From the NCBI GenBank assembly GCA_028280105.1, contig JANQML010000087.1:1-64000 (forward strand): a DNA stretch of 64,000 bases. The letters are read 5' to 3'. This document shows positions 1 to 64,000 of this stretch, one piece after another. The stretch's first letter is position 1. Each line of letters starts with the position of its first letter. Source of the DNA: Desulfobacula sp. Its GTDB lineage: Bacteria; Desulfobacterota; Desulfobacteria; Desulfobacterales; Desulfobacteraceae. The position numbers and the translations under genes were made by a program. The notes beneath the pieces were generated by a model. It made no database searches, had not been told where the DNA came from, and saw only the letters and a list, made by a program, of their open reading frames with translations.

Positions 1-131
1 CCACGGGTTGTACCCCTTCCCTGGCCACCATACGGTACCGGATGCAAGGCGGCAAGGCGTGACGACTGAGGGCGTATCAGCCATACTCCGCAGGGAGGAA
101 CGACCGCAGGCGGGACCGTATGGTGGATCAG
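1..131 (+). repeat. Dispersed intergenic repeat family, copy 1 (may extend left of the window)
   Basis: Shares 'gtgacgactgagggcgtatcagccatac.ccgcagggaggaa...gcaggcgg.accgtatggtggatca' with copies at 51731 and 61724; internal hairpins. Confidence 0.9.
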
Positions 132-249
132 GGTAACTGTCTCCGGCTTTACCCGTCACCAGTTTTTATGTATACTGGACGCAGAAAACAGTTCAAACCC
201 GGCAGACCTTAGGATCTGTCAAACAGAGGGGTTCAAATAAGGAGAGACT

Positions 250-699
250 ATGATTACAGCAAAAGATATTATGGAGACAAAGATCATATCCGTGACACCG
301 GATACGGATATATCACAGGCGGTTAAAATTTTGCTGGAAAACCATATTAATGGCGTTCCCGTGATCGATGAAGACAAAAAAATCGTGGGGATTCTGTGTC
401 AAAGCGATCTGATCTTTCAGCAAAAAGAGGTCCTTTTACCGCCGATATTCACCCTTTTGGACAGTTTTGTTCCCCTGGCATCCTCTTCGAAAATGGAGGA
501 AGAATTTAAAAAGATATCTGCGGCAACGGTTGAACAGGCCATGGTTAAAGCACCTGTTACGGTCTCGTCGGATACACCGGTATCTGAGATCGCCAGTTTA
601 ATGGTGGAAAAACATTTTCACACCATCCCGGTGGTGGATGACGATCAGGTGATTGGCATCATCGGCAAGGAAGATATTTTAAAAACCATGACCTCCTGA
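250..699 (+). CDS. CBS-domain pair protein
   Basis: ORF with two CBS repeats (AKDIMETKIISVTPDTDISQAVKILLENHINGVPVIDEDKKIVGIL... and VEQAMVKAPVTVSSDTPVSEIASLMVEKHFHTIPVVDDDQVIGIIGKEDIL). Confidence 0.9.
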   Translation: MITAKDIMETKIISVTPDTDISQAVKILLENHINGVPVIDEDKKIVGILCQSDLIFQQKEVLLPPIFTLLDSFVPLASSSKMEEEFKKISAATVEQAMVKAPVTVSSDTPVSEIASLMVEKHFHTIPVVDDDQVIGIIGKEDILKTMTS

Positions 700-810
700 A
701 GAAATTTGAACCGGCTTTTATCACTTCATGTGTTGCTCAGCAACGGATCCGAATTTCGGGGTCCATTAAAATCAAAGCCCTCTGAGTTTCAGTACGGTTT
801 AATTACCGGT

Positions 811-1773
811 TCAAACAAGGTGACAGGCAACACGTCGGTCGGATTTCTCTTCTAATAACGGCAGTTCCGATTTGCACCGGTCTATCGCATTGGGACAGCG
901 GGGATGATATGCACACCCGGTTGGCGGATTAATCGGGTCAGGTATCTCTCCTTTGGGAGGATCAATTTCACGTCCAAAACTGTCTAATCTTGGAGCGGCA
1001 TCAAAGAGCATCTGCGTGTAGGGATGTTGCGGGTTTGAAAAAAGAACCTCGGTTGAAGCCTCTTCAACCAGGCGGCCAAGGTAAAGGACACCGATGGTAT
1101 CTGCCATGTGCCTGACGACGGTCAAATCGTGGCTGATAAAGAGGTATGTGAGCCCGAGTTTGTCCTTTAAATCACTCATTAAATTCAGAACCTGTGCCTG
1201 CACGGAAACGTCTAATGCAGATGTCGGCTCATCACAGACAATCAGCTTGGGTTCAGATGACAAGGCTCTGGCAACACAGATTCTCTGACGCTGGCCACCG
1301 GAAAATTCATGGGGATATTTGTTGGCATCGTCTTTGGACAGACCAACCAGTTCCAGCAGCCGCTCTGAGACGCCCTGGGTGTTTCCGCCTGCAGATTTAA
1401 CCGGCTCTTCGATAATCTTCTTAACCCTCCACCTTGGATTCAAACTGGCAAAAGGATCTTGAAAAATCATCTGTATGTCACTTCTGATCTCTTTAACCAG
1501 AGATTCATCTGTTTCCCTTGCAAGATCAACACCTTTGATTGTAACTGAACCTTTGGTCGGTGGCAGCAAGCCAACCACAATTTTTCCGATGGTGGACTTT
1601 CCGGACCCACTTTCGCCGACCAGTGCATAAACACTTTTTTCAGATATCGTCAGGCTGACATCTGAAACTGCTTTCAAATGCTTAACTGGTAATCTCTCAA
1701 TTACCCGGTTCAGCCAAGGCCTCGACACGTCAAAAACCCGGGTTAAACTGGAAATAGTGACTAATGTGCTCAT
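811..1773 (-). CDS. Peptide ABC transporter ATP-binding protein (DppF/OppF-like)
   Basis: Walker A GESGSGKST, signature FSGGQRQR, Walker B LIVCDEPTSALD, C-terminal oligopeptide-transporter region CAYHPRCPNA. Confidence 0.93.
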   Translation of the reverse strand: MSTLVTISSLTRVFDVSRPWLNRVIERLPVKHLKAVSDVSLTISEKSVYALVGESGSGKSTIGKIVVGLLPPTKGSVTIKGVDLARETDESLVKEIRSDIQMIFQDPFASLNPRWRVKKIIEEPVKSAGGNTQGVSERLLELVGLSKDDANKYPHEFSGGQRQRICVARALSSEPKLIVCDEPTSALDVSVQAQVLNLMSDLKDKLGLTYLFISHDLTVVRHMADTIGVLYLGRLVEEASTEVLFSNPQHPYTQMLFDAAPRLDSFGREIDPPKGEIPDPINPPTGCAYHPRCPNAIDRCKSELPLLEEKSDRRVACHLV

Positions 1774-2753
1774 GGTTTATTCTCTAAATTTTCTGTTACC
1801 AGCCAGCATGCAGCCCTTCCATTGCAGTCACTCAAAGTCGGGGGTGGGTCTTGTCGGCATTTTTCAAAAGCAAATTCGCACCTCGGATGAAACGCACACC
1901 CGGATGGGAGAGCGCCAAGTGTCGGCATGGCTCCCGGTATCTGATTGAGTCTTTTCTTTCCAGTGGAAGCCAGGGGTGTTGATGCCATTAAACCTTTTGT
2001 ATAGGGTTGCTCCGGATCAGTTAAGACCTTTTCAACAGGACCGAGTTCCGCCAATCTGCCCGCATACATCACGGCAACACTGTTTGAAGCTTCCGCAATT
2101 ACACCCATATCATGGGTAATCAGCATCACAGCTGTCCCCCTTTCGCGGCACAGCTGCTTAAGCAAAGAGATGATCTGGGCCTGAACTGAAACATCGAGCG
2201 CCGTAGTGGGTTCATCTGCAATAACCAGGGACGGTTCGGCACACAATGCCAAAGCGATAACAACCCGCTGCCGCATTCCGCCTGAAAACTGATGCGGATA
2301 ATTCCTGAATCGACTTGCTGCTGCCGGAATTCCGACTTCCTCTAAGGCAGATAATGCCCTTTTATCTGCTGTATGTTTATCAACCGGCAGATGGGTGCGT
2401 ATGGTCTCGGAGAGTTGCTCCCCTATCGGAATGAGAGGATTTAATGAGGTCAGGGGATCCTGAAATACCATTCCGATCTCTTTTCCCCTGATCTTTTGCA
2501 TCTGCTTTTTCGGCAGATTTTGTATGGGCTGCCCTTTTAACAAAACCTCACCGCCGGCAATATGGGCAGGCGGGTCCAACAGACCGATAATCGCATTGCC
2601 GGTCATTGATTTCCCGGCACCGCTTTCACCGACAACACCTAATATCTCACCTTTTTTGATATCAAAGCTGACCCTGTCCACAGGTCGCAGTATGCCCTTT
2701 CTGGTAGGTATCTCAACCAACAGGTTTTTTACGGATAATACAATATCACTCAT
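1770..2753 (-). CDS. Peptide ABC transporter ATP-binding protein (DppD/OppD-like)
   Basis: Walker A GESGAGKS, FSGGMRQR, ADEPTTALD, CAFHPRCEFA; start placed at MSDIVLS rather than the longer ORF start (2858), which overlaps the permease gene. Confidence 0.92.
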   Translation of the reverse strand: MSDIVLSVKNLLVEIPTRKGILRPVDRVSFDIKKGEILGVVGESGAGKSMTGNAIIGLLDPPAHIAGGEVLLKGQPIQNLPKKQMQKIRGKEIGMVFQDPLTSLNPLIPIGEQLSETIRTHLPVDKHTADKRALSALEEVGIPAAASRFRNYPHQFSGGMRQRVVIALALCAEPSLVIADEPTTALDVSVQAQIISLLKQLCRERGTAVMLITHDMGVIAEASNSVAVMYAGRLAELGPVEKVLTDPEQPYTKGLMASTPLASTGKKRLNQIPGAMPTLGALPSGCAFHPRCEFAFEKCRQDPPPTLSDCNGRAACWLVTENLENKP

Positions 2754-3667
2754 TAACGCAGCCTCGGATTTAAAGCATCCCGTAACCAATCTCCCAAAAG
2801 GTTGACAGACAATGCCAGGGAAAGAAGAGTTACTGCCGGAAAAAACAGTATCCACCATTCACCGGAAAAGAGATAGTCCTGGCCTATACGGATCAATGTT
2901 CCCAGCGACGGCTGAGTAGGGGGTGCCCCTACTCCCAAGAAAGAGAGCGTCGCCTCTGCAATTATTGCGAGTGCCAGACTAATCGTTGCGATAACCAGAA
3001 CCGGATTAAGAACATTGGGCAATATATGGCTTATCATGATTGCCATGGGTTTCCTGTCGATCAACTTTGCGGCTTGAATGTATTCCTTGCTTTTTTCAAC
3101 CAGCGTTGCACCACGGACCACGCGGGCAAACTTAACCCAATCGGAAAGACCAATCGCTAAAATCAATACCCAAATGGCCATTTGATCCCTCATCTCAATC
3201 GGGGTAAATCCCTTGGCAATGCCGAAAATCAGCATGGCTACCAGAATTGACGGAAAGGTCAGTTGAATATCGGCAATACGCATGATAATGGTGTCAATCC
3301 ATCCTCCCAAGTAGCCGGCAAGCAGCCCTAAGGCCACCCCCAGCGTCATTGAAAAAACCACAGCCATGAAACCGACAAACAGAGATACGCGCATCCCGTA
3401 CATAATCGTTGAAAACATGTCCCGGCCCTGGTCATCCGTGCCCATCAAAAAGACTTCGTTGGTGAATGGATTGGGGGTCATCGGTTTTGAAAAACCATTC
3501 ATCAGGTTCAGGGTTGATGGATCAAACGGATTATGGGGCGCAAGAATCGGAGCGCACACCGCAGAAAAAATTAAAAATACCGTAACAAACAATGAAATGA
3601 CCGCAACCGGAGAGTGGCGAAATGACCACATCAAATCAGATTGCCAGAAACGCTTTATTCCAATCAT
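2753..3667 (-). CDS. Peptide ABC transporter permease (DppC/OppC-like)
   Basis: Hydrophobic; HPLGTDDQGRD-like segment 'LMGTDDQGRDMFSTIMYGMRVSL' and EAA-like 'EATLSFLGVGAPPTQPSLG'. Confidence 0.92.
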   Translation of the reverse strand: MIGIKRFWQSDLMWSFRHSPVAVISLFVTVFLIFSAVCAPILAPHNPFDPSTLNLMNGFSKPMTPNPFTNEVFLMGTDDQGRDMFSTIMYGMRVSLFVGFMAVVFSMTLGVALGLLAGYLGGWIDTIIMRIADIQLTFPSILVAMLIFGIAKGFTPIEMRDQMAIWVLILAIGLSDWVKFARVVRGATLVEKSKEYIQAAKLIDRKPMAIMISHILPNVLNPVLVIATISLALAIIAEATLSFLGVGAPPTQPSLGTLIRIGQDYLFSGEWWILFFPAVTLLSLALSVNLLGDWLRDALNPRLR

Positions 3668-4653
3668 TGGCCACCTGTCCTTACCGCACTATCGGAGCGA
3701 AGCCGCGGATCGATAGCGTAGTACAATATATCAACGATAAAGTTGATGACGACAAACATAACTGAAATCAATAAGAGATAGGCCGCCATAACAGGAATAT
3801 CAACAAACTGAATGGCATTGATAAATAACAATCCTACGCCCGGCCATTGAAATACGGTTTCGGTGATAATGGCAAAGGCGATGATTGCACCGATCTGAAG
3901 ACCGGTAACGGTAACGACCGGGACTAATGTATTTTTTAAGGCATGCCTGAAAAGAACGACTCTATCGGACAACCCCCGGGCGTAAGCAAAGCGGATATAG
4001 TCCTGGCGCAGCACTTCAAGCATTTCGGAACGAACTAACCGCATAATGAGTGTCATCTGATACAGACCCAAGGTGATGGATGGCAGAATAATCGCTTTTA
4101 ATCCGGATGCGGTTAAAAATCCTGTGGACCACCCCCCTATATTGACAACGTCGCCCCGGCCAAAGCTGGGTAACCAGCTGAGTTCCACGGCAAATAGGTA
4201 TATCAGGAGTATCCCGATGAGAAACGTCGGCAAAGATACACCGATCAAAGACAGGGTCATTATCGTATTGGCAGCAAATCCGTCCCGGTTAATGGCGGTA
4301 AAAACGCCAAACACGATGCCGCCAAGTAAGGCAAAAAATACAGACACTGCCGCCAGTTCCAGGGTTGCCGGTGCTCTTTCAGCAATGATATCGGCAACAG
4401 GACGTCCCTGGCGGTAACTGACACCAAAATTTCCCTGGCTGGCATTTTGAAGAAACCTTAAGTATTGAACAGGAAAAGGTTGATCCAAACCAAGTTGGGC
4501 GCGCAGGCGGGCGATATCCGCATCGGTCCGCTCCTGGCCCAACATATTGTCAATTGGGTCTCCCACAAAACGAAACATGGAAAAGGCAACCAACCCGACA
4601 ATTGCCAAAACGATAATGGCCTGAAAGCTGCGTCTAATTGTGAATGCAATCAT
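3664..4653 (-). CDS. Peptide ABC transporter permease (DppB/OppB-like)
   Basis: Typical DppB N-terminus (GDPIDNMLGQERTDADIARLRAQLGLDQPFPVQYLRFL) and six TM segments. Confidence 0.92.
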   Translation of the reverse strand: MIAFTIRRSFQAIIVLAIVGLVAFSMFRFVGDPIDNMLGQERTDADIARLRAQLGLDQPFPVQYLRFLQNASQGNFGVSYRQGRPVADIIAERAPATLELAAVSVFFALLGGIVFGVFTAINRDGFAANTIMTLSLIGVSLPTFLIGILLIYLFAVELSWLPSFGRGDVVNIGGWSTGFLTASGLKAIILPSITLGLYQMTLIMRLVRSEMLEVLRQDYIRFAYARGLSDRVVLFRHALKNTLVPVVTVTGLQIGAIIAFAIITETVFQWPGVGLLFINAIQFVDIPVMAAYLLLISVMFVVINFIVDILYYAIDPRLRSDSAVRTGGQ

Positions 4654-4726
4654 GGCAATTTAATTGAAGGAAACGCATATTTTTTTCAAGTCAATGCATA
4701 TAACATTGAGGACAAGGATCCCAACC

Positions 4727-4755
4727 AAAAAAGGAGTAGGAAACCCTACTCCTTT
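4727..4755 (-). terminator. Intercistronic hairpin between binding-protein and permease genes, partial terminator on minus strand
   Basis: AAAGGAGTAGG-gttt-CCTACTCCTTTTTT when read on the minus strand. Confidence 0.65.
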
Positions 4756-4765
4756 ATCTTGATGT

Positions 4766-6352
4766 TTAATTAAATTTGAAATACTTAACCTTGGGTTGAT
4801 CTTCAGGTTGAACGATGGTCTCGATATTCGTTGTCATCCCCCAATTCAGCACTTGGTGATGGATCGGCAGATAGAGCACTTCTTCCTGTACCACATCCCA
4901 AATCTCAGCAATGGTGGCATTCCGTTTTTCCAGATCGGTTTCTGATGCCAGGCTTTGAATTTTTGCATCAATATCTGTATTGGAGTATCTTGATCCGTTC
5001 CAAGACCCGTATTTGGGTCCTTTGGTGTGAACTAAAAAGTTGAATATATATTCAGAGTCAAATGTCGGTACCCCCCATCCCAGCATATAAAAATCAGTTT
5101 CCAGATTGTTGATCAAAGGGAAATGCTGTGCTTTGGGTTTGGCGTCAAGATTAACCTTAATGCCAATTTGGGCCATCATACCGACCGCAGCCTGGCAAAT
5201 GGCTTCATCGTTAATATATCGGTCATTCGGACAATTCAAAGTCACGGAAAAACCATCTGAATAACCCGCGTCAACCATTAATGCCTTTGCTTTTGCAATG
5301 TCATTTTCCGGCAATCTGTCCAGCTCTTCTGTCCACCCATTAACAAAAGGCGGTAAGACAATACCGGCAGGGATCGATTGGTCTCTCATGACAACCTTTT
5401 GGATCGCTTCTCTATTGATCGCCATATTCATAGCCTGACGAACGCGTTTATCACCAAACGGATTTTTACCGGTTATGTTATCGCTTTTAATATCTGCATC
5501 TCCTTGGTTTATTCCAAAGAAAATCACACGGTTTTGAGGTGCTTTTTCAACTTTCAAGCCGCTTTTATTTGCAACTCTCTGTAAATCCTGAACCGGTAAA
5601 TCCTGCATGAAATGAACTTCGCCTGAAAGGAGAGCTGCCACACGGGTTGCGGCATTCTGAATAGGTGTATAAACGATTTTAGTTACATCCAATGGGAATT
5701 TACCTTTTCCCCAATACCCGTCAAAAATCTCCAATACCGTTTTTGCGTCAGGTTCACGGCTTATTAACCTGTAAGGGCCCGTTCCATTTGCGTTTCTGGA
5801 ACTAAAGGTTTCTTCCCCGCCTTCAAAATCCTGAACATCGACAGCGTTATTTGCCTCCGCCCAATCCTTGTCCATTATAAACATGTTGGTAAGGTTATTG
5901 ATCATGATTGGATTCGGACCTTTAGTTTCAATTTCAACCGTATATTTTCCGGCTGCGCGAACTTCTTTAACTGACGCAAGCAGTTCTTTCATGTCGCTAT
6001 TTACTGACATTGCCCTGTTGAGTGAGAAAACAACGTCTTCACTATCAAAATCGGCACCATTATGGAATTTGACCCCTTTTCGAAGCTGAAACACCCAAAT
6101 ATTTGGGTTGCTGGCACTTGGGGCCCATTCCGTTGCAAGAGCAGGTTCAATATCTCCCTTTGAATCCCGAAGAGCCAGGGGTTCATAGATTTGATGACTC
6201 ACTGTATGGGTCGGACCTTCATTTTGAGCATGGGGATCTATGGTTAAACTGTCTCCTGACCGGGCCCAGTTCAATGTTTTGGCAGTGGCGATACCACTTG
6301 CACAAACCATTAAAAATGTTACCAACGCAACTGCAAATAAATGTTTCTTCAT
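4766..6352 (-). CDS. Extracellular peptide-binding protein (SBP family 5)
   Basis: Signal peptide, family 5 features (LNWARSGDSLTIDPHAQNEGPTHTVSHQIYEPL; FQLRKGVKFHNGADFDSEDVVFS); operon with permeases/ATPases. Confidence 0.93.
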   Translation of the reverse strand: MKKHLFAVALVTFLMVCASGIATAKTLNWARSGDSLTIDPHAQNEGPTHTVSHQIYEPLALRDSKGDIEPALATEWAPSASNPNIWVFQLRKGVKFHNGADFDSEDVVFSLNRAMSVNSDMKELLASVKEVRAAGKYTVEIETKGPNPIMINNLTNMFIMDKDWAEANNAVDVQDFEGGEETFSSRNANGTGPYRLISREPDAKTVLEIFDGYWGKGKFPLDVTKIVYTPIQNAATRVAALLSGEVHFMQDLPVQDLQRVANKSGLKVEKAPQNRVIFFGINQGDADIKSDNITGKNPFGDKRVRQAMNMAINREAIQKVVMRDQSIPAGIVLPPFVNGWTEELDRLPENDIAKAKALMVDAGYSDGFSVTLNCPNDRYINDEAICQAAVGMMAQIGIKVNLDAKPKAQHFPLINNLETDFYMLGWGVPTFDSEYIFNFLVHTKGPKYGSWNGSRYSNTDIDAKIQSLASETDLEKRNATIAEIWDVVQEEVLYLPIHHQVLNWGMTTNIETIVQPEDQPKVKYFKFN

Positions 6353-6572
6353 AATTAATCTCCTAAAGAATTATGGGGTTACAATCTTTCCAGCTTTTAA
6401 GGACATCAGTCAGAGTTAAGTAGATGTTTTCCGGATTTTTGTCAAGAAATACAGGAAGAATTCTATATTTTAAGCTGCTCTCTTCGTATCCCTATCCGCC
6501 GGCTGGCCCCGGAATATGGCGTCTCAAACTGCCTGCCGGCTTCCTTAGCAACGGCAGTGTTTATGCCAAAAA

Positions 6573-8117
6573 TCACATGCGATTGCCCTGCTCATTTCGA
6601 TCAAGACTACGAAATTGTATTGCCTCTTTGAGATGGTCCGAACCGATACCCGGTCGTCCGGCCAGATCGGCAATGGTCCGGGCCACTCGTAAAACCGAAT
6701 GACAGGCCCGCGCCGACAACCCCAAAACATCCACTGCCTGCTTTAAAATTTTTTGACCGTCCGGGTCGATCCTGCAGAACTGATTCAAATGGCGGGAAGC
6801 CATATCGGAATTGGACAATAAAGATACGGGCTGCAGCCGCTCTTCCTGAATCTTTTTTGCCTGTTCAACCCGTTTTTTGATCCGGGATGACGGTTCACCG
6901 CTCTTATTTGATGACAAATCCCTGTACGCCACTTTGGGTACTTCAATTTGAATATCAATCCGATCCATGAGCGGACCGGATATTCTGGACAGATACGACT
7001 GAACTCGCTGATGAGAGCAGATGCAGCGGCCATTCGGGTCAGATAAATAACCGCAAGGACACGGATTCATGGCAGCCACCAGCATAAATTTAGACGGATA
7101 GACCGCCTTGGCGTCCGCCCGGATGATGGCAACTTCCCCATCTTCCATGGGTTGGCGAAGCACCTCTAGAACATTTCTTTTAAATTCAGGCAATTCATCT
7201 AAAAACAAGACCCCGTTATGTGCCAGGCTAATCTCCCCGGGCATGGCTTTTGAGCCGCCTCCCACCAGCCCGACATCTGAAATGGTATGGTGAGGAGACC
7301 GAAAAGGCCGCTGATTCTCAAACACCGAACTGCCGGCAGACAGCCCCACCACCGAGTGGATCCGCATCACTTCAAGTGCCTCTTCAAATGCAAGTTCAGG
7401 CAGAATCGTCTGCAACCGTTTTGCCAGCATGCTCTTTCCGGATCCCGGCGGTCCGACCATCAAAAGATTGTGAGATCCGGCAGCTGCAATCTCCAATGCC
7501 CTTCTGGCAAAAAATTGCCCGCACACTTCTGAAAAATCTTTCTGATCCCTTTTATGATCGCCCCGTTTATTCGGTTTTACAGCCAATTGATGGGGTTTGA
7601 TATCTGAAAATCCGACAAAATAATCAACCAGTTGAGACAAATGCGTTATGCCTAGCACTTCGATTTGCTGCACCATGGCTGCTTCGTCTGCATTTTGTGC
7701 CGGAATAATGATTCCTTTCAGCCCCTTTTCCCGAGCCAGCAATGCATAGGAAAGAACGGAGCGGACCGGTTTAAGCCGGCCGTCCAGGGACAATTCTCCG
7801 CAGATGAGATAAGAGGAGACCTGTTCGGAAGAAATGATTTGGCAGGCCGTGAGGATGGCAACGGCAATGGGAAAGTCAAATCCGGCCCCTTCTTTTTTAA
7901 TATCGGCCGGAGCCAGATTAACCACCACCTTCTCCATGGGAAAACGATAGCCGGAATTTTTAATGGCCGCCTTAACTCTGTCCTTGCTCTCTTTGACAGA
8001 CACTTCTGGCAATCCGACAATGTGAAAACCCGGCAGACCGTTTGATATGTCGATTTCAACCTCAACCACAAACCCGTCAATCCCTGTGACAGAACACGAA
8101 TTTACCCCGGCAATCAC
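6573..8117 (-). CDS. YifB/ComM family Mg-chelatase-like AAA+ ATPase
   Basis: GLPEVSVKESKDRVKAAIKNSGY; MVGPPGSGKSMLAKRL; FRSPHHTISDVGLVGGG; FLDELPEF; NPCPCGY. Confidence 0.96.
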   Translation of the reverse strand: MIAGVNSCSVTGIDGFVVEVEIDISNGLPGFHIVGLPEVSVKESKDRVKAAIKNSGYRFPMEKVVVNLAPADIKKEGAGFDFPIAVAILTACQIISSEQVSSYLICGELSLDGRLKPVRSVLSYALLAREKGLKGIIIPAQNADEAAMVQQIEVLGITHLSQLVDYFVGFSDIKPHQLAVKPNKRGDHKRDQKDFSEVCGQFFARRALEIAAAGSHNLLMVGPPGSGKSMLAKRLQTILPELAFEEALEVMRIHSVVGLSAGSSVFENQRPFRSPHHTISDVGLVGGGSKAMPGEISLAHNGVLFLDELPEFKRNVLEVLRQPMEDGEVAIIRADAKAVYPSKFMLVAAMNPCPCGYLSDPNGRCICSHQRVQSYLSRISGPLMDRIDIQIEVPKVAYRDLSSNKSGEPSSRIKKRVEQAKKIQEERLQPVSLLSNSDMASRHLNQFCRIDPDGQKILKQAVDVLGLSARACHSVLRVARTIADLAGRPGIGSDHLKEAIQFRSLDRNEQGNRM

Positions 8118-8358
8118 ATCTGGCTCCTTTTAGTATTTATTTGTACAAAACGAATTTAAATCAGCACACGACACAACCATGGGTGAACTCATTCATTACA
8201 GCGAACTGGCCGTTACTTAAAAGATAGCTGAATTCAAAGGCTTTCCCCGAATTCTCATATAGAAAAAAACTTTCTCATTTTCTTTGCTTTATGTATTAAA
8301 ATCAGCTATATATAGCAAACAAAAAATAAAATACCGATAAAATTATCATAATGACCTT

Positions 8359-9231
8359 ATGTCGACATATTATATGCAAAAAACCCTGTCACAGCCGGTG
8401 GCGGTTTCAGGGACAGGGGTGCATTCAGGAAAAACCGTCCACCTGACCATTCATCCGGCCCCCAAAAATCATGGGATCAAATTCAGACGAGTGGATCTTG
8501 CCGGCACCCAGGATATTCAGGCATTGTTTAACCTGGTTGTGGATACCAGCCTTGCAACTGTTATAGGAACAAACGGGGCCATTGTTTCGACCATTGAGCA
8601 TCTTATGGCAAGTTTTGCAGGATTAGGTGTGGACAATGCCCTGGTGGAAATCGATGATTATGAAATTCCCATCATGGACGGCAGTGCGAAAATCTTTACC
8701 AATATTATCGAAGGCGCCGGTATCCGGGAACAGGACGCACCCAAACATTTTTTGATCGTAAAAAAGATCATCCGGGTAGCAGAGGGTGATAAATCCGTGG
8801 AGGTCCATCCGGAACCCTGCTTCAAAATCACCTGCAGCATTGATTTTAAACACCCCCTGATCGGAAAACAGAAGCTGACCTTTGATCGGGCCAAGAACAA
8901 TTTTGCCCGGGAACTGAGTTGTGCTCGGACATTCGGGTTTATTCAGGATATGGAGTTGCTGAAAAAATTCAGTCTCGGCAAGGGCGGAAGCCTTGACAAT
9001 GCCATCATAATCGATAAAGATAAAATTTTAAATAAAGGCGGGTTAAGATACCCGGATGAGTTTGTCAGACATAAACTGCTCGACAGCTTGGGCGATTTTT
9101 CCCTGTTAGGTATGCCGATTCAGGGGCATATCATCAGCCACAAATCCGGACATACATTGAATCATAAATTTATCAAAACCTTTTTGGAAAAAAAAGACGC
9201 ATGGGAAACAGGACCGGCAAAAGTCGAATGA
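8359..9231 (+). CDS. lpxC: UDP-3-O-acyl-N-acetylglucosamine deacetylase
   Basis: TLSQPVAVSGTGVHSGKTVHLTIHPA; STIEHLMASFAGLGVDNALVEID; HKLLDSLGDFSLLG; HKSGHTLNHKF. Confidence 0.96.
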   Translation: MSTYYMQKTLSQPVAVSGTGVHSGKTVHLTIHPAPKNHGIKFRRVDLAGTQDIQALFNLVVDTSLATVIGTNGAIVSTIEHLMASFAGLGVDNALVEIDDYEIPIMDGSAKIFTNIIEGAGIREQDAPKHFLIVKKIIRVAEGDKSVEVHPEPCFKITCSIDFKHPLIGKQKLTFDRAKNNFARELSCARTFGFIQDMELLKKFSLGKGGSLDNAIIIDKDKILNKGGLRYPDEFVRHKLLDSLGDFSLLGMPIQGHIISHKSGHTLNHKFIKTFLEKKDAWETGPAKVE

Positions 9232-9836
9232 TCAGATTCTCACCCTGGCAGGCATACACGCGTTTGAACAAAACAATTTTAACCTGTTTTGTCTTGCTGC
9301 CATTTCTGTTGCCGATATGTATGCCGATTCCGGCACTGGCAGCAGATACAGCTGTTATAGAAAATATTAAACTGGCCAATACAAGAGACGATCTTCTGAC
9401 TTATTTCGATGTCAAAAATGCCTTTAATGACGATATCACCGAAGCCGTTCAAAACGGGATCCCCACGACGTTTTCATTCTATGTTACGCTTTATAAGACG
9501 GATGGATCCTGGTTTGGCAATAAAATCGCAGATATCCAGATCAAATCCACACTAAAGTACAACTCGCTTAAAAAAGAGTATGCCGTGTCCCGGCCATGGA
9601 AAGACGATTCAGATCTATTCACCCAATCGTTTGACGAAGCAAAGTCTTTAATGACGGAAATTGACAATCTTAAGATTACCCCTTTAAATAAACTGGTTAA
9701 AGGGGATAAATACCAATTACGGATCAAAGCGGAACTCGACAAGGTAACCTTACCCCTCTCCTTGCACCAGGTTTTATTTTTTGTTTCGTTCTGGGATTTT
9801 GAAACCAACTGGTACCTTGTAAATTTTACATATTAA
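9228..9836 (+). CDS. DUF4390-like secreted/membrane-anchored protein
   Basis: Signal/TM N-terminus, conserved C-terminus 'SFWDFETNWYLVNFTY'; ATGA overlap with the lpxC stop supports start at 9228. Confidence 0.7.
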   Translation: MIRFSPWQAYTRLNKTILTCFVLLPFLLPICMPIPALAADTAVIENIKLANTRDDLLTYFDVKNAFNDDITEAVQNGIPTTFSFYVTLYKTDGSWFGNKIADIQIKSTLKYNSLKKEYAVSRPWKDDSDLFTQSFDEAKSLMTEIDNLKITPLNKLVKGDKYQLRIKAELDKVTLPLSLHQVLFFVSFWDFETNWYLVNFTY

Positions 9837-9892
9837 ATATGATTCTTTGATAGACCTACCTGAAAACAACCCACAATAGAATCAAGTTAGCC

Positions 9893-12103
9893 ATGGCACA
9901 GTCAAATCGATTAAAAACCGAACAAGCCAGAAGGAAAAAAGAAGGGTTTCTCATTGTATTGATCCTTTTGACCGTCGGTCTCCTCACCTTCATCGAGATA
10001 CGGATCACGGACTTTGGGCCTGATTTTCCGTTGTCCAGCACGGTTTTGATGTTCATTCTGATCAACACCAACCTGCTGCTGTTGCTGGCTCTGCTGCTCC
10101 TGGTTTTCAGGAACCTTGCCAAACTCTACTATGAAAAAAAAGCAAATATCCTGGGAACGAAACTCAAGACCCGGCTGATAACCGCATTCATTGTTCTGGC
10201 ACTTTTACCCACAACCGTATTGTTTTTTTTCTCCATTCATTTCATTTCCACAAGCATCGCGTTTTGGTTCAACACCCCGGTGGAACAAACCCTTGAAAGT
10301 TCATTGGCAGTCGGCCAGAAACTGTATGAATACATTGAAGAAAAAAACGAATTCTTTGCCAAGCGTGCCGCATTTCAAATTGATTCCAGAAATTTATTGG
10401 ACAAGGAAAATGAACAAAAACTGGCCCGTTATTCCCAGGTGGTTCAGCGGGCATTTAACCGTCATGCGGTTGAGATATATACACCGGATGCCAAACGGAT
10501 CAGTCTGTCACTGGCCAGTGAGCTGGAACAGATGCATTTCGGACCGTTAAATTCGACGGATCTGACCGATGTCCCGGAAGGGGACGAGAGCAAAACCATT
10601 TCTCAAACCGCCAAGGAAGGCGAATTTTTAAGAACCATTGCTTCAATTCCGTTTGATTCCGACCCTCGGCAGGCAGATGCATTTATCGTTATCACCACCC
10701 TGGTTTCCCCTGATTTATCAGAGAACCTGCAAGCCATACTCAAGGGACAGGAAGAGTATCAGCAACTGAAGCTGGCTAAAAAACCAGCCCAGATATCATA
10801 CTATATTGCACTTTCCATCGTCGCTTTACTGGTTGTTTTCTGCGCCATCTGGTTCGGTTTTGCCCTAGCAAAAACCATTACCATCCCCATCATGAAATTT
10901 GCCGAAGGGACACAGCGGGTCACGGCAGGGGATCTGAATTACCAGATTGACTTTGAAACCGATGACGAATTGGGAACCTTGATCAAATCCTTTAACTCCA
11001 TGACCAAGGAGCTGGCTGCGGGCAGGGAACAGATAGCATTGTCCGGCCGCATGCTTCGGCAACAGAACGCCGAGCTGGAAAGAAGCCGAAATTACATTGA
11101 AATCGTACTGAAAAATATTTCAGCCGGTGTCATTTCCGTGGATAAAAAAGGGGTCATTACCACGATTAACAAATCCGCAGAGGCCATGCTCAATATCAAC
11201 AGCGCAAATATACTGAACCGCACCTATAAAGAGGTGCTGAATTCCGACTATCTTCAGATTGCCGACAAAATATACGACCAGGCGTCTCAGGGTCATGAAA
11301 GCCTTGAGATTCCTCTCTCGATAACGATTTCAGGCACACCCAAACACTTTTCTTTAAATTATAACCTTTTGAAAAATGAAGAGAATGGAAATGTCGGAGC
11401 CGTTCTTGTATTCGATGATGTGACCGAACTTGAAAAAGCCCAGCGAATTGCAGCCTGGCGGGAAGTGGCCAGACGGATTGCCCATGAGGTAAAAAATCCG
11501 TTAACCCCGATAAAATTATCTGCACAGCGGCTGAAACGAAAGTACGGCAATCAGATCCGGGATGATATTTTTAACAGCTGTGCCGATACCATTATAGAGC
11601 ATGTCGATCTGATCAAAAACCTGGTCAATCAGTTTTCCACGTTTGCTAAATTCCCGGATGCCAATGCGGCCCGATGCCGGATTGAAAATATTGTTTTAGA
11701 AACCATTGCACTTTACAAGGAAGGATTGGAGAACGTGGATATCCAATCCCGGTTCTCAGATGATATTCCGGTTCTCAGTCTTGATCACCAGCATATGAAG
11801 CAGGCCTTTATCAACCTCATCGACAATGCCGTCTATGCCGTTAACAAGGACGGAAAAATTCTAATAGATGTTTCCTATGACGATATTTTAAAAATTGTGA
11901 GAATTGAGATCGCAGACAATGGCAAAGGCATATCAGACGCTGAAAAGACAAGATTATTTGAACCATATTTTTCCACTAAAAAATCAGGCATGGGGCTGGG
12001 GCTTGCCATTGTCAGCTCTATCATTTCCGATCACAATGGTGTAATAAGAGTTCAGGACAATATGCCGGCCGGTGCCAAGTTCATTATTGAACTGCCGGCA
12101 TAG
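9893..12103 (+). CDS. NtrY-like membrane histidine kinase (HAMP-PAS-HisKA-HATPase)
   Basis: N-terminal TMs, HAMP, PAS, 'VARRIAHEVKNPLTPIKLSAQRLKRKYG', 'LIDNAVYAV', 'GLGLAIVSSIISDHNG'. Confidence 0.93.
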   Translation: MAQSNRLKTEQARRKKEGFLIVLILLTVGLLTFIEIRITDFGPDFPLSSTVLMFILINTNLLLLLALLLLVFRNLAKLYYEKKANILGTKLKTRLITAFIVLALLPTTVLFFFSIHFISTSIAFWFNTPVEQTLESSLAVGQKLYEYIEEKNEFFAKRAAFQIDSRNLLDKENEQKLARYSQVVQRAFNRHAVEIYTPDAKRISLSLASELEQMHFGPLNSTDLTDVPEGDESKTISQTAKEGEFLRTIASIPFDSDPRQADAFIVITTLVSPDLSENLQAILKGQEEYQQLKLAKKPAQISYYIALSIVALLVVFCAIWFGFALAKTITIPIMKFAEGTQRVTAGDLNYQIDFETDDELGTLIKSFNSMTKELAAGREQIALSGRMLRQQNAELERSRNYIEIVLKNISAGVISVDKKGVITTINKSAEAMLNINSANILNRTYKEVLNSDYLQIADKIYDQASQGHESLEIPLSITISGTPKHFSLNYNLLKNEENGNVGAVLVFDDVTELEKAQRIAAWREVARRIAHEVKNPLTPIKLSAQRLKRKYGNQIRDDIFNSCADTIIEHVDLIKNLVNQFSTFAKFPDANAARCRIENIVLETIALYKEGLENVDIQSRFSDDIPVLSLDHQHMKQAFINLIDNAVYAVNKDGKILIDVSYDDILKIVRIEIADNGKGISDAEKTRLFEPYFSTKKSGMGLGLAIVSSIISDHNGVIRVQDNMPAGAKFIIELPA

Positions 12104-12135
12104 GCATTTAATTAATACAGGAGAAGATTCAGACT

Positions 12136-13482
12136 ATGTACCCCGCCGTATTGGTTGTTGATGATGAAAAAACAATTATTGAATCTCTTGAGGGAATTCT
12201 TTCAGATGACGGGTTTGAAGTGATTCATGCCTACAACGGGTATGAAGCATTAAAAAAAATTGAAACAGATTCTCCGGATATCGTTCTTCTGGATATCTGG
12301 ATGCCCGGCATAGACGGAATCGAAACGCTAAAAGAGATTAAAAAGATCGCTCCCAATCTGCCGGTTGTAATGATTACCGGACACGGCACCATAGAATCCG
12401 CTGTGGATGCAACCAAATCCGGTGCATATGACTTTCTTGAGAAACCATTGTCCATTGACAAGGTCATGGTTACCATTAACAATGCGTTAAACTTCAGAAA
12501 ACTGGAAGAAGAAAACATCTATCTTCGTAAAAAAAGCATTGAAAAAAATTCCATTACCGGCACGAGTCCGGCAGTACAAAAATTATACAGTGAGGTGATG
12601 AGTGCGGCCCCTTCCGATTCTTCCATCCTGATTACCGGTGAAAACGGAACAGGCAAAGAGATGGTGGCACGAACCATCCACCAGTTCAGCTTGAGGCCGG
12701 AACAGCCGTTTATCATCATTAACTGTGCCGCCATTCCCGAAGAAAGCCTGGATTCGGAATTGTTCGGCCATGAAAAAGGAGCCTTTGACAAGGCCACATC
12801 AAAAAACAAGGGCAAATTCGAATTGGCATCCGGCGGCACCCTGTTCTTAGATGAAGTGGGAGATATGAATATCAAGACCCAGGCAAAAATATTGCGGGCC
12901 CTTGAATCAAAGACATTCCAGAGGATCGGCGGCGGTAGAACGCTGCATATGGATGTCCGGCTTATCGCCTCATCCAATAAAAACCTGGAAAAAGAAATCG
13001 ATGCAGGCAACTTCAGGCAGGATCTGTTTTACAGACTGAATGTTATTCCTCTGCACGTCCCCGCTTTGAACGAGAGAACCGAGGATATCCCCATACTGGT
13101 TGATACCTTTCTTGAAAAATTCGCCAAACAGGCCGGCGGCACTAAAAAGGAAATCTCAGCGGATGCGGTTTCCCTTCTTGAAAAATACAAATGGCAGGGT
13201 AATGTCAGGGAGTTGAAAAACCTGGTGGAACGGCTCTCTATCATGGTGGACACCGATTTGATAACCCTACCCGATATCCCTTATCCGTATAACCCTGAAC
13301 ATCCCGGCGGTGATCCCTGTGATACAGATCTCTTTTACGAATCAGACAATCTGGAGCAGGCAAGAAAAAAATTTGAGCAGGAATTTTTCAGACAAAAACT
13401 GGCCAGGGAGAACGGGGATATTAAAACCCTTGCCAAAAAACTGGGAACCACCGTCAATTACATTCAGAAGCGGTTATCATAA
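12136..13482 (+). CDS. NtrX-like AAA+ response regulator with degenerate GAFTGA (GAFDKA)
   Basis: Receiver domain (VVDDEKTIIESLEGIL...LLDIWMPGIDG), AAA+ Walker A GENGTGKE, Walker B GGTLFLDE, R-finger region; GAFTGA replaced by GAFDKA. Confidence 0.92.
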   Translation: MYPAVLVVDDEKTIIESLEGILSDDGFEVIHAYNGYEALKKIETDSPDIVLLDIWMPGIDGIETLKEIKKIAPNLPVVMITGHGTIESAVDATKSGAYDFLEKPLSIDKVMVTINNALNFRKLEEENIYLRKKSIEKNSITGTSPAVQKLYSEVMSAAPSDSSILITGENGTGKEMVARTIHQFSLRPEQPFIIINCAAIPEESLDSELFGHEKGAFDKATSKNKGKFELASGGTLFLDEVGDMNIKTQAKILRALESKTFQRIGGGRTLHMDVRLIASSNKNLEKEIDAGNFRQDLFYRLNVIPLHVPALNERTEDIPILVDTFLEKFAKQAGGTKKEISADAVSLLEKYKWQGNVRELKNLVERLSIMVDTDLITLPDIPYPYNPEHPGGDPCDTDLFYESDNLEQARKKFEQEFFRQKLARENGDIKTLAKKLGTTVNYIQKRLS

Positions 13483-13488
13483 CAAAAA

Positions 13489-14061
13489 ATGCGGGTGATC
13501 AGCGGAATATGCCGGGGAAGAAAACTGATTCCCATTGAGGGCAGCCGGATTCGTCCCACATCCGACCGGGTGAAGGAAGCTGTTTTCAATATCCTGGGTC
13601 CGGATATCCGGGGAGCACGGGTTCTGGATCTCTTTACCGGCACGGGAGGGCTGGGTATTGAAGCCATCAGCCGGGGAGCAGGCCATGCCGTTTTTATGGA
13701 TATCGACTGCCGCACTGCTGAAAAAAATCTGGAGCGATGCAGGCTGACCGAAAATGCCCGTTTAATCAACATCGATCTTCTGAGCAATAACGGGTTTGCG
13801 CTCCTTGAAAAACAGACTTTTGATATCGTTTTTATAGATCCGCCATACGGAAACCGATACATCGAACAGATCGTCATAAGGCCGGATTTCTTATCCCTTT
13901 TAACTGAAGAGACAATTATTTTAGCCGAACATGGGATCAAGGAAAAATTAGATATTTCGCCTTCATATCTCCATATTGCCCGGCAAAAAAAATATTCAAA
14001 AACCATGATTTCCATTTTACACAAACCCAGGACAGGACCGAACCATGACGGAAAAGAGTAA
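13489..14061 (+). CDS. rsmD: 16S rRNA (guanine966-N2)-methyltransferase
   Basis: MRVISGICRGRKL, RPTSDRVKEAVFNIL, DLFTGTGGLGIEAISRGA, DIVFIDPPYG. Confidence 0.95.
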   Translation: MRVISGICRGRKLIPIEGSRIRPTSDRVKEAVFNILGPDIRGARVLDLFTGTGGLGIEAISRGAGHAVFMDIDCRTAEKNLERCRLTENARLINIDLLSNNGFALLEKQTFDIVFIDPPYGNRYIEQIVIRPDFLSLLTEETIILAEHGIKEKLDISPSYLHIARQKKYSKTMISILHKPRTGPNHDGKE

Positions 14062-14545
14062 AACAGCCATTTATCCCGGATCATTTGACCCGCTGACCAA
14101 CGGACATATTGACATCATAGAACGTGCTTTGGAAATATTTGACAAGGTGATTATTGCCGTAATGCACAACCCTTCAAAAAAAGCCGTTTTCACCATGGAC
14201 GAGCGGGTTGGAATGATCGAGGAAATATTCTCCGATCATCCCGACATTGAAGTGGAATCCCACGGCGGGCTTCTCGTGGATTATGCAAAAACCAAACATG
14301 CCGTGGCCATTGTCAGGGGAATGCGGGCCATTTCCGATTTTGAGAGCGAGTTTCAGATGGCCTTGATGAATCGAAAACTGAACAAGGAAATTCAATCCGT
14401 TTTTTTAATGACCGGATTCCGCTGGATATTCACCAGTTCATCCATTATTAAGGAAGCCGTTCAGTTTGGCGGAGATGTCTCGGATATGGTGCCGCCAATT
14501 GTCCATGAAAAATTAATAAAAAAGTATTCACCTATAAAAAAGTAA
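14045..14545 (+). CDS. coaD: Phosphopantetheine adenylyltransferase
   Basis: YPGSFDPLTNGHIDIIERAL; GLLVDYAKTKHAVAIVRGMRAISDFESEFQMALMNRKL; SSSIIKEAVQFGGDVSDMVP. Confidence 0.97.
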   Translation: MTEKSKTAIYPGSFDPLTNGHIDIIERALEIFDKVIIAVMHNPSKKAVFTMDERVGMIEEIFSDHPDIEVESHGGLLVDYAKTKHAVAIVRGMRAISDFESEFQMALMNRKLNKEIQSVFLMTGFRWIFTSSSIIKEAVQFGGDVSDMVPPIVHEKLIKKYSPIKK

Positions 14546-14552
14546 AAAAAAC

Positions 14553-15446
14553 ATGGATTTATGGCAACTGCATATTTTTGTTTCCGTGGTTGAAAATAAA
14601 AGTTTCTCAAAAGCCTCCCTTGCCATCAACCTGTCCCAACCCACGGTGAGCAACCATATCAAGGAGCTTGAAGAACATTTTGAATGCCGCCTGCTCGACC
14701 GGTTGGGCAAAACCACGGAACTGACCCAATCCGGCCGAATCCTCTACCAATATGCCAAGCAATTGCTGTCCCTGAGGGAGGCAGCCGAATCGGCCATGCA
14801 CGATTTTTTAGGCCGGAACAAGGGAGACCTGTTTTTCGGTGCCAGCACGATTCCGTCCGGGTATATCCTGCCAAAGATCATCGGTCCGTTCTCCAATGCA
14901 TATCCCGATATCCATGTTCATCTGATTTCAGGGGATACCATGCAGATTGTCAGTGAAGTCAAGAATGGAAACCTTGAATTTGGACTGGTGGGTGCCGAAA
15001 TTGATGATCCGCTGATTGTACAGGAAAAATTGATCACCGATGAGATGAAATTGATCCTGCCTTCGGATCATTCCTGGGCCGGCCTGGAATCCATCAATTG
15101 CGAAAAGTTGTTTGATGCCCCTTTCATAGCCAGAGAAAAGGGTTCCGGAACCTGGCAATCGATCATGGAAAGCTTGAAGAGCGCCGGTTTTGATCCGGAA
15201 AGGCTAAATATCAGGATTAACATGGGCAATACGATCTCCGTCATCCAGGGAATTTTAAATCGTGCCGGGATCTCTATTCTCTCCACCATCGCAGTCCAGG
15301 ATGAAATTAACAATAAACGCCTGACAGCATTATCTGTTAATGGCCTGGACCTGAACCGGTATTTTTACCTGACCCTGCCGGCAAGACGGGTCCTGTCTCC
15401 CATCAGCAAAAAATTCATCGAATTCACCCGAAAGATGCTTGAATAA
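14553..15446 (+). CDS. LysR-family transcriptional regulator
   Basis: N-terminal HTH 'FVSVVENKSFSKASLAINLSQPTVSNHIKELEEHFECRLLDR' and LysR substrate domain. Confidence 0.95.
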   Translation: MDLWQLHIFVSVVENKSFSKASLAINLSQPTVSNHIKELEEHFECRLLDRLGKTTELTQSGRILYQYAKQLLSLREAAESAMHDFLGRNKGDLFFGASTIPSGYILPKIIGPFSNAYPDIHVHLISGDTMQIVSEVKNGNLEFGLVGAEIDDPLIVQEKLITDEMKLILPSDHSWAGLESINCEKLFDAPFIAREKGSGTWQSIMESLKSAGFDPERLNIRINMGNTISVIQGILNRAGISILSTIAVQDEINNKRLTALSVNGLDLNRYFYLTLPARRVLSPISKKFIEFTRKMLE

Positions 15447-15486
15447 AACAGGGCAGCATGTTTGCAGACCGGAACACCCCATAGTT

Positions 15487-16206
15487 TTATTGAACAAATA
15501 ATTTCAAAGATTCTATCTGTTCCACATCTTCTGTTTCCATTACGGTAACAATATCCTTGTGCATCCTTTTTTTGAGTTCGCCAAATATCGATCTTTGTTT
15601 GGTAAATTTTCTTGCAAATGCCAGGGCATCCTCACGCAGGGCTTCTGCATTTTCGCTTGCTTTGACAATCACATGACTGTTTTCCAGTTCCTGGGCCCCC
15701 ACCCGTTTTCCGGTCAGAATCATCTCATTGAATTGATATTCAGGAATGGCTTTCCGGACAAATTTGATCATACCCGGCAAAAATGGGATATTGATATCCA
15801 CCTCTGGAAAACAGAAAAACCCCTTGTCTTTTTTCATAAACCTGAAATCACAGGTACATGCCAGCATGGCTCCATTGCCGAATGCATGGCCATTGATGGC
15901 GGCAATCACCGGGACCGGTGCCAGAAGGATTCTTGAAAATACCTTGTTAACAGCAAGAAAAAACGCTTTCATGGTGTCAAAATCCTGTTCATTGAACTTC
16001 CCCCCCAGCCAATCAAGATCAATGCCCTGACAAAAATTTTTTTCATCTGATGAAGTTAAAATAATGGAGCTGATTTCAGGATCTTCCAAAATCCGGTCAA
16101 AACACCGGTTTATTTGCTCGACAAAATCAGGATTCTGCTTATTGGCACCATTGCACATATTTATAACCCCGACGGTATCATCTTTTTCCCACTCTACAAT
16201 TGCCAT
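15487..16206 (-). CDS. Enoyl-CoA hydratase/isomerase family protein
   Basis: Crotonase fold: 'PVPVIAAINGHAFGNGAMLACTCDFRFM'. Confidence 0.9.
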   Translation of the reverse strand: MAIVEWEKDDTVGVINMCNGANKQNPDFVEQINRCFDRILEDPEISSIILTSSDEKNFCQGIDLDWLGGKFNEQDFDTMKAFFLAVNKVFSRILLAPVPVIAAINGHAFGNGAMLACTCDFRFMKKDKGFFCFPEVDINIPFLPGMIKFVRKAIPEYQFNEMILTGKRVGAQELENSHVIVKASENAEALREDALAFARKFTKQRSIFGELKKRMHKDIVTVMETEDVEQIESLKLFVQ

Positions 16207-16496
16207 GAAACACTCCCTTTTGATGGTAGATCTGTTTATAGAACGATAACATTGTTTACGTTATGCGAATCCACGGGATAATTCAAGCTAAAAAAAGACC
16301 TTTGTTACGCCGATGTCATGCAGAACGGTTTCATACCAACGAATGAATCCGCTTAATTTATAACCGCTTCAAGAATTTTTCATCAATGATCCCGAGTTAG
16401 AATCTGATTGACAAGCCCTGGTTTTTCTGACAAGCTTTCGAATTGGTATGATATACAATTTTTATGCGGTAATTTTATAACAAACAGGAACTGGCC

Positions 16497-18170
16497 ATGA
16501 TAATTGGTATCGATGTCGGCGGCACACATACAGATGCGGTTCTTTTAGACAGCCTGCGCATTGTCAAGAAAATCAAAGTACCCACCGATTCCGAAGATCT
16601 TTTTAACACGGTTCTCAATGGATTCACCCAACTCCTGGAAAGAGCCGATCCCAAAGATATTCAACGGGTGGTCCTTTCCACGACACTGACCACCAATGCA
16701 ATCGTCCAGAAGAGCATGACTCCCGTTGGGATGGTGGTTTCATCGGGCCCGGGAATTGACCCTATGGCATATAAAACCGGTGAGCATTATTATTGCGTCA
16801 CCGGTTCCATCAACCACCGGGGTAGGGAAAAAGCACCGGTGAATGAGATGGAAATCGAGGATACCGCTAAAAAAATGAAAAAAGCCGGCATTGAATATGT
16901 CGGCGTGGTCAGTAAATTCTGTGTTAGGAATCCCAGCCATGAAATCCTGATCAAACGAATCCTGAACCGGCATTTCAAAAAGGTTTTCCTGGGCCACCAT
17001 GTATCAGGCAATCTGAATTTCCCCAGACGTATCGCCACCACCCATCTGAACGCATCCGTGTTCTCCCTTCATAAATCTTTTTTTGAAGCCGTAAAAGACT
17101 CCCTTGAAGAAAAAGGGCTAACCGTTCCCATTCAAATTCTCAAAGCCGACGGTGGTACCATGACGCTTGAATCTTCCATGGCCTTTCCGGGGCAGACGAT
17201 ATTATCGGGTCCGGCGGCCAGCATAATGGGAGCCATTCCCCATGCACCGGAGAATCAAGATGCCATCGTCCTGGATATCGGCGGCACCACCACAGATATC
17301 GCTTTTCTGGTAAACAAGGTCCCCCTTTTGGAACCGGTGGGAATCAGGAGAGGCCGATACAAAAGTTTGATCCGGTCATTAAGGACCGATTCAGAGGGAA
17401 TCGGCGGAGACAGTCTTGTTCAAGTCGTTGACGGTGAATTGAAAATCGGCCCTCACCGGGAGGGGCCGGCCATGGCATTTGGCGGGCCTTCGCCCACACC
17501 TACCGACGCCCTTGTGGTACTTGGCTGGATGAAGGAGGGAGATTCGGAAAACGCCCAAAAAGGGATCCATTCCATTGCCTCTAAACTGGGAATGTCAGAT
17601 ACGGATACCGCAGACCTGATTTTCAATCGCTGCTGTTCCATTATATTAAAAAAGACTTTCGAGATGGTGGACCGTCTCAATTCCAAGCCCGTATACACGG
17701 TCCATGAATTTCTCGAAGGATATAAAATCAGCCCCAGAAAAATACTGCTGTTGGGCGGACCGGCCCCGTACTTTGCAAAGCGGATCCAGGAGATGTATCA
17801 TATTGACACCGATGTGGTTCCGGAGTGGTCCGTAGCCAATGCCATAGGGGCGGCGCTTGCGCGGACAACCTGTGAGGTCTCGTTAAATGCAGACACGGAA
17901 CAGGGTATCGTCACCGCACACGAAGAAGATTTTGCAGAACCCATTTCCAAATCCTTTTCCCAGGAAGACCTTTTGGATACCGCCTATACACTGTTGAAAG
18001 AAAAAGCGGTGTTTTCAGGGGCAGACGCGAACGACCTGGACGAAACCGAGGTCATTGAAATGCAGTCATTTAATATTGTAAGAAATTTCTCGCCCAAAGG
18101 TAAAATATTCAGGGCCAAAGTCCAGCTTAAGCCCGGTTTGATCAAAGGGTTTGAACGCGTATTACAATAA
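16497..18170 (+). CDS. Hydantoinase A/oxoprolinase family protein (HyuA-like), stand-alone
   Basis: GIDVGGTHTDAVLLD; STTLTTNAIVQ; ADGGTMTLESSMAFPGQTILSGPAASIMGA; DIGGTTTDIAFL. Confidence 0.92.
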   Translation: MIIGIDVGGTHTDAVLLDSLRIVKKIKVPTDSEDLFNTVLNGFTQLLERADPKDIQRVVLSTTLTTNAIVQKSMTPVGMVVSSGPGIDPMAYKTGEHYYCVTGSINHRGREKAPVNEMEIEDTAKKMKKAGIEYVGVVSKFCVRNPSHEILIKRILNRHFKKVFLGHHVSGNLNFPRRIATTHLNASVFSLHKSFFEAVKDSLEEKGLTVPIQILKADGGTMTLESSMAFPGQTILSGPAASIMGAIPHAPENQDAIVLDIGGTTTDIAFLVNKVPLLEPVGIRRGRYKSLIRSLRTDSEGIGGDSLVQVVDGELKIGPHREGPAMAFGGPSPTPTDALVVLGWMKEGDSENAQKGIHSIASKLGMSDTDTADLIFNRCCSIILKKTFEMVDRLNSKPVYTVHEFLEGYKISPRKILLLGGPAPYFAKRIQEMYHIDTDVVPEWSVANAIGAALARTTCEVSLNADTEQGIVTAHEEDFAEPISKSFSQEDLLDTAYTLLKEKAVFSGADANDLDETEVIEMQSFNIVRNFSPKGKIFRAKVQLKPGLIKGFERVLQ

Positions 18171-18184
18171 TTGATGAGGATATC

Positions 18185-19495
18185 ATGTTAAAAACAGACC
18201 ACAAAACCGGCCTGGTATTTTTCCCCGCATTCGACTGGGCGATTGATCCCACCCATCCGGAAAGGGAAGAACGGTTATTGTATACCCAGGACCAAGTAAC
18301 GGAAGAAGGGGTTTTTGATATTAATGGTATTGTTGAATACAAACCCGATATTGTTACCTATCACGATATCCAAAGGGCTCATTTCTGTGTTCCGGATGAA
18401 TCAGCCATTGCCACCCAGTCCCACCTGATCAGCGCAGGCGGTGCCAAAGCCATTGCCAATGCGGTCATGGACAAAGATGTAAAGAACGGATTTGCTCTGG
18501 TTCGCCCCCCGGGTCACCATGCCATGCGTGTATCCCACGGGGGGCGCGGATTCTGTCACATCAATATTGAAGCCATCATGGTTGAGCACATCCGATCCGA
18601 ATACGGTGTAAAAAAAATTGCCGTCATAGATACGGACTGCCACCACGGAGACGGCACCAATGATATCTTCTGGCATGACCCGGATGTACTCTTTATCTCT
18701 CTCCATCAGGATGGCCGCACCATGTACCCGGGAACCGGTTTTCCAAAGGATCTGGGAGGCCCGAATGCCAAAGGCAGCAACCTGAATATCCCGTTGCCGC
18801 CGGGAACGTCTACAAAAGGGTATCTATATGTCATCAATAATTGTGTGCTACCGATACTGGATGAGTTCAAACCCGATTTAATCATCAACTCGGCCGGACA
18901 GGATAACCATTACACGGATCCGTTGACCAATATGAACTTTTCCGCCCAGGGATATGCCCAATTGACATCTTTGTTAAAACCCGACATTGCGGTTCTGGAA
19001 GGCGGGTATTCCATTGAAGGGGCTCTGCCATATGTCAATTTGGGAATCATTCTTGCCATGGCAGGCCTGGATTATTCCGGAGTGATCGAGCCCGATTTTA
19101 ACCCGGATCAACTCAGACAATCCGTTGCCACCACCGATAAAATCAAAAAGACCTGTGACCAGATCAATACCTTCTGGGAAGCAAAAGACCAGCTAAGGGA
19201 CCAGGCAGGTGACCCGGGAGATATACAGATCCGGAACCGGGAAATCTTTTATGACACCGACAATATTTTTGAACGCCAAAAAGAGACGATTCGTATCTGC
19301 CACGATTGCGGGGGGTGTTTTCAAATCGATTCCCATGCTGCTCCGGGCCAGCATATCCTGGCAGTTCATATCCCGATCAATGCCTGCCACATCTGCGTAG
19401 AAAGCGGATACCGGTTCTTTGACCGGGCAAAACCGGACGCCTATCATTCCATCTTTTTACAGGATCGAACAAAAGATATTTATAAAATAAAATAA
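18185..19495 (+). CDS. Histone-deacetylase-like amidohydrolase with C-terminal cysteine motif extension
   Basis: RPPGHHAM, DTDCHHGDGTND, NSAGQDNHYTDPL, EGGYSIEG; C-terminal CHDCGGC...CHIC. Confidence 0.92.
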   Translation: MLKTDHKTGLVFFPAFDWAIDPTHPEREERLLYTQDQVTEEGVFDINGIVEYKPDIVTYHDIQRAHFCVPDESAIATQSHLISAGGAKAIANAVMDKDVKNGFALVRPPGHHAMRVSHGGRGFCHINIEAIMVEHIRSEYGVKKIAVIDTDCHHGDGTNDIFWHDPDVLFISLHQDGRTMYPGTGFPKDLGGPNAKGSNLNIPLPPGTSTKGYLYVINNCVLPILDEFKPDLIINSAGQDNHYTDPLTNMNFSAQGYAQLTSLLKPDIAVLEGGYSIEGALPYVNLGIILAMAGLDYSGVIEPDFNPDQLRQSVATTDKIKKTCDQINTFWEAKDQLRDQAGDPGDIQIRNREIFYDTDNIFERQKETIRICHDCGGCFQIDSHAAPGQHILAVHIPINACHICVESGYRFFDRAKPDAYHSIFLQDRTKDIYKIK

Positions 19496-19536
19496 CCCTG
19501 TCTTTGTATTGAAATAACGTTTCGGCCACCTGCCAG

Positions 19537-20454
19537 ATGATGATGAGAAAGAATGACATGCTCCCGGTGCTCAAAAAACGATCCCTTGTGGTCCAAGCCA
19601 TAAGGGATTTTTTTTGCAGTAAAGATTTTATAGAGGTCGATACCCCGATCCGGTGTCCGTCCGTCATCCCTGAGGCAGAGATCGATCCCGTGGGATCTGA
19701 CAGGCACTTTCTCCAGGCCTCACCGGAATTATGTATGAAACGCCTTCTTTCCAAGGGGTTTGATCATATCTTTCAAATCTGCAAAACCTTTCGAAAGGGA
19801 GAAAGAGGTCCTTTACACCTGCCTGAACTGACACTTCTTGAATGGTACTCAACCCACAGCACCTACCTGGATCTTATGGATCAATGCCAGGCGCTTATTC
19901 AATTCATCGCAAAACAGATCCAACAAACGTCCCCCCTATGTTACCAGGGAGCCACCATCAGACTGGACGAGCCATGGGACCGGCTGTCCGTTGAAAAGGC
20001 GTTTTCATTATACGCAGACATCCCTTTGGAAACCGCTTTGAAAACCGGACGGTTTGATGAAATCATCAGTTTTCAGATCGAACCCCGGTTAGGCAGAACC
20101 AGACCCCTTTTTTTAATGGATTATCCGGCCAGCCTGGCATCGCTTTCACAACTCAAACCGGATAATCCGGATCTTTCCCAACGTGTGGAGCTTTACATTG
20201 CAGGCATTGAACTGGCCAATGGTTTTACGGAACTCACCGATCCGAAAGTACAAAGAATGCGGTTTGAAAAAGAGAATCGTATCCGCCGGGACCGGGGGGA
20301 ATCTCCCCTGCCCCTGCCGGAAAAATTTTTGACCGATCTTGACACCATGCCCCCTGCCGCCGGAATGGCACTTGGTGTCGACCGGCTGGTGATGCTGTTT
20401 ACCGATGCCGCTACCATAGACGAAGTGGTGGCGTTTACCCCTGAAATGCTTTGA
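19537..20454 (+). CDS. epmA: EpmA-like (PoxA/GenX) EF-P lysine ligase
   Basis: Short class II LysRS-like protein lacking anticodon domain; FIEVDTPIRCPSVIPEAEIDP, FRKGERGPLHLPELTLLEWY, ANGFTELTDP, GMALGVDRLVML. Confidence 0.92.
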   Translation: MMMRKNDMLPVLKKRSLVVQAIRDFFCSKDFIEVDTPIRCPSVIPEAEIDPVGSDRHFLQASPELCMKRLLSKGFDHIFQICKTFRKGERGPLHLPELTLLEWYSTHSTYLDLMDQCQALIQFIAKQIQQTSPLCYQGATIRLDEPWDRLSVEKAFSLYADIPLETALKTGRFDEIISFQIEPRLGRTRPLFLMDYPASLASLSQLKPDNPDLSQRVELYIAGIELANGFTELTDPKVQRMRFEKENRIRRDRGESPLPLPEKFLTDLDTMPPAAGMALGVDRLVMLFTDAATIDEVVAFTPEML

Positions 20455-20562
20455 TCGGGAAAAAGGCGATAGATTTAAGGCCATTTTCTAAGTAACAACT
20501 TTTAACATTAACGGATAAACATAGCCCATAGCCGTATCGTGTGCAAATAATCGACTTTCAGG

Positions 20563-21660
20563 CTAATTCCCCAGCTCCTGTCTGACAAAAAAGAACATGA
20601 TCAGACATCCTGCAACAAAGGCCGGGACCGCAATGAAAAAATCCGGCCCAAAAGCCGGCAACTCATTAACGTTTGTGTAAATCCGGACATTTTCATACAC
20701 CTTTATCACACCGTCTTCTTTTATATATTGCTCTGCCATGATGATGCTCTTTTTGAACGGCCACAACGCATAAAGGGAGCCGGTCATCAATCCGATCAAA
20801 AATGCCATGGTTTCATCATAGTGTCGTTTCAAAACCAAGCTGATCAGCCGGGCAAAAAAGAGACCGCCAAAAACAATTCCCATGGAGAAACAGGCTAAAA
20901 ATAAAATATCGTCCGGGTTAAGCGTCTTTAATCCGGAAATAGCCGAGATCACTTCAAAATATTGACCCATCAGAATGAGCACAAGCGATCCGCTGACCCC
21001 GGGCAGAACCATGGCCGATACGGAAACCGCACCGCAAGCCGCCGCATACAGATATTCATCCAGGCTGTACTTTCCGGTAAAAGAGAATGCCTTACCCGAT
21101 GATTCGAATGCCGCCGCTCCCTGACCGGTCTGATAGAGCACCTTATACAGGTTTGATTTTTTTTCAACCCTGTCATAGGGATTGACAGCCCAGGTCACAT
21201 ATATGGTGGCAACCGCGCCGAAAGCCAGAAAAAAAAGCAGACTGGCCTGTCTTTTTTTAAGCATTTTTACCGGAATGACGATTGAAACCAGAATCAACCC
21301 AAAGAAGAGGGCATAGGTCATTGAAAATTGATTAACAACCAAATACTCTATTAAAGTCGATAGACTGAGAATAGCCACCACGGCACCGACAAGCAATTTA
21401 AACAGAAAAATAAAATCCTTTTCCTCTAAAAAGCGGATCAGGTTTTTCAATGTTTCGTTTCGGCAGGGTTTAACTGCCAGGTCATAGCATCGGGACAGGA
21501 TTCCAACGATTGTGGTTTTGTTAATATTGCTCAGAATCGCAAAAACCCGTTCATAGATATTAAAAACCAGTAAAAAGGTACCGCCGGAAACACCGGGAAT
21601 AATATTTGCGGTTCCGAGACAATAGCCGATCAACAATTCTTTTATCAGAGATACTCTCAA
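20563..21660 (-). CDS. DUF368 membrane protein (family implicated in undecaprenyl-phosphate translocation)
   Basis: GTANIIPGVSGGTFLLV and internal repeat MVLPGVSGSLVLILMGQY; multi-TM. Confidence 0.92.
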   Translation of the reverse strand: MRVSLIKELLIGYCLGTANIIPGVSGGTFLLVFNIYERVFAILSNINKTTIVGILSRCYDLAVKPCRNETLKNLIRFLEEKDFIFLFKLLVGAVVAILSLSTLIEYLVVNQFSMTYALFFGLILVSIVIPVKMLKKRQASLLFFLAFGAVATIYVTWAVNPYDRVEKKSNLYKVLYQTGQGAAAFESSGKAFSFTGKYSLDEYLYAAACGAVSVSAMVLPGVSGSLVLILMGQYFEVISAISGLKTLNPDDILFLACFSMGIVFGGLFFARLISLVLKRHYDETMAFLIGLMTGSLYALWPFKKSIIMAEQYIKEDGVIKVYENVRIYTNVNELPAFGPDFFIAVPAFVAGCLIMFFFVRQELGN

Positions 21661-21691
21661 TGGTGTGGTTTCCGTATGGAATGGAGAGGGA

Positions 21692-22444
21692 CTAGCCGTC
21701 CCAGCCGTGCTGGCCGATTAATTTGACAAACCGGCATCCGCCAAGATTATAAGTTCGAACGCCGTCTTCCGTCTTTTCGAGTTTGATTAATTCCTGGGAC
21801 ATATGTCCTCCCACCGGGATAACCAAACGTCCCCCCACAGCCAGTTGGTCCACCAGGGGCGGCGGTATCTGCTGACCGCCTGCAGTAACGATAATGGCAT
21901 CAAACGGGCTTTCAGCCTTCCAGCCTTGGGTACCGTCCGAGTACCGGGTGACAATGTTGTGGTATTTTAAAGAATCAAAGAGTTTCCGAGTCTGAAGAAA
22001 CAAGGTGTTGTTTCTTTCAATCGTATAGACTTTATAGGCGATTTGAGCCAGGATGGCTGCCTGGTATCCCGATCCGGTACCGATTTCGAGGACACGCTCA
22101 TGCCCTTTGAGTTCAAGCGCCTGGGTCATCTCGGCAATGATATACGGCTGGGAGATGGTCTGCCCTTCACCGATGGGCAGCGGAAAATCACCATAAGCGC
22201 TATCTACAAGGGCTTCGCTTACAAACAGATGGCGGGGAACCGTTGCCATGGCTTTAAGGACATCCGGGTCGCGAACCCCTCTGGACAGGATCTGATTTTC
22301 AACCATTTCACGGCGCCAATGACCGTATTTTTTAGGCTCTTCTTTCATGCACACTGTCATACCAGCAACCATAGGTTTGGTCAAGACGTTAGAAGGCAAC
22401 ACCGCAGGGCAAACGCATGTAGAATCGGCAGGCTTTTTGATCAT
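21692..22444 (-). CDS. pcm: Protein-L-isoaspartate O-methyltransferase
   Basis: [51 protein letters not shown]. Confidence 0.95.
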
Positions 22445-22768
22445 TCTATAATATTAAACACTTAGCCCTTTGTCAAAAATTAATCTGCGTTTGCCTTCAT
22501 CGTGTAACCATCTGAAATCATTTATACTGAATCTTACATGCGATAACCCTGGACAACACCGTTCCGAATTCGCAATATCGATTTTAGGCGGACACGCCTC
22601 AGGCCGGGGTCAAGACAAAGCTCACCCACCGGTTAAACATTTAAAGTTGAAATCCGAAAGAAACCCTGAAAAAGACGTTAAACAGATCACCGCCACCTAA
22701 ATCGCAGCCCGTTTTTAATACCCCGCATATCAGCGATACCGTGCCGTTTTTGCTTTTTAAAACAATCG

Positions 22769-23356
22769 CTAAATTTTATAAATCACCCGCTTATCGGTAA
22801 TAATGATGTCCACAGTGTATTTCCTGGATTCCATTTGAATCTGATCCACAACCTGTTCTTCATAAGCCAAAGAGACTTTTCGGCAGGTTTCGGGTAATTT
22901 GGTGATCATTTTAGTATAATAATTGTTTCCAAAACCGACGCGGCCGCCTTTATCGTCAAAGGCAAGTCCCGGGATAATGGCAATATCCACGTCTTCCAGA
23001 GTTATTTTTTTACACCGTTCGGTGTTGGGTTCCCAAATATCATTTGCGCTTAAAACCAGATCTTTATTGTAATTGCTTATTTTGTAAAGGTTGATGGTAT
23101 TTTTGGCATCGGTAAAAACAGGGAGGGCCAGTCCTTTTTCAATCTGCAATGCCTTTTTTATAATCTCTTCCGTGGGAATTTCATTGCTTACAGGTGTGTA
23201 TAAAAAAGCCAGCTGCGCTTCCATAAAATTCGCAAATTCAAACAATTTATGTTCAATTCTTTTATACTTTTGAGCCAACTCTTCTTCGCTAAGGGCGTTT
23301 AACCGGTTTGCAACCTGAGTTAAATAATTATTTTCACCGTTTTTTATTTCTTCCAT
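22769..23356 (-). CDS. 5-formyltetrahydrofolate cyclo-ligase
   Basis: IAIIPGLAFDDKGGRVGFGNNYYTKMI. Confidence 0.9.
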   Translation of the reverse strand: MEEIKNGENNYLTQVANRLNALSEEELAQKYKRIEHKLFEFANFMEAQLAFLYTPVSNEIPTEEIIKKALQIEKGLALPVFTDAKNTINLYKISNYNKDLVLSANDIWEPNTERCKKITLEDVDIAIIPGLAFDDKGGRVGFGNNYYTKMITKLPETCRKVSLAYEEQVVDQIQMESRKYTVDIIITDKRVIYKI

Positions 23357-23535
23357 ACCCTAAAATTCCTTTTATTACAAAAATGTTTTTAGCAAATATT
23401 ATACAGAAGTCACCAATTGTCAACCGGCAATAACCATTGACTGTTTACACCCTGCATGGTATCAGGATAAATGGGTTGAAGAATCTTTTAAATTAAGAAC
23501 ATAAGCACTTGCAACGGGGTAAATTAAGATAAAAA

Positions 23536-24828
23536 ATGCTGGATTTAAAATATATCAAACAGAATCTCGAACGGGTTAAAAGTGGAATGGAACGAAGACG
23601 GGCAAACATTGATTTTACCTCTCTTTTAAATAACGATCAAAAACGAAAAAACCTGCTGATAGAAATTGAAGCCCTCCGTCAAAAAAGAAATACCGTCTCC
23701 GATGAGATCGCAAAGATCAAGAGATCCGGCGGTGACGCTGAAAAACATATTATCGAAATGAGGGAGGTTTCGGAAAGGGTGAAACTATTGGACAGGGACC
23801 TGTCCGTGGTTCAGCAGGAAATCGACAGTTTCCTGCTAACGATCCCCAACCTGCCTCATGAGGATGTTCCCCAGGGAAATGACGACACTGAAAACCGGAT
23901 TGAAAAAACCGTTGGAAACATCAGACAATTCAGTTTTAATGCAAAGGCGCATTGGGAGATCGGTGAGGAATTGGGAATTCTGGATCTGCCCCGGGCAGCC
24001 AAGTTGGCCGGCGCCAGGTTTCCGTTGTACCTGGGTAACGGCGCCAGACTTGAACGGGCGCTGATCAATTTCATGCTGGATATCCACATTACCGAACATG
24101 GATACACAGAGGCCTTGCCGCCTTTTATCGCCAACCAGGCCACCATGACCGGAACCGGTCAGCTGCCCAAGTTTGAAGAAGATCTGTTTAAACTCAAAGG
24201 TTGGGACTATTATTTGATTCCCACGTCTGAAGTTCCCATAACCAATATCTATGCAAATGAAATTGTAGAAGAATCCATGTTGCCGTTCAAGTTTACGGCC
24301 TATACCCCCTGCTTCAGGTCAGAGGCCGGTTCCTACGGCAGAGATACCAAAGGGTTGATTCGGCATCACCAGTTTAACAAGGTGGAGATGGTCAAGCTGA
24401 CATCCCCGGAAACCTCTTTTGATGAGTTGGAATCCTTACTGGCCAATGCAGAGGTAATTCTTCAGCGCCTGGCGCTTCCCTACCAGGTGGTGACCCTTTG
24501 TACCGGAGACCTGGGTTTTTCCGCCACAAAAACCTATGACATTGAAGTCTGGATGCCGGGTCAGGACGATGGAAAAGGAAAGTACCGGGAGATCTCATCC
24601 TGTTCCAACTGCCTGGATTTTCAAGCCAGAAGGGCCAATATACGGTTCAGAAGAAAAAACGGCAAAAAACCCGGGTTCGTTCATACCCTGAACGGTTCAG
24701 GCCTGGCCGTGGGAAGGACTCTTGCCGCTATACTCGAGAACTACCAGCAGGCAGACGGGTCTGTTAGAATCCCCGATGCACTGGTCCCTTACATGGGGGG
24801 ACAAAAGGAGATTCGAAATGAGATATGA
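23536..24828 (+). CDS. serS: Seryl-tRNA synthetase
   Basis: [21 protein letters not shown], coiled-coil arm, [58 protein letters not shown]. Confidence 0.98.
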
Positions 24829-26323
24829 TTACTCTTTTGAAGATATAGAACCCTATGTCATCCCTCGGCCCAACGGAGAACTCTACTATAAATGCCTGGG
24901 CTGTTCGGCTGAGTATTCTATTGAAAAACTGCTCTATGTCTGCCCGGAATGCAACCAGGTTCTGTTGCTCCACGATCGGAACGCCGATCATTTAAAAAAG
25001 ATATCCGGTCAAACCTGGCAGAAGATTTTTGATTTTAGAAAGATGCTTAAAATTCCGGCGTTAAAGGGCATCTACCGATATCATGAATTCATTGGATCAT
25101 GCATCCCCCTGGATTCAATTGTATACCTGGGCGAAGGCCATACCCCGGTGGTGGAAGCAAGTGACCATTTAAAAGAAAAAACAGACGCAAATTTTTATTT
25201 TAAAAACGATGGGCAGAATCCTTCGGCCTCATTTAAAGACCGGGGAATGGCCAGTGCCGTTTCCAGCATAAAGTATCTGGTCGACCAAAACCTTGTCTCA
25301 GATGTGATTGCCGTTTGCGCATCCACAGGGGACACGTCGGCGGCTGCGGCATTGTATGCTTCCTACCTGGATCCGATGATCAAATCGGCGGTTTTGCTGC
25401 CCCATAAAAAAGTAACATCCCAGCAATTGTCCCAACCGTTGGGAAGCGGTGCCCGGGTGTTTGAGATCCCGGGAGTTTTTGACGATTGTATGAAGGTGGT
25501 GGAAACCCTTTCTTCATCTTATCCGGTTGTCCTTTTAAATTCTAAAAATGCCTGGCGAATTTTAGGCCAGGAATCTTTCTCATACGAAATCGCCCAGGAT
25601 TTTGACTGGGATATGGCAGATAAAGTGGTGGTGGTTCCCATAGGCAATGCCGGGAACATCTCCGCCGTAATGAACGGGTTCATCAAGTTTTACGAAGCCG
25701 GCATCATTAACCGGTTGCCCAAAATAATTGGTGTCCAGTCCGAACACGCAGATCCGGTTTATAGATATTACCTGGAACCGGATGAAAATAAGCGGGTGTT
25801 TAAACCCGTTGATACCCAACCCAGCGTTGCCCAGGCCGCGATGATCGGAAACCCGGTATCCATGCCCCGGGTCATTGAGATTGCTCAAAAATACAATCGG
25901 CTGATGGAAAAAGAGCAGGTCTTTTTCGTTCGGGTGACCGAACAGGCGATTATGGACTGGCAATTAACCGCAAATGCCGCCGGGCATATCGCCTGTACCC
26001 AGGGTGGTGAGTGCCTGGCAGGCTTGGTGGCGGCCCGAGAGAATAAGATTGTATCTAAAAATGAAACCGCCATTCTTGATGCCACGGCCCATGCCATCAA
26101 ATTTTCGGAGTTCCAGGATCTCTATTTTAATTCCACGATTTCCGAATCATATAAAGTTGTTTCAAACCCTGAAAAGATCAACCTGCCGACCCTGATATTG
26201 CCTGATACCCCCAATTTGATGCCGTCTCAAAAGAACCGGCTGGCACCAGCAGATCTAAAAAAATTTGTAAATGAAATATCCGATAAGATAGCAAACCAGT
26301 TGGGTTTAAACGTCTTTTCATAG
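24818..26323 (+). CDS. thrC: Threonine synthase
   Basis: PLP motif '[15 protein letters not shown]', '[18 protein letters not shown]', '[11 protein letters not shown]'; start at 24818 overlaps serS stop by 11 nt. Confidence 0.93.
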
Positions 26324-26330
26324 TTGGTTT

Positions 26331-27791
26331 ATGAAAAAAAAACTTTTTTTCAACATATCCTGGTTCACCAGTCTGGCCGTGTTCTGTGTCAGCTTTTTTG
26401 TGGCAGTCTCTGCCGGGGCAAAAGGGGTTAAAACATCTTATAAAAGATATTCTATTTTTAAATATCAGAATGAATATATCCTGTGTGAGCCGTATACGGT
26501 TAAAAAAGATGACTGGCTGTATAAAATATTCCGAAAAAAAGGAGAAATCGCAGAAAAGGATTTCCCCCACTTTCTTCTGATTTTTAAAGAACTCAACCCT
26601 CAGATTTCCAATATTGACGCCATCGAACCCGGTATTCCCATCCTGATCCCGTTAAAAAAGGTTGATAAAAAAGATTACGATCTGAGTCCGTCCGACAATA
26701 TCGATGTGCCGGTAATTGAATTTTCCACATTGCCGGATGATAAGATTCTGGCCCCGTTTATCAGAAAACATACCGTTAAAAAAGGAGAAAACCTTTCCGG
26801 CCTGATAAACGAACAATTCCTTGAAAGGGGAAGGCGATTATCAGAAGAAGGATTAAAGGCCTTTCAGTTGGCAAATCCCCATATTCAAAATGTCAATATC
26901 ATATTTGAAGGGTCTGATATTTATCTGCCGGACCCATCCATTAAATCTCAACCCTGGTTCCGTTCATTTTTTCCTCAAAAAGATGAAAAAGAAAATAGAT
27001 CCGCCCGTCCGCCGTCTCTGGAATCACGGGTGAACGAAATGCAACTGCTTCAACTCAAAAAATACAGTTCACTGGTCGGCGCCACCCTCCTGAGCCGGGG
27101 TAAAATGTATTTTCCGGGTAACGAGGGTGACAGACAAGTCCTTGATCTGTCCGACACCCCCATTATAAAAACCAAAGATGGCGGTAAAATTTTGGTCCTT
27201 TCAGGAATCAATCAAAACGAGGTTCTTCTTAAACAGGTTCGGGAGTATTGGAAGGATTTACGAATCCAGATGATGACTGAAACTTTGGAGCAGTTAAAAA
27301 CAGCTGAAAAAAACGAATCCGCCATAAAACCCGGTGTGTCGATTAAAAATAAACAGCTCGTGAAAAACCTGCTGGATCTGACACCGTATGAGTATATACC
27401 TGATGCATCCATACCGTTTACACTGAACAACATTCGGCTGGAAGCGAGTTTTGGCAGAATTATCAGAGAAGATCAAACCGATCTTCTGATCAATTTCGGC
27501 AATGTTTACGGAAACGCCCTTGACATCCTGTCAAAAAAAGAATTTGACATTATTTCCATCACCTCCCAGTTAACATCACAGGAAATCTCTCAACTCGTTT
27601 TTTCAAATCTCGGATATGCAACCTGGAATGATCCCTCATTCCATACCGGTATGCAGTTGGAGAGCATTAAAGGGGTTTATGCAGTCAAAAAAAACGAGAA
27701 GTTGTTTATACCCGAAAACCCATTGACTGCCTCAGCCATTGCCTATTTAAAAAAAGAGGAGGTCAAAATTTTGCCTCTTCTATCCCCTTAG
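26331..27791 (+). CDS. Secreted LysM-repeat protein
   Basis: Signal peptide; two LysM-like repeats (YTVKKDDWLYKIF...GIPILIPLKK; HTVKKGENLSGLI...SDIYLPDP). Confidence 0.8.
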   Translation: MKKKLFFNISWFTSLAVFCVSFFVAVSAGAKGVKTSYKRYSIFKYQNEYILCEPYTVKKDDWLYKIFRKKGEIAEKDFPHFLLIFKELNPQISNIDAIEPGIPILIPLKKVDKKDYDLSPSDNIDVPVIEFSTLPDDKILAPFIRKHTVKKGENLSGLINEQFLERGRRLSEEGLKAFQLANPHIQNVNIIFEGSDIYLPDPSIKSQPWFRSFFPQKDEKENRSARPPSLESRVNEMQLLQLKKYSSLVGATLLSRGKMYFPGNEGDRQVLDLSDTPIIKTKDGGKILVLSGINQNEVLLKQVREYWKDLRIQMMTETLEQLKTAEKNESAIKPGVSIKNKQLVKNLLDLTPYEYIPDASIPFTLNNIRLEASFGRIIREDQTDLLINFGNVYGNALDILSKKEFDIISITSQLTSQEISQLVFSNLGYATWNDPSFHTGMQLESIKGVYAVKKNEKLFIPENPLTASAIAYLKKEEVKILPLLSP

Positions 27792-27813
27792 AAAATAAAG
27801 GAATAAAGGACGA

Positions 27814-28584
27814 ATGATGTACCAATCCATTCTGATTTGTTTGAGCGCTCTGACGATCTTTCTTGCCGCATCCTGTGCCACTGGAAATTTTGAGCAGCAA
27901 TCCAAACAAAAAGAGATTGCAAGGGCGACCCAACGGTTAGGTGAAGAACAATATAAAAACGGAAATTTTACAGCGGCATTAAAAAATCTTCTTCAAGCGA
28001 AAAAAAGCCTTGCCGACGACCCCTATCTCCATAACAGCCTCGGATTGGTCTATTTATCGAAAAACCGACCGGATCTGGCTGAAAACCATTTCAAGCAGGC
28101 ACTTCGCCATAAACCGGATTATATCCAGGCAAAAAACAATCTTGGCGGGACATATATGAAACAAGAAAAATGGGAGCCTGCGGTTCAGCTATTTAAAGAG
28201 GTATCGGAAAGCCTTTTATACGCCACCCCTGAAAAACCGTTATCCAATCTGGGGTGGGTCTACTTTCACCAAAGCATGTTTAAACAGGCAAGACGATATT
28301 TTGATCAGGCCCTTGATATCCGGCCCGGATTCATCAATGCTGTCCACGGGATTGCTTCCATATACATCAAACAGCAAGACTATTCAAATGCCTTCTCTTT
28401 TCTCCATGCGGCGCTTGAAAGGAACCCCGGTGCAGCTGTCTTACATGCTGATCTGGCAATCGCATATGAGGCAACCGAGAATTTATCCCAGGCCAGGAAT
28501 GCATGGAATGTGGTTTTAAACCTGGTTCCCGAGCAATCCAATCTGGCAAAAGATGCCAGAAAAAATCTTTCCCGGTTAGAGTAG
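27814..28584 (+). CDS. TPR lipoprotein, PilF/PilW-like
   Basis: Lipobox 'FLAASCATG', tandem TPRs (DPYLHNSLGLVYLSKNRPDLAENHFKQALRHKPDYIQAKNNLGGTY); adjacent to pil genes. Confidence 0.82.
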   Translation: MMYQSILICLSALTIFLAASCATGNFEQQSKQKEIARATQRLGEEQYKNGNFTAALKNLLQAKKSLADDPYLHNSLGLVYLSKNRPDLAENHFKQALRHKPDYIQAKNNLGGTYMKQEKWEPAVQLFKEVSESLLYATPEKPLSNLGWVYFHQSMFKQARRYFDQALDIRPGFINAVHGIASIYIKQQDYSNAFSFLHAALERNPGAAVLHADLAIAYEATENLSQARNAWNVVLNLVPEQSNLAKDARKNLSRLE

Positions 28585-28611
28585 AGACCCTCTCCTTGAG
28601 TCTGCCGTTTC

Positions 28612-31005
28612 CTATCTTTTTCCGGTAATGATATTCTCTTTTTGTTCCAGTTGTACAATGGAGGGCGTAATAAAAATCAGCAACTCATTTCTATTATCAA
28701 CATTTGTATCTTTTCTGAACAATCTGCCTAAAATGGGGATACCGGATAGAACTGGGGTTCCGATAACCCCTTTATTGTCAGTTGTTTTCACAATCCCTCC
28801 AATAACAACCGTATCATTGTCATTGACCAGAAGCTCGGTTTCGGCTTCATTGGTGGAAAGGCTGGGAACTCCACTTACGATATCATCAATGTCGTTTTTC
28901 GTCAGATACACATTCATGGAAATCCGGTTATCCGGAGTCACATGGGGTGTGACCTCAAGCAATAAATCAATGCTTTTAAATTTTACGGAGGACCCGCCGC
29001 TGTCATCCCTTTCAAGGTAGGCAAACTCAAGTCCCTGCTTGATTTTTGCTTTCTTGTTATCCAGGGTTAATATCCGGGGTGAAGAAACAATTCTGACATC
29101 TCCTTTTACTTCAGAGGCGGCGATCTGGGCATTCAATTGGGTGAGTGAAGAACCGAAGAGCCTGAAAAAGTTGAAGGTTCCGGTATTGGCCGGATTTGAG
29201 GCAGTTATAGGCTGATTCAGTGCGATGGTAAAATCCGTCTCCCCCGCAGTTGGTTCGTTTCTTTCAGACAGGGCCAGGCCGATTCCAAGTTCTTTGGAAA
29301 AATTCTTGGTGACCTCAACCACCTTGGCTTCAATCATGATCTGGGGCGTGACCTTATCGAGCCTGAAAATGATCTCCTTTGCCTGCCCAATCTTTTCTTG
29401 GGTGTCCGTGATGATGATCATATTGGTCCGATTATCCACACTGAGCGTTCCCCTGTCCTTGGTGAGAATTTGGGAGATGTGCGGCTTGATATCCGAGTCT
29501 GCATCGGAATAGTTAATGGGTATATATTCGGTGGTCAGCGGTTCAAGGCTCTTTCTCTGTTCCAAGGATTTTTTCCGAGATTCGATCGCTGCCTGACGCA
29601 ATTTTTCTTCATTATCCAGGCTCTCAAGCGTTGCGATCCGAATGACATTTCCCTCTTTTTTCTGCCCCAGATTATTCATTTTCAACACCAGGTCCAGAAC
29701 CTGGTCCCAGGGAACCGGATTATCGAGGGTTAAGGTTACCTTGCCTTGGACATCGTCATCAATGGCGAAATTCAACCCGCCCACGCTTCGTAAAATCCTG
29801 AACACATTTTTTATATCTGTTTCAAAAAAATCGAGCTTAATTTTTTCACCTGTATAGGTTTTCGGCCTGTCAAATATCTCCCCATCTGGATCCGTTTCTC
29901 TATTATCCGGCAAAACAGGTTCAAACTGCGATCTTGCTTCCATCTGCGGCTGCTGCGCCATAAGATCTTGATCGTTTCCCGTCGAACCGCCTATTTTCTT
30001 TTTGGCTTTGCCAAATACAGGCGGTTCCACCCGGGATGCTTCAAAGTAGAGAGATAAAATGTTTGCATCCTGGACCACACGAAACGGAACCTGATCCCTG
30101 GTATTAATCTCAATTTTCGCATCCTTCTCTTTGCCCGGCATTTGCATCGGCATCAAACTTTCAACTGCAGATTTAAAATAATAGGTCAAAATGGGCCGTT
30201 CATGATGTTTCGGGATAATGGTGTTATACAGGTTTAAATAGAGCTTTTGATCTTCTCCCTGAATAATGTCGTATCTTACCGGATGGGTGGTCTTAACGAT
30301 AATATCCGATGTTCCGTCTTCCATGGTATTGAATTCGATATCCGTCATCCGTGCCGTTTTGTCAGAAAAATCCATTGGCTTTTCTTCTTTGGGTTCGGCA
30401 ACCAAATTCAAGGGTGCCGGATCTGTTTCTATTTTTTGGGATACCAGTGCAACCGGTTTCTCACCGGTTGCTTTCATTGCCGGCACGTTCGTGCCGGACA
30501 ACTTTACGGTCAGTGACTCCGCTTCTTCGAGCATCTCATAGTTGAGGTCCTCATTGAGTAGTATCTCCACTTTGGCGGTTGTCTGTTCAACGTCGGCATA
30601 GGCAACGACAATATCTGTAACGTTTTCCGAGTCGATCAACGGGACCTGTAAGCCGTCCTCTATTCTAGTATTGGGCAGGTAAACGGCAATGCCAAAGGGA
30701 AAGGACTGCTTGATTGAGGTATAAACCAGTTTTTGATTACCCCGGATCTCTATATCAACGGATTGGGCAGACTGTTGCACATGGAGGGAGGATATGTGTC
30801 GCAGAACGTTGTTTACCGGTTCAGAACCGGTTTTAATCCGTTCTTTTTCCAGCCCGATCCGTTCCTCGTTTGCAGCTTCGGCTTTAACCGGTTCCGGCTG
30901 CCGGGCCATACACCCGGAAATAATAAAAAGAGCCAGACAGATCAGACCGTACCCGGCAAGGCGTCTTATTTTTTTTGACTGAAAAACAGGCATATTACTC
31001 CCCAT
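28612..31005 (-). CDS. pilQ: Type IV pilus secretin
   Basis: AMIN-like N-terminal regions, STN/secretin motifs 'LDFFETDIKNVFRILRSVGGLNFAIDDDVQGKVTL', 'EAKVVEVTKNFSKELGIGL', 'VVIGGIVKT...GIPILGRLFR'. Confidence 0.95.
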   Translation of the reverse strand: MGSNMPVFQSKKIRRLAGYGLICLALFIISGCMARQPEPVKAEAANEERIGLEKERIKTGSEPVNNVLRHISSLHVQQSAQSVDIEIRGNQKLVYTSIKQSFPFGIAVYLPNTRIEDGLQVPLIDSENVTDIVVAYADVEQTTAKVEILLNEDLNYEMLEEAESLTVKLSGTNVPAMKATGEKPVALVSQKIETDPAPLNLVAEPKEEKPMDFSDKTARMTDIEFNTMEDGTSDIIVKTTHPVRYDIIQGEDQKLYLNLYNTIIPKHHERPILTYYFKSAVESLMPMQMPGKEKDAKIEINTRDQVPFRVVQDANILSLYFEASRVEPPVFGKAKKKIGGSTGNDQDLMAQQPQMEARSQFEPVLPDNRETDPDGEIFDRPKTYTGEKIKLDFFETDIKNVFRILRSVGGLNFAIDDDVQGKVTLTLDNPVPWDQVLDLVLKMNNLGQKKEGNVIRIATLESLDNEEKLRQAAIESRKKSLEQRKSLEPLTTEYIPINYSDADSDIKPHISQILTKDRGTLSVDNRTNMIIITDTQEKIGQAKEIIFRLDKVTPQIMIEAKVVEVTKNFSKELGIGLALSERNEPTAGETDFTIALNQPITASNPANTGTFNFFRLFGSSLTQLNAQIAASEVKGDVRIVSSPRILTLDNKKAKIKQGLEFAYLERDDSGGSSVKFKSIDLLLEVTPHVTPDNRISMNVYLTKNDIDDIVSGVPSLSTNEAETELLVNDNDTVVIGGIVKTTDNKGVIGTPVLSGIPILGRLFRKDTNVDNRNELLIFITPSIVQLEQKENIITGKR

Positions 31006-31657
31006 CGCTTAATTTATGTAATTTTATTTCGTGAATCTGCTCTTTGAGCTGCCCTTTGTAATCCCTGACCGGTTCTTTAACCACAATGCTTGCATCTTTT
31101 ATTTCAGATACGCGTCCTTGTCTTTTACCGATATATGTTCCGATTTTAACCTCATATCCTTTTCCGCTGGCTTCTTCGACCATGGCAATGGACCGGTCTT
31201 TCATCTGCAATACCGCCACCAGGCGAATCTGACTTAAATCGATTTTCTCCAAAGGCGTCAGGATTCGTTTGGGCCCGGTATCCTCAGCAACAGGTGTTTC
31301 TTCAACCGTTTCCTGAATTAATGGTATAAACGGATCAATCTTTCCCCTGGCGTCGTAGTGACTTAGCTCGGTTTCTTGGTTTAAATCAACCGGCACCAGG
31401 GTTTCAGGGTTCTTTTCAGGCTCTTTCATGACCGGTTTATTTTCATCGGAATCCATCTCTTTCTTGTCCGAAACGGCCAATGGTTGTGTGTTTTCTATCG
31501 CTGCAGGGGCCGGCGGCAGGATCTTTTTTTGAACCGCGGAGGGTTGCGGTTTTTTAGAAACAGGTGCAGAAGAGTCGTCACATCCCAACAGACTAAAAAT
31601 AAAAATCATTAAAATAACGGATATTTTTAATCCGGCAGCATTCATTGCGTTTGACAT
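30995..31657 (-). CDS. pilP: Type IV pilus assembly lipoprotein
   Basis: Lipobox LLGC; 'YDARGKIDPFIPLI...LTPLEKIDLSQIRLVAVL'. Confidence 0.92.
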   Translation of the reverse strand: MSNAMNAAGLKISVILMIFIFSLLGCDDSSAPVSKKPQPSAVQKKILPPAPAAIENTQPLAVSDKKEMDSDENKPVMKEPEKNPETLVPVDLNQETELSHYDARGKIDPFIPLIQETVEETPVAEDTGPKRILTPLEKIDLSQIRLVAVLQMKDRSIAMVEEASGKGYEVKIGTYIGKRQGRVSEIKDASIVVKEPVRDYKGQLKEQIHEIKLHKLSDGE

Positions 31658-31659
31658 CC

Positions 31660-32307
31660 CTATCTTTTCTTTCGCCTTTTCGTTTCAGGCTCTTCTTTTT
31701 GCTCAACAAACATATATGTGACGGCTTTACAGCTCAGTTCAACAATATTGCCCTCTTTTTTGGATTTGACGTCAACATCGTTGATATTCACAATCCGGTT
31801 CAACCGGACAACCTGGTAAAAGAAATCAGTGATTTGGTGATATCGTCCCTCCAGTTTTATGGCGATCGGAATTTCTTTATAAAACGGCTGACTGATTTCA
31901 GAGGCTGGTTTGAAAAGGAGAAAGTCCAGCCCTGCATCACTGCCTGCCCTGGAAATTCCCGTTAATAAAGAGGGAAGTTCCCTTTTATCCGGCAAGGCTT
32001 TCATGGCAATATTAAATTCCTCCTGTTTTGCCGCCATTTTCTGTTCCATTTCCAACAATACGGCTGCTTCACGCTTAAATTTTGCCAATTTTGTTTTTTG
32101 CCGGGTATATGTTGATTTCGCGTTTTTCAATTCTTTGTTTTTAGGTGTATAGATAAAATAATAATAGACACCGCCTATAAGGGCAAAGGTAATCAGACAG
32201 GTCAACAGCCTTTGGACTTTAGTCAATTCCCCGATTTTTTCAAAAACTGGCTTCAGTTTCTCTTTTACCGGCCCGAGTAGATCTTTTTTCTCGCTTTTAC
32301 TGCTCAT
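31660..32307 (-). CDS. pilO: Type IV pilus inner-membrane platform protein
   Basis: Single TM + coiled coil, 'LPDKRELPSLLTGISRAGSDAGLDFLLFKP...PIAIKLEGRYHQITDFFYQVVRLNRIVNI'. Confidence 0.93.
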   Translation of the reverse strand: MSSKSEKKDLLGPVKEKLKPVFEKIGELTKVQRLLTCLITFALIGGVYYYFIYTPKNKELKNAKSTYTRQKTKLAKFKREAAVLLEMEQKMAAKQEEFNIAMKALPDKRELPSLLTGISRAGSDAGLDFLLFKPASEISQPFYKEIPIAIKLEGRYHQITDFFYQVVRLNRIVNINDVDVKSKKEGNIVELSCKAVTYMFVEQKEEPETKRRKKR

Positions 32308-32891
32308 TTTTTACCTTTTGCCACAGCGTCTGTATTCTCCTTTTTAGGCTGTGCCTTTTGACAGAGGAGTTCAAAGGACTTGAGCATCAAATCATTGTTA
32401 AATTTCTTCATTTGGGCTGTTTTTAAATCCACCTTGCTGAAAAGAGAAGATCGTTCCAGGTTTTTCATGAAATCGGCAATGGTCGGATTATCAAAGGCAA
32501 TGCCTTTGATTGAAACCGAAATGGCTGTGGTTTTAATCTGTTCCAGCCACATCCTTTCGGGAACAATCAATTCCGTCATCATATCAAACAATATCAATTG
32601 CTTGTCACGTTGTGCCTCCAGGGAATATACAACATCAAGTTTTTCATCCAGCCGTTTCAAATCCGCCTTTATTTTCTGGACCCGGGCGGCTTTTTCCTGA
32701 AATTTGGCTATCTGGCTATTCACTTGCTGGGTTTGCGCCGTTACAGCCTGAATCTGTTTGGTAATCAATTGAGTATAATAAAACAGGGCAGCCAGAGTCA
32801 GCAGTATCAATAATAAAAAGATCGACACCTGGCGTCGGATATTTTCCTTTTTTCTTGCTACTCTAAAGGGTAGTAGATTAATCCGTATCAT
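32304..32891 (-). CDS. pilN: Type IV pilus assembly protein
   Basis: MIRINLLPFR...; PilN-like 'MMTELIVPERMWLEQIKTTAISVSIKGIAFDNPTIADFMKNLERS'. Confidence 0.93.
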   Translation of the reverse strand: MIRINLLPFRVARKKENIRRQVSIFLLLILLTLAALFYYTQLITKQIQAVTAQTQQVNSQIAKFQEKAARVQKIKADLKRLDEKLDVVYSLEAQRDKQLILFDMMTELIVPERMWLEQIKTTAISVSIKGIAFDNPTIADFMKNLERSSLFSKVDLKTAQMKKFNNDLMLKSFELLCQKAQPKKENTDAVAKGKK

Positions 32892-33946
32892 TTATCATCT
32901 ATTCTTCTTAATGCCAGTCCAATGGCAATGGGAGCCAATGGCCCTGCTTTGGTTATAAAGGATTCCGGGAATTTTTTTTCATTTATGATTAATCCTTCAA
33001 ACGGGTTTATGATCGAAATATCCGCTTCCAGCTCTGATAGCAACGCCTCTTTAAACCCCTCAATGAATACACCGCCTCCGCTTAAAATAATTTTTTCAAC
33101 CCGTTCGTCATTGGCACCTGACTGAAATGTATTAACGGCCTCACAAATCTCAGAACACCAGGATTGAGACACCTTTATACAGATTCTCTCAAAATCATCT
33201 TCATTGACTATTCCATCGGCATCTCCGTTCATTACTGCCATGGCGTCTTCAATGCCGACATCCAATTGCTCATTTATCTCTTCCAGTATCTGGTAGGTTC
33301 CTGAAACCGTATCCCGCATCATTAAAGAAGCATTGGCCTTCAAGATATTAAGAGAGGTTTTTGAAGCCCCCACATCAATGAGGAGTGTTATCTTCTCCTT
33401 GCTGCCATAGGGCAAAATTTCATGGGCATTCTGCAATGCAAAGGTATCCACATCGATTATTCTAGGATTTAACCCGGCCAAGTGGATGAGTTCGATATAT
33501 TCCGCCACCAGATCTTTTTTAACCGCCACCAGCAGCACGTTGATTTGGTCAGGAGAGAATTCGCTTTCTCCTAATATTTGATAGTCAATATTCACATCAT
33601 CGATATCATAGGGGATGTACTGCTCGGCTTCTGAAAAGATCGTATCGTGGAGTTCTTTATCCGGTCTTTTGGCGGTATTGATTGTCTTAATGACCACCGA
33701 ATGGCCACCGGTGGATATGGCGACATTTTTTTCTCTGATTTTATGGGATTTAAACAATGTTTTTATATCATTGGCCACGCTTCCCATATCTGCAATCCGA
33801 CCTTCGACGATGCTCCCGGGCGCGATGCGGCTCATCCCGAATTTATTGAGAAGATATCCCTTTTTACTCGGCTTTAACTCTGCAACTTTTATAATTGAAG
33901 AACCAATATCAAGGCCGACAAGATGATCTTTTTTTCCAAACACCAT
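32888..33946 (-). CDS. pilM: Type IV pilus actin-like ATPase
   Basis: FGKKDHLVGLDIGSSIIKVAEL; 'DVDTFALQNAHE'; 'LIDVGASKTSLNIL'; 'LSGGGVFIEGFKEAL'. Confidence 0.95.
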   Translation of the reverse strand: MVFGKKDHLVGLDIGSSIIKVAELKPSKKGYLLNKFGMSRIAPGSIVEGRIADMGSVANDIKTLFKSHKIREKNVAISTGGHSVVIKTINTAKRPDKELHDTIFSEAEQYIPYDIDDVNIDYQILGESEFSPDQINVLLVAVKKDLVAEYIELIHLAGLNPRIIDVDTFALQNAHEILPYGSKEKITLLIDVGASKTSLNILKANASLMMRDTVSGTYQILEEINEQLDVGIEDAMAVMNGDADGIVNEDDFERICIKVSQSWCSEICEAVNTFQSGANDERVEKIILSGGGVFIEGFKEALLSELEADISIINPFEGLIINEKKFPESFITKAGPLAPIAIGLALRRIDDK

Positions 33947-34136
33947 AAACTGTCACATTAAGTTGGTTAACCCCGTTACCGTTTCGGGACAAACAGGAAT
34001 CAATCTTTTATATTGATATGTAGCACCAATATGTCTATACTCACTTGTAAAGTCAAGGGATTTCAAGTCTTAGATACATTAATAGCAAAAATAAAAAGGG
34101 CTTGTCAAACCCAAAAACATGTTAATTATGAAATAA

Positions 34137-35552
34137 ATGCCACAAAAAATAAATAAATCTCAAACCGGTAAACCGTTCCGTCTTGTCAAGTTTTTCACCT
34201 TTTCATCACTGGTCATCATGTTTACGGCAACCCTTGTCATTGCAGCTTTAAATGCACACTGGGTCCGAAACCTTTTACTTGAAAAGAGCAAGGAATACGA
34301 CACCTTACTTGTAGAAAATTTAAATCATCAAATCTTTTCACGGTTTCTGCTGCCTGCCATCATTAAATACGGCGAGGTTCGCCTCAAGGAAAAAGAGCAG
34401 TTTCAGCTCATGGACAATGTGGTCCGGTCCACACTTCACAGTTTCAACGTTGAAAAGGTGACCATATACAATCATGAAAATATTATTTCATACAGTTTTG
34501 ACACCAGTCTTATCGGGCAAAACAATGCCGGTGGCGTTCACTATGAAAAAGCCATGAAACAGCAGCCCACCTCCCGGCTGATTCAAAATGGCAGCTTTTT
34601 GGAACTCTTATTCTGGTATCCTGAAGAAACGAAAATCGTCACATTTTCTCCATTAAAAACTTCGCAGCAGATGTTGGTTGGGGCCCGGCCAAGGGTATTG
34701 GGCGTTGTTGAAATCATTCGTGATGTGTCAGACGATTATAAACAGGTTTTAAAACTTCAAGGACTGATTGTCGGATCTTGTTTTATTGTTATGGGGATTT
34801 TATTTGTCGTCCTGCGATTTGTGGTCAAGCATGGTGAAAAAATTATTGAAAAAAGAGCTGACGAACGGTTGCGGCTTGAAGAGAAACTGCGTCAGGCAGA
34901 GCACTTATCCGCAATTGGAGAGATGACTGCCGGTGTTTCACACGAAATCAGAAATCCGCTGGGTATCATTAAAAGCAGTGCCCAGCTGCTTAAAAACAAG
35001 ATGAAAAAGCTTGATGCAAACACCAAAATTCCGGATATCATTGTTGAAGAGTCTGGGCGTCTTGATCACATCATTACCGACTTTCTCGATTTTGCCCGGC
35101 CCAAAGCACCTGATCTTCGCCCCTGTCATGTTAATGAAATCGTTGAAAAAAGTATTCTATTCCTCACCCCTCAGTTCGAAGAGAACAATATTGCCATACA
35201 AAAGGAAATAGACAACCGGCTGCCCCAAGTATTGGCGGATTCGTCCATGCTCTATCAGGCGTTTTTAAATATACTTATCAACGCCTGCCAATCTCTGTAC
35301 AATGACGGCAGCATCATCATTCGGACCGCATATAAAGACGGAAAGATACGGATCAATTTTATTGATGACGGACCGGGCATACCGGACGAAGTGATTAAAA
35401 AGATATGGACCCCTTTCTTTACCACCAAAGATACAGGAACCGGCCTTGGACTTGGAATTGTAAAAAATATGATTGAAGCGCATACCGGGAGCATATCGAT
35501 CGGTAATAATGAACCGGTCGGAGCCAATGTTGAAATCCTTCTGCCGGTATAG
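34137..35552 (+). CDS. Membrane histidine kinase (AtoS/ZraS/PilS-type) paired with sigma54 activator
   Basis: Two TM segments flanking sensor domain; 'SAIGEMTAGVSHEIRNPLGIIKSSAQLL', 'GTGLGLGIVKNMIEAHTG'. Confidence 0.93.
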   Translation: MPQKINKSQTGKPFRLVKFFTFSSLVIMFTATLVIAALNAHWVRNLLLEKSKEYDTLLVENLNHQIFSRFLLPAIIKYGEVRLKEKEQFQLMDNVVRSTLHSFNVEKVTIYNHENIISYSFDTSLIGQNNAGGVHYEKAMKQQPTSRLIQNGSFLELLFWYPEETKIVTFSPLKTSQQMLVGARPRVLGVVEIIRDVSDDYKQVLKLQGLIVGSCFIVMGILFVVLRFVVKHGEKIIEKRADERLRLEEKLRQAEHLSAIGEMTAGVSHEIRNPLGIIKSSAQLLKNKMKKLDANTKIPDIIVEESGRLDHIITDFLDFARPKAPDLRPCHVNEIVEKSILFLTPQFEENNIAIQKEIDNRLPQVLADSSMLYQAFLNILINACQSLYNDGSIIIRTAYKDGKIRINFIDDGPGIPDEVIKKIWTPFFTTKDTGTGLGLGIVKNMIEAHTGSISIGNNEPVGANVEILLPV

Positions 35553-35558
35553 GAGACG

Positions 35559-36935
35559 GTGCTTATGGAAAATATCCTGATTGTTGATGATGAAAAAAAC
35601 TATCCCATGGTTATCGGCGAACTTCTCCAGGAGGAAGGTTATACCACATGCACCGCCTCAAACGGTATGGAAGCCTTGGACATCTTATCCCATGAATTTG
35701 TGGACCTTGTTCTTACAGATGTAAAGATGCCGGGTATGGACGGCATCCTTTTGCTGGAAAAAATAAAAGCCGTCAACCCGGATATTCCGGTCATCGTCAT
35801 GACCGCATACGGCAGTGTTGAAAAAGCAGTGGAAGCTATGCACAAAGGTGCCTATACGTTTATCCTCAAACCCTTTGAAAACCAGACCCTGATTGCTCAC
35901 ATTGCCAAAGCCATCTCTGTTTACCGGATTGTTCAGGAAAATAAAATACTGAGAGAAGAGATACGGACCCGGTATAATTTTGATAACATCATCGGTAAGA
36001 GCAAACCCATGCAGGAAGTCTATGGCATCATCAAAAAAGTGGCGCCGTCCAGCGCCTCTATCCTGATTGAAGGTGAAAGCGGAACCGGTAAGGAATTGGT
36101 TGCAAAGTCCATCCATTACAACAGCACAAGAAAAGACAATGCCCTAATCGCCGTTAACTGTTCGGCATTTGCCGAAACACTTCTGGAAAGTGAGCTTTTC
36201 GGTCATGAAAAAGGGGCATTCACCGGAGCTGCGACCATGAAAAAAGGCCGGTTTGAACTGGCCCACAAAGGCAGTCTCTTTTTAGATGAAATAGGCGAAC
36301 TCCCCCTGGCACTTCAGGTTAAACTCTTAAGAGTGCTCCAGGAAAAGACCGTTGAACGAGTTGGGGGAACTGATTCCATACCGGTTGACTTCAGGCTCAT
36401 CGCTGCAACCAATAAAGACCTGGAGCATGAAATCCGCCAGGGAAACTTCAGGGAAGACCTCTATTACCGCCTCAATGTTGTCAAGGCCGTCATTCCGCCT
36501 TTAAGGAAAAGACCGCAGGATATCCCCCTGCTGATCAACCATTTTATTGATAAGTATACCCCTGATTCGGCACGACCGGATAAAAGATGTGAAATAGACC
36601 CCCATGCGGTCCAGTTGCTTTGCGAATATCCCTGGCATGGCAATGTCAGAGAATTGGAAAACATGATCGAAAGGTCTATGATACTCTGTTCCGACAATAT
36701 CATCACCGTATCCGATCTTCCGCAGCAAGTACGTCAAAACAAAGATAATACGGTCAATTTAGAGGGAATACCAGAGGGGGCCGGCCTTGTTGAAACGCTT
36801 GCCGCTGTTGAAAAAAAAATGATCCAGCAGGCAATGAAAAGATCCGGGAACGTTCAGACAAAAGCCGCAGAATTACTGGGTATTGGAAAAAGCGGTCTTA
36901 ATCAGAAACTAAAAAAGTTTAATATCGACAAGTAA
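35559..36935 (+). CDS. Sigma54-dependent NtrC-family response regulator
   Basis: Receiver + AAA+ with canonical [24 protein letters not shown], and Fis-type HTH '[31 protein letters not shown]'. Confidence 0.96.
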
Positions 36936-37067
36936 GGCAAATTCCGGATCTACGGCTTGGCCGATTCAATTTTCAACTGATGAGTATCCGTTCGAAATCA
37001 AGGCTGTTTCCATACTTTTTGGCAACCAATTTTCACCGATGATGTTATTACACACTTAAATGTGACG

Positions 37068-37083
37068 GTTAATTTTATTTAAC
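37068..37083. promoter_or_regulatory. 16-bp palindrome GTTnA-N6-TnAAC, site 1 (candidate activator binding site)
   Basis: GTTAATTTTATTTAAC. Confidence 0.6.
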
Positions 37084-37176
37084 AGGCCTTCTTTTTTAAA
37101 ACAAAAAAACAAGTTACAATCAATGTTTCCGATTTCCCTCAAAAATCAATGCGCCATCAATCCTTTTTGCAAAAGA

Positions 37177-37192
37177 GTTTAAAATCTTAAAC
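37177..37192. promoter_or_regulatory. 16-bp palindrome GTTnA-N6-TnAAC, site 2
   Basis: GTTTAAAATCTTAAAC. Confidence 0.6.
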
Positions 37193-37267
37193 GCTATCTA
37201 CAAGTTCATTTTCTGCCTATATAATTAAACAGTTACTCCAATTTCAATCCAGATCAATGCCCAAGGC

Positions 37268-37283
37268 GTTCAAAATAATGAAC
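37268..37283. promoter_or_regulatory. 16-bp palindrome GTTnA-N6-TnAAC, site 3
   Basis: GTTCAAAATAATGAAC. Confidence 0.6.
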
Positions 37284-37410
37284 ATTCACGGATCCGGATC
37301 GAATATCTGTCGGCTGTGACTATTTGTTCTTAATTTTAATGAGATATAAAATCGATATCAAATTCAGCATATTATAAGATTAAAAAAATTTTCTGTAAAA
37401 AAGAAGGGTT

Positions 37411-37426
37411 CGGCAGGAATTTTGCA
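37411..37426 (+). promoter_or_regulatory. Candidate sigma54 (-24/-12) promoter
   Basis: cGGCAgGaattTTGCA; GG-N10-GC spacing; agrees with TGGCACGNNNNTTGCW apart from two positions. Confidence 0.7.
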
Positions 37427-37436
37427 TTTACTTTTA

Positions 37437-37537
37437 GATAAGATAATAAATCACTAACGAAATGTTGGTTATTTCATCTTTTTTTCCTTTTCTAAAAAAG
37501 GCTGCCTGCGAAAAATCGCTTGGCAGCCTTTTTTAGT
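37437..37537 (+). ncRNA. Candidate sigma54-dependent small RNA (~100 nt)
   Basis: Start estimated ~12 nt after the -12 GC; ends at a strong intrinsic terminator; no convincing gene in between (a 24-codon ORF 37462-37536 exists). Confidence 0.5.
37491..37537 (+). terminator. Strong intrinsic terminator (works in both orientations)
   Basis: AAAAAAGGCTGCC-tgcgaaaaatcgctt-GGCAGCCTTTTTT, 13-15 bp stem. Confidence 0.88.
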
Positions 37538-37543
37538 TTCAAC

Positions 37544-38233
37544 CTATCTGATCATATCGATTTGACCTTTAGCGATTGGCAGGTAAATGGAATTCTGGTG
37601 ATCAGAAACTATTGTTTCATACATTTTCTTACTCTCGGCGATATTGCCGGAGTTTTTAGAGATCATGGCAAGGGCAAACCCGGCCTCATCCTTTAGAAGA
37701 TTGGTTTCTGATTCTTTAATTTGCTGAAAATACTGTGCAGCCCCGCCAAAATCCTTCTTGGAAAGACTGACATGCCCTAATGAGGCCAGGATGAAATTTG
37801 TCATCAGGGCCTGGCCTTGGAAAATTGCCAGGGCTTCCTTATAATGGATAAGGCTTTCATCAAATTTCGAAGCGTCATAAGATATTTTAGCGAATTTCAA
37901 CCGGGCCTGTTTTCCGGCGTGGGTATTGGAATACTCTTTAAAAACGGTCTCAAATGTATCTTTTACTTCAAGATATCCTTTATAAGGATCTTCAAATCCA
38001 GCATATTTGGCCATTGCCCGGCTGACCTTCAGTGCAGCGGTATCTTCAGATTTCTGGATACTGAGCATTACAGCTGAAAATACTATGATTACAAGCAAAA
38101 CAACACCGAGTCCCATGAAAAAAAGATTTCTTTGCTCTTTGAGGACAACCATGCCCTTAATTAAATTTTCCTGAAAAAAGTCTAGTTTTTCCAGTTCTTT
38201 TTTCCGTTCATTTGAAACCTTCTGATCCGCCAT
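37544..38233 (-). CDS. Membrane-anchored TPR-like protein
   Basis: Single TM 'LFFMGLGVVLLVIIVFSAVML' followed by helical repeats (FAKISYDASKFDESLIHYKEALAIF; KKDFGGAAQYFQQI). Confidence 0.75.
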   Translation of the reverse strand: MADQKVSNERKKELEKLDFFQENLIKGMVVLKEQRNLFFMGLGVVLLVIIVFSAVMLSIQKSEDTAALKVSRAMAKYAGFEDPYKGYLEVKDTFETVFKEYSNTHAGKQARLKFAKISYDASKFDESLIHYKEALAIFQGQALMTNFILASLGHVSLSKKDFGGAAQYFQQIKESETNLLKDEAGFALAMISKNSGNIAESKKMYETIVSDHQNSIYLPIAKGQIDMIR

Positions 38234-38270
38234 TATCGTTTTTCCACCTCTAAATTTAAAAAAGTTAACA

Positions 38271-38777
38271 TTACCATATCAATGAATCGTGTATCCAGCC
38301 GACATTTCCATCCCCATGTTTGATTTTGACCCAGCGGCTCCCTTTTTTTCTTTCCAGAACCTTAAACGGCACCCCTCGTTCCACGGTAAAGATAATTCTT
38401 CCGTCTTTAGACCCTTTGGACCGGACGTTGCAGCTGCCTTTTGAAATATTTGTAATCACCGAGGAGATGTTACCCACAAGTGATTCATGCACCCAGGCAA
38501 TGTCTGCTTCAAAATCTTTAACCTTATACCATTTGCCCTTTTTTTCAATCACGATAAGCGGGTAGTATTTCTCAGCCTGCCATAGTTGATCATATTGTGT
38601 CCCCGGTCCGGACCGCATATTTGCTTTTTCAGCCGTTATTCCAATCCGCTGCCCGGAAGCCACTGCTGTACCCGCCAATATCAACACAGACACCACACAA
38701 AAAAACGTCCGTTTAACAGCAGTAGATTTAATTGCACTGGGATAAATTGAATACATCATATATTTTGCCTCCGTCAT
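38271..38777 (-). CDS. Secreted SH3b-domain protein (two SH3b repeats)
   Basis: Signal peptide; 'KANMRSGPGTQYDQLWQAEKYYPLIVIEKKGKWYKV' and 'CNVRSKGSKDGRIIFTVERGVPFKVLERKKGSRWVKIKHGDGNVGWIHDSLIW'. Confidence 0.85.
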   Translation of the reverse strand: MTEAKYMMYSIYPSAIKSTAVKRTFFCVVSVLILAGTAVASGQRIGITAEKANMRSGPGTQYDQLWQAEKYYPLIVIEKKGKWYKVKDFEADIAWVHESLVGNISSVITNISKGSCNVRSKGSKDGRIIFTVERGVPFKVLERKKGSRWVKIKHGDGNVGWIHDSLIW

Positions 38778-38911
38778 TTCTTCTATTCAATATCCGATAT
38801 CAATACTGAACGGTATACCAGAAAAACCCCTCCCCATGCAACCGCGCTTGTATAAATCACACTAAATCCGGTTCATTTTTCAAAAGCCGCTTTTACATAT
38901 TTTTTAATAAC

Positions 38912-39094
38912 AACATTGCAAAAAAAAGAGGACAGATCCGTGAAGCGTATGACAAAAAGGCAACCGATCTTACCGCTATTGTCGTAAAACTGAAAGCCAA
39001 TAAAAAGATCCAGACTATTATCAATTGGTCCATTGTACCGGCCCAGTCTATTGTTGCCAAAAACACCCGCATCAACCCCGGCCTTTGGATATAA
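38912..39094 (+). pseudogene. Possible 3' remnant of an unidentified coding sequence
   Basis: Start-less open frame with protein-like composition: NNIAKKRGQIREAYDKKATDLTAIVVKLKANKKIQTIINWSIVPAQSIVAKNTRINPGLWI*. Confidence 0.35.
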
Positions 39095-39100
39095 ACCGGC

Positions 39101-41455
39101 TTAACTCATCAAATAAAAACCCAGATTTTTTGCATATGGCGGCGGATTGTAAAAGTCGGCTCTAACGTAGTTACCCTTGATATCCCTAACTACGGCACGT
39201 CTTTCAACCACATCCCGTTTCAAATTGTCCAACGTAAACGAGATGTCTAAGAAATCGTTCACCCGAATCCGATGAGATCGCGAAATCCTGAACCCGGCAG
39301 CCGCAAGAGAGACCTGCTCCAGCCTCATATGGCCGGATTCTCCGGTTTTAAGCCGAACAAACCGGCCTCTCAATGAAACCGTTTTTCCAAAATTGCTGAT
39401 TTTATCATCTTTTTCCTTTTGGCGTATCTTCTCTTTTTCCAGCAGATCTTGAAGACTGTATTCAAAATCGGATATTTTACTTTCCTTTAAGGGTTTGACT
39501 GATTTGGAAAGAGATGCTGAAATCATTTCTTTTAAAAGAATGGTGTCTTCCGCACTCACGGTATGGGTATATAAATTGGTTTTTAAGGACGAAGTACCTT
39601 CTTCTGATATGGCAAGGGACAATCGGGTGGACATCCTGTTTTTTGCCCGGTCAGATCCTTCTGAATAGGTCTGCGGCAGTATCACCACAAAGGCCGTCTC
39701 CCCATACCGATAAATATCATCTTCCCGTCGCTTGGTCGTTTCCATGATCAAGGCCAGCTTTTTTAATATTTTTTCACTGCCTTCACCCTCTTGCCGGATC
39801 CCCTGTATATCAACAATCAGAATTGAAAAAATACTACCGAAATTTTTAATTACATCCTCTCTATTACTGATGGCACGTTCAAAACTCCATCTGTTTTTCA
39901 ACCCGGTCAACCCGTCTCTTGTGGCAAGGGTTGTCAGGGCTTGATTGTAATATGCCCTTTCAATGGCAATCGCGGCAAATTCGGCAATTGAGGAGAGAAG
40001 AGACAGATCTTCTTGGCTGAAGGTATGATCATCGATTCGGTTGATCAGCTCGATCACGCCAAAAATTTTATCCCGGGTTTTCAGCGGGGTTCCGATAATG
40101 GATTGTGTTTTAAACCCGGTATGCTTATCCACCCGGCGGCTGAACCGGTCGTCTTTTGTAACATCCTTAATTACCAAAGACTTTCCGGTTTCAATGATAT
40201 AGCCTGCAATACCTTCACCCTTCCTGAGCCGGGCGCCTGTCAGCTTGTCTTTATTTACCCCCACCACAACGGTAAAAATCAGATCAGAGGTCTTTTGATC
40301 CTTTAATAAAATCGACCAGTTCTGTGGTTGAAACACCCGGCCGATCTGATACATAACGATATCCATGACTTCTCGAATCGTTTTTGCCCGGGCAAGGGAT
40401 TTTCCGAATTCAAGTTCCATTTCCGAGGTTTTCTGGTCCACCGCCCTCTTTTTTAAACGGCGGAGCGGGTCTTCCCGGTAGTAATACCGGGTATTGGCCC
40501 GGGACAGTTTCAAATTCGCTCTGAGAATATTTTTTCGAATCTGATCTGCCGATGGAAAAACAAATTGGTAAAATGCGGATATTTTTTCTATTTCCTGATT
40601 CATTTTACCGATACACCCAATCACGTTAAAATCGTCGGGGTCGATGGTGGCTGTGACCTCGGGTGCCAATACAGGCGGTCGGATAAATTCAAAGGAGCCG
40701 ATTCCCTGGGTCCAGCATAAAAAATCAGCCAGGGAAACAATGGAAATCAGATGTTTTTCTCTTTCTTTTAACGCCAGATGTTCAAAGGACTGATGATGAT
40801 ATTTAACGACTTTTATCAACGGGTCCGGCAGATTCCACATCTCACACAGGTATGCACCCACATCATCATGCCCCAAACCGATAAAACTGCGTTCTTCTTC
40901 TATGACTTGATCCGTGGACGTCGTCAGCTGCAATATAAACTCACCGTAATTTTTTTTACCTCTGATATCGAGTATAATTTTTCCGACATCGTGCAGAAGA
41001 CCTGCAATATAGGCTTCTTCCGGTTCGTGATAGTTGGTTTCTTTTGCAATTTGAGAACTCAAAACCGCTACGGATAAACAGTGGCGCCAGAATAACAACC
41101 GATCAAATTCACCGGATTGGCCGGATTTAAACAATTTATCAAATATCGTCATTTCAACGGCCAGTTTTTTGATTTCATCCAGCCCGATATACGCGATGGC
41201 TTCAGACAAAGCGGTTATCTTTCGGGTAAGTCCGTACAGCGCCGAATTAACGATTTGAAGAATCCGGACGGAAAGCCCGGGGTCTGTCTCGATTATTTTT
41301 GTCAGATCTTCCAATGATACGTCATCATCCCGGAAGGCTTCAAGCAATTTGGCTGCGACTTGGGGAAAAACCGGCAGTTTTTTATCTTTTAGGTTCAGAA
41401 CCCGTTGAATATCGGCTTTTTCAGGAAGGTATAAGTTGTTTTCCACGGCACTCAC
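39101..41455 (-). CDS. HDOD-GAF-degenerate GGDEF-PilZ-like signalling protein
   Basis: HDOD (LPVFPQVAAKLLEAFRDDDVSLEDLTKIIETDPGLSVRILQIVNSALYG), GAF, diguanylate-cyclase-like (TRDGLTGLKNRWSFE...RYGETAF), C-terminal PilZ-like. Confidence 0.88.
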   Translation of the reverse strand: MSAVENNLYLPEKADIQRVLNLKDKKLPVFPQVAAKLLEAFRDDDVSLEDLTKIIETDPGLSVRILQIVNSALYGLTRKITALSEAIAYIGLDEIKKLAVEMTIFDKLFKSGQSGEFDRLLFWRHCLSVAVLSSQIAKETNYHEPEEAYIAGLLHDVGKIILDIRGKKNYGEFILQLTTSTDQVIEEERSFIGLGHDDVGAYLCEMWNLPDPLIKVVKYHHQSFEHLALKEREKHLISIVSLADFLCWTQGIGSFEFIRPPVLAPEVTATIDPDDFNVIGCIGKMNQEIEKISAFYQFVFPSADQIRKNILRANLKLSRANTRYYYREDPLRRLKKRAVDQKTSEMELEFGKSLARAKTIREVMDIVMYQIGRVFQPQNWSILLKDQKTSDLIFTVVVGVNKDKLTGARLRKGEGIAGYIIETGKSLVIKDVTKDDRFSRRVDKHTGFKTQSIIGTPLKTRDKIFGVIELINRIDDHTFSQEDLSLLSSIAEFAAIAIERAYYNQALTTLATRDGLTGLKNRWSFERAISNREDVIKNFGSIFSILIVDIQGIRQEGEGSEKILKKLALIMETTKRREDDIYRYGETAFVVILPQTYSEGSDRAKNRMSTRLSLAISEEGTSSLKTNLYTHTVSAEDTILLKEMISASLSKSVKPLKESKISDFEYSLQDLLEKEKIRQKEKDDKISNFGKTVSLRGRFVRLKTGESGHMRLEQVSLAAAGFRISRSHRIRVNDFLDISFTLDNLKRDVVERRAVVRDIKGNYVRADFYNPPPYAKNLGFYLMS

Positions 41456-41578
41456 TTTTAGGAAAAATAACGATTATAACGATCTTCGTCATATCTTTTT
41501 CCCGTTTATACAGTTTGGGTCATATTCTTTTTTCTTTGGTATCTTTAATCTGTAAACAAGCAAAAAATAGACCGGCAA

Positions 41579-42889
41579 TCAGTTATTATTGACAAAAAAG
41601 TCATCAATAACTTTCTGATTTTTTAGCTGTTGTCCGTAATCAGCCGCACTTTTTTTATCTTCAAACTGGGATACCCGAACGATGAACCAGGTTTTCCCGC
41701 CACCGTCAACTTTCTTCATACTGGCGTCCAGCCCTTTTTTCTTTAATGCATCGACATATCGGTCGGCATGATCCTGTTTCAAATATGCGGCAACCTGGAT
41801 GGTAAACGGTTTGGGAATCTGCTCGACAACCGGAATCGCCTGCCGCTCTTCCACTGTTTTTGATTTAAACAGATGAGAGAATGTCGTGGCCATGAAAAAG
41901 ATTAACCCGCCACAGGTCATCACAATCCCGCCTGTTTTCAGATAAAACCGGAAACGATCGTGCTCCCTGACATATAAGACGACCTTCCCGCTTATCAAAA
42001 TCATATAACTGATCGTTGATCCGGCGAACCGGAAGACAGATTCAAACCCGGTTGTCACAAGAGCCAAAACAAATTTAATTGTTGTTTTTATTTTGAGTTT
42101 TCGAAATGATGTTCGTATTGTTTTAACCTGAAACTCTTTTTTGGAAACAGCACCATCCGGCGCATCCCGGTTTTCGGCTTCAACTGATTGGAGCAAATCG
42201 GCAATAACGGCTTCGGATTTTTCATTGAAGTCCGGATTATGCTTCAGCCGGGCATAGAGGGTTTGCGCCTGGTAATCACTTCGTTCCAATTCAATAAAAA
42301 TATCGGCAATCAGAGGGAGCAACCGGGGATCGCTACCATGCACATCTGCCAGAAGTGATAACAGATCCTGCTCGGTAGCCGTTACAATGTTGGATTGCCT
42401 GAGCCGCATGAGCCATAACCGGCAGACATCTATATCTTTTGGATTTGATTTCAGATACTCACTGGTTGCAACTCTAAAATTTTCATTATCGCTGTCCCCC
42501 GTACTTAGATAAAATTTGGATACAGCTCTGGAAATATTGAGAGACGTCTTTTTAATCCCAAACGGCCAGAGTAAAAAAGAGTCATAAAGCCGGATGGCCT
42601 GAATATATTTTTCCTCAGCTTTTTTAAAAATTCCGGCCCGTTCCCACGCCTGCCCCTCTTTGATGAGGTTGGCCAGGATTTTTTTTACACCCAAATCGAT
42701 CAACGTGCCAAGAAAAACGAACACAAAAAAAACCATACCGATACCGGCATAGATGGGATTCAATCCCGGAAAAAAATTGTTGAAAACGGGCAGCATATAA
42801 AAGCTTGCCGGCAGTGCCACGATAATTGCCAACCAGAAAAAAAGACTGATATTTCTAAGCGTCCAGATCATCGGCCTTCCTCCCGGCAC
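41579..42889 (-). CDS. Membrane protein with C-terminal SPOR domain
   Basis: TM N-terminus; C-terminal 'FTIQVAAYLKQDHADRYVDALKKKGLDASMKKVDGGGKTWFIVRVSQFEDKKSAADYGQQLKNQ'. Confidence 0.85.
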   Translation of the reverse strand: MPGGRPMIWTLRNISLFFWLAIIVALPASFYMLPVFNNFFPGLNPIYAGIGMVFFVFVFLGTLIDLGVKKILANLIKEGQAWERAGIFKKAEEKYIQAIRLYDSFLLWPFGIKKTSLNISRAVSKFYLSTGDSDNENFRVATSEYLKSNPKDIDVCRLWLMRLRQSNIVTATEQDLLSLLADVHGSDPRLLPLIADIFIELERSDYQAQTLYARLKHNPDFNEKSEAVIADLLQSVEAENRDAPDGAVSKKEFQVKTIRTSFRKLKIKTTIKFVLALVTTGFESVFRFAGSTISYMILISGKVVLYVREHDRFRFYLKTGGIVMTCGGLIFFMATTFSHLFKSKTVEERQAIPVVEQIPKPFTIQVAAYLKQDHADRYVDALKKKGLDASMKKVDGGGKTWFIVRVSQFEDKKSAADYGQQLKNQKVIDDFFVNNN

Positions 42890-44850
42890 AAGGTCTGCCC
42901 GGCCCTTAAAGCGGTTTTCATGACGACAATATCGGCTTTACCCTCTTCAGGCGCACAGCCGGTTGTGATGTCTACAGTCTCAAATCGGATATCATCGGGT
43001 ATTGGAAAATCCCTTTCCGGCTCAGACTTCAGAGCGTTGCTCATGAAGTCCGCCCAGATCGGTGCGGCACTTTTTCCGCCGGTAATTCCGATACCGTTCC
43101 GGTCAACTAATTTTTTCTTTTTATCAAATCCGGTCCAGACAGACGTGCTCAGAGTGGGTGTAAAACCGATGAACCAGGCATCATTATAAGAATTCGTAGT
43201 GCCGGTTTTTCCGGCTGCCGGCCGTTCAAACCCCATTCTCCGGATCACCTTTCCGGATCCGGTATCGATAACCGATTTCATCATATCCACGACCTGATAA
43301 GCCGTCGATGAGTCCAGCACTCTTTTTTTCTGAATAATCTGTTCAAAAAGGATCCGGCCGAAAGCATCTTCCACCCGCCAGAACAAAAAGGGGTCATGCC
43401 TCACTCCCAGGGTTGAAAAGACGGTATACGCAGACGCCATCTCAAAAGGGGTGACACCCGAGGTTCCCAGGGCAATGGAGAAAACGTCTCTTAGCGGGCT
43501 GGTAATTCCACAGGCCTTTGCAACTGCGTTGACGGCATCAGGTCCGGTCTGCTCCACCAGTTGGGCGGAAATGGTATTCACCGATTGGGTCATGGCCTCT
43601 TTTAGAATCATACTTCCGGAAAAAGTTTTACCAAAATTATCAGGCGCCCAATCCGGTGCCCCATTGACAGGTATCATTACCGGCCGGTCCGTCATCACGG
43701 TTGCCGGATTCAGTCCTAAGTTTTGAAACGCCGCATAATACAAAAAGGGCTTGAAGCCGCTTCCGGGCTGGCGAAGACCTTTATATGCCCGGTTGAATTC
43801 ACTTAGATAATAATCTTTGCCCCCCACCATGGCTTTAACCGCACCGGATCCGGCATCCACAGCCACCAGGGCCGCCTGTGGACGATCGTTTTCATCTCCC
43901 GTCAATCCCATCAGGTCGTACAGCCGGTCCAGCCCGTTTGAAACCGACCGGTTCGCAAAGGTTTGGAGTCTGGGATCCAGGGTGGAATAGACTTTAATAC
44001 CCCCATGGTAAACCACATCTTCACCGTATTTGGTCACCAGATCACTGATCAGTGCATCCAGAAAATAGCTGCCGGTTCTGGAGTCGGTTTTCTTCCGGTT
44101 GAAAACCGGCCGAATCAATTTGGCCTGTTCTGCTTCAAGCTCGGTAATAAAGCCGGTCTGAAACATACGGTTAAGAACAAGATCACGACGTTTGATCGCC
44201 CGGTCATAATACCGGAAGGGGTTATAGTTGGTCGGTGACTTGGGAAGTCCTGCAAGAAGCGCTGCTTCCGATAGGGTCAACTCCAGTGCGGACTTGTCAA
44301 AAAACGTCCGGGCTGCCTTCTCTATCCCCTGGGCTCCCGCCCCGAAATGAATCTGATTAATGTAGGCGTGCAGGATCTCCGGTTTTGTATTGGAGGATTC
44401 AATCTGAAAGGCGACCAGAAGCTCTTTAAACTTACGGGTATATGTCTGTTCAAAGCTAAAAAACAGATTTTTGGCCAGCTGCTGGGTAATGGTGGAAGCT
44501 CCCTGTACCTTTCCGGGCTTGAATAGGGTTATATAGAGTCCTTTGATCGTGCGGAGTTTATTGATTCCATGGTGTTCAAAAAAACGATGATCCTCTATTG
44601 CCAGAATGGCATTGATAAAATCCGGCGATACCATGCTCAAGGGAACGGTTTTCCTCTCTCCAAGAGAGATCAGCATCTGCCCGTTGGATGCAAAAAACTG
44701 AGTCTGGGGTGTCTCAATGATCCGGCTCAGCGGAGACGGCAGCCGGGGGAGGTCTTCAGTCACATAAAAGATCAGCACCATAAACAAGACAGCACCCGTC
44801 GATGCCAGGGTCAAACCGGCATAGAGTAAAAACCGGTACAGCTCCGCCAT
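42868..44850 (-). CDS. Class A penicillin-binding protein (PBP1A-like)
   Basis: Transglycosylase 'AILAIEDHRFFEHHGI', 'GASTITQQLAKNLFF'; transpeptidase 'RQPGSGFKPFLYYAAF', 'AAGKTGTTNSYNDAWFIGFTP'; start moved to MAELYRF. Confidence 0.94.
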   Translation of the reverse strand: MAELYRFLLYAGLTLASTGAVLFMVLIFYVTEDLPRLPSPLSRIIETPQTQFFASNGQMLISLGERKTVPLSMVSPDFINAILAIEDHRFFEHHGINKLRTIKGLYITLFKPGKVQGASTITQQLAKNLFFSFEQTYTRKFKELLVAFQIESSNTKPEILHAYINQIHFGAGAQGIEKAARTFFDKSALELTLSEAALLAGLPKSPTNYNPFRYYDRAIKRRDLVLNRMFQTGFITELEAEQAKLIRPVFNRKKTDSRTGSYFLDALISDLVTKYGEDVVYHGGIKVYSTLDPRLQTFANRSVSNGLDRLYDLMGLTGDENDRPQAALVAVDAGSGAVKAMVGGKDYYLSEFNRAYKGLRQPGSGFKPFLYYAAFQNLGLNPATVMTDRPVMIPVNGAPDWAPDNFGKTFSGSMILKEAMTQSVNTISAQLVEQTGPDAVNAVAKACGITSPLRDVFSIALGTSGVTPFEMASAYTVFSTLGVRHDPFLFWRVEDAFGRILFEQIIQKKRVLDSSTAYQVVDMMKSVIDTGSGKVIRRMGFERPAAGKTGTTNSYNDAWFIGFTPTLSTSVWTGFDKKKKLVDRNGIGITGGKSAAPIWADFMSNALKSEPERDFPIPDDIRFETVDITTGCAPEEGKADIVVMKTALRAGQTLCREEGR

Positions 44851-44864
44851 CCGTAAAAAGAGAC

Positions 44865-45740
44865 TCAATTCTCCTCTCCTTTTAAATTCAGACTCAACTG
44901 CCAGACAGCCCATTCTCTGCCCTTTATGAAAACAATATTTGTCTGCGCGCCCTCGTTGAATTCGAAACCGAGAACAATATAACCGTCCTTTGCCTCATTC
45001 CAGATGCCGACCCGTTCCAGCTGACCGGCCTGCTTGAGGAGGACCTGTGAATTCTGCATCAGATCCGGGATCATATTTTTCGGCAGCTTGAACATGGCCT
45101 GAAAAAAATTGGATGCAGAGTAAATCCGTCCCCTGAATTCTTCAAGATCGGATAAAGAGCCGATGATCGGTTTTTCAGCGTTTTCAATGTTTACAATCTC
45201 TTCTTTGCCCAAATCAATCTGCTGAATGACCCGGTTTTGAGAATCGATAAAATAAATCTTGATACCACCGGCCACCCCTTCGCAGAAAATACGCTCAAGA
45301 TTTTTACCGTTGAGCAGCCACACCAATTGAGCCGGCTCAATAACACTGGCGGCTGCAGATTCTTCCAGGTTCAGATAGAGATCCTTAAACTGCTGCTTTT
45401 CAAGAGAAACCCACTGACCCGGCTGGATACGGGAGGCAAGACCGGAAAAAGAATCCGCCTGTTCTACATTTTGCCGGGTATCCTGTTGCCGGCTGATGAT
45501 TTCGTTAAGGTGTTCATGGGCATTGGATGTATGTCTTCCCTGTTCCCATATGGCACCGGTTTCCGGCCTGGATTCATTGGTGGATGCCAGGTATCTTCCC
45601 AGAGTTCGCTCAAGCCAGTCAAATCGAAATTCGCTGAATACCAGAAAGGCAGTCACCACAATCACAGCGATATTGACCAGGGAAAAAGCGCGTTTGAGCC
45701 ATTCAACAAAACTTGTGGGTTCATACCAATGCCGGATCAT
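44865..45740 (-). CDS. Membrane-anchored protein of unknown function
   Basis: 291-codon ORF with one N-terminal TM, in frame within the pilT-PBP1A cluster; no recognised family. Confidence 0.8.
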   Translation of the reverse strand: MIRHWYEPTSFVEWLKRAFSLVNIAVIVVTAFLVFSEFRFDWLERTLGRYLASTNESRPETGAIWEQGRHTSNAHEHLNEIISRQQDTRQNVEQADSFSGLASRIQPGQWVSLEKQQFKDLYLNLEESAAASVIEPAQLVWLLNGKNLERIFCEGVAGGIKIYFIDSQNRVIQQIDLGKEEIVNIENAEKPIIGSLSDLEEFRGRIYSASNFFQAMFKLPKNMIPDLMQNSQVLLKQAGQLERVGIWNEAKDGYIVLGFEFNEGAQTNIVFIKGREWAVWQLSLNLKGEEN

Positions 45741-45762
45741 TTTATCTTTTCTGACCTTTCGG

Positions 45763-46371
45763 TTATGCTTTTCCGGCGGATTTTAACGATTCATTATAAA
45801 CCGAGTACAGATTTTTGTGGTCAAACAGGGCCTTTGTAAGAAAAGACTCCAGATGAGCAATATCTCCGGCATGAAGAATATTGTTGACGCTTTTATGCAA
45901 CGCAGCCATATTGTCATTGGTTTGGAACATCCGGGTCAACAATACGGCGCATATCCGTCGCCGAAGCGACATGTCAACGGTGTTGAGCTTATGAATGATC
46001 CGGGCTGCGCCCTTATTCCGATCAAAGGCCTCATCGGTAATCAACAGATGAAAAACATGATATTCCATTTTGCTCATCGCCGTTTTTGCATCTTTTACCG
46101 CCTGGATTTCAAACCCCATTGCGGCAAGTGTCTGACCGGTCTTTTTTTGAAGTTCCGGATCTCCGACACAAACCATGGCATTCATTCGGTCCTCAAACGA
46201 CAACCTTGCCGACTGCCGGTTCATTTCACCCGTAACACCGGCCGGCGGCGATGCCGGAATGGTAATTTTATATTTGCATTTGGGGCAGCTGATCTTGGCG
46301 TCCTTATCTTTTGGAATCTTGTGATCCGGAATATTGAGTTTGGTTTTACACTGCCGACAGGTGAGATTCAT
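45763..46371 (-). CDS. MJ0042-type zinc-ribbon plus receiver-like domain protein
   Basis: CRQCKTKLNIPDHKIPKDKDAKISCPKCKYKITIPA followed by a CheY-like region (MVCVGDPELQKKTGQTLAAMGFEIQAVKDAKTAMSKMEYHVFHLLITDEAFD). Confidence 0.8.
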   Translation of the reverse strand: MNLTCRQCKTKLNIPDHKIPKDKDAKISCPKCKYKITIPASPPAGVTGEMNRQSARLSFEDRMNAMVCVGDPELQKKTGQTLAAMGFEIQAVKDAKTAMSKMEYHVFHLLITDEAFDRNKGAARIIHKLNTVDMSLRRRICAVLLTRMFQTNDNMAALHKSVNNILHAGDIAHLESFLTKALFDHKNLYSVYNESLKSAGKA

Positions 46372-46374
46372 GGT

Positions 46375-47538
46375 CTACTTTCCTTGATATCCATGGTCGA
46401 TTTCCAGCGAATCGATTCGGGTGGTTGTCTCTCCCCGGGAACTTTTTATTGAATCCAGTCCTCGTCCGACGATATCTTTTCGTGAAGCATAGGAGGTGGC
46501 AATATCCTCACTGATCAGCCCTTCTTCATATAAAGAAATGATATATTCATCAAAAGAGACCATGTCCTGGGCTTTCCCGGCCACGATGATATCATTAAAT
46601 GTTTTTCCTTCACTTTCTCCATTCAGAATGGAGTCTTTTACCCTTAAGTTGGAACCCATTATTTCAAACGCCGCCACCCGTCCTCCACCGGTTTTCGGCA
46701 GCAGCCGCTGGGATACGATCCAACGGACGGTATCTGCCAGCCGGATGCGGATCTGTTTTTCCTCTTCCGTATTGAACATACCCAAGACACGATTGATGGT
46801 CTGGCCGGCATCCACCGTATGAAGGGTTGACAGCACCAGGTGGCCGGTTTCAGCCGCTGAAAGGCCGATTTCAACCGTCTCCCGATCCCTCATTTCACCC
46901 ACCAGAATGACTTTTGGGGCCTGTCTTAAAGCGGCCCGGAGGCCGTTGGCAAAGGTATCAAAATCAGCCCCCAGTTCCCGCTGATTAAAGGTCGATCTTT
47001 TTTGCGGGTGCTGATACTCAATGGGATCTTCAAGGGTGATGACATGGACCGATTTGGATTCATTTACCTTATCGAGCAATGCGGCAAGCGACGTCGTCTT
47101 TCCGGATCCGGTTGCACCGGTAACAAAAATGATCCCGTTTCTTTCTTCGGCCATTTTGTGGAAGGCATTGGGCAGATCCAGCTCTTCAATGGTGGGTATC
47201 TTCGTTTCAAGCTTTCTGAGCACAATGGAATATTTCCCGGATCGTGAAAAGATATTCACACGGAACCTTGCCTTGTTTGCCAGTTGATAGGATAAATCGC
47301 AGGATCCTTCACGGATAAGGGTTTCAACCAGTTTTCGGTTGTTGTTGATCAGATTCAGGGCAACAATCTCGGTCTGAAACGGGGTGAGCAGATTAAAATC
47401 AGGATCGATTTTCACCTTGACAAGCTCTCCCGAACTTTCGACCTGAAGGGGTTTTCCCGGTGTAAAATTCAGATCCGACACATTTTCATGGGAATCGAGC
47501 ATTTTAGAAAGAATATGGTCAATCTGCTGTTTTTTCAT
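46375..47538 (-). CDS. PilT/PilU-family retraction ATPase (second paralogue)
   Basis: Walker A GATGSGKTTSLAALLD, VITLEDPIEYQH, VILVGEMRDRETVEIGLSAAETGHLVLSTLHT. Confidence 0.92.
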   Translation of the reverse strand: MKKQQIDHILSKMLDSHENVSDLNFTPGKPLQVESSGELVKVKIDPDFNLLTPFQTEIVALNLINNNRKLVETLIREGSCDLSYQLANKARFRVNIFSRSGKYSIVLRKLETKIPTIEELDLPNAFHKMAEERNGIIFVTGATGSGKTTSLAALLDKVNESKSVHVITLEDPIEYQHPQKRSTFNQRELGADFDTFANGLRAALRQAPKVILVGEMRDRETVEIGLSAAETGHLVLSTLHTVDAGQTINRVLGMFNTEEEKQIRIRLADTVRWIVSQRLLPKTGGGRVAAFEIMGSNLRVKDSILNGESEGKTFNDIIVAGKAQDMVSFDEYIISLYEEGLISEDIATSYASRKDIVGRGLDSIKSSRGETTTRIDSLEIDHGYQGK

Positions 47539-47568
47539 ACCACCGTCCTTCAATCAATAGATACATAA

Positions 47569-48651
47569 CTAGGCTTCAGTGAAATCTGCAGGCGGCTTTT
47601 TCAGATAGGGCCGGAACAGCGACTTGTTGTTGGCCTTTCCATATGCTTCATCCGGGCTGATCCAGCCCTTTTTGTACAACTGCATGATGGCATCGTCCAA
47701 GAGTTGCATGCCGTATTGCTTCCCGGTCTGAATAGAACTGGGTATCTGATGGGTTTTTGCTTCCCGGATCAGGTTTCGGACCGCAGGCGTCGCCACAAGA
47801 ATTTCAAGCGCCGCGCACCGGCCTCTTTTATCAATTCGCTTGAACAGGGTTTGGGCCACAACCGCCCGAAGACCGTCCGACAGGGTGGAACGGATCTGAG
47901 CCTGCTCTGTGGACGGAAAGACTTCGATAATCCTGTCCACGGTTTTAGCCGCACTTGAGGTATGGAGGGTGCCGAATACCAGGTGACCCGTTGAGGCGGC
48001 CTCTATGGCAAGAGAGATGGTTTCAAGATCCCTTAATTCGCCCACCAGAATAATGTCCGGGTCTTCACGCAACGCCCCCCTGAGTGCCGATGAAAAACTT
48101 TGAGTATGAAGTTCCACCTCTCTGTGATTGACAATACAGTTCTGGCTTCTGTGAACAAATTCGATGGGATCTTCAACCGTGATGATGTGATCCTTTCTTG
48201 TCCGATTCGCCTGATCGATAATCGCTGCCAGGGTGGTGGATTTACCGGAACCGGTGGGGCCGGTGACCAAAACAAGCCCCCTGGGCAAATCCGCCAGTTT
48301 GGAAATTACCGGTGGCAGCCCGAGTTGTTCAGCGGTTAATATTTCGGACGGAATCTCACGAAATACGGCGGCAATCCCGTTCTTCTGCATAAAGTAATTC
48401 GCCCTGTAACGGGCAAGCCCCGGAATTTCATACCCGAAATCCACATCACCGGTCTCTTCAAAGATCTTTATCTTTTCCTGCGAGGTGATTTCATACAAAA
48501 GGCCGCGCAATTTATCACTGGTCAGGATATCATATTTGATTCTTTCAATATCCCCGTGAAGCCGAATCGCCGGTTGCTGACCCGAGGCCAGGTGAAGGTC
48601 TGACGCCCCCTGTTCATGCATCAGCTTGAAAAACGCATCAATTTCAGCCAT
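47569..48651 (-). CDS. pilT: Type IV pilus retraction ATPase
   Basis: GASDLHLASGQQPAIRLHGDI, GPTGSGKSTTLAAIID, DPDIILVGELRDLETISLAIEAASTGHLVFGTLHTSSAAKTVDRII. Confidence 0.95.
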   Translation of the reverse strand: MAEIDAFFKLMHEQGASDLHLASGQQPAIRLHGDIERIKYDILTSDKLRGLLYEITSQEKIKIFEETGDVDFGYEIPGLARYRANYFMQKNGIAAVFREIPSEILTAEQLGLPPVISKLADLPRGLVLVTGPTGSGKSTTLAAIIDQANRTRKDHIITVEDPIEFVHRSQNCIVNHREVELHTQSFSSALRGALREDPDIILVGELRDLETISLAIEAASTGHLVFGTLHTSSAAKTVDRIIEVFPSTEQAQIRSTLSDGLRAVVAQTLFKRIDKRGRCAALEILVATPAVRNLIREAKTHQIPSSIQTGKQYGMQLLDDAIMQLYKKGWISPDEAYGKANNKSLFRPYLKKPPADFTEA

Positions 48652-48685
48652 ATCTCAGCCCTTTTGAAGATGCTTGCGATTAAAG

Positions 48686-49186
48686 TTATGCCTGTTTGAT
48701 AAACTTTAACGTTGCATCGGTTTCATCTGCTGCCTTGTTTTCTTCCTTGGTCATTTCAATCAGCTTGGAGTGCGAGTCCAGCACGGCACTGATCTGCATC
48801 TCCAGTTGAATTCGCTGGCGCTTCAGCTCGATGATATCGCTATGAAGCTGGGATAACCGTTTATGGGCACGGTTCAACATTTTTTCGGCTTCCACCTCTG
48901 CATTGGCAATGACCAGCTGGGATGATTTTTTGGCATTTTCCTTCATCTGATCCAGCACTTTCTGAGATTGGATCATGGCATTCTTCATGGAATTTTCACG
49001 TTTCCGATAGCCCTGATTTTCCAAATTCAGCCGATGATTCTCTTCTTCAAGTCCCTGAATGGTATGATTCAGCGTTTCCAGTTCCCGGGCGACATCTTCA
49101 AGAAAATAGTCAACCTCCTGAACATCAAATCCCCGAAACCGGGTGGTAAACTCTTTTTGTTTAACAACCAGTGGTGTTACTCCCAT
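48686..49186 (-). CDS. DivIVA-domain protein
   Basis: 'TPLVVKQKEFTTRFRGFDVQEVDYFLEDVARELETL' then long coiled coil. Confidence 0.92.
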   Translation of the reverse strand: MGVTPLVVKQKEFTTRFRGFDVQEVDYFLEDVARELETLNHTIQGLEEENHRLNLENQGYRKRENSMKNAMIQSQKVLDQMKENAKKSSQLVIANAEVEAEKMLNRAHKRLSQLHSDIIELKRQRIQLEMQISAVLDSHSKLIEMTKEENKAADETDATLKFIKQA

Positions 49187-49203
49187 AATATCACTCCCTT
49201 TTG

Positions 49204-49503
49204 TTATCCAACGGATTGTGCCAGTCCGCGGAGGCTGTTTACAAGAAAAGCCTGCAGAAAATAAATAGACAATAGAACAACAATCGGTGATAAATCAAGG
49301 CCGCCGAAAATAACCGGCAACCGTTTTCTGATTTGATAAAAAACCGGTTCGGTTACGTTGTTAATAAACCGAACGATGGGGTTATACGGATCAGGGCTGA
49401 CCCAGGAAAGGACGGCTCCTGCAATGACAATCCACAGATATATGGTGAGTGCCATATCCAAAACAATGGCCACCGCATCAAAGAAGTTGGCAAGTATGAA
49501 CAT
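49204..49503 (-). CDS. YggT-family membrane protein
   Basis: 'VIAGAVLSWVSPDPYNPIVRFINNVTEPVFYQIRKRLP...LDLSPIVVLLSIYFLQ'. Confidence 0.93.
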   Translation of the reverse strand: MFILANFFDAVAIVLDMALTIYLWIVIAGAVLSWVSPDPYNPIVRFINNVTEPVFYQIRKRLPVIFGGLDLSPIVVLLSIYFLQAFLVNSLRGLAQSVG

Positions 49504-50034
49504 TTATATTACCTTGTTTTAAATAAATTCTTTTACTTTCATTGTTCTGATTACCAATGAACATGGAAAAAAGTCAATATTTTTTAAACATTTAGCTGTT
49601 TTCCACCGATATATCAACCTGAAATCACTGTGAGATCTGGATAGATCCGGCTTATTTTCACGCATATCCGAATTAGATTTTATTATCAAAGAATAAAATA
49701 ATAGAGGGTTGTTTCATTTCACCTTTTGGCCTTTGCGGCTCACCTTTCTTCGTTGCCTATACTTGAAGGATTGGATTGGATATACTATATTCCAAATAAA
49801 TAATTGTTTTTGGTCCGCACCCCTCTATATTATATTGCATCCAAATTTTAAAGGGATCTGCGGACAGGCGCGGCTCAATATAAAAAAGATTTTTCCCCAA
49901 TACCGTCCGTCCCAAACGGATCTTGGAGAAAATGAGTTTATGATTTTAATGAATAACAATACTCAATCATATGGCAAAACGATGCAGGCCGGATCAAACG
50001 CTCATATGGCAAACCAGAAAGAAGAAAATAACGA

Positions 50035-51594
50035 TTGAAAAAATTTTTCCAGTTCCTAAAAAATAAATTCTCCCCAAAAAATAAGTCCCGTGTTTCTTTT
50101 GTACCCGAGGCATTGCAACCCGGATCACAACAGGACCTTTTAAAACAAAGACCTTCTGACGACGCCGGTTCGCAGAGCCCCCAACGCAACCGGAAGCAAA
50201 AAGAACCTTCCCGCGCACACCGCCCATCTAAGAAAGCACGGCCAAGACCCCGGAAAAAAAGATGGGACATCAATGAATTTAAGGTCGAGCCAATGGAAGG
50301 AAAAACCCGTTTCCATGACCTGGACCTGCCCTGGAGTGTCATGCATGCCATTGCGGATCTCAAATTCCAATATTGCACGCCTATTCAGGCTCAGCTTTTA
50401 AAACACACCTTACAGGGCAAGGACGCCACTGCAAAAGCCCAGACCGGCACCGGTAAAAGCGCCAGTTTTATCATTACGCTTTTATCTGCATTCCTTAAAA
50501 AAGAAGTTAAGAATAAAAAAGGGTGCCCCCGCGCATTGATCCTGGCCCCTACCCGTGAACTCGTTTACCAGATCGAAAAAGATTTTAGAGACCTTGCACG
50601 GTATACGCCTTTAAGAATTGTTTCCATCTTCGGCGGCACCGGATATCATAAACAGCAGCAGCAATTGACACAGAAAAGAGTAGACGTGATTGTCGCCACC
50701 CCGGGGCGGCTCATCGATTTTATGAACAAGCGCCTGATTGATCCGTCCAGCGTTGAAATAATGGTCATTGACGAGGCGGATCGCATGCTGGATATGGGTT
50801 TTATTCCGGATGTCAGAAGGATCGTATTAAAAACACCGCACAAAAACAAACGGCAAACCCTCTTCTTCTCAGCGACTTTAACCGATGACGTTCTAAGGCT
50901 TGCAGACAGCTGGACGACTAAGAACAGGGTTCAAATAGAAATTGATCCGGAACAGACCGCTGCTGATTCCATTGACCAAATCGTCTATATTTCGACTGAA
51001 TCGGATAAATTCAAACATGTGTTTAACCTGATCAATAACGACCGGCTTAAACGGGTCATCCTTTTTGTCAACCGGAAAGATACGGCAAGAAGGCTGTCTG
51101 AAAAACTGGACCGGTACGGCCAGCAATGCGATGTTCTGTCCGGGGATATCTCCCAGAATAGACGGTTCAAAGTGCTGGAGGATTTTAAAAACGGCCGGAT
51201 CAATATTCTGGTTGCAACGGATGTGGCTGCCCGGGGACTGCATATTGAAAATATCAGTCATGTCATTAATTACGACCTGCCTTATGAGCCCGAACATTAT
51301 ATCCATCGTATCGGCAGGACCGGACGGGCCGGATCCACCGGAACCTCCATCAGCTTTGCCGATGAGATGAGTTCTTTTTTTATCCCGGATATTGAAGAAA
51401 CATTGGGCTATAAAGTAACCTGTGAATATCCCTCGGAAGCATTGGAAAAAGATCTGCCCAAACCCAGACCCGGAACCAGGAAAAAATACCCGCCGAAAAA
51501 ACAATTCCGTAAAAAAAGAACCTTCCGTGGAAAACACCGTCGTCCTTACAAGGGCGGAAAAAACAAGGATACGGTCGTAAAACCGGAGAACTGA
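50035..51594 (+). CDS. DEAD-box RNA helicase (RhlB/RhlE-like) with basic tails, TTG start
   Basis: AQTGTGKSASFI, PTRELVYQIEKD, VIDEADRMLDMGFIPDVRRI, FFSATLT, HRIGRTGRAG. Confidence 0.93.
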   Translation: MKKFFQFLKNKFSPKNKSRVSFVPEALQPGSQQDLLKQRPSDDAGSQSPQRNRKQKEPSRAHRPSKKARPRPRKKRWDINEFKVEPMEGKTRFHDLDLPWSVMHAIADLKFQYCTPIQAQLLKHTLQGKDATAKAQTGTGKSASFIITLLSAFLKKEVKNKKGCPRALILAPTRELVYQIEKDFRDLARYTPLRIVSIFGGTGYHKQQQQLTQKRVDVIVATPGRLIDFMNKRLIDPSSVEIMVIDEADRMLDMGFIPDVRRIVLKTPHKNKRQTLFFSATLTDDVLRLADSWTTKNRVQIEIDPEQTAADSIDQIVYISTESDKFKHVFNLINNDRLKRVILFVNRKDTARRLSEKLDRYGQQCDVLSGDISQNRRFKVLEDFKNGRINILVATDVAARGLHIENISHVINYDLPYEPEHYIHRIGRTGRAGSTGTSISFADEMSSFFIPDIEETLGYKVTCEYPSEALEKDLPKPRPGTRKKYPPKKQFRKKRTFRGKHRRPYKGGKNKDTVVKPEN

Positions 51595-51730
51595 CACCCG
51601 GTTTCCGACCACCTTATTCGGAAAAAAAATCAAAAACCGTTTCAGTATCAATATGTTATAAAAAAGTCATGCTTCTCATACGGACAGCCATGACCCAAAT
51701 TCATCTTCCAATTTTTGTTTTTCATGTGGG

Positions 51731-51875
51731 CCATGGGTTGCACCCCTTCCCTGCCCACCCGGCAAGGTGCCGGACGCAAGGCGGCAAGAAGTGACGACTG
51801 AGGGCGTATCAGCCATACGCCGCAGGGAGGAACCATCGCAGGCAACGCGGCAGGCGGCACCGTATGGTGGATCAG
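51731..51875 (+). repeat. Dispersed intergenic repeat family, copy 2
   Basis: Same core as copies at 1 and 61724, with a 12-nt insertion (caacgcggcagg). Confidence 0.92.
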
Positions 51876-51965
51876 GTCATGAGATCCTTTCTTGACACCT
51901 GTCAATTATTCAGTGTAAAACTACAGCCTCAACAATAGGTCATATTCACAAAGGAGTTATCTATA

Positions 51966-52454
51966 ATGTTTGGTCTTGGAATGATGGAAATTTTAATGAT
52001 TCTGGCCATTGCTCTGATTATTGTCGGACCTCAAAAGCTGCCGGAACTTGCCAAAACACTGGGCCGCGCCATGGGAGAATTCAAACGCTCGGCCCAGGAT
52101 CTTAAACGCAGCATGGATGTGGAAACAACCATCACAGATATCGACGTTGCCAAGCCCGACATTAAATCGATTCCGGATCAAAAGACGAAAACCGAATCAA
52201 AATCTTCTCAAAAGAGAGTGACCTCAGACGAATCCGACCCCTATTATGGTATCGGAGAAGAGGAAGCCGATGCGGATCCGCCTGGTATGGCATCCCCGCC
52301 GCCTGAACCGTCCGGCAAAACCGATACCCGACCAGCCATTGAGGACAGCACGGGTAAGGTTGAACAAAAAGACCCGGAGCAGGATACCACCCGTCTTGCG
52401 GACAAAGGCAAACCCGGTGATCATCTATCCGGCACTTCAGATTCCGTAAAATAG
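51966..52454 (+). CDS. Sec-independent translocase TatA/TatB-like protein
   Basis: MFGLGMMEILMILAIALIIVGPQKLPELAKTLGRAMGEFKRSAQDLK. Confidence 0.93.
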   Translation: MFGLGMMEILMILAIALIIVGPQKLPELAKTLGRAMGEFKRSAQDLKRSMDVETTITDIDVAKPDIKSIPDQKTKTESKSSQKRVTSDESDPYYGIGEEEADADPPGMASPPPEPSGKTDTRPAIEDSTGKVEQKDPEQDTTRLADKGKPGDHLSGTSDSVK

Positions 52455-52462
52455 GGCACACT

Positions 52463-53263
52463 ATGAATGAGAATCTTAAAAGTCCGTTCACGGAACATTT
52501 GAGCGAACTCAGAAGCCGGCTTATTCACTCGTTTATTGCCGTGGGTATCGGGTTTGCTGTCGCCTATGCATTTAAAGAAAGGTTGTTTGAGGTTTTAACG
52601 GCTCCGTTAATGGTGGCCATGGAAGGCAATGAAAATGCCAGAATGATATTTACCGGGCTGCCTGAGGCATTCTTTACCTATTTAAAGGTCTCTTTGCTCG
52701 CCGGTATTGTTGTGGCCACCCCGGCCCTTTTCTACCAGTTCTGGATGTTTGTCTCACCCGGACTCTATAGAAATGAAAAAAAATACCTGATTCCCATTGT
52801 TATTCTTTCCGTGATCTTTTTTGCCATGGGAACCGCTTTTGGATACTTTATCGTCTTTCCCTACGGGTTTAAATTTTTTCTTGGTTTTTCCAATGAGACC
52901 ATTCATGCCCTGCCGTCAATGAAAGAGTATCTCTCCTTTGCAGCAAAAATGCTGCTGGCCTTCGGGTTTGTTTTTGAGCTTCCCCTGGTACTGACCTTCA
53001 TGGCCCGCATGGGAATTGTCACGGTTCCTTTTTTAAAAAAGAACCGGAAATATGCGCTTTTAGTCTTTTTTGTCGGGGCTGCCATCATTACACCACCGGA
53101 TGTGGTAACACAGGTGATGATGGCCTTTCCGTTAATGGTGCTCTACGAAATCAGCATTATCGGGGCCATGATTTTCGGCAAGAAAAAGCAGGAAAAATCC
53201 GATGAAGAGTCCGGCGCCAAACAAGAGGACTCATCCCATGAAACCGGTGAAGACCCGTCATGA
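52463..53263 (+). CDS. tatC: Sec-independent translocase TatC
   Basis: PFTEHLSELRSRLIHSFIAV; 'FAYFIVFPYGFKFF'-like region; 'FGFVFELPLVLTFMARMGIV'. Confidence 0.96.
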   Translation: MNENLKSPFTEHLSELRSRLIHSFIAVGIGFAVAYAFKERLFEVLTAPLMVAMEGNENARMIFTGLPEAFFTYLKVSLLAGIVVATPALFYQFWMFVSPGLYRNEKKYLIPIVILSVIFFAMGTAFGYFIVFPYGFKFFLGFSNETIHALPSMKEYLSFAAKMLLAFGFVFELPLVLTFMARMGIVTVPFLKKNRKYALLVFFVGAAIITPPDVVTQVMMAFPLMVLYEISIIGAMIFGKKKQEKSDEESGAKQEDSSHETGEDPS

Positions 53264-53425
53264 TTTTTATGGAAAGAACCAATACGAAATCCGTATTTGG
53301 TATTGACTTTTTTGCCGCCATCAGTATAAAAATTATAAATTTTTTTAAAAACCGATACGTATGATGATGCTGTCGGAAATGGGACAAAACAAATCGTAAA
53401 TCATATAAAAGGAGTCAAATCAATC

Positions 53426-53932
53426 ATGAATAAAAAGCTGCTGACCCTATTGATCATTGTGGGTATTGCTTTTATCTTCGTTGCAACCGGAATTCAGGCA
53501 GGCACGGAAGTGAGTGATGTCATCACCATGGAATCCAAGGTCTATAAAAAACGGGTCAAAAGCCCTGATCACGCCAAAAAACCGACCGAACTTGTCCAAT
53601 TTAACCATAAAAAACATATGAAAGATTATAATATCGACTGCGGCACCTGCCATCATGACGACAAAGGCCAGCCTCTCACTTTAAAAATAGGTGACTATGT
53701 CCAACGATGCGATGAATGCCATAATCGGGATAAGCCCGTTAAAAAAGATGCCAAATTTCAGGGGATCGCCGTTGGAAAGAAGAAACCGGTTGATATCATG
53801 ACCCATAAGAATGCCCTGCATGAAAGCTGTATCGGCTGCCATATTACGAGCAACAAGAAAGGGGGCGATGCAACCGGCAAAAAGGGTCCGTCTCCGACCT
53901 CCTGCCGAGCCTGCCATATTCCCATAAAATAA
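53426..53932 (+). CDS. Tetraheme class III cytochrome c (cytochrome c3)
   Basis: Signal peptide; four CxxCH motifs (CGTCH, CDECH, CIGCH, CRACH) with upstream axial His (FNHKKHM). Confidence 0.93.
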   Translation: MNKKLLTLLIIVGIAFIFVATGIQAGTEVSDVITMESKVYKKRVKSPDHAKKPTELVQFNHKKHMKDYNIDCGTCHHDDKGQPLTLKIGDYVQRCDECHNRDKPVKKDAKFQGIAVGKKKPVDIMTHKNALHESCIGCHITSNKKGGDATGKKGPSPTSCRACHIPIK

Positions 53933-53961
53933 ACTCACTACTGTTTTTTATACAACGCATT

Positions 53962-53994
53962 AAAAGGTGCTTTCCAAATGAAAGCACCTTTTTT
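53962..53994. terminator. Bidirectional terminator between cytochrome c3 (+) and dsrN (-)
   Basis: AAAAGGTGCTTTC-caaat-GAAAGCACCTTTTTT. Confidence 0.88.
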
Positions 53995-54111
53995 ATTGAT
54001 ATCACTTTTCGAAAAGCCAATCTCTCTTTTTTTACTCCGCCCGGATTCAGGCCGATAAAAGCTGCAATTGACCAGTTCACCCTTTTCAAAACCGGCCCGA
54101 ACATATAGAGT

Positions 54112-55536
54112 TCACCCACCCCGTTTAAACGCCAGGGCCTTATTCACCATTGATACGGCCCAGGAAACGGTTCCCAATGCGTGGATGTGGGTATAGGTGC
54201 CGAATGTATTGCGTTTAAAGAAGCCATCCTTTTTTTTGAGAATCCCCTTGCCCCTTGCCATTCGAAATGCCATCCGTGAATCATCATATGAAATATCCAG
54301 GACACTTGAATACCGGAATTCATGTCCGCGAAGGATCTGGCCCTTTTCGTAAAAAGGATTCTCATTCACCACCTCAACCTCTGTATAACCGTGGCCCTGA
54401 GGTCGATCTGAAAGTCCGAATTTAATCGGCAGTATTCCGGACATAGGATAGTCGGTTTCTTTCAACCGGATACTCTGGCCTAGAAAAATCAATCCGCCAC
54501 ACTCCGCATATATGGGGAGTCCCTGCCGGGACAATCTTTTCAGAGAGGTTTTAAATATTCGGCTCTCTGCCAGCTGGGGAGCATGGGTTTCCGGGAATCC
54601 CCCGCCCATATAAATCGCATCCACCAGGGGAATATCTTCATGATTCAGGGGACTGATATAGACGATGGATGCCCCCCTCTTTTTTAAGGCCTCAATATTA
54701 TCCGGATAATAGAACTGGAAGGCGGAATCTTTTACAACACCAATGGTGACCGGCTCCGGCACCACCGGAAGAACCGGCCTTTTTTTCGATAGTGAGCCCG
54801 GCACCGGATGCAAAGGGTCTGAGTCCCCATTCCCACTGTCCAGGATATCAAAAAGCCGGTCCAATTCGATATGGTTGGCAGCCACTTGGGCTGCGGCATC
54901 AATTGCTTTTTCGGAAAAATCGTGCTCCTGTGACGTCACCAACCCCATATGTCTTTCCGGAAAGTCACTCTTTTTTAACTTTGGGATGGCCCCTATAACG
55001 GGGATCTGACAGTATGTTTCAATACTGTCCCGCACCTTGCCCTCGTGACGTTTTCCAGCGACCCGATTGAGCACAACACCGCAGATATTGACCCGGGGAT
55101 CGAACTTCATGCATCCCAAAAGAAGGGCTGCCATGGTCCGTGTGCTTTTGGTGCAGTCCAGAACCAGCAAAACCGGCAGATTTAAAAGCTTTGCCAGCTC
55201 AGCAGTGCTGGTGGTTCCATCGATGTCAATACCGTCGTACAGACCCCGGTTGCCTTCAACCACACAGACATCACTGTTTATTGAATTTTCAAGATAGGAA
55301 TTTTGAACGATTGACGGGTCGCACAGAAAGGTATCCAGATTATAACAGGGACGACCGGCTGCCTGTGACAGCCAGCCGGCGTCAATATAGTCGGGTCCCT
55401 TTTTGAATGGAGACACCCGATACCCCTTCTGCTTCCATGCTGCAGTGATTCCAAGGGAGACAATTGTTTTACCTGATCCGCCCCTGAGGCCGGCGATCAC
55501 AATTCCTGGATTTTTTTTACCGGCCGTCTTTTGCAT
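54112..55536 (-). CDS. dsrN: CbiA/CobB-family amidase associated with dsr (DsrN)
   Basis: GLRGGSGKTIVSLGI, GPDYIDAGWLSQAAGRPCYNLDTFL, YAECGGLIFLG, C-terminal GATase region; directly downstream of dsrABD. Confidence 0.9.
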   Translation of the reverse strand: MQKTAGKKNPGIVIAGLRGGSGKTIVSLGITAAWKQKGYRVSPFKKGPDYIDAGWLSQAAGRPCYNLDTFLCDPSIVQNSYLENSINSDVCVVEGNRGLYDGIDIDGTTSTAELAKLLNLPVLLVLDCTKSTRTMAALLLGCMKFDPRVNICGVVLNRVAGKRHEGKVRDSIETYCQIPVIGAIPKLKKSDFPERHMGLVTSQEHDFSEKAIDAAAQVAANHIELDRLFDILDSGNGDSDPLHPVPGSLSKKRPVLPVVPEPVTIGVVKDSAFQFYYPDNIEALKKRGASIVYISPLNHEDIPLVDAIYMGGGFPETHAPQLAESRIFKTSLKRLSRQGLPIYAECGGLIFLGQSIRLKETDYPMSGILPIKFGLSDRPQGHGYTEVEVVNENPFYEKGQILRGHEFRYSSVLDISYDDSRMAFRMARGKGILKKKDGFFKRNTFGTYTHIHALGTVSWAVSMVNKALAFKRGG

Positions 55537-55562
55537 ACACGTTAAAAATACAGCTTATATGT

Positions 55563-55826
55563 CTATTCTTCACCCTCTGCAGAATGCTGAATACCAACAC
55601 CCTTAAGGCCATACATGGTTGTACTTCCAGAAGACCAGAATTCAAGAATTTCCCTTTCCACCATTTTGTTGATGACTTTTTTAATCATTCGGGGTTTGTC
55701 ATCAGGGAACAATTTATAAAAATCTTTAATATAAAATTTGGTTTTACTTTTTGATTTCTTTTTAAGGAAATTTACAACGACTTTGGTTGCTTCCTCTTGA
55801 TTATCAAGAAGTTCACTCATTGCCAT
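55563..55826 (-). CDS. dsrD: Dissimilatory sulfite reductase-associated protein DsrD
   Basis: Small winged-helix-like protein 'VVNFLKKKSKSKTKFYIKDFYKLFPDDKPRMIKKVINKMVEREILEFWSSGSTTMYGLKG'; start chosen within the ORF. Confidence 0.94.
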   Translation of the reverse strand: MAMSELLDNQEEATKVVVNFLKKKSKSKTKFYIKDFYKLFPDDKPRMIKKVINKMVEREILEFWSSGSTTMYGLKGVGIQHSAEGEE

Positions 55827-55912
55827 ACTCCTTTCAGTTAAAATGGATGAGCCGGAGCACACATTTGCACTCCGGCTTATCGACTCAAGTTATTGATCAA
55901 TGCAAATTCGAA

Positions 55913-57061
55913 TTAGAATTTGAACTGGGTTGACTGTCGCCAGCTCATGTAAGCCTGCTGACGGAAGTCATCGATCAGGTGATGGGTAAAATCAAGTTCG
56001 CATACCTCAAAAAATTTCTCCCATCCGATTCTCTCGGCCCAGTCACCCAGGCGTTCGTATTTTTGTGCACCGGACGCATATGCTTCAACCATGCGTTGAA
56101 TGGCATCGGTCATGGCCGGCCATCTGGGCATATCATTGGGCAAAAATCCGACAACGACTTTAGAGAATTTAGGATCGGAAATCCGGTTGGAGACTTTACC
56201 GCCTGCCATCAGAACAATACCATCCCCTTCCGTATCAGCAAGTGGCAAGGACGGGCACATGGTATAGCAGTTACCGCAGTACATGCATCTTTCATTCTTA
56301 ATTGCCACGGATTTTACTTCCGTACCGCTGGGCAGGGTCACCTTGGCAGGTTTGATGGCAGCCGTCGGGCAGGAGGCAACCGCCAGAGGAATCTCACAAA
56401 CCTTGTCAAGGTATTCATGGTCCAACATCGGCGGTTTTCTATGATATCCGAGGATCGCGATATCAGAACAGTGAACCGCACCGCACATATTCAGACAGCA
56501 GGCCATGGAGACCCTGAGCTGTGCCGGAAGTCTCATATCCTGGAAATCATCAAACAATACGTCCATGGCCGCTTTTACCGTACCGGATGCATCGGATGCC
56601 GGTGTATGGCAATGGACCCAGCCCTGGGTATGAACGATGTTGGTAATCCCGGCACCGGTTCCGCCGACGGGAAATTTATAGGAACCGCCGTCAAATTTTC
56701 TGGAGGCCAGATCGTTTTTCAACGGTTCTACCTTATCTTTTGAATCCACCATAAACTCGATATTGTTTCTGGTGGTAAAACGGACATATCCGTCACAATG
56801 TTTGTCTGCAATGTCGCAAATCTCATTGATCATACTGGTGGACATCAGACGGGCGCCACCGGCTCTTACCGTATATACCTCGTCTCCTGATTCGGCAACG
56901 TGCACAAGAACGCCGGGCTCGAGGATTTCATGATGAGACCACTTCCCCTTGTTCTTTTTGATCACAGGAGGATAAAATTCGTTATGGTCTTTTGGGCCGA
57001 TGTCGGTAATTCTGTTTTCCATCGGTTTGTCTGGATTATAACCAGTAGAAATAAATGCCAT
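55913..57061 (-). CDS. dsrB: Dissimilatory sulfite reductase beta subunit
   Basis: '[75 protein letters not shown]', [12 protein letters not shown]. Confidence 0.98.
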
Positions 57062-57075
57062 TATATTCTCCCCTT

Positions 57076-58404
57076 TTATCTTCTATGGTGTTTTCTGTAT
57101 TCTTCAACATCACGTTCCCAGCCGCCTTCAACCTCATCTTCTTTCCAGAAGATGTACGGGTTGGTTCTCGGGTAGGCAACATGCTGAGGCATCGGGTCGA
57201 TACCGGTTACTTCAAGAAGCTTCTGGAATCCCTGACGCATGATCAACTCACCAAGACGTTCGCGGTTCTTGCCTTCTTCCATCCACCAATCCCAAACGTT
57301 TTCAATGACCTCTGTAATTGCTTCATAATCATTGTCCGGATTCACTTCAACAAACGGAACAAGCAAAGATCCCATCTGGGCGCCGTCAAGAATCGGTGCC
57401 TTTGCACCCACGAGGATGGACAAACCGGTGTCTTTACCGATCTTAAGGGCTCTCGGCATAACATTGATACAATGCATGCAGCGCGTACAATTGGCATTAT
57501 CAATGAATAATTTTTTATCTTTGAACATCATACATTTTGTCGGGCAAAGAGAGAGCACCTCTTTTTCGATATCAAACGGCCCCCAGTCTCTGCTGCCTTT
57601 GTATGCACCGGCGTTTGCAGGGTATGCCGGATCATATTCAACATACTTGTTAACAGCATCCTGGTCTATGCGGATGTCATCTTTCCAGGTACCGATAAAA
57701 GACATATCAGAGCGGGCAATGGAAGCCACACAGCCGTTGGGGCAGCCATCCAGTTTGAACTTAAATTTATATGGGAAGGCCGGGCGGTGCAGTTCATCCT
57801 GGTACTCGTTGGTCAGAAAGTAAACCAGGGCACTGGTGTCATAGCACGCATACTCACATCTGGATTCTCCCAGACAGTCGGCAGGAGTTCTCAGGTTGGA
57901 ACCGGACCCGCCCAGATCCTGTCCCAGATCATGGGTCAGTGTCCAGAAAATTTCTTCCAACTGGGGGGTTGTGGTTCCGAGAAGAATGATATCACCGGTT
58001 GCGCCGTGCATATTGGTGATACCCGACCCTCTGAGATCCCAGAGTTCCGTCAGTTTTCTCAGGTAATCCGCTTTATAGTATTTGCCTGCAGGCTGGTTGA
58101 CGCGCATTGTATGAAATGCTTCAACACCGGGGAAGTTTTCAGGCTGATCACAATATCTGCCGATAACACCACCGCCGTAACCGAAAACACCTACGATGCC
58201 GCCATGTTTCCAGTGAGTTCTACCATGTTTGTAAGAAAGTTCCAGAATGCCGAGAAGATCATCCACAACATCCACCGGAATCTGGAATTCAATACCTTCT
58301 TCATTCTTTGCTCTTTTTTCCGCCTGATATTTCAGGTCAGAGACAAAGCTTGGCCATGGGCCGGATTCCAGCTGGTCCAGTAAAGGAGTTTCATGCTTAG
58401 CCAT
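57076..58404 (-). CDS. dsrA: Dissimilatory sulfite reductase alpha subunit
   Basis: '[31 protein letters not shown]', '[27 protein letters not shown]', [12 protein letters not shown]. Confidence 0.98.
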
Positions 58405-58553
58405 TTACTTACCTCCGTTAAAGTTAATTTACATTACAGTAATGAAAGTTATCTAAACTTTTCATTCAATAGTCTAAATCGTCGTTATTGCTTAAACATA
58501 TATAAAATATTCTTTATTGTGCTAAGGAACACTTTATCCAAAATAACATTGCA

Positions 58554-58582
58554 GATATAGAATTTCTGTTTGGGCATGTCAA
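58554..58582 (-). promoter_or_regulatory. Candidate sigma70 promoter for dsrABDN
   Basis: On minus strand TTGACA-(17)-TATATC, ~150 nt upstream of dsrA ATG. Confidence 0.55.
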
Positions 58583-58600
58583 TAAAAAACGATTTTTTTT

Positions 58601-58620
58601 AACGACTGTTAACAATCGTT
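58601..58620. promoter_or_regulatory. Near-perfect 20-bp palindrome upstream of the dsrA promoter (candidate operator)
   Basis: AACGACTGTTAACAATCGTT (one mismatched pair). Confidence 0.5.
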
Positions 58621-58762
58621 CTCATACCCTCAACAGGCAGCATTTTCGTCCTTCCGAGACCTTTCCCTTCAAATGCGGAACCGGATTAACCCCATCTTTT
58701 CAGAAAGGGGGAAGGTTCCGGCTTAAAGGCACCAAGGTAGCCGTTTACTGAAAAAAGTGCCA

Positions 58763-59440
58763 TTATTTATTTCGGTGAGGAGACAGCTCATCTTTTAATC
58801 CCTCAGCAATTTCATAACCAAGGGCTTCTGCCTTGTCACAAAATTCAATGGCCTTTTCAAAATCACCTTTTTCAAGATAGGCCACTGCCAGGTTATTATA
58901 TGCAATCGGGAATTCGGGCTGGATCTTAATGGCCTCCAGGTTGGCCTGAATCCCCTCCTCAACCAGCCCTTTCATAAAATAAGCGGTTCCAAGCGTGGTG
59001 TATGCCTGGACAAAGTGTTTATTGTGAATAATACCTTTTTTAAGATGTTTAATGGCCTTATCGACTTTCTCTTCATCTTCTTTTCTGTCTTTGCCGTCAA
59101 CCAGCTGCAGCAGTACATAGGCCATGTTGGCATACCCTTCTGCAAAGCCGGACCGGGCCTTGACCGCTCTTTGGTTAAACCGGTAGCAGCCCTCAAGATC
59201 GTTTCTTTGAAGGCAAAGCCCCCCCAGCAAAACATACGCTTCAGCCAGGGTAGGGCTATGGTCAATGGCTTCATGAAGCTCTCTTTCCGCCTCAGAGTAC
59301 TCCTTTTTCCCCATCAAAGCCACTGCCAGGTTATAATGAGTTGTGCCGCACTCGTCATTGTGCGCCAATGCTTGTCTGAGCTGGGCGATATGTTCATCCA
59401 CATCCTTGGGTAAATTTCTGCCCGGTTTAGCGTCTGTCAT
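58763..59440 (-). CDS. TPR-repeat protein
   Basis: Tandem TPRs: TTHYNLAVALMGKKEYSEAERELHEAIDHSPTLAEAYVLLGGLCLQRNDLEG... Confidence 0.92.
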   Translation of the reverse strand: MTDAKPGRNLPKDVDEHIAQLRQALAHNDECGTTHYNLAVALMGKKEYSEAERELHEAIDHSPTLAEAYVLLGGLCLQRNDLEGCYRFNQRAVKARSGFAEGYANMAYVLLQLVDGKDRKEDEEKVDKAIKHLKKGIIHNKHFVQAYTTLGTAYFMKGLVEEGIQANLEAIKIQPEFPIAYNNLAVAYLEKGDFEKAIEFCDKAEALGYEIAEGLKDELSPHRNK

Positions 59441-59668
59441 TTTGTTCTTCCTTCATTAAACGGATAACTATCATAAATACAAATGGATCAATACATCCTG
59501 TAATACTATTGAAGCCCAATATAATATTTGGTAACACCCCCCGGTGTCAAGGCCCGGCCGAACAAACCTGATTTTTACTTTAGGGTTGAACCTGCGCCAG
59601 ACTTGTGATAGCAAGTGATTTTAGGCACATCCACGAAAGCATAATTTATTAAAAAGGCAGGAGACACT

Positions 59669-60703
59669 ATGGAACCAGGATGCTATACGGCATTGATCAC
59701 TCCGTTTGAAAATGAGGGCAGAGTCGATCAGGCAGGACTTGAGAAACTGATCAGTTTCCAGATTGACAACGGTATCACCGGCATATTGGCAACCGGAACG
59801 ACCGGAGAAAGCCCGACGTTAAAATGGAAAGAACATGAACAGGTTATCAAACAGGTTGCCGATAGTGCCAAGGGTAAATGTTTCAGAATCGCCGGAACCG
59901 GCAGCAACAACACCGAAGAAGCGTTGAACGGTTTGGGACATGCCGCTGACGACGGCGTGGATGCTGTGCTCATGGTGGATCCGTATTATAACGGCCCCAG
60001 CTCTCTTGAAATCAGAAAAGAGTATTATGAAACCGCCGCTCAAAAATTCCCTAACCTGGAGATTGTTCCATATATTATTCCGGGCCGGACCGGTGCCCAG
60101 ATGTTCCCCCAGGATCTGGCCGTACTTGCAAAAAACTTCAGCAATATCAACTGCGTTAAGGAGGCCACCGGAAACATGGAGAACATCCGTCTGACCCGTA
60201 AGTTCTGTCCGGACGGATTTCAGATTTTTTCAGGGGACGATGCATTGATATACGAGATGATGACCGCACCGGATATCCGGGCATGCGGATCCATTTCCGT
60301 CATGTCCAATATTGCCCCCAAAGCCATGACCCAAATGATAGACCGGCTCAACCGGGGGGATGTTCAGGGCGGGCAAAAAATCCAAAAGGCATTGGCACCG
60401 TTGTTCGATCTTGTTGTGGTCACCACAACAGAACCCTCTGAATTCGGAGAGGTACCCTGCAGGGCAAGAAACCCCCTGCCGCTCAAAACCATGATGCAGC
60501 TTCTCGGCATGCCGTCAGGCCCCTGCCGGAAACCGCTGGGAAAAATGACTCCCCGCGGATTTAAAATCGTTCTGGACACCTTAAAAAAGGTACAGGCAGA
60601 AACCCCGGATATTCTTGAACCCGTGGCCGAATTCTTTAATGTGGATGTTGATCAGCGTCTGAACAACAGCGATCTCCACAGCAAACTTCAATACAACGAT
60701 TAA
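59669..60703 (+). CDS. Dihydrodipicolinate synthase (DapA) family protein with long C-terminus
   Basis: GCYTALITPFENEGRVDQAGLEKLISFQIDNGITGILATGTTGESPTL; YYNGPSS; YIIPGRTG; NCVKEATGN. Confidence 0.9.
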   Translation: MEPGCYTALITPFENEGRVDQAGLEKLISFQIDNGITGILATGTTGESPTLKWKEHEQVIKQVADSAKGKCFRIAGTGSNNTEEALNGLGHAADDGVDAVLMVDPYYNGPSSLEIRKEYYETAAQKFPNLEIVPYIIPGRTGAQMFPQDLAVLAKNFSNINCVKEATGNMENIRLTRKFCPDGFQIFSGDDALIYEMMTAPDIRACGSISVMSNIAPKAMTQMIDRLNRGDVQGGQKIQKALAPLFDLVVVTTTEPSEFGEVPCRARNPLPLKTMMQLLGMPSGPCRKPLGKMTPRGFKIVLDTLKKVQAETPDILEPVAEFFNVDVDQRLNNSDLHSKLQYND

Positions 60704-60737
60704 ACAAAAGTGAAACCGTCCATTTTTGAACACAAAG

Positions 60738-60769
60738 CCCCGTCTTCACCCTGTTGGGTGAAGACGGGG
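60738..60769. terminator. Strong 14-bp hairpin between convergent genes (terminator-like)
   Basis: CCCCGTCTTCACCC-tgtt-GGGTGAAGACGGGG, perfect stem; no clear U-tract on + strand. Confidence 0.7.
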
Positions 60770-60800
60770 CATCCGAATCAAAACACCCGGGTCAGATTAT

Positions 60801-61598
60801 CTAATTCTCTTTGGTCTCTTTTATTTTAAATGCCTCGTCATGGGTTTGAAAAAACGTGTTTTTCAGCCATTCAAACCCAAACTGAAGCAACTTAACATCA
60901 TCTTTTTTAATCTCTTCAATCTGTTTAGCCGGCAGGTCATATCTTTGAAGAAAGCTGCTTTTAAATACAAACTCCCTGAATTTATCAATATTATAACAGA
61001 CAAGAAAAAACATTTGCTTACTCTCTTCAGACAGCTTCATGGAAGGCGGCAATGATTTTTTACGGACGATCAAATCCATCCACCCGTCGTTGACCGTATC
61101 CCGCAGATCAACCCCCTGATCCTGACGCCATTCGGCAACCGTCCACTCTTTTTCCTCCTCAAACCCGAAGCAGTGGGCTTCTTTAACCGTGAAAAAAAAT
61201 TCGTCCTTTTCTCCCTGTTCCCCGGAATAACTGAGAGACCCCACACCTAAGGGATAGTACCGACAGGTGGTGGGCCGGTCTTCATAAACGGCACACCCGT
61301 CCTTGTCATCTACAAACGGGCATGATTTCCTGTCATCATCCAATAATTTCAACGTGACCACCGGCAGATCCGCACTCTCCAGAATCCGGGGTGTGGTAAA
61401 AACAGCGAGAAATTCTTCCGAGCTTAAATCAAGCTTGGCACGCATGGTTAAAATATCATAAGGGGTGAGCATAATATCGATGCCGCGACAGCAGTCTGTG
61501 AAACATTTGACGTCTTTATGACACTTGAATTTAAATTTACTTTTCAACCCCATTTGCTCCGGGGGGATCCCTGAGGTCTTTTCGGGCGTATCAGTCAT
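60801..61598 (-). CDS. YkgJ-type cysteine-cluster protein
   Basis: CHKDVKCFTDCCRG ... CPFVDDKDGCAVYEDRPTTCRYYPLG. Confidence 0.88.
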   Translation of the reverse strand: MTDTPEKTSGIPPEQMGLKSKFKFKCHKDVKCFTDCCRGIDIMLTPYDILTMRAKLDLSSEEFLAVFTTPRILESADLPVVTLKLLDDDRKSCPFVDDKDGCAVYEDRPTTCRYYPLGVGSLSYSGEQGEKDEFFFTVKEAHCFGFEEEKEWTVAEWRQDQGVDLRDTVNDGWMDLIVRKKSLPPSMKLSEESKQMFFLVCYNIDKFREFVFKSSFLQRYDLPAKQIEEIKKDDVKLLQFGFEWLKNTFFQTHDEAFKIKETKEN

Positions 61599-61723
61599 TC
61601 ATCTGTCCTTTATTCTTGTTAAGGTCTTCCAAAATTGTAATCTATACAAAAAAAAGAGAATAATGTCAAAATGTGACATGTTCCCCAAATCCACCATCAA
61701 ATGTTTGTTTAGCTGCCTACCTG

Positions 61724-61857
61724 GCATGGGTTGCGTCCTTTCCCCGACCACCCCGGCAAGGTGCCGGGTGCAAGGCGACAAAGAGTGACGACTGAGGGCG
61801 TATCAGCCATACGCCGCAGGGAGGAAACACCGCAGGCGGGACCGTATGGTGGATCAA
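61724..61857 (+). repeat. Dispersed intergenic repeat family, copy 3
   Basis: Same core as copies at 1 and 51731; perfect hairpin GGCGTAT-cagcc-ATACGCC. Confidence 0.92.
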
Positions 61858-61901
61858 GGTGCCCCAATCCGCACAGGAAAAGGGACAACCGACCCGAATG
61901 A

Positions 61902-63191
61902 TCATTCAGAACTGAGCCATTTTCGACCGACTATCATATATATAATGACCGACCCTAAAATCATATAACCGAACATCTGTGCGTTTTTGGTCTTTAAAAT
62001 TAATGAGAGCATCACAATAATAGCTGCGCTGGAGGAAAAGAAGACCGGCTTTGGAATCTGTTTGAGTATCACCCGCCCGAAGTGGGCAAACCGAATCTGA
62101 CTGACCATCAGTCCGGTGGAAATGCCTGCTGCACACCACAATACCCCGGGAGAGAAAACCAGGGCCGCCCCCAGAACAACCAGGGCACCTGCCGGACTGG
62201 GAAGCCCGTTAAAAATACCATCCGGCAAGTCGGTTCTCTTTTTATCCACAACAACAAACCGGACCAGACGGAATGCCACACCGGCAATAAATATACCGCC
62301 GATCAGCCATGATACGGGATCTCCGCCTTTTTGAACCACCACATACGCCGGTGCCAAACCGAAACTGACAAAATCGGCAATATCATCCATATAGGGCCCG
62401 TATTTGGTACCGCCGTGTTTCATGGCCATTCTGCCGTCAAACAGATCAAATAACTGCCCCACGATAATGATACAGATGGCCCATGCAAACTGGTTGTTCT
62501 GCGTCAGGATAAGGGCGGTTACCCCGCAGCAGAAATTAAGTGCGGAAAGAATATCCGCATAGAGTCGGTTGGGTATAAATTTAAACACAATGGAAGCACC
62601 GGCAAGAATGATACATCCCCATAAAATTCCGTCTGCAAAATCGATCATATCCGGATTGGCATCCATCAGTGCGCACAGAATAACTAGGGCAAAACAGATA
62701 ATGGCCTTAATTTTGCCAAAATTATTGGCGGCCCCGGACACCTTTAACCAGCCCAATACTTTTCTGGCAAAAAACTGGCCCAGCAGTTCAATCACCACCA
62801 GAATCCAGACCAGTTTAACAGATATGATTCCGGCATAGGCAAATCCGATCATTGGCGGCAGATACGTCAGTTTATCACAGAGCGGGTCAAGCCATTCTCC
62901 CCAGGCCGATCCCAGATCACACCCCCTTGCAACGACACCGTCGGCCCCATCCAGAATGGCGGCAAAGGTGAAGATCAGTATGGCTGCGGACTCAAACGCC
63001 ATAAAAAAATAAAGGACCATGCCCACCATTGCCATGCCGGTCCGCCAGTAACAGATGGCATTGGGATGGAGCAACCATAAATTTGCCATGATCACATTTT
63101 TCATGGACGGCTGCCGAACGGCCTTTGAAAACCAGACATAAAAAGCCGTACTCACAGCCGCGGAAAAAACTATTACCCAGAATCGTTCCAT
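61902..63191 (-). CDS. Tandem-domain CDP-alcohol phosphatidyltransferase
   Basis: Two CDP-OH-P motifs: DGADGVVARGCDLGSAWGEWLDPLCDK and FDGRMAMKHGGTKYGPYMDDIADFVSFGLAPA. Confidence 0.88.
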   Translation of the reverse strand: MERFWVIVFSAAVSTAFYVWFSKAVRQPSMKNVIMANLWLLHPNAICYWRTGMAMVGMVLYFFMAFESAAILIFTFAAILDGADGVVARGCDLGSAWGEWLDPLCDKLTYLPPMIGFAYAGIISVKLVWILVVIELLGQFFARKVLGWLKVSGAANNFGKIKAIICFALVILCALMDANPDMIDFADGILWGCIILAGASIVFKFIPNRLYADILSALNFCCGVTALILTQNNQFAWAICIIIVGQLFDLFDGRMAMKHGGTKYGPYMDDIADFVSFGLAPAYVVVQKGGDPVSWLIGGIFIAGVAFRLVRFVVVDKKRTDLPDGIFNGLPSPAGALVVLGAALVFSPGVLWCAAGISTGLMVSQIRFAHFGRVILKQIPKPVFFSSSAAIIVMLSLILKTKNAQMFGYMILGSVIIYMIVGRKWLSSE

Positions 63192-63488
63192 TTTAACATC
63201 TCAGTACAAAAATACGGTTATCTAAATTTCATTATGCATTGGATTTGTCTTTATCATTTTAACGGCCTTACGTCCATCGCATTTCAAGCCGGGCGATCAA
63301 ACAGGTAATTCAACGATTTAAAAAGTGTTAGAGGATAAGAATCTATTTGACATCAGGGGGTTTTTCAAAATACATAATTGTCAGATTAAAAAGTAAACAC
63401 GATATTCATAAACAGATTTTTATCGCTTGCCGGCTGTTTTTTATTCGAACTTCACAGCCGCAGCACGCAATGTAGTTAAGGAGCGCTC

Positions 63489-64000
63489 ATGAAAGTCAAA
63501 AAGGCGGTTTTTCCTGTTGCAGGGCTCGGCACCCGATTCATTCCAGCGACCAAAGCCATGGCCAAAGAGATGTTGCCCGTAGTTGACAAACCCATTATCC
63601 AGTATGCGGTGGAAGAAGCATTTCAAGCGGGAATCGAACAGATCATATTCGTAACCGGCCGGGGGAAGAAGGCTTTGGAAGATCACTTTGACCGATCGTT
63701 TGAAATCGAACATGCCTTGGAGCATAAAGGGAAATCGGATCTGCTCAAACAGATCCAGGAGCTGGTCCCAAAAACCGGCACCATCGTATATACCAGGCAG
63801 AACCAGCCCCTGGGACTGGGCCATGCCATCTGGTGCGCCAGAGACATTGTCGGTGACGAACCCTTTGCCGTTCTTCTGGCCGATGACCTGATTCAGACCG
63901 ACAAACCCGTTCTTTCCGAAATGGTAAAAAAATTTGATCGCCTCAGGGCCTCCATGGCCGCAGTCATGGAAGTGGAAAAGGAACAAACCGATAAATACGG
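63489..64000 (+). CDS. galU: UTP-glucose-1-phosphate uridylyltransferase (truncated by window end)
   Basis: Translated by eye: MKVKKAVFPVAGLGTRFIPATKAMAKEMLPVVDKPIIQYAVEEAFQAGIEQIIFVTGRGKKALEDHFD...; not in the ORF track because it has no stop in the window. Confidence 0.93.
   Translation, partial: MKVKKAVFPVAGLGTRFIPATKAMAKEMLPVVDKPIIQYAVEEAFQAGIEQIIFVTGRGKKALEDHFDRSFEIEHALEHKGKSDLLKQIQELVPKTGTIVYTRQNQPLGLGHAIWCARDIVGDEPFAVLLADDLIQTDKPVLSEMVKKFDRLRASMAAVMEVEKEQTDKY

Follow-up and report, generated by a model that had tools for sequence, protein, structure and literature searches.

A predicted sigma54-dependent small RNA, linked to an NtrC-type two-component system and complementary to porin translation starts in Desulfobacterales

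Comparative analysis points to a regulatory circuit in Desulfobacterales in which a two-component system would act through sigma54 on sibling small RNAs (sRNAs) that in turn would block porin translation, in genomes where no Hfq was detected. We put the probability of this reading at roughly 85%; sequence comparison across genomes supports its predicted elements, namely the activator sites, the promoter, the RNA gene, the copies of that gene and the matched changes at porin starts. The locus lies in a 64,000-nt stretch of Desulfobacula sp. DNA (the whole stretch analysed, hereafter the window), which belongs to a fragmented assembly of 413 contigs with 6.5% contamination; the window's genome is referred to below as G000 and its genus as g1.

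Locus organization and activator sites

A sensor histidine kinase gene (34137-35552, plus strand) encodes a 471-residue protein with HisKA and HATPase_c domains (Pfam), whose nearest NCBIfam models, AtoS and ZraS, score under their cut-offs. Its putative partner is the NtrC-type response regulator encoded at 35565-36935 on the same strand, which combines Response_reg, Sigma54_activat and Fis-type HTH_8 domains (Pfam) with a GAFTGA motif and is the predicted activator of the sRNA gene described below; the open reading frame table starts it at GTG 35559, relatives at ATG 35565. The regulator gene converges with a gene for a TPR-repeat membrane protein (37544-38233, minus strand; Pfam), a conserved neighbour of one class of sRNA copies (type A), so that no protein gene lies 3' of the sigma54-like element at 37412-37425. 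On its other side, the two-component pair adjoins a pilM-pilQ-like type IV pilus cluster (28612-33946), and PilT/PilU-like ATPases are encoded further on, at 46375-48651; a weight matrix for the palindromes discussed next gave no strong match near either pilus region.

The sequence-only reading had described three matching palindromes upstream of the sigma54-like element, and all three are indeed present, with compensated arm bases: GTTAATTTTATTTAAC at 37068-37083, GTTTAAAATCTTAAAC at 37177-37192 and GTTCAAAATAATGAAC at 37268-37283, with centres that precede the -12 GC by 349, 240 and 149 bp. Their joint occurrence exceeds chance, as had been claimed: 0.017 matches are expected in the 608-bp intergenic region, none of 20,000 Markov shuffles contained three, and the 64-kb window as a whole holds 7 occurrences of GTTNAN6TNAAC against 1.27 expected. 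The three are nevertheless not equivalent. Scored with a weight matrix derived from the palindromes at other sRNA copies (minimum 14.2, median 26.6 for those palindromes), the palindromes at 37177 (23.8) and 37268 (23.3) rank as the top two in the 64 kb and fall into one conserved class, whereas the one at 37068 fits the motif poorly (2.1 against at least 14.2), finds no counterpart in relatives and, at -344 from the -24 GG, is probably no functional site. We therefore retain two predicted upstream activator sites, a distal one 235 bp and a proximal one 144 bp before the -24 GG.

Both positions recur in relatives. All 44 sRNA copies with at least 330 bp of upstream sequence carry one or more GTTNAN6TNAAC palindromes and 31 carry two, which amounts to 1.70 per upstream region against 0.009 by chance; the sites cluster at -140 to -150 and at -230 to -240 from the -24 GG and are mostly 88-92 bp apart. 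Conservation at a fixed distance from a conserved promoter bears out the earlier suggestion that these are enhancer-like elements of a sigma54 promoter.

The proposal that a genome-wide motif scan would define a regulon held for a strict form of the motif. Across 26 genomes, the refined pattern GTTYAAAATNTTRAAC has 45 distinct matches, of which 43 fall at sigma54-driven sRNA genes, the exceptions being one inside a coding sequence (G144, 5078169) and one in an intergenic region without an sRNA (G232, 2791966); the direct regulon of the motif would thus consist essentially of the sRNA genes themselves. The loose pattern GTTNAN6TNAAC, in contrast, was rejected as a regulon definition, as its 171 genome-wide matches against 94 for the control represent about a twofold excess and are mostly background, and the intermediate GTTYAN6TRAAC (44 against 11) yields mostly single sites. 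From these data we infer that the two retained palindromes control a small RNA gene that had not been listed before.

The small RNA gene and its copies

The promoter GGCAGGAATTTTGC (37412-37425, plus strand), of GG-N10-GC form with GG at 37412 and GC at 37424, is predicted to drive a regulator-linked, terminated noncoding RNA gene of about 100 nt, and every one of 49 copies has a GGYR-N8-GC element some 50 nt 5' of the core. Aligned copies delineate a transcript-like unit of ~75-100 nt that comprises the sigma54 promoter, a 5' hairpin region, a U/C core and a GGCUGC...GCAGCC terminator. In the window, the predicted type A RNA spans 37437-37536 (plus strand), with a putative start ~12 nt after the -12 GC and an end set by the T run of the terminator. 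Its 5' stem-loop, ACUAAC-loop-GUUGGU (37453-37469), is paired in 95% of its pair cells across 20 copies of type A, with a single compensatory change, the element being too conserved for covariation to decide. The core that follows (UUUCAUCUUUUUUUCCUUUUC, 37472-37492), single-stranded in the predicted structure, is almost invariant among copies while its flanks vary; it is antisense to the Shine-Dalgarno (SD)-spacer-AUG segment of porin mRNAs and is the predicted seed. The intrinsic terminator, AAAAAAGGCUGCC...GGCAGCCUUUUUU (37494-37536), is strong and has 12 consensus pairs, 4 of them with compensatory changes. For the window copy, the predicted folding energy is -37.7 kcal/mol (z = -7.6). A search of Rfam 15 returned no match at gathering score, the best being a chance-level hit to STnc370 (29.1 bits against a cut-off of 54). 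A small coding peptide was considered and set aside, as inspection revealed no reading frame common to the copies.

When positions 37040-37560 were compared by BLAST with 58 relatives, 31 genomes matched, almost always over 37444-37542 only and often several times per genome. Of 241 genomes of the class searched with a covariance model, 61 contain the RNA, among them 47 of the 48 sampled Desulfobacteraceae, where two copies are usual, and diverged forms occur in other families of Desulfobacterales. The exact core was found in records of Desulfobacula, Desulfobacter, Desulfotignum, Desulfospira and unclassified Desulfobacteraceae, Desulfobacterales and Deltaproteobacteria. Type A copies lie 3' of the regulator gene and converge with the TPR gene; type B copies follow genes that, from reading the sequences, we take to encode S-adenosylmethionine synthetase and S-adenosylhomocysteinase (metK-ahcY). 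The type B copy of the window's genome, on contig C142 (L046), has palindromes at 2640 and 2728 and a promoter at 2861. The constancy of this second location (L046 and L047-L065) hints at a link to S-adenosylmethionine or methyl metabolism, or simply at a stable insertion site. Additional covariance-model matches in genus g1, such as C409:8881-8950, were tried as third sRNA copies and rejected: like other weak covariance-model and BLAST matches, they correspond to the start regions of porin genes in antisense orientation, and they have neither promoter nor palindromes.

Could the conserved element be a mere terminator of the convergent TPR gene, with the palindromes serving an unannotated protein or some other RNA? 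The terminator is symmetric and could serve a minus-strand gene, and it is probably shared with the TPR gene. However, type B copies have no TPR neighbour, the most conserved part of the element is the core, 5' of the terminator, a sigma54 promoter precedes every copy and the copies share no reading frame, all of which makes this explanation scarcely credible and favours an RNA gene in its own right.

The neighbouring response regulator

An ortholog search recovered the regulator as a single-copy gene across the order, with one clear ortholog (57-81% identity) in 52 of the 53 genomes tested and next-best matches at ~50% or less. Orthologs lie directly 5' of the type A copies, and the arrangement extends to other families of the order, where the same palindrome, a sigma54 promoter and a diverged RNA come after the ortholog in G037, G058 and G086. 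The neighbouring regulator is, on this comparative evidence, the best candidate to bind the palindromes.

That another NtrC-type activator binds them instead is unlikely, although several observations would fit it: the genome encodes many paralogs (more than 30 matches), type B copies lie away from the regulator gene, and in G007 and several g2 and g6 genomes the ortholog itself has no linked copy, the copies lying elsewhere in the genome, so that there the regulator would have to act in trans. Against it, regulator, palindrome and RNA stay linked from one family to another even where the RNA has diverged, and regulator and RNA are jointly absent from G194, the one genome without an ortholog and the sole sampled member of the family without the RNA, in an assembly that is only 89% complete. 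In the distant genomes G070, G209, G044 and G072, the region downstream of the ortholog showed no recognisable sRNA with a linked palindrome; G070, like G097, does contain sRNA copies away from it.

Two loci illustrate natural variation of the arrangement. In G007 (C1:697200-699070, L290) the regulator is kept, the type A sRNA is missing and the TPR gene follows directly, with the type B copy retained, which represents a natural loss of one sibling. In the complete genome G134 (C1:349130-350254), the ortholog match covers residues 1-375 only, possibly by frameshift or truncation, while the sRNA and its palindromes are intact.

Complementarity to porin translation starts

Read as its reverse complement, the core UUUUUUCAUCUUUUUUUCCUUUUCU gives AGAAAAGGAAAAAAAGAUGAAAAAA, a segment made up of an SD, a spacer, AUG and a pair of Lys codons. 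A search of 20 genomes for the antisense 21-mer, allowing at most 2 mismatches, yielded 39 places outside sRNA genes, against 5 matches in all for a reversed control pattern; 20 of the 39 are starts of porin or beta-barrel genes (in 17 genomes), 2 are starts of TonB receptor genes and 17 belong to neither group. In the window's own genome, the best match overall is the start of the gene at 7713-8909 on contig C409 (minus strand), which encodes a 399-residue beta-barrel-like protein. The predicted duplex of this start with the RNA reaches -32.2 kcal/mol, compared with a mean of -13.1 (sd 3.8) and a minimum of -25.4 over 386 background gene starts that come from roughly 8% of the genome (464 kb). 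Among ten target proteins, two score above the Pfam Porin_4 cut-off and six match NCBIfam DESULF_POR1 partially (1.9e-18 to 2.6e-5), under its cut-off; PDB relatives at E<=1 were found neither for the C409 porin nor for the porin on G057 C89. Nearby duplicated porin genes both keep the sRNA-complementary start in G134 (C1:4821507 and 4823089) and in G058 (C8:35695 and 40291). A TonB-dependent receptor start in G000 (AAAGGAGAAAAAAGATGAA, C263:13619-13637, minus strand, L368), with a duplex of -24.3 kcal/mol with the window's RNA, is a possible second target. Any strong SD followed by AUG-Lys-Lys has a complement similar to the core, so that matches to exported proteins could be partly generic.

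Core and porin starts change together between lineages. In family f24 the core CAUCUGUUUUUCUCC pairs over 27 contiguous nucleotides with the porin start GGAGAAAAACAGAUGAAAAA (G057, G067, G068), at -36.9 kcal/mol compared with -20.9 for the window's core, and in genus g9 the core UUCAUCUUUUUUCUCCUUU likewise pairs over 27 contiguous nucleotides with AAAGGAGAAAAAAGAUGAA (G195, G033), at -38.5 compared with -25.3; porin starts of these two groups lose 11-16 kcal/mol when the window's RNA replaces their own. In genus g8 the porins pair with one G-U (AGGAG opposite UUCC). G058 runs counter to this pattern: its porins form a better duplex with the RNA of f24 than with the regulator-linked RNA of G058 itself, the one copy of that genome compared. 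We regard the matched change as the strongest evidence that pairing with porin starts is the function of the RNA, as far as sequence can indicate it.

The same comparison bears on whether the RNA might be a general decoy of translation or ribosomes, resembling an anti-SD and acting on many targets of which porins are merely the most obvious. Core variants in several families do contain CCUCC or UCUCC, which resemble the 16S anti-SD, and some antisense matches are starts of non-porin genes. Yet conservation is not confined to the SD and takes in the start codon and the Lys codons as well, spacer bases differ among families and match each family's own porins over the 27 contiguous pairs, and none of the 386 background starts in the window's genome attains the duplex energy of the porin. 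We consider general decoy activity improbable and dedicated pairing with porin mRNAs the better account.

Hfq (PF17209) had no match in any of 18 Desulfobacterales genomes, complete ones included, although control genomes, E. coli and B. subtilis among them, did match. The absence of a detected Hfq is unusual for a trans-acting RNA and fits the unusually long perfect pairing described above.

Discussion

In the model that we favour, the kinase encoded at 34137 and the regulator encoded at 35565 would respond to a signal by phosphorylation of the regulator, which in this form would bind the sites at 37177 and 37268 and loop to sigma54-RNA polymerase at 37412-37425. This would switch on transcription of the ~100-nt trans-acting RNA (37437-37536) and, through the same kind of sites, that of its sibling after metK-ahcY on C142. 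The RNA would expose a U/C-rich core between its 5' hairpin and its terminator hairpin, and the core would pair with the SD, spacer, AUG and Lys codons of porin mRNAs, in the window's own genome that of C409. Such pairing would block ribosome entry and lower porin synthesis, repression being the sign that we infer. The opposite outcome, in which the RNA would pair with the same mRNAs and activate or stabilise them, could draw on the capacity of long duplexes to protect from RNases, and the sequence gives no sign of the effect; the direct coverage of SD and AUG, which in known sRNAs blocks 30S binding, makes it very unlikely and argues for repression.

We also lean, somewhat beyond even odds, towards a broader statement: that Desulfobacterales possess an Hfq-free outer-membrane circuit in which a dedicated two-component system would have two sibling sigma54-dependent sRNAs as its only direct targets, these would silence major porins by very long perfect pairing, and RNA and porin starts would co-evolve across families, the whole constituting a functional counterpart of sigmaE-MicA/RybB assembled from unrelated parts. 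As the predictions made here for this order-wide RNA family cover the regulator, its DNA sites, the promoter and the targets, each step is directly testable. The circuit suggests an independent origin of sRNA-mediated porin silencing, apart from Hfq and sigmaE, and a role for long perfect pairing as a substitute for Hfq. Among the papers searched, none describes a Desulfobacteraceae sRNA with porin targets, and none names a target of any regulatory RNA from these sulfate reducers.

The regulatory half of the circuit has well-known parallels in CbrB-CrcZ/CrcY, LuxO-Qrr and GlrR(QseF)-GlmY, where NtrC-family regulators control sigma54-dependent sRNAs through upstream palindromes and where the RNAs often come as siblings, one of them beside the regulator genes. 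The window system shares with the CrcZ, Qrr and GlmY kind the activation of sigma54 sRNAs by an NtrC-family regulator, as predicted here and as reported for the link between GlmY and QseEF (PMC8745638), and it differs from them in RNA sequence, in host organisms and in targets, which for those RNAs are Hfq/Crc titration, quorum regulators and glmS. Similar in arrangement are DVU0679 (Dv_sRNA2) and DVU0653 of Desulfovibrio vulgaris, NtrC-type regulators with a sigma54-dependent ncRNA 3' of their own gene, whose RNA function was reported as unknown and where regulator sites are mostly palindromic (PMC3333781, PMC4641369). As there, the window has an NtrC-type two-component regulator with a putative sigma54-dependent target ncRNA directly downstream; by comparison of the descriptions, it differs in belonging to another bacterial class and in having two unlinked siblings, a defined palindrome and matched porin targets. 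The present circuit may explain the role of such orphan sigma54-driven ncRNAs beside Desulfovibrio response regulators.

The target half resembles MicA, RybB, MicF, MicC and OmrA/B, trans-acting RNAs that pair at the translation start of outer-membrane protein mRNAs, use Hfq and are expressed from sigmaE-, OmpR- or sigma70-type promoters. In Burkholderia, the porin sRNA NcS25, which pairs at the translation start and has no sigma54 promoter, has been shown to repress, and the same paper gives the blocking of 30S binding as the canonical mode (PMC10117139). Pairing at the translation start of outer-membrane protein mRNAs, predicted here for the window RNA, is common to all of these. The latter stands apart from the MicA/RybB kind in its putative control by sigma54 and NtrC-type sites rather than by sigmaE or OmpR, in a genomic background where no Hfq was found and in a perfect pairing that is much longer.
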